From NCBI GenBank assembly GCA_016303195.1, contig JAEDMD010000058.1, forward strand, positions 1 to 10,233: a stretch of DNA of 10,233 nt, in the 5' to 3' direction. The stretch comes from Oscillospiraceae bacterium (GTDB lineage: Bacteria; Bacillota; Clostridia; Oscillospirales; Ruminococcaceae). Each line of letters opens with the position of its first letter. The first letter of the stretch is position 1. The notes under the pieces are model-generated. The model saw nothing but the letters and a program-made list of their open reading frames with translations. It had not been told where the DNA came from and ran no database searches. Positions 1 to 10,233 of this stretch are shown piece by piece. The position numbers were made by a program, and so were the translations under genes.

Positions 1-35
1 TCCTCACTCAAATAAGCATATTTCGCGTAGGGAAA

Positions 36-83
36 GAGGCTGTTGCCTGCAATTTGCAATTAACTTGCATTTGCAACAGCCCC
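36..83 (-). terminator. Long hairpin, possible terminator or insertion-sequence end
   Basis: GAGGCTGTTGC (36-46) and GCAACAGCCCC (73-83) are inverted repeats with nine contiguous pairs; in minus-strand RNA an extra G-U and G-C pair extend the stem to 11. Inside, TGCAA (55-59) and TTGCA (65-69) form a second short stem. On the minus strand the stem is followed by TTTCCC, only a weak T-run. The GGGGCTGTTGCAAAT edge also resembles terminal inverted repeats of some insertion sequences. Confidence 0.4.
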
Positions 84-214
84 TAGTCCGTGAGATGACC
101 TCGCTATGCCGGGGGATCATTATTCATGCCATGAGTTCGGAACGATAACTCTGTCCGCAGCAATAGATTTTATTCCCACCCAAAAAGCCTTGTAAAATAC
201 GGATTTTTATCCGT

Positions 215-244
215 TGAAACGATAGCCTACTATGAAACGATAGC
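215..244 (+). repeat. Two 12 bp direct repeats at 18 bp spacing
   Basis: TGAAACGATAGC occurs at 215-226 and again at 233-244. Looser copies are GGAACGATAACT (139-150) and TGAAATGATAAC (307-318). Directly before the first copy a 6 bp hairpin, ACGGAT/ATCCGT, occupies 199-214. Function unknown; the 18 bp phase could suit a regulator binding side by side. Confidence 0.5.
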
Positions 245-322
245 TTTTGCAATAGCACTGAAATAGGAGCGTCGGGATGTAAAACGTGCCCTCAAACCAA
301 CGCGGCTGAAATGATAACTACA

Positions 323-356
323 CCCTTTGTTTTGAAAAATGCTGATAAACAAAGGG
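323..356. repeat. Perfect 10 bp inverted repeat (hairpin)
   Basis: CCCTTTGTTT at 323-332 pairs perfectly with AAACAAAGGG at 347-356 around a 14-base loop. Neither strand has a clear T-run after it, so it is not a standard terminator by itself; it could protect the 3' end of read-through mRNA or be a protein-binding site. Confidence 0.5.
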
Positions 357-364
357 AGCTGTAA

Positions 365-407
365 TGTAAAATTAAAAATAAGAGAAAGGAGAGTCTCGAT
401 CACTCCC
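365..407 (-). terminator. Probable Rho-independent terminator of the CRISPR operon
   Basis: On the minus strand, GGGAGT (402-407) and ACTCTC (389-394) can form a 6 bp stem with one G-U pair and a 7-base loop. A T-rich tract follows at once (365-387; TTTCTCTTATTTTTAATTTT). It lies about 53 bases after the last gene's stop. The stem is short, so efficiency is uncertain. Confidence 0.45.
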
Positions 408-460
408 TCGGTAAAACAAACAATCATCATACCTATTTGCCCAAGAAAGTATCAAAGTGA

Positions 461-754
461 TCAACTCAATCTGAAAAGTCGGTTCGCCTCGGAATGGCTT
501 TCTGGTTGATGCTCGTTAAGCCAGTTCCACTGAAGCACAAAATCATTATCAGATATTTGACCGAGTTCTTCAGCCAACATTTCTGCACAATCATTTACAT
601 AAATCGAATTGGAATCCGTTGCCATTCTAATTCCGTGCTCAATGTAAGTCTTCGCCAATTCCTCATTCATCTTAACAGGAAGTGCGTCATGCCACAGCAC
701 CCAGACGCATTTGTATAGGCAGACATTCTTTTCCATGAATTCAAAAACCCCCAT
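461..754 (-). CDS. Small hypothetical protein at the end of the CRISPR operon
   Basis: A 97-residue reading frame of unknown function, 18 bp after the CARF-HEPN stop and in the same orientation. The first 25 residues are hydrophobic and aromatic (CLYKCVWVLWHDALPV) and the rest is acidic and helical (EELAKTYIEHGIRMA, CAEMLAEELGQI). The composition looks protein-like rather than random, and the spacing fits operon membership. There is no good ribosome binding site before ATG 754; ATG 736 (91 residues) has a G-run at a loose distance and may be the true start. It could be a small partner or inhibitor of the CARF-HEPN enzyme, but nothing in the sequence proves this. A terminator-like hairpin follows its stop by about 53 bases. 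Confidence 0.55.
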   Translation of the reverse strand: MGVFEFMEKNVCLYKCVWVLWHDALPVKMNEELAKTYIEHGIRMATDSNSIYVNDCAEMLAEELGQISDNDFVLQWNWLNEHQPESHSEANRLFRLS

Positions 755-772
755 AGTGTATTTTAATTGGAC

Positions 773-2587
773 TTACTGCTGCTGTGAATCATATTGATGC
801 CTCCGTATCAAATCCAGAGATGCTGTAAGAATACGCTTGATTTCCCCCGTATCCAGCTTCTTCTCTGGGTAACGGTTATTTTCTTTTAAGTAATCCATAA
901 GTTTCTTACTATAACGTCCCCCTTCAAGATCAGCATGACAGACGCGATTCCTGATTATTCTTGCGTAGAGATAATCCATCAGAAACTGTCTAAGGTCAGT
1001 AAGAGAGTCGGTGGAATACTCCGATGCATTCAAGATGTTTTCAAGACTAACTAGCGTATAATAATAGTTTTCGTTAATATCGTAATCGGTTGCGTGAGAG
1101 GTGGCAAGCCCCATTAGTATCTTTAACTCATCCGAGCTCAATCGCAAGACGCAATTAATTATCTCAATCGGGCGCTTAGCTCGCAATCGGTTCCAAGCCA
1201 CCTTTTTTTCTCCAGATTCAGTTAGGGAAGAAGTCCTGCGGATTCGCTCGTGTCCTGTGGTATCCCTGACTAGTTTGTTAATGGCATTTTTAAGAATGCG
1301 CTCTGTACCGGAGTATTGTAGAGCCTCATTAATCCATCCGTATGAATTCGTATTCACGCAACCTATGCAGCACTCATCAAATGAGCTTGTTCTGCGATAC
1401 TGTCCACAATTATTTTGGCAATTGCAATCAGCATATTCGGCCAAATATGGGCTGCTCATCATCAAGCTTCTTATGATTACCTTAACAATGCAAACCCCCG
1501 TGCGCACATCGTATGGAAGCTCATTACATGCATTACTGTCGAGACGGTTAGTTAGCAGTTCTGCTTTATGGTCTTGCACAAACCTCCTCAACTGTGCTTG
1601 CGGAGAGTTTGGGCTTTCGGTTATTTCAGGATAATCTTTACCCAAGTTGAACAGGTCGTTGATCGCCTTATAGTGATCGTAAGAATTATCCAACCGAGTA
1701 TTTTTTACATCAAGCAGGGAAGTCTTATCTATTATAAACTCGGGGATCCGTTCATTATAAACTGTCAATGCCTGCTGGATAAAGTTATTGTCGAGGCACC
1801 ATTCGATGATATCCGGAACAGTTGTGAGGTGTGAGAACTTTTCGCAGAAAATGTCGAGCAAAAGGTTGGTTTGTGTATCACAAGTATTGCGAAGCTTATC
1901 AAGTTCAGCATTTATTGTGTTGATTTCTTTGTCGAGCATGTCTGTCTGACAGAGTGCAATACTCTCAGATAATTCTCCCATCGCAGTCAGTAATGGGGAT
2001 AGCTCCGAGTCGTCATGAAAATGCTCCTTAAGCGAACTGACGCTGCAAAACCTGCTGAATTCACTCAAACCATTTATTAGAACGGGCGACATAAAGGTGG
2101 ATACATCCGTAATGGCCTTATCGGAAAGTGAGGAATAAACTGCCCCGGCGACCTTAATGCCGCGATACCTCAGAATATTTGCTATAAGATTAAGCTTGAT
2201 AACAGCATCTCTGAATCCGCCTGTTGTTTCAAGGTAGATCTCGTCATTAGGCGATATTGTTTTGATAACCTTGGGCAGAACATCCTTACCAAAGTCCATT
2301 CCGGCGTCAAAGCGAATCGGGGTTGTGCTTACACCCGATTCCTTGAGAAAAGAGCTCACAAAGCTGTATGCATTGGAGGCGTCGTCCGTCACGATACAAA
2401 TAACATCTTTGATACCCCCATCGTGCTGAATAAGGTAGCGTATGGGTGCTTCACTGCTTAAACTTCCTCCGCTCACATACGACCCATCGGGACAAGAGTA
2501 CTCATATGTTTTCCCGTTTTCGTGCATTATGCTGAGAAAGACGAGGATTCGTTTTTGCCCGGTTATTTCATTAAGTTGTCTTCTCAT
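773..2587 (-). CDS. CARF-HEPN ribonuclease, Csm6/Csx1-like
   Basis: Accessory RNase of type III CRISPR, expected to be switched on by cyclic oligoadenylate made by Cas10 and then to cut RNA non-specifically. Length 604 residues. The N-terminal half (about 12-175) is a CARF domain: RILVFLSIM first strand, VICIVTDD (62-69), then EIYLETTGGFRDAV (116-129), the ligand-contacting TGG-R motif seen in Csm6-type CARFs, and VAGAVYSSL (146-154). A long helical region follows. Near the C-terminus RNRVCH (R546, H551) is an R-x4-H HEPN catalytic motif, set in helices as expected. Between them lie six cysteines (388, 390, 394, 406, 407, 410; pattern CxC-x3-C-x11-CC-x2-C), a possible metal site that is not a usual part of Csm6. 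ATG 2587 has GGAG eight bases upstream (2596-2599). The gene starts 15 bp after its neighbour's stop. Exact subfamily is uncertain; CARF and HEPN assignments are firm. Confidence 0.85.
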   Translation of the reverse strand: MRRQLNEITGQKRILVFLSIMHENGKTYEYSCPDGSYVSGGSLSSEAPIRYLIQHDGGIKDVICIVTDDASNAYSFVSSFLKESGVSTTPIRFDAGMDFGKDVLPKVIKTISPNDEIYLETTGGFRDAVIKLNLIANILRYRGIKVAGAVYSSLSDKAITDVSTFMSPVLINGLSEFSRFCSVSSLKEHFHDDSELSPLLTAMGELSESIALCQTDMLDKEINTINAELDKLRNTCDTQTNLLLDIFCEKFSHLTTVPDIIEWCLDNNFIQQALTVYNERIPEFIIDKTSLLDVKNTRLDNSYDHYKAINDLFNLGKDYPEITESPNSPQAQLRRFVQDHKAELLTNRLDSNACNELPYDVRTGVCIVKVIIRSLMMSSPYLAEYADCNCQNNCGQYRRTSSFDECCIGCVNTNSYGWINEALQYSGTERILKNAINKLVRDTTGHERIRRTSSLTESGEKKVAWNRLRAKRPIEIINCVLRLSSDELKILMGLATSHATDYDINENYYYTLVSLENILNASEYSTDSLTDLRQFLMDYLYARIIRNRVCHADLEGGRYSKKLMDYLKENNRYPEKKLDTGEIKRILTASLDLIRRHQYDSQQQ

Positions 2588-2602
2588 AAATATATCTCCA
2601 AG

Positions 2603-3937
2603 TTAGTTTAAGTCATAATTTTGACAGTCGAGTACTTTGCTTTCATTTAAGAGAGACCTAAGCTTCTTATAGTTTCTGTTCCAGATATCGCTAATATTCC
2701 ATTTTTTGCTGTATCGCGCCCAACCATAGCTTTTCGCAACTTCTTGTCTCATAGGCTTATAGCAAGGATTGTCAGAGTCGGCTGTATCGTTGACAAGCTC
2801 TGCAACAGGAATATCCGCCTCACACTGTGAGTATGGCAGACTATCCTTGGAAACTTTATGATAGTAGCCGTAACTCTTCTTTCTGATTTCATCAAGTGAA
2901 GAGTAAACTTCTTTAATGTGGCCTTCTATATTAAAAGTCTTTCCCTGTTCCTGCATGAAGCAAAAGGATATAAAGGGGCTGTCAAGAAAGCTGAGGAGCT
3001 CTTTTTCGTCAGATACAGTGAACTCATTCCCATCGACACCCTTCAGCTCGTTCATAATATTGAATGTTATGTATAAAGCCACTTTTTCATTGCCTTTTTT
3101 TACGTCTTGGAAAACCTTTAAAGCTGCACTCAGCAAATTTGCGAAAGGATTACCGTCATAAAGCGGAACATCATCCAATGGCGGCTGAGCTTCAATGCTT
3201 GACTCACTTGAAGCCTTGTCATCGGTTGAATCCTCATATTCAAAAACGTTATCTTCATAGGGTCCAACAGAGGGCCTAAAATATTCTTCGATTGAGTCGG
3301 ATAGAATATAGGCCTTGCCATTACCCTCGCTTTGTGCTGGCCAGTATGTAGAAGGCGATACATTCTTTTTGCCTGATACGATGCTTCGAATCTCCACCCA
3401 AATACTGCTAATAGACGGCAACGTCTTCGGAATAATGATCGTTCCATAATCAAGCGAGCCTAAGCAATAAGCAGTGTAATCTGGCTCAGTATAAATCGAT
3501 GCACCATTTTTAGATATTACTTTATATTGATGGGACGGCATTTTCGTAAGACCGCCCAAGCTCATTTCTTTAGCTTCTTTTGAAGCTTTCCTCAGGATTG
3601 AAGTAATAAAATACTTGCGAATAGAACCTGTTCCGTACTTCTCTAGAGTATTTCCGCGTATATCATGCAGGACTGAAAAAAAGTGGTATGTCAAAAAAGC
3701 TATATGCGAAGGAACGATCTTCAAACATGATGGCTCAACATTTTTATCCAAAGACCAACGAACTTTATTACTTGCAGCAACTAAAGGGAGGATCTGTTTC
3801 TGAGCATATTCAGTAATATAAACCCAGCGAGGATCGTCTTTTTCCCAAACTGCCTCGGTGTCTTTTTTTAATATAGAGTCATTGCAGTACTCGATAATCA
3901 GATCTTCAAACTGCTCTAATGATATTTTTTCACTCAT
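2603..3937 (-). CDS. Unrecognised CRISPR-linked protein with SH3b-like central segment
   Basis: Function unknown; 444 residues from ATG 3937. Residues 1-130 are mainly helical and soluble. Residues about 138-220 look like a bacterial SH3 (SH3b) domain: YKVISKNGASIYTEPD, then a LGSLDYGTIIIPK step, a tryptophan strand (IWVEIRSI) and a final GKAYILSDSIEEY, matching the usual order of V-x-ASALNVRSGPS-like strand, G-x-L-x-x-G, W-x-x-V and G-x-V. An acidic, serine-rich linker follows (about 226-258), then a second helical region. The C-terminal stretch RQEVAKSYGWARYSKKW...YKKLRSLL (397-430) is basic and faintly resembles a helix-turn-helix such as sigma region 4; the segment SIRKYFITSILRKASKEAKE (105-124) faintly resembles sigma region 2. 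These sigma hints are weak. There is no signal peptide or membrane segment. It overlaps the CARF gene by 8 bp and precedes the CARF-HEPN gene by 15 bp, so a role in the CRISPR response is likely but inferred. Confidence 0.8.
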   Translation of the reverse strand: MSEKISLEQFEDLIIEYCNDSILKKDTEAVWEKDDPRWVYITEYAQKQILPLVAASNKVRWSLDKNVEPSCLKIVPSHIAFLTYHFFSVLHDIRGNTLEKYGTGSIRKYFITSILRKASKEAKEMSLGGLTKMPSHQYKVISKNGASIYTEPDYTAYCLGSLDYGTIIIPKTLPSISSIWVEIRSIVSGKKNVSPSTYWPAQSEGNGKAYILSDSIEEYFRPSVGPYEDNVFEYEDSTDDKASSESSIEAQPPLDDVPLYDGNPFANLLSAALKVFQDVKKGNEKVALYITFNIMNELKGVDGNEFTVSDEKELLSFLDSPFISFCFMQEQGKTFNIEGHIKEVYSSLDEIRKKSYGYYHKVSKDSLPYSQCEADIPVAELVNDTADSDNPCYKPMRQEVAKSYGWARYSKKWNISDIWNRNYKKLRSLLNESKVLDCQNYDLN

Positions 3938-4676
3938 TGTCATCACCCTTTGAAAGCTCTATGATAGCATCAATAACCCCTAAAGGTCTTTCAACCCTGT
4001 TTTCCGCAAGAAGACGAACAAGCTCATCAAGGTGTGCAAGTGCTGTGATATCGAAAATCTTCTGTACAGGTGGATCAGCGCTATGATCCTTTTCTCCATA
4101 CACTATGCATTCAATAGAAACGTTGCGTTTAACTCTATATGCATACATAATTGCCATTAGCTCAGCAATCGGCATCGGCTTAACCCCATATGTGAAACAT
4201 GCATATAGAATGTCTTCGTCCTCAAGGTGATCGAGAAGCTTCCGGAAGATATCGATCATTGTTCCAACGTCACCGGCATAGTCCACCGGAACGTCGGTAA
4301 CCCCGTTGCAGATGAACCCCTTTTCTTTTGCAAGAGCAAAAACTTCATCTTCAAGTTGCCTGAAGTGAATCTCACTTGCCTGCGTATGCGTATTAACGGC
4401 AATGACGCGAATCTCTTCTCCGGCATTTGCGTAAGCGTTGATAACGGGTATGATAGGGAATCTTGTTTTCCCATCAAACTTGTCATACAAGAGCTTGGGA
4501 TTACCGACGGGGGTATAAACATCCTTACTGAGCATATCGTACTGAACCCTGCTTGGCTTATAGTCTACAGGGTAATGTTGACAATTATCATTGCATAGCT
4601 TGCATTTTCCCTTGCAGTCAAAGCCGTCTTTCTCTCCGCATGGCTGAAGGGGTGTTACCATAATAAACTTTTTCAT
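3930..4676 (-). CDS. Stand-alone CARF-like protein with N-terminal cysteine cluster
   Basis: Probable cyclic-oligoadenylate sensor with no recognisable effector domain. The 248 residues follow the CARF pattern of the Csx1/TM1812 (DxTHG) group: a first strand KKFIMVTPL (2-10), IRVIAVNTHT (89-98), DILYACFTYGVKPMPIAEL (155-173), where the usual D-x-T-H-G-x-R-x-x-P motif is degenerate (FTYGVKPMP), then VSIECIVYGE (186-195) and KIFDITAL (206-213). No R-x4-6-H HEPN motif, PD-(D/E)XK or protease motif is visible, and the chain ends soon after the CARF fold. Five cysteines (13, 21, 25, 28, 32) form a metal-site-like insertion after the first strand. ATG 4676 is preceded by GGGAGGAG six bases away (4683-4690). 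The stop overlaps the next start in ATGAGTGA, suggesting equal amounts and partnership with that protein. It might be a ring nuclease, a co-sensor or a regulator; only the CARF assignment is reasonably supported. Confidence 0.65.
   Translation of the reverse strand: MKKFIMVTPLQPCGEKDGFDCKGKCKLCNDNCQHYPVDYKPSRVQYDMLSKDVYTPVGNPKLLYDKFDGKTRFPIIPVINAYANAGEEIRVIAVNTHTQASEIHFRQLEDEVFALAKEKGFICNGVTDVPVDYAGDVGTMIDIFRKLLDHLEDEDILYACFTYGVKPMPIAELMAIMYAYRVKRNVSIECIVYGEKDHSADPPVQKIFDITALAHLDELVRLLAENRVERPLGVIDAIIELSKGDDNE
3946..3951 (-). promoter_or_regulatory. Ribosome binding site favouring ATG 3937
   Basis: AAAGGG on the minus strand lies 8 bases before ATG 3937. The alternatives GTG 3946 and ATG 3943 would overlap this site or sit only two bases from it, so the third candidate start is preferred. 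Confidence 0.5.
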
Positions 4677-4719
4677 AAAAATCTCCTCCCGAAACGATAT
4701 CCATTAACACGCGATAGAT

Positions 4720-6774
4720 TTATTCTTTCCTCAAACCATTCAATCCGACTCCTGACATGGTTTCTTTCACCGTGGGAAGAACTTTGCTAATACAAGGGTT
4801 CGTTCCCGTCCCTTTTATCTGTTTGTTCCCAACAAACCATTGCATAGAGGTAACGCTTGTGGCACTTTGACCACCATTGTCACCAAGAGGATAGGAAAGG
4901 TGGATGTTTTTGCCAATTGTGTTGTAATCAAGAAATGCAAGCATTGCCCTGACCGAAGGTGGATACTTTCCGCCATGCATAAACAAATCCTTGGCATCGC
5001 ATACTTTTGAGTACTTGTTACATGGTTTACTTTTATATTCGCCCGTGTTGCAGTCGTAATTTCGAAGATGAACTCGCTCAATCTCCGTTTTAATACTTCC
5101 AAGTCCAAGCGGTTTACCTAACCCAAGCTTATGGCAAAGATCCTTTTCTCCATCTTTCGGCGCTATGCACCAAGTTAGAACCCGTAGCTGTTCCGGACTG
5201 ATATTTTCAAAATACACAGTGAATGAAAAGTCCGCTTTTGTAATAAGCTCCACCGTCGCATTTCGCACGGTTTTCTCTCTCGTTTCATAGGGAGGAAGAG
5301 GTTGGGCGGACAACGACGGATTGTATGCCGCATTGCGGTTGTGAAAGAAGAACTTTCGTCCTCTTAACTTTGGAGTATACTTAATATGGTCGACAATACG
5401 AGCGTCAGCATCATTTGTCTGCCTGTAGTACTCAAAATTCCATGTCCGAGCATTCGTGTTAGCCCTTGTTTTATACTGTCTGCTCTCACTATCATAGTAC
5501 CGCTCTAAAGGTCTTTCGAGATACATCTCGCCCGCCGATATTTTAGCTCCGGCAAGTTCCTTAAGCATTGTCCGCATTGTTTTCAGCTCGCTTCCTTTAA
5601 CAAGAACTGCATCCGAGAATCTGACAGCCGAGCCAAATACAGTCTCCCCGCTGCTGATCATTCCGAAGAGCGCACAGGCAGGACAGATCGGCGACACTCG
5701 CTTGTCGGCGGCTTTATCTGTCTCATTCTTCTGATTTCTGTCAAGCAAATCACCACATGGAGCGAATACGCCTGCTATTTCACTTAGTGAAGAGTAATAT
5801 ACTTCACGCGAAAGCATTGCTGGCGAAAAATGATAGAGCCGTGTTTTTTTCAAAGGATCGAACGTTTCACTATAGAAAACAGGAGTTCCTGACTCTTTGA
5901 TGGCATAGCTTTTATATCCGCCATGTATTTCGGAATTACATCCGTTCAACTTGCTATCGCCGTAGCACTTCAACACAGCCTCAAAGTTTTTAACGCAGGC
6001 TTCATCAACCGTGCGACGGCTATCGGCTTTCATATGACTCAGCGAAATGATATGGCTGTGATGTCTGGTTTTACCGATGCCTCTCTCTCCAAGCAGAAGA
6101 AGTCCATAATGTTTTGCGTTGTCACCGCAGAGATTTTCGGCGTAATAGCCGCAAAGCACGTTGCGCTTATAATACGGCTTTCCAATGTCAAAACTAATAT
6201 AAGCGCCGGTTGTTATTTGACTGCCGTTATCAGCCCGGATACTACCGTCGCTTGGACTTGTAGGATATCTTGCCGGTCTGCCATCGCCGAAACCAAATGT
6301 ATCCACGAGGAACATATCAGTATCGTATAACATCCAACCATCAGCCTCTTTGATCAATATGCCCGGTTTTTTAGGTTCGCTGCTCCTGCCGGTAAGTGGC
6401 GAATTATCAAAAACGCTCATGCAGGAATTTGTAACAGTCTCATAGACATTACGGATCATTCCACGAAGCTCGCTGCCTGGAATCATCGGTGTTTTGCCGT
6501 CAATACTGACATACGGATAGGAGAAATGCTTCCCAATAATCTTGCCGTCATTATCCTTAACATCTGAAAATTCGATTTTGGCAGGAGATGTCGGCGCATG
6601 ATCCGGCAACGCCAAAGGAGTAACTACGCTTAACCTACAGTTGATCGATCCGGTAAGCCTCTTTTCCTTATCTCCAAACCAATCCTCGCGCGTTTTTCTA
6701 ACCATATATCTATCGCTCATCATTGCGAAATTATATGGGTTTACAAACTGCTGATCAGTTTCCCTCCAAGTCAT
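4720..6774 (-). CDS. TIGR03986-type RAMP protein (large Cas7 with insertion)
   Basis: Large Cas7-like subunit of the III-D effector, 684 residues. The start FVNPYNFA (10-17) and the sequence GSINCRLSVVTPLALP (42-57), PMIPGSELRGMIRNVYETV (96-114) and TNSCMSVFD (115-123) are characteristic of this RAMP family. The later core has CPACALFG (364-371), with a CxxC zinc-finger-like motif as in III-D and III-E Cas7 domains, VFGSAVRFSDAVL (379-391), and the closing glycine loop HKLGLGKPLGLGSIK (548-562). Between about 125 and 355 sits a long stretch outside the basic Cas7 fold, containing CGYYAENLCG and LLLLGERGIGKTRHH; this fits the 'Cas7-insertion' subunit of III-Dv, which sits towards the crRNA 3' end. 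ATG 6774 has AAGGAG six bases upstream (6781-6786) and lies 3 bp after the Csx19 stop. It is the last core effector gene; a 43 bp gap then separates it from the accessory genes. Confidence 0.85.
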   Translation of the reverse strand: MTWRETDQQFVNPYNFAMMSDRYMVRKTREDWFGDKEKRLTGSINCRLSVVTPLALPDHAPTSPAKIEFSDVKDNDGKIIGKHFSYPYVSIDGKTPMIPGSELRGMIRNVYETVTNSCMSVFDNSPLTGRSSEPKKPGILIKEADGWMLYDTDMFLVDTFGFGDGRPARYPTSPSDGSIRADNGSQITTGAYISFDIGKPYYKRNVLCGYYAENLCGDNAKHYGLLLLGERGIGKTRHHSHIISLSHMKADSRRTVDEACVKNFEAVLKCYGDSKLNGCNSEIHGGYKSYAIKESGTPVFYSETFDPLKKTRLYHFSPAMLSREVYYSSLSEIAGVFAPCGDLLDRNQKNETDKAADKRVSPICPACALFGMISSGETVFGSAVRFSDAVLVKGSELKTMRTMLKELAGAKISAGEMYLERPLERYYDSESRQYKTRANTNARTWNFEYYRQTNDADARIVDHIKYTPKLRGRKFFFHNRNAAYNPSLSAQPLPPYETREKTVRNATVELITKADFSFTVYFENISPEQLRVLTWCIAPKDGEKDLCHKLGLGKPLGLGSIKTEIERVHLRNYDCNTGEYKSKPCNKYSKVCDAKDLFMHGGKYPPSVRAMLAFLDYNTIGKNIHLSYPLGDNGGQSATSVTSMQWFVGNKQIKGTGTNPCISKVLPTVKETMSGVGLNGLRKE

Positions 6775-6777
6775 GCT

Positions 6778-7281
6778 TTACTCCTTCCCGGGAAGCATAA
6801 ACCCTGCGTCCCTATAGCCCACTATACGCCAATCAAAGGCGTACTCAATGCCATGCTCACCCTTTGTAAGATACGTGCGAACAAGCACTTTCCGCTTGTT
6901 ATTCTTGTCAGAGAGAAAGAACTTACCGCCGCCCGTTGTCACCAACGCGTTTTCCTCTTTGCACTGCGCAGTACGGTTAGTGTCAATATCAAGATACTGA
7001 AGCTCGTCAAAGCGGATCTCGTATTTAGGGTCATCATCGGATGCGATTCGCTTATACAGTTTTGCTTCGCCCAGGTTATCGCGGAAAGCCCGGTATTCAG
7101 CTTTTTCATTGAAAATACGCAGCTCCAAAAGCTTTGAAAGATCGATTTCGTATCCGGGCTCCGCAGAAATAAACGCTCCGTTCTTATACAAACCGCAGTC
7201 GATCTTATCCGAAAGCACGGCAATATAATCGCTGCCGTCAAACGATGCTCCGTTGTTGGTCAATAAATCAAACACAAGCAT
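6778..7281 (-). CDS. csx19: Csx19 (TIGR03984 family) type III-D accessory subunit
   Basis: The 167-residue protein resembles Csx19, a small protein found with III-D loci and a structural subunit of III-Dv complexes; it has no known enzymatic activity. Supporting signs are the LRIFNEKAEYRAFRD segment (54-68), FDELQYL (91-97), a charged loop before VLVRTYL (132-138), and the ending GIEYAFDWRIVGYRDAGF (144-161), whose dWR-G pattern is typical of the family. Its position between the double Cas7 and the TIGR03986 RAMP supports the call. It begins at ATG 7281 with AAGGAGG six bases upstream (7288-7294), overlaps the upstream gene by 14 bp and ends 3 bp before the next ATG, so translation is likely coupled. 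Identification is from remembered family features, not a profile search. Confidence 0.75.
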   Translation of the reverse strand: MLVFDLLTNNGASFDGSDYIAVLSDKIDCGLYKNGAFISAEPGYEIDLSKLLELRIFNEKAEYRAFRDNLGEAKLYKRIASDDDPKYEIRFDELQYLDIDTNRTAQCKEENALVTTGGGKFFLSDKNNKRKVLVRTYLTKGEHGIEYAFDWRIVGYRDAGFMLPGKE

Positions 7282-8659
7282 TCAGAACCTCCTTCATATT
7301 ATCAAAACACACCGGTGATACGGATCGGCCGTTAATTTTCATTCCTTCGATTGTGAACATTCCGCGGCCTATGGCTGTTTCGCCGCCTACGGCAAGATAA
7401 CCGTTGTGAAGATCTGCAACTACCGCCATCAAGGCGTAAAGCGCCTTTCTTTCAACACCTTTATCGATCCGGATGACAAGGTCGCCTTTGCCATAGAATA
7501 CGCTTTGCTCGGTAAGGAGGGCCCTGTCCTTGACGGCCCCGCTGAAACGGTCTACGGCGATCCTCGTCAGCGTTTTCGGCGTACCGTTATGGATCACTGT
7601 CTCAGAGAAACATATCTTAGACTTGATCGCTTTATCCACTTTATCCTTTCCCACGGCGTTGTCGACAAAGCCAAACACGGTGTTTACTATGCATTCATCG
7701 TTGACAAGCTCCGAGAACCTGTGCCGGAACGCACCTGCCCAACTTGTGCCGGGTATGACAGGAAGCGAGGATTCGGAAGGGGTATCGTAATCCGATATGT
7801 ACTCACCGCTGAAAGCCTCGTCCTCTACAGGCTTGGCTCTGACAAGAAGCGGACTGTTTTTGACCTGTGGCTTGTCTTTGTCTCCGACTTCCCCCGTGTA
7901 CCAACGGATGGAAAGACCGCCGACCTGTTTAAGTTTTAAATCAATCACGAGCTTGTCAGAAGAGACCGCAGAAGAAAGCTCGAAAAGATCGGAGTCGGTA
8001 AAGGAGTTCTTTTCAAACGGGTCGAAATCGAGCCATGTATCAAGCTCCTTTTCAAGATTGAAGCTCTTTTTATAAACCGTGAGCTTAACAGAGCCAAGTC
8101 CTCTTGTTGTTTTCGCTCCGAAGCATAAGCCTTCGGCATTTGCCTTTGAGAGCAGCTCCTCAAATCGTGCCGCGAGATCGGCGTTATTCTTGTCTATTTC
8201 TGCTATCGCGGTAAACATAGCGCCCGGCTGTACGACCTCGAAGTTGAATTTCGCCCCGGCTTTTCCTCCTTCAATGCGGTTGTCCTTTGCGACCTTATAT
8301 TCATCAAGGGAGATGCTGTCCCTTTCGGTGATGTATGTCTTATCTCGTGTGACGGCGTCGGAAAAAATCACGGGACTTTCTGCAAAAACAGGCTTTTTCT
8401 TATCCGATCCACCGGCATCATCCTTTTCTGCGAGATCGTGATCGTTGCCGGACTGCTTTATGTATCCGAACAGTTCGTTCTCTTCGTTTCCGGCTATATG
8501 CCGCAGAACTCCGGCTATGCTTGTGGCGGGGATATACGGTTTATCATCGCTACCGAGAAGCACATCATTATCAGTATTCTTATTTTTCCCGCAACCGATT
8601 ATCAAAGGGGATAATAGCTCAAAGTCAAGTCTGTAATAGCTGTGGATACGATCACTCAT
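7268..8659 (-). CDS. Tandem double Cas7 RAMP protein (Cas7-2x type, Csm3-like)
   Basis: Backbone subunit of the type III effector, binding crRNA and probably cutting target RNA. The 463-residue protein has two Cas7/RAMP domains in a row. Domain 1 has PYIPATSIAGVLRH (41-54), ELFG (62-65), a SDAV strand (100-103) and the glycine loop GAKTTRGLGSV (181-191). Domain 2 has LPVIPGTSWAGAFRHR (299-314), VFGFVDNA (328-335), RIAVDRFSGAVKDRAL (366-381), which matches the Csm3 RVxIDRxTG pattern, and VGGETAIGRGMF (424-435). Asp30 and Asp32 in TDND lie where Csm3-type proteins carry the catalytic Asp, about ten residues before the IPxTS motif; Asp is also near the matching place in domain 2 (D260/D262). Which one cuts cannot be read from sequence alone. 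The start is ATG 8659, set by the ribosome binding site; the gene overlaps the upstream stop by 8 bp and Csx19 by 14 bp. This fits the Cas7-2x subunit of III-Dv complexes. Confidence 0.87.
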   Translation of the reverse strand: MSDRIHSYYRLDFELLSPLIIGCGKNKNTDNDVLLGSDDKPYIPATSIAGVLRHIAGNEENELFGYIKQSGNDHDLAEKDDAGGSDKKKPVFAESPVIFSDAVTRDKTYITERDSISLDEYKVAKDNRIEGGKAGAKFNFEVVQPGAMFTAIAEIDKNNADLAARFEELLSKANAEGLCFGAKTTRGLGSVKLTVYKKSFNLEKELDTWLDFDPFEKNSFTDSDLFELSSAVSSDKLVIDLKLKQVGGLSIRWYTGEVGDKDKPQVKNSPLLVRAKPVEDEAFSGEYISDYDTPSESSLPVIPGTSWAGAFRHRFSELVNDECIVNTVFGFVDNAVGKDKVDKAIKSKICFSETVIHNGTPKTLTRIAVDRFSGAVKDRALLTEQSVFYGKGDLVIRIDKGVERKALYALMAVVADLHNGYLAVGGETAIGRGMFTIEGMKINGRSVSPVCFDNMKEVLNACV

Positions 8660-10233
8660 TGGATCCGCCTCCCTTCTTTTCAAGCCTCAGTTTGTATTTC
8701 GCAAGTCTAAGCACCGTAAGCATACAATCAAGCTTTATTTTTTCGGGAGCGGATTCGGGGAAAGCCTTTCTAAGGATATCACTGATAGAATCACTCTTTG
8801 CCTTGTCCTTGATCTTTGCAATGCGGTCAAAAACACTTTCTGCACTTTCTGCGGTTTCAACCATCCTTGACACAGTACCGATAAACGCCGCGTTCAATCC
8901 CGCTTTAGAGAAAGTGCTCTCTTTTTCGCGGTAGACGTCCTCTGCATGCTTCATGGCTTCAGCTGCGGCCACCCTGCCATCGAGGAATGCGCCGAACAAT
9001 TCAATAACGTTCCTTTCGATTTGGTGCCCCGATTCATCCACCGGCTCGGAGCGTGAAGCAATGACCTCATCCGAGGGTATAGTGTTATTGATTATATCTT
9101 CTTCTGAATAAACCCTTACCCTGCCGAAGCCTTCTGCATTGCGGTAGCCAATATAAGGCTCGCAGGACGGGGCACAGGGGAGCTCGGCCTTAACGGTGCT
9201 ACCCATAGCAAACGCAGCAACGGGGAGATTCCTCATGTTTCGCTTGGCGTTATAACCGTGTATTAGCTTGAAGCCAAGATCGTATTCCACTTCTGTCTCG
9301 TGCGGTATCCCAAGAGCATTTTTCAGTTCCTTGGGATCTGTTGTGTTTATTCCGTTATTGTTGAACAGAACGGCGTCGCTTTCGAGACAGAATACGAACC
9401 GCTTTCCTGCAGGTGCTGTTGAGACGGTATCTTGCCTTTTGCAGTCAAGCAGCTTGCAGCCGGAATACTGCGCCGATCTCGACCTGCCGAGACGGAGATC
9501 GCCATTTACAAGAATCCCTTTGAGCCTCTCAAGCAACGCCTTATCGGAGCTTTCGATTTCTCCGTAAAGGTACTGCCCTGCGGAAATGGAGTCCTGAGTA
9601 TAGAGCATCGCATCCTCTCCGCGGGAATGGTGATACTGCGTTTCGGTTAATACATCGATGATGTTTGAAAGATTCATCGAGCTGACAGACTTGTTTTTCA
9701 GTGCTTTCGGAATATCCTCATTGGGATCAAATTTCTCGCTATCAGAGACGGGCATTCCCTCTTTTGCCTGATGCTCGGTAATTATAACTCCGTCTTTTTC
9801 CCTTTTTGTTGATTTCAGCTTTCTCATGAAATGCGGAGCGGGGATTGTCCTTGTTCCTTTTTTATCGGAGATGTAAAGATTTCCGTACCTGACCTTGCCC
9901 AAAAGAAAGAGATCGGAGAACTCATCGTCATCCATTCCCGCAATCACTGCGAGCCTCGCGAAAGCTCCGAGAACTGCAGTCCCCGGCACGTATTCCACGC
10001 ATGCGTTGTTATCGCATGACGCTATCAAAAGAGGTTCGGTCAGCAGTATATGCAACGGCAGCAGGAAGTTTATATCCCTTTTAAAAATCACGGTGTTTGA
10101 AGCTGAACTGTTCTCATCCACCTGTTCATATTCAGCTTTGACAAAGCCAAGTCCCCTTGTACGCATGAGACCTATGTGGCGGAGAGCCTTGCAGATCCTT
10201 TCAAACTCCGTCGCGTCCTCCTTAGAGACGCCG
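8652..10233 (-). CDS. csx10: Cas7-Csx10(Cas5)-Cas11-like RAMP fusion, 5' end cut by window edge
   Basis: Type III-D backbone subunit; its Csx10 (Cas5) part would hold the crRNA 5' tag near Cas10. The frame stays open to the window edge, so ATG 10166 is not the start: 22 more in-frame codons precede it and run into RTRGLGFV (residues 24-31, counting from the first whole codon at 10232), the glycine-rich loop that usually closes a RAMP domain. An upstream Cas7-like domain is therefore mostly outside the window. After a short linker comes a complete Csx10-type module: hydrophobic strand near 54, YVPGTAVLGAFARL (81-94), FLLGKVRYGNLY (109-120), LRLGRSRSAQYSG (246-258) and the C-terminal loop YRNAEGFGRVRV (363-374). 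Residues about 395-520 are predicted almost all helical by eye and fit a fused Cas11 small subunit, as in III-D2/III-Dv complexes. The stop overlaps the next gene's start in ATGAGTGA. Csx10 identity is fairly sure, the Cas11 label less so. Confidence 0.85.
   Translation of the reverse strand, partial: GVSKEDATEFERICKALRHIGLMRTRGLGFVKAEYEQVDENSSASNTVIFKRDINFLLPLHILLTEPLLIASCDNNACVEYVPGTAVLGAFARLAVIAGMDDDEFSDLFLLGKVRYGNLYISDKKGTRTIPAPHFMRKLKSTKREKDGVIITEHQAKEGMPVSDSEKFDPNEDIPKALKNKSVSSMNLSNIIDVLTETQYHHSRGEDAMLYTQDSISAGQYLYGEIESSDKALLERLKGILVNGDLRLGRSRSAQYSGCKLLDCKRQDTVSTAPAGKRFVFCLESDAVLFNNNGINTTDPKELKNALGIPHETEVEYDLGFKLIHGYNAKRNMRNLPVAAFAMGSTVKAELPCAPSCEPYIGYRNAEGFGRVRVYSEEDIINNTIPSDEVIASRSEPVDESGHQIERNVIELFGAFLDGRVAAAEAMKHAEDVYREKESTFSKAGLNAAFIGTVSRMVETAESAESVFDRIAKIKDKAKSDSISDILRKAFPESAPEKIKLDCMLTVLRLAKYKLRLEKKGGGSNE
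8668..8675 (-). promoter_or_regulatory. Ribosome binding site that fixes the start of the double Cas7 gene
   Basis: The minus strand reads AAGGGAGG, 8 bases before ATG 8659. The in-frame TTG at 8683, eight codons earlier, would place this site inside the coding region and has no comparable site of its own, so ATG 8659 is the better start. The site lies in the last codons of the upstream Csx10 fusion. Confidence 0.7.

Follow-up and report, generated by a model that had tools for sequence, protein, structure and literature searches.

Known outputs of type III CRISPR systems are mostly toxic enzymes. A caspase-linked CRISPR sigma factor is also known. Outside of CRISPR, the WhiG-RsiG system shows that a cyclic nucleotide can act directly through an anti-sigma factor: c-di-GMP works via RsiG. 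This system has no link to CRISPR, and RsiG does not belong to the CARF proteins. In print, we found two CRISPR-linked sigma factors, CalpS (PMC12751052) and CASP-sigma (PMC10028731), and both act through proteolysis. In CalpL-CalpT-CalpS, a type III cyclic-nucleotide sensor is coupled to a sigma factor and gives a transcriptional response; the anti-sigma factor is a separate protein that is cut by a SAVED-Lon protease (PMC12751052). Type III-E systems have a dedicated sigma factor, CASP-sigma, which is controlled by Cas7-11/Csx29 cleavage of Csx30 (PMC10028731).

We analyzed a window of 10,233 nucleotides (the whole stretch of DNA) around a gene that encodes a protein of 444 amino acids. The genes are on the minus strand, in this order:

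8652..10232, minus strand: Cas5/Csx10 of type III-D, truncated by the window edge (PADLOC Cas5_IIId, E = 1.7e-48)
7268..8683, minus strand: Cas7, type III-D (Pfam, NCBIfam, PADLOC)
6778..7281, minus strand: Csx19, a marker of type III-D (NCBIfam TIGR03984, above its cut-off)
4720..6774, minus strand: Cas7 of the TIGR03986 family, type III-D (NCBIfam, PADLOC)
3930..4676, minus strand: CARF-only protein, 248 amino acids, PADLOC CARF2--CARF (NCBIfam, PADLOC)
3930..3937, minus strand: overlap of the CARF stop with the partner's start, 8 bp
2603..3937, minus strand: CARF-linked partner protein, 444 amino acids (open reading frame, and C-terminal homology to the CARF-linked family)
773..2587, minus strand: CARF-HEPN protein, similar to Csx1/Csm6, with an R-X4-H motif at residue 546 (PADLOC and the motif)
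461..754, minus strand: open reading frame of 97 amino acids that closes the series; its sole match is at chance level (NCBIfam, E = 0.022, far below the cut-off)

The TIGR03986 and Csx19 models score above their curated cut-offs and the matches to Cas5_IIId and Cas7_IIId are strong, so the locus is of type III-D. Thus, the linkage to CRISPR that had been proposed from the sequence alone is borne out. The Cas10 gene lies outside the window. The CARF-HEPN protein is likely a separate effector of the same locus and its growth-arrest arm. The CARF-only protein shares CARF sensing with it, but a CARF-HEPN protein has its sensor and its output, a ribonuclease, in a single chain. (The CARF-HEPN protein also has a mid-protein cluster of cysteines, which suggests a zinc-binding insert.)

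Like CalpL-CalpT-CalpS, this locus seems to combine a cyclic-nucleotide sensor with a sigma factor in a type III setting. Unlike that system, its sensor is CARF-only, and we recognized neither a protease nor a separate anti-sigma factor in the window; none of the 8 window proteins that we scanned with Pfam, NCBIfam, and PADLOC matches a SAVED-Lon protease. Type III-E CASP-sigma (NCBIfam model NF041236) is also a dedicated sigma factor in a type III CRISPR locus, but it is under the control of Cas7-11/Csx29 proteolysis instead of CARF control. NF041236 had no match at E ≤ 10 in the 6 partner proteins scanned or in P0004, a homologue of the window protein. Instead of Cas7-11 (gRAMP), Csx29, and Csx30, the window has separate type III-D genes for Cas5, Cas7, Csx19, and Cas7. 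The 4720-6774 protein scores 152 bits against the gRAMP model NF041225 (cut-off 700), and it passes the cut-off of TIGR03986. On our best reading, then, the CARF protein and its sigma-like partner may form a two-gene switch that resembles CalpL/T/S and type III-E CASP-sigma, minus the proteases. The available portions of three surveys (PMC11229360, PMC12409355, and PMC4012209) do not mention a CARF-only protein paired with a sigma factor. Nor does such a pair appear in the title or the opening of the abstract of any of the literature matches listed, which are mostly from outside the subscription literature.

The 444-residue frame runs from an ATG at 3937 to a stop at 2603, and an in-frame GTG at 3946, upstream of the ATG, is an alternative start that would give 447 amino acids. 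Because the CARF gene ends at 3930, the two genes share 8 bp (minus-strand sequence ATGAGTGA). Both the frame and the overlap agree with what the sequence-only reading had described. Among about 5.8 billion proteins, homologues of the 444-residue protein form four clusters, P0001 to P0004 (with 11, 30, 2, and 8 members and with 97%, 99%, 57%, and 41% identity to the window protein in the alignment), and a profile search with the family recovered the same four clusters. The open frame is kept in all four, which is why we consider it a real gene. (In P0001, which has 557 amino acids, the N-terminal region of ~115 residues is present as a tandem duplicate, which could be natural or an assembly artefact.) A search of genome contigs for direct relatives gave four pattern matches, none of which was a true relative.

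The protein had been said to have no recognized domain, and indeed Pfam, NCBIfam, and PADLOC give nothing for it at E ≤ 1, so we rejected a housekeeping family. Its matches in the PDB are at chance level (best E = 0.74). Using tblastn, we found nothing similar to it in plasmids or in phages, and nothing similar to the partner from locus L004 in plasmids; in viral contigs, neither profile A2 nor the CARF profile A3 found relatives. On the strength of these searches, we rejected plasmid or phage cargo. An AlphaFold model built from the alignment of four sequences has a pLDDT of 35 and is unusable. No Foldseek match reached E ≤ 0.001 in the PDB or among viral models, and we used the Foldseek results as weak support only.

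The gene's upstream neighbor matches PADLOC's "CARF2--CARF" model (PDLC01821, E = 9.3e-61), and we detected no second domain in its 248 residues, as expected from the earlier description of a CARF protein that lacks its own effector. (NCBIfam's TIGR02221 gives 30.6 bits, under its cut-off of 76.25.) In an alignment of 25 CARF sequences, T162, G164, and K166 are invariant (25/25), and a search of the PDB with the CARF-family profile gave no informative match. When we searched genome contigs with this alignment, we obtained 29 pattern matches and confirmed 19 loci, which by title are mostly from Clostridia and Coriobacteria. In all 19, a co-directional gene that encodes 273-419 amino acids lies directly downstream of the CARF gene; taking the most upstream start, this partner gene begins between -38 and +18 bp from the CARF stop. 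The sequence-only reading had named the lack of a conserved linkage to CARF genes as a reason to abandon its proposal that the CARF protein controls the 444-residue protein as its effector or partner. The pairing with a CARF-only sensor turned out to be conserved, and the partner family looks sigma-70-like, as described below.

To compare gene content, we ran BLAST and single-linkage clustering on 20 gene sets (the 19 loci and the window); the partners from L003 and L012 fell outside the clustering, as antisense frames had been picked in those two loci, and several contigs are short. Fifteen partners form one cluster. The CARF cluster has 13 members as picked (all 20 sets contain a CARF gene by selection), and cas genes also form clusters. 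One cluster from five sets is made up of frames that run antisense to the CARF gene. No unidentified gene is common to more than 4 of the 20 sets. CARF-HEPN genes recur in 13 of the 20 sets, counting the window, which makes it probable that the sigma-like arm is accompanied by a ribonuclease arm. The divergence of the CARF proteins is correlated with that of their partners (Mantel r = 0.79, matched by 0 of 5,000 permutations), which co-inheritance would also produce.

To characterize the partners, we aligned 17 of the 19 (alignment A4) and kept the two most divergent, from L018 and L019, for a blind test. M1 alone is fully conserved, and T179 and V251 come close; this led us to set aside the idea that the partner is an enzyme. 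One of the 17 (from L003) exceeds Pfam's cut-off for sigma-70 region 2, and two more match it at E ≤ 1. Among the profile matches in other genomes, all 29 that we examined also match Sigma70_r2, and 20 of the 21 weak profile matches in the PDB are sigma factors. In a confident model of a partner, the N-terminal domain aligns to SigI6, and the structural matches include the WhiG complex 7lq4. Judging from these profiles and models, the CARF-linked partners, relatives of the window protein in other gut bacteria, have a sigma-70 region 2 that is divergent and nearest to SigI, and a sigma-70-type transcription factor fits the family better than a new toxin or enzyme.

For some partners, SigI of Clostridia and Bacilli is the sigma class closest in region 2, and there is a slight similarity in the tail, but the partners that we scanned fall below the SigI cut-offs, and the family's C-terminal domain has no match in the sigma alignment. 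None of the 17 partners matches Sigma70_r4 (Pfam, E ≤ 1). The partner tail scores 17.1 against SigI-type sigma factors, as compared to 12.4 or less for 100 shuffles, which is a slight excess. In samples of 391 and 200 genomes, with at least the seed common to both, the seed genome alone has a full-length match. In a search of whole genomes, 13 of 15 had a match; the partners from L018 and L019 fall short of E = 1e-3. (L017 has a second frame, at 19527-20588, that matches the sigma profile with E = 8.6e-8, and this could represent either a second regulator or just an ordinary sigma factor.)

The alignment of the window protein and its homologues shows three parts:

3548..3937, minus strand: N-terminal region, residues 1-130, in the place of the relatives' sigma region 2 (low-confidence helices)
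3263..3547, minus strand: SH3b-like insert, about residues 131-225, lineage-specific (Pfam SH3_3)
2807..3163, minus strand: well-conserved C-terminal domain common to the CARF-linked family, about residues 259-377 (hhalign, A4 profile)

The C-terminal part links the window protein to the partners. hhalign aligns the window family to A4 over this domain with a score of 37.4 (P = 2e-4); in comparison, the best of 200 column shuffles scores 24.2, the CARF alignment 15.0, and the sigma alignment 17.2. In the blind test, we searched with A4 against 165 open reading frames from the window, L018, and L019, as well as against P0001 to P0004. The top three were the genes that follow CARF in the window, L018, and L019 (E = 2e-4, 7e-4, and 3.4e-3, with the window's third). 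The homologues came next (0.0036-0.025), and the following frame was at 1.4. The homology of the C-terminal domain thus supports, at the level of sequence, membership of the window protein in the CARF-linked family. In the N-terminal region, there is no similarity to sigma factors above shuffles, whether for the four-sequence family profile or for P0004, so we infer a region 2 there from the relatives and from its position. The low-confidence model does have four N-terminal helices, as does the model of a sigma-like relative. Overall, the window protein is best described as belonging to the CARF-linked sigma-like family, from which it has strongly diverged.

The insert with the SH3b-like segment is specific to the lineage. 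It is present in three of the four homologue clusters and missing from P0004, and it is absent from the 17 aligned partners (L018 and L019 being outside the alignment). Pfam's SH3_3 matches one of three homologous segments, with E = 0.1, and the low-confidence model has five strands there, so the name is reasonable but unproven. The sequence-only reading had put this segment forward as the key feature of the protein. Given its distribution and the weak match, we rejected SH3b as the effector.

We put the probability at about 50% that the product of the gene is the output side of a conserved pair of type III-D genes, in which a CARF-only sensor gates a sigma-70-like protein. We favor a switch with two components because the CARF protein has no detected effector domain and the partner has no obvious invariant catalytic residues, and also because of the strict pairing, the correlated divergence, and the lack of an unidentified gene in more than 4 of the 20 sets. 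In this scheme, Cas10 would detect foreign RNA and make a cyclic nucleotide; the CARF dimer would bind it and alter its hold on the partner. Most likely, the CARF protein would be a ligand-controlled anti-sigma factor that lets the partner go, and the freed partner would direct RNA polymerase to defence promoters. The partner would have an N-terminal region-2-like domain and a family-specific helical C-terminal domain, possibly with a SigI-like helix-turn-helix at its end. As the surface that faces the CARF protein, the best candidate is the C-terminal domain, which the window protein has kept. The scheme further supposes that the partner binds the CARF protein and RNA polymerase, that the ligand gates the interaction, and, for the window protein, that its N-terminal region still acts as region 2. 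A more specific proposal, which we hold tentatively and at somewhat less than even odds, is that the CARF-only protein is an anti-sigma factor or a sigma activator controlled by cyclic oligoadenylate and the partner belongs to a new class of sigma factors; these two proteins would turn the detection of phage RNA into a transcriptional programme without a protease, with an SH3b-like module added in the window's lineage. Either way, we would best describe the pair as a sigma-like output gated by a CARF protein, which would be a new form of CRISPR-controlled transcription.

Another view of the family is that the region-2-like domain occupies RNA polymerase and there is no working region 4, so that release by the CARF protein would shut down transcription and cause dormancy instead of a specific programme. 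Region 4 was matched in 0 of 17 partners while region 2 is recognizable in the family, and most type III outputs arrest growth. We consider such a blocker unlikely, since the tail resembles SigI-type sigma factors slightly more than shuffles do, and the CARF-HEPN protein in the locus is already a likely growth-arrest arm. A different possibility puts the window protein itself apart: its lineage may have replaced the N-terminal domain, giving an SH3b-containing effector that kept just the CARF-facing C-terminal domain and is no longer sigma-like. This would fit with the N-terminal region's lack of a sigma signal and with an SH3b-like insert that is confined to the window's lineage, but P0004, at 41% identity, lacks the insert, and the four N-terminal helices in the low-confidence model are like those of a sigma-like relative. 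We think that such a replacement is quite improbable.

It also seems quite doubtful that the main role of the CARF protein is that of a ring nuclease, or off switch, with the partner as its regulator or scaffold or as a regulator of cas expression with a relic sigma-like domain. Strict pairing with a sigma-like gene would not be expected for a dedicated ring nuclease, even though all 25 CARF sequences have the invariant T162, G164, and K166 and ring nucleases are found among the small CARF or CARF-like proteins, for example Crn1 and Csx20 (PMC12409355).

If a CARF sensor is paired directly with a sigma-like protein in Clostridia and Coriobacteria, then this would be a simpler path from an immune signal to gene expression, and the response of this CRISPR system to a virus may include the activation of genes, besides cutting. 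It would then be possible to test directly which genes are switched on by a type III system, and the pair could serve as a compact transcription switch that responds to cyclic nucleotides. The proposal also gives a hypothesis for the function of the stand-alone CARF family, which has 175 homologues at E ≤ 1e-3.

The contigs and homologues have some other features. The N-terminal part of the CARF protein (~4575-4640 in the window) is rich in cysteine, as in P0006 and P0007; this is absent from most of the 25 aligned sequences, and metal binding is possible. P0016 (219 amino acids, from a contig of 902 bases) has a stretch that is 98% identical to the window's CARF protein over 57% of it. P0016 is also labelled with PF04055 and PF13353 (radical SAM), and that contig could be chimeric. 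In L010, L012, and L015, the partner is followed by a protein of 246-249 amino acids, with a 7-base overlap with the partner's end, that appears Cas6-like by eye. We searched 5 of the 19 loci for CRISPR arrays and found them in one, L015, which has CRISPR-like repeats at 66-1021 and 12345-13637. PADLOC confirmed Cas10 in just L001, L009, L014, L016, and L018. A Cas10-like palm motif reads GGDE in L009, L011, L014, and L016; AGDD in L001, L003, L012, and L015; and GGDD in L018. These classes may correspond to different cyclic nucleotide products.
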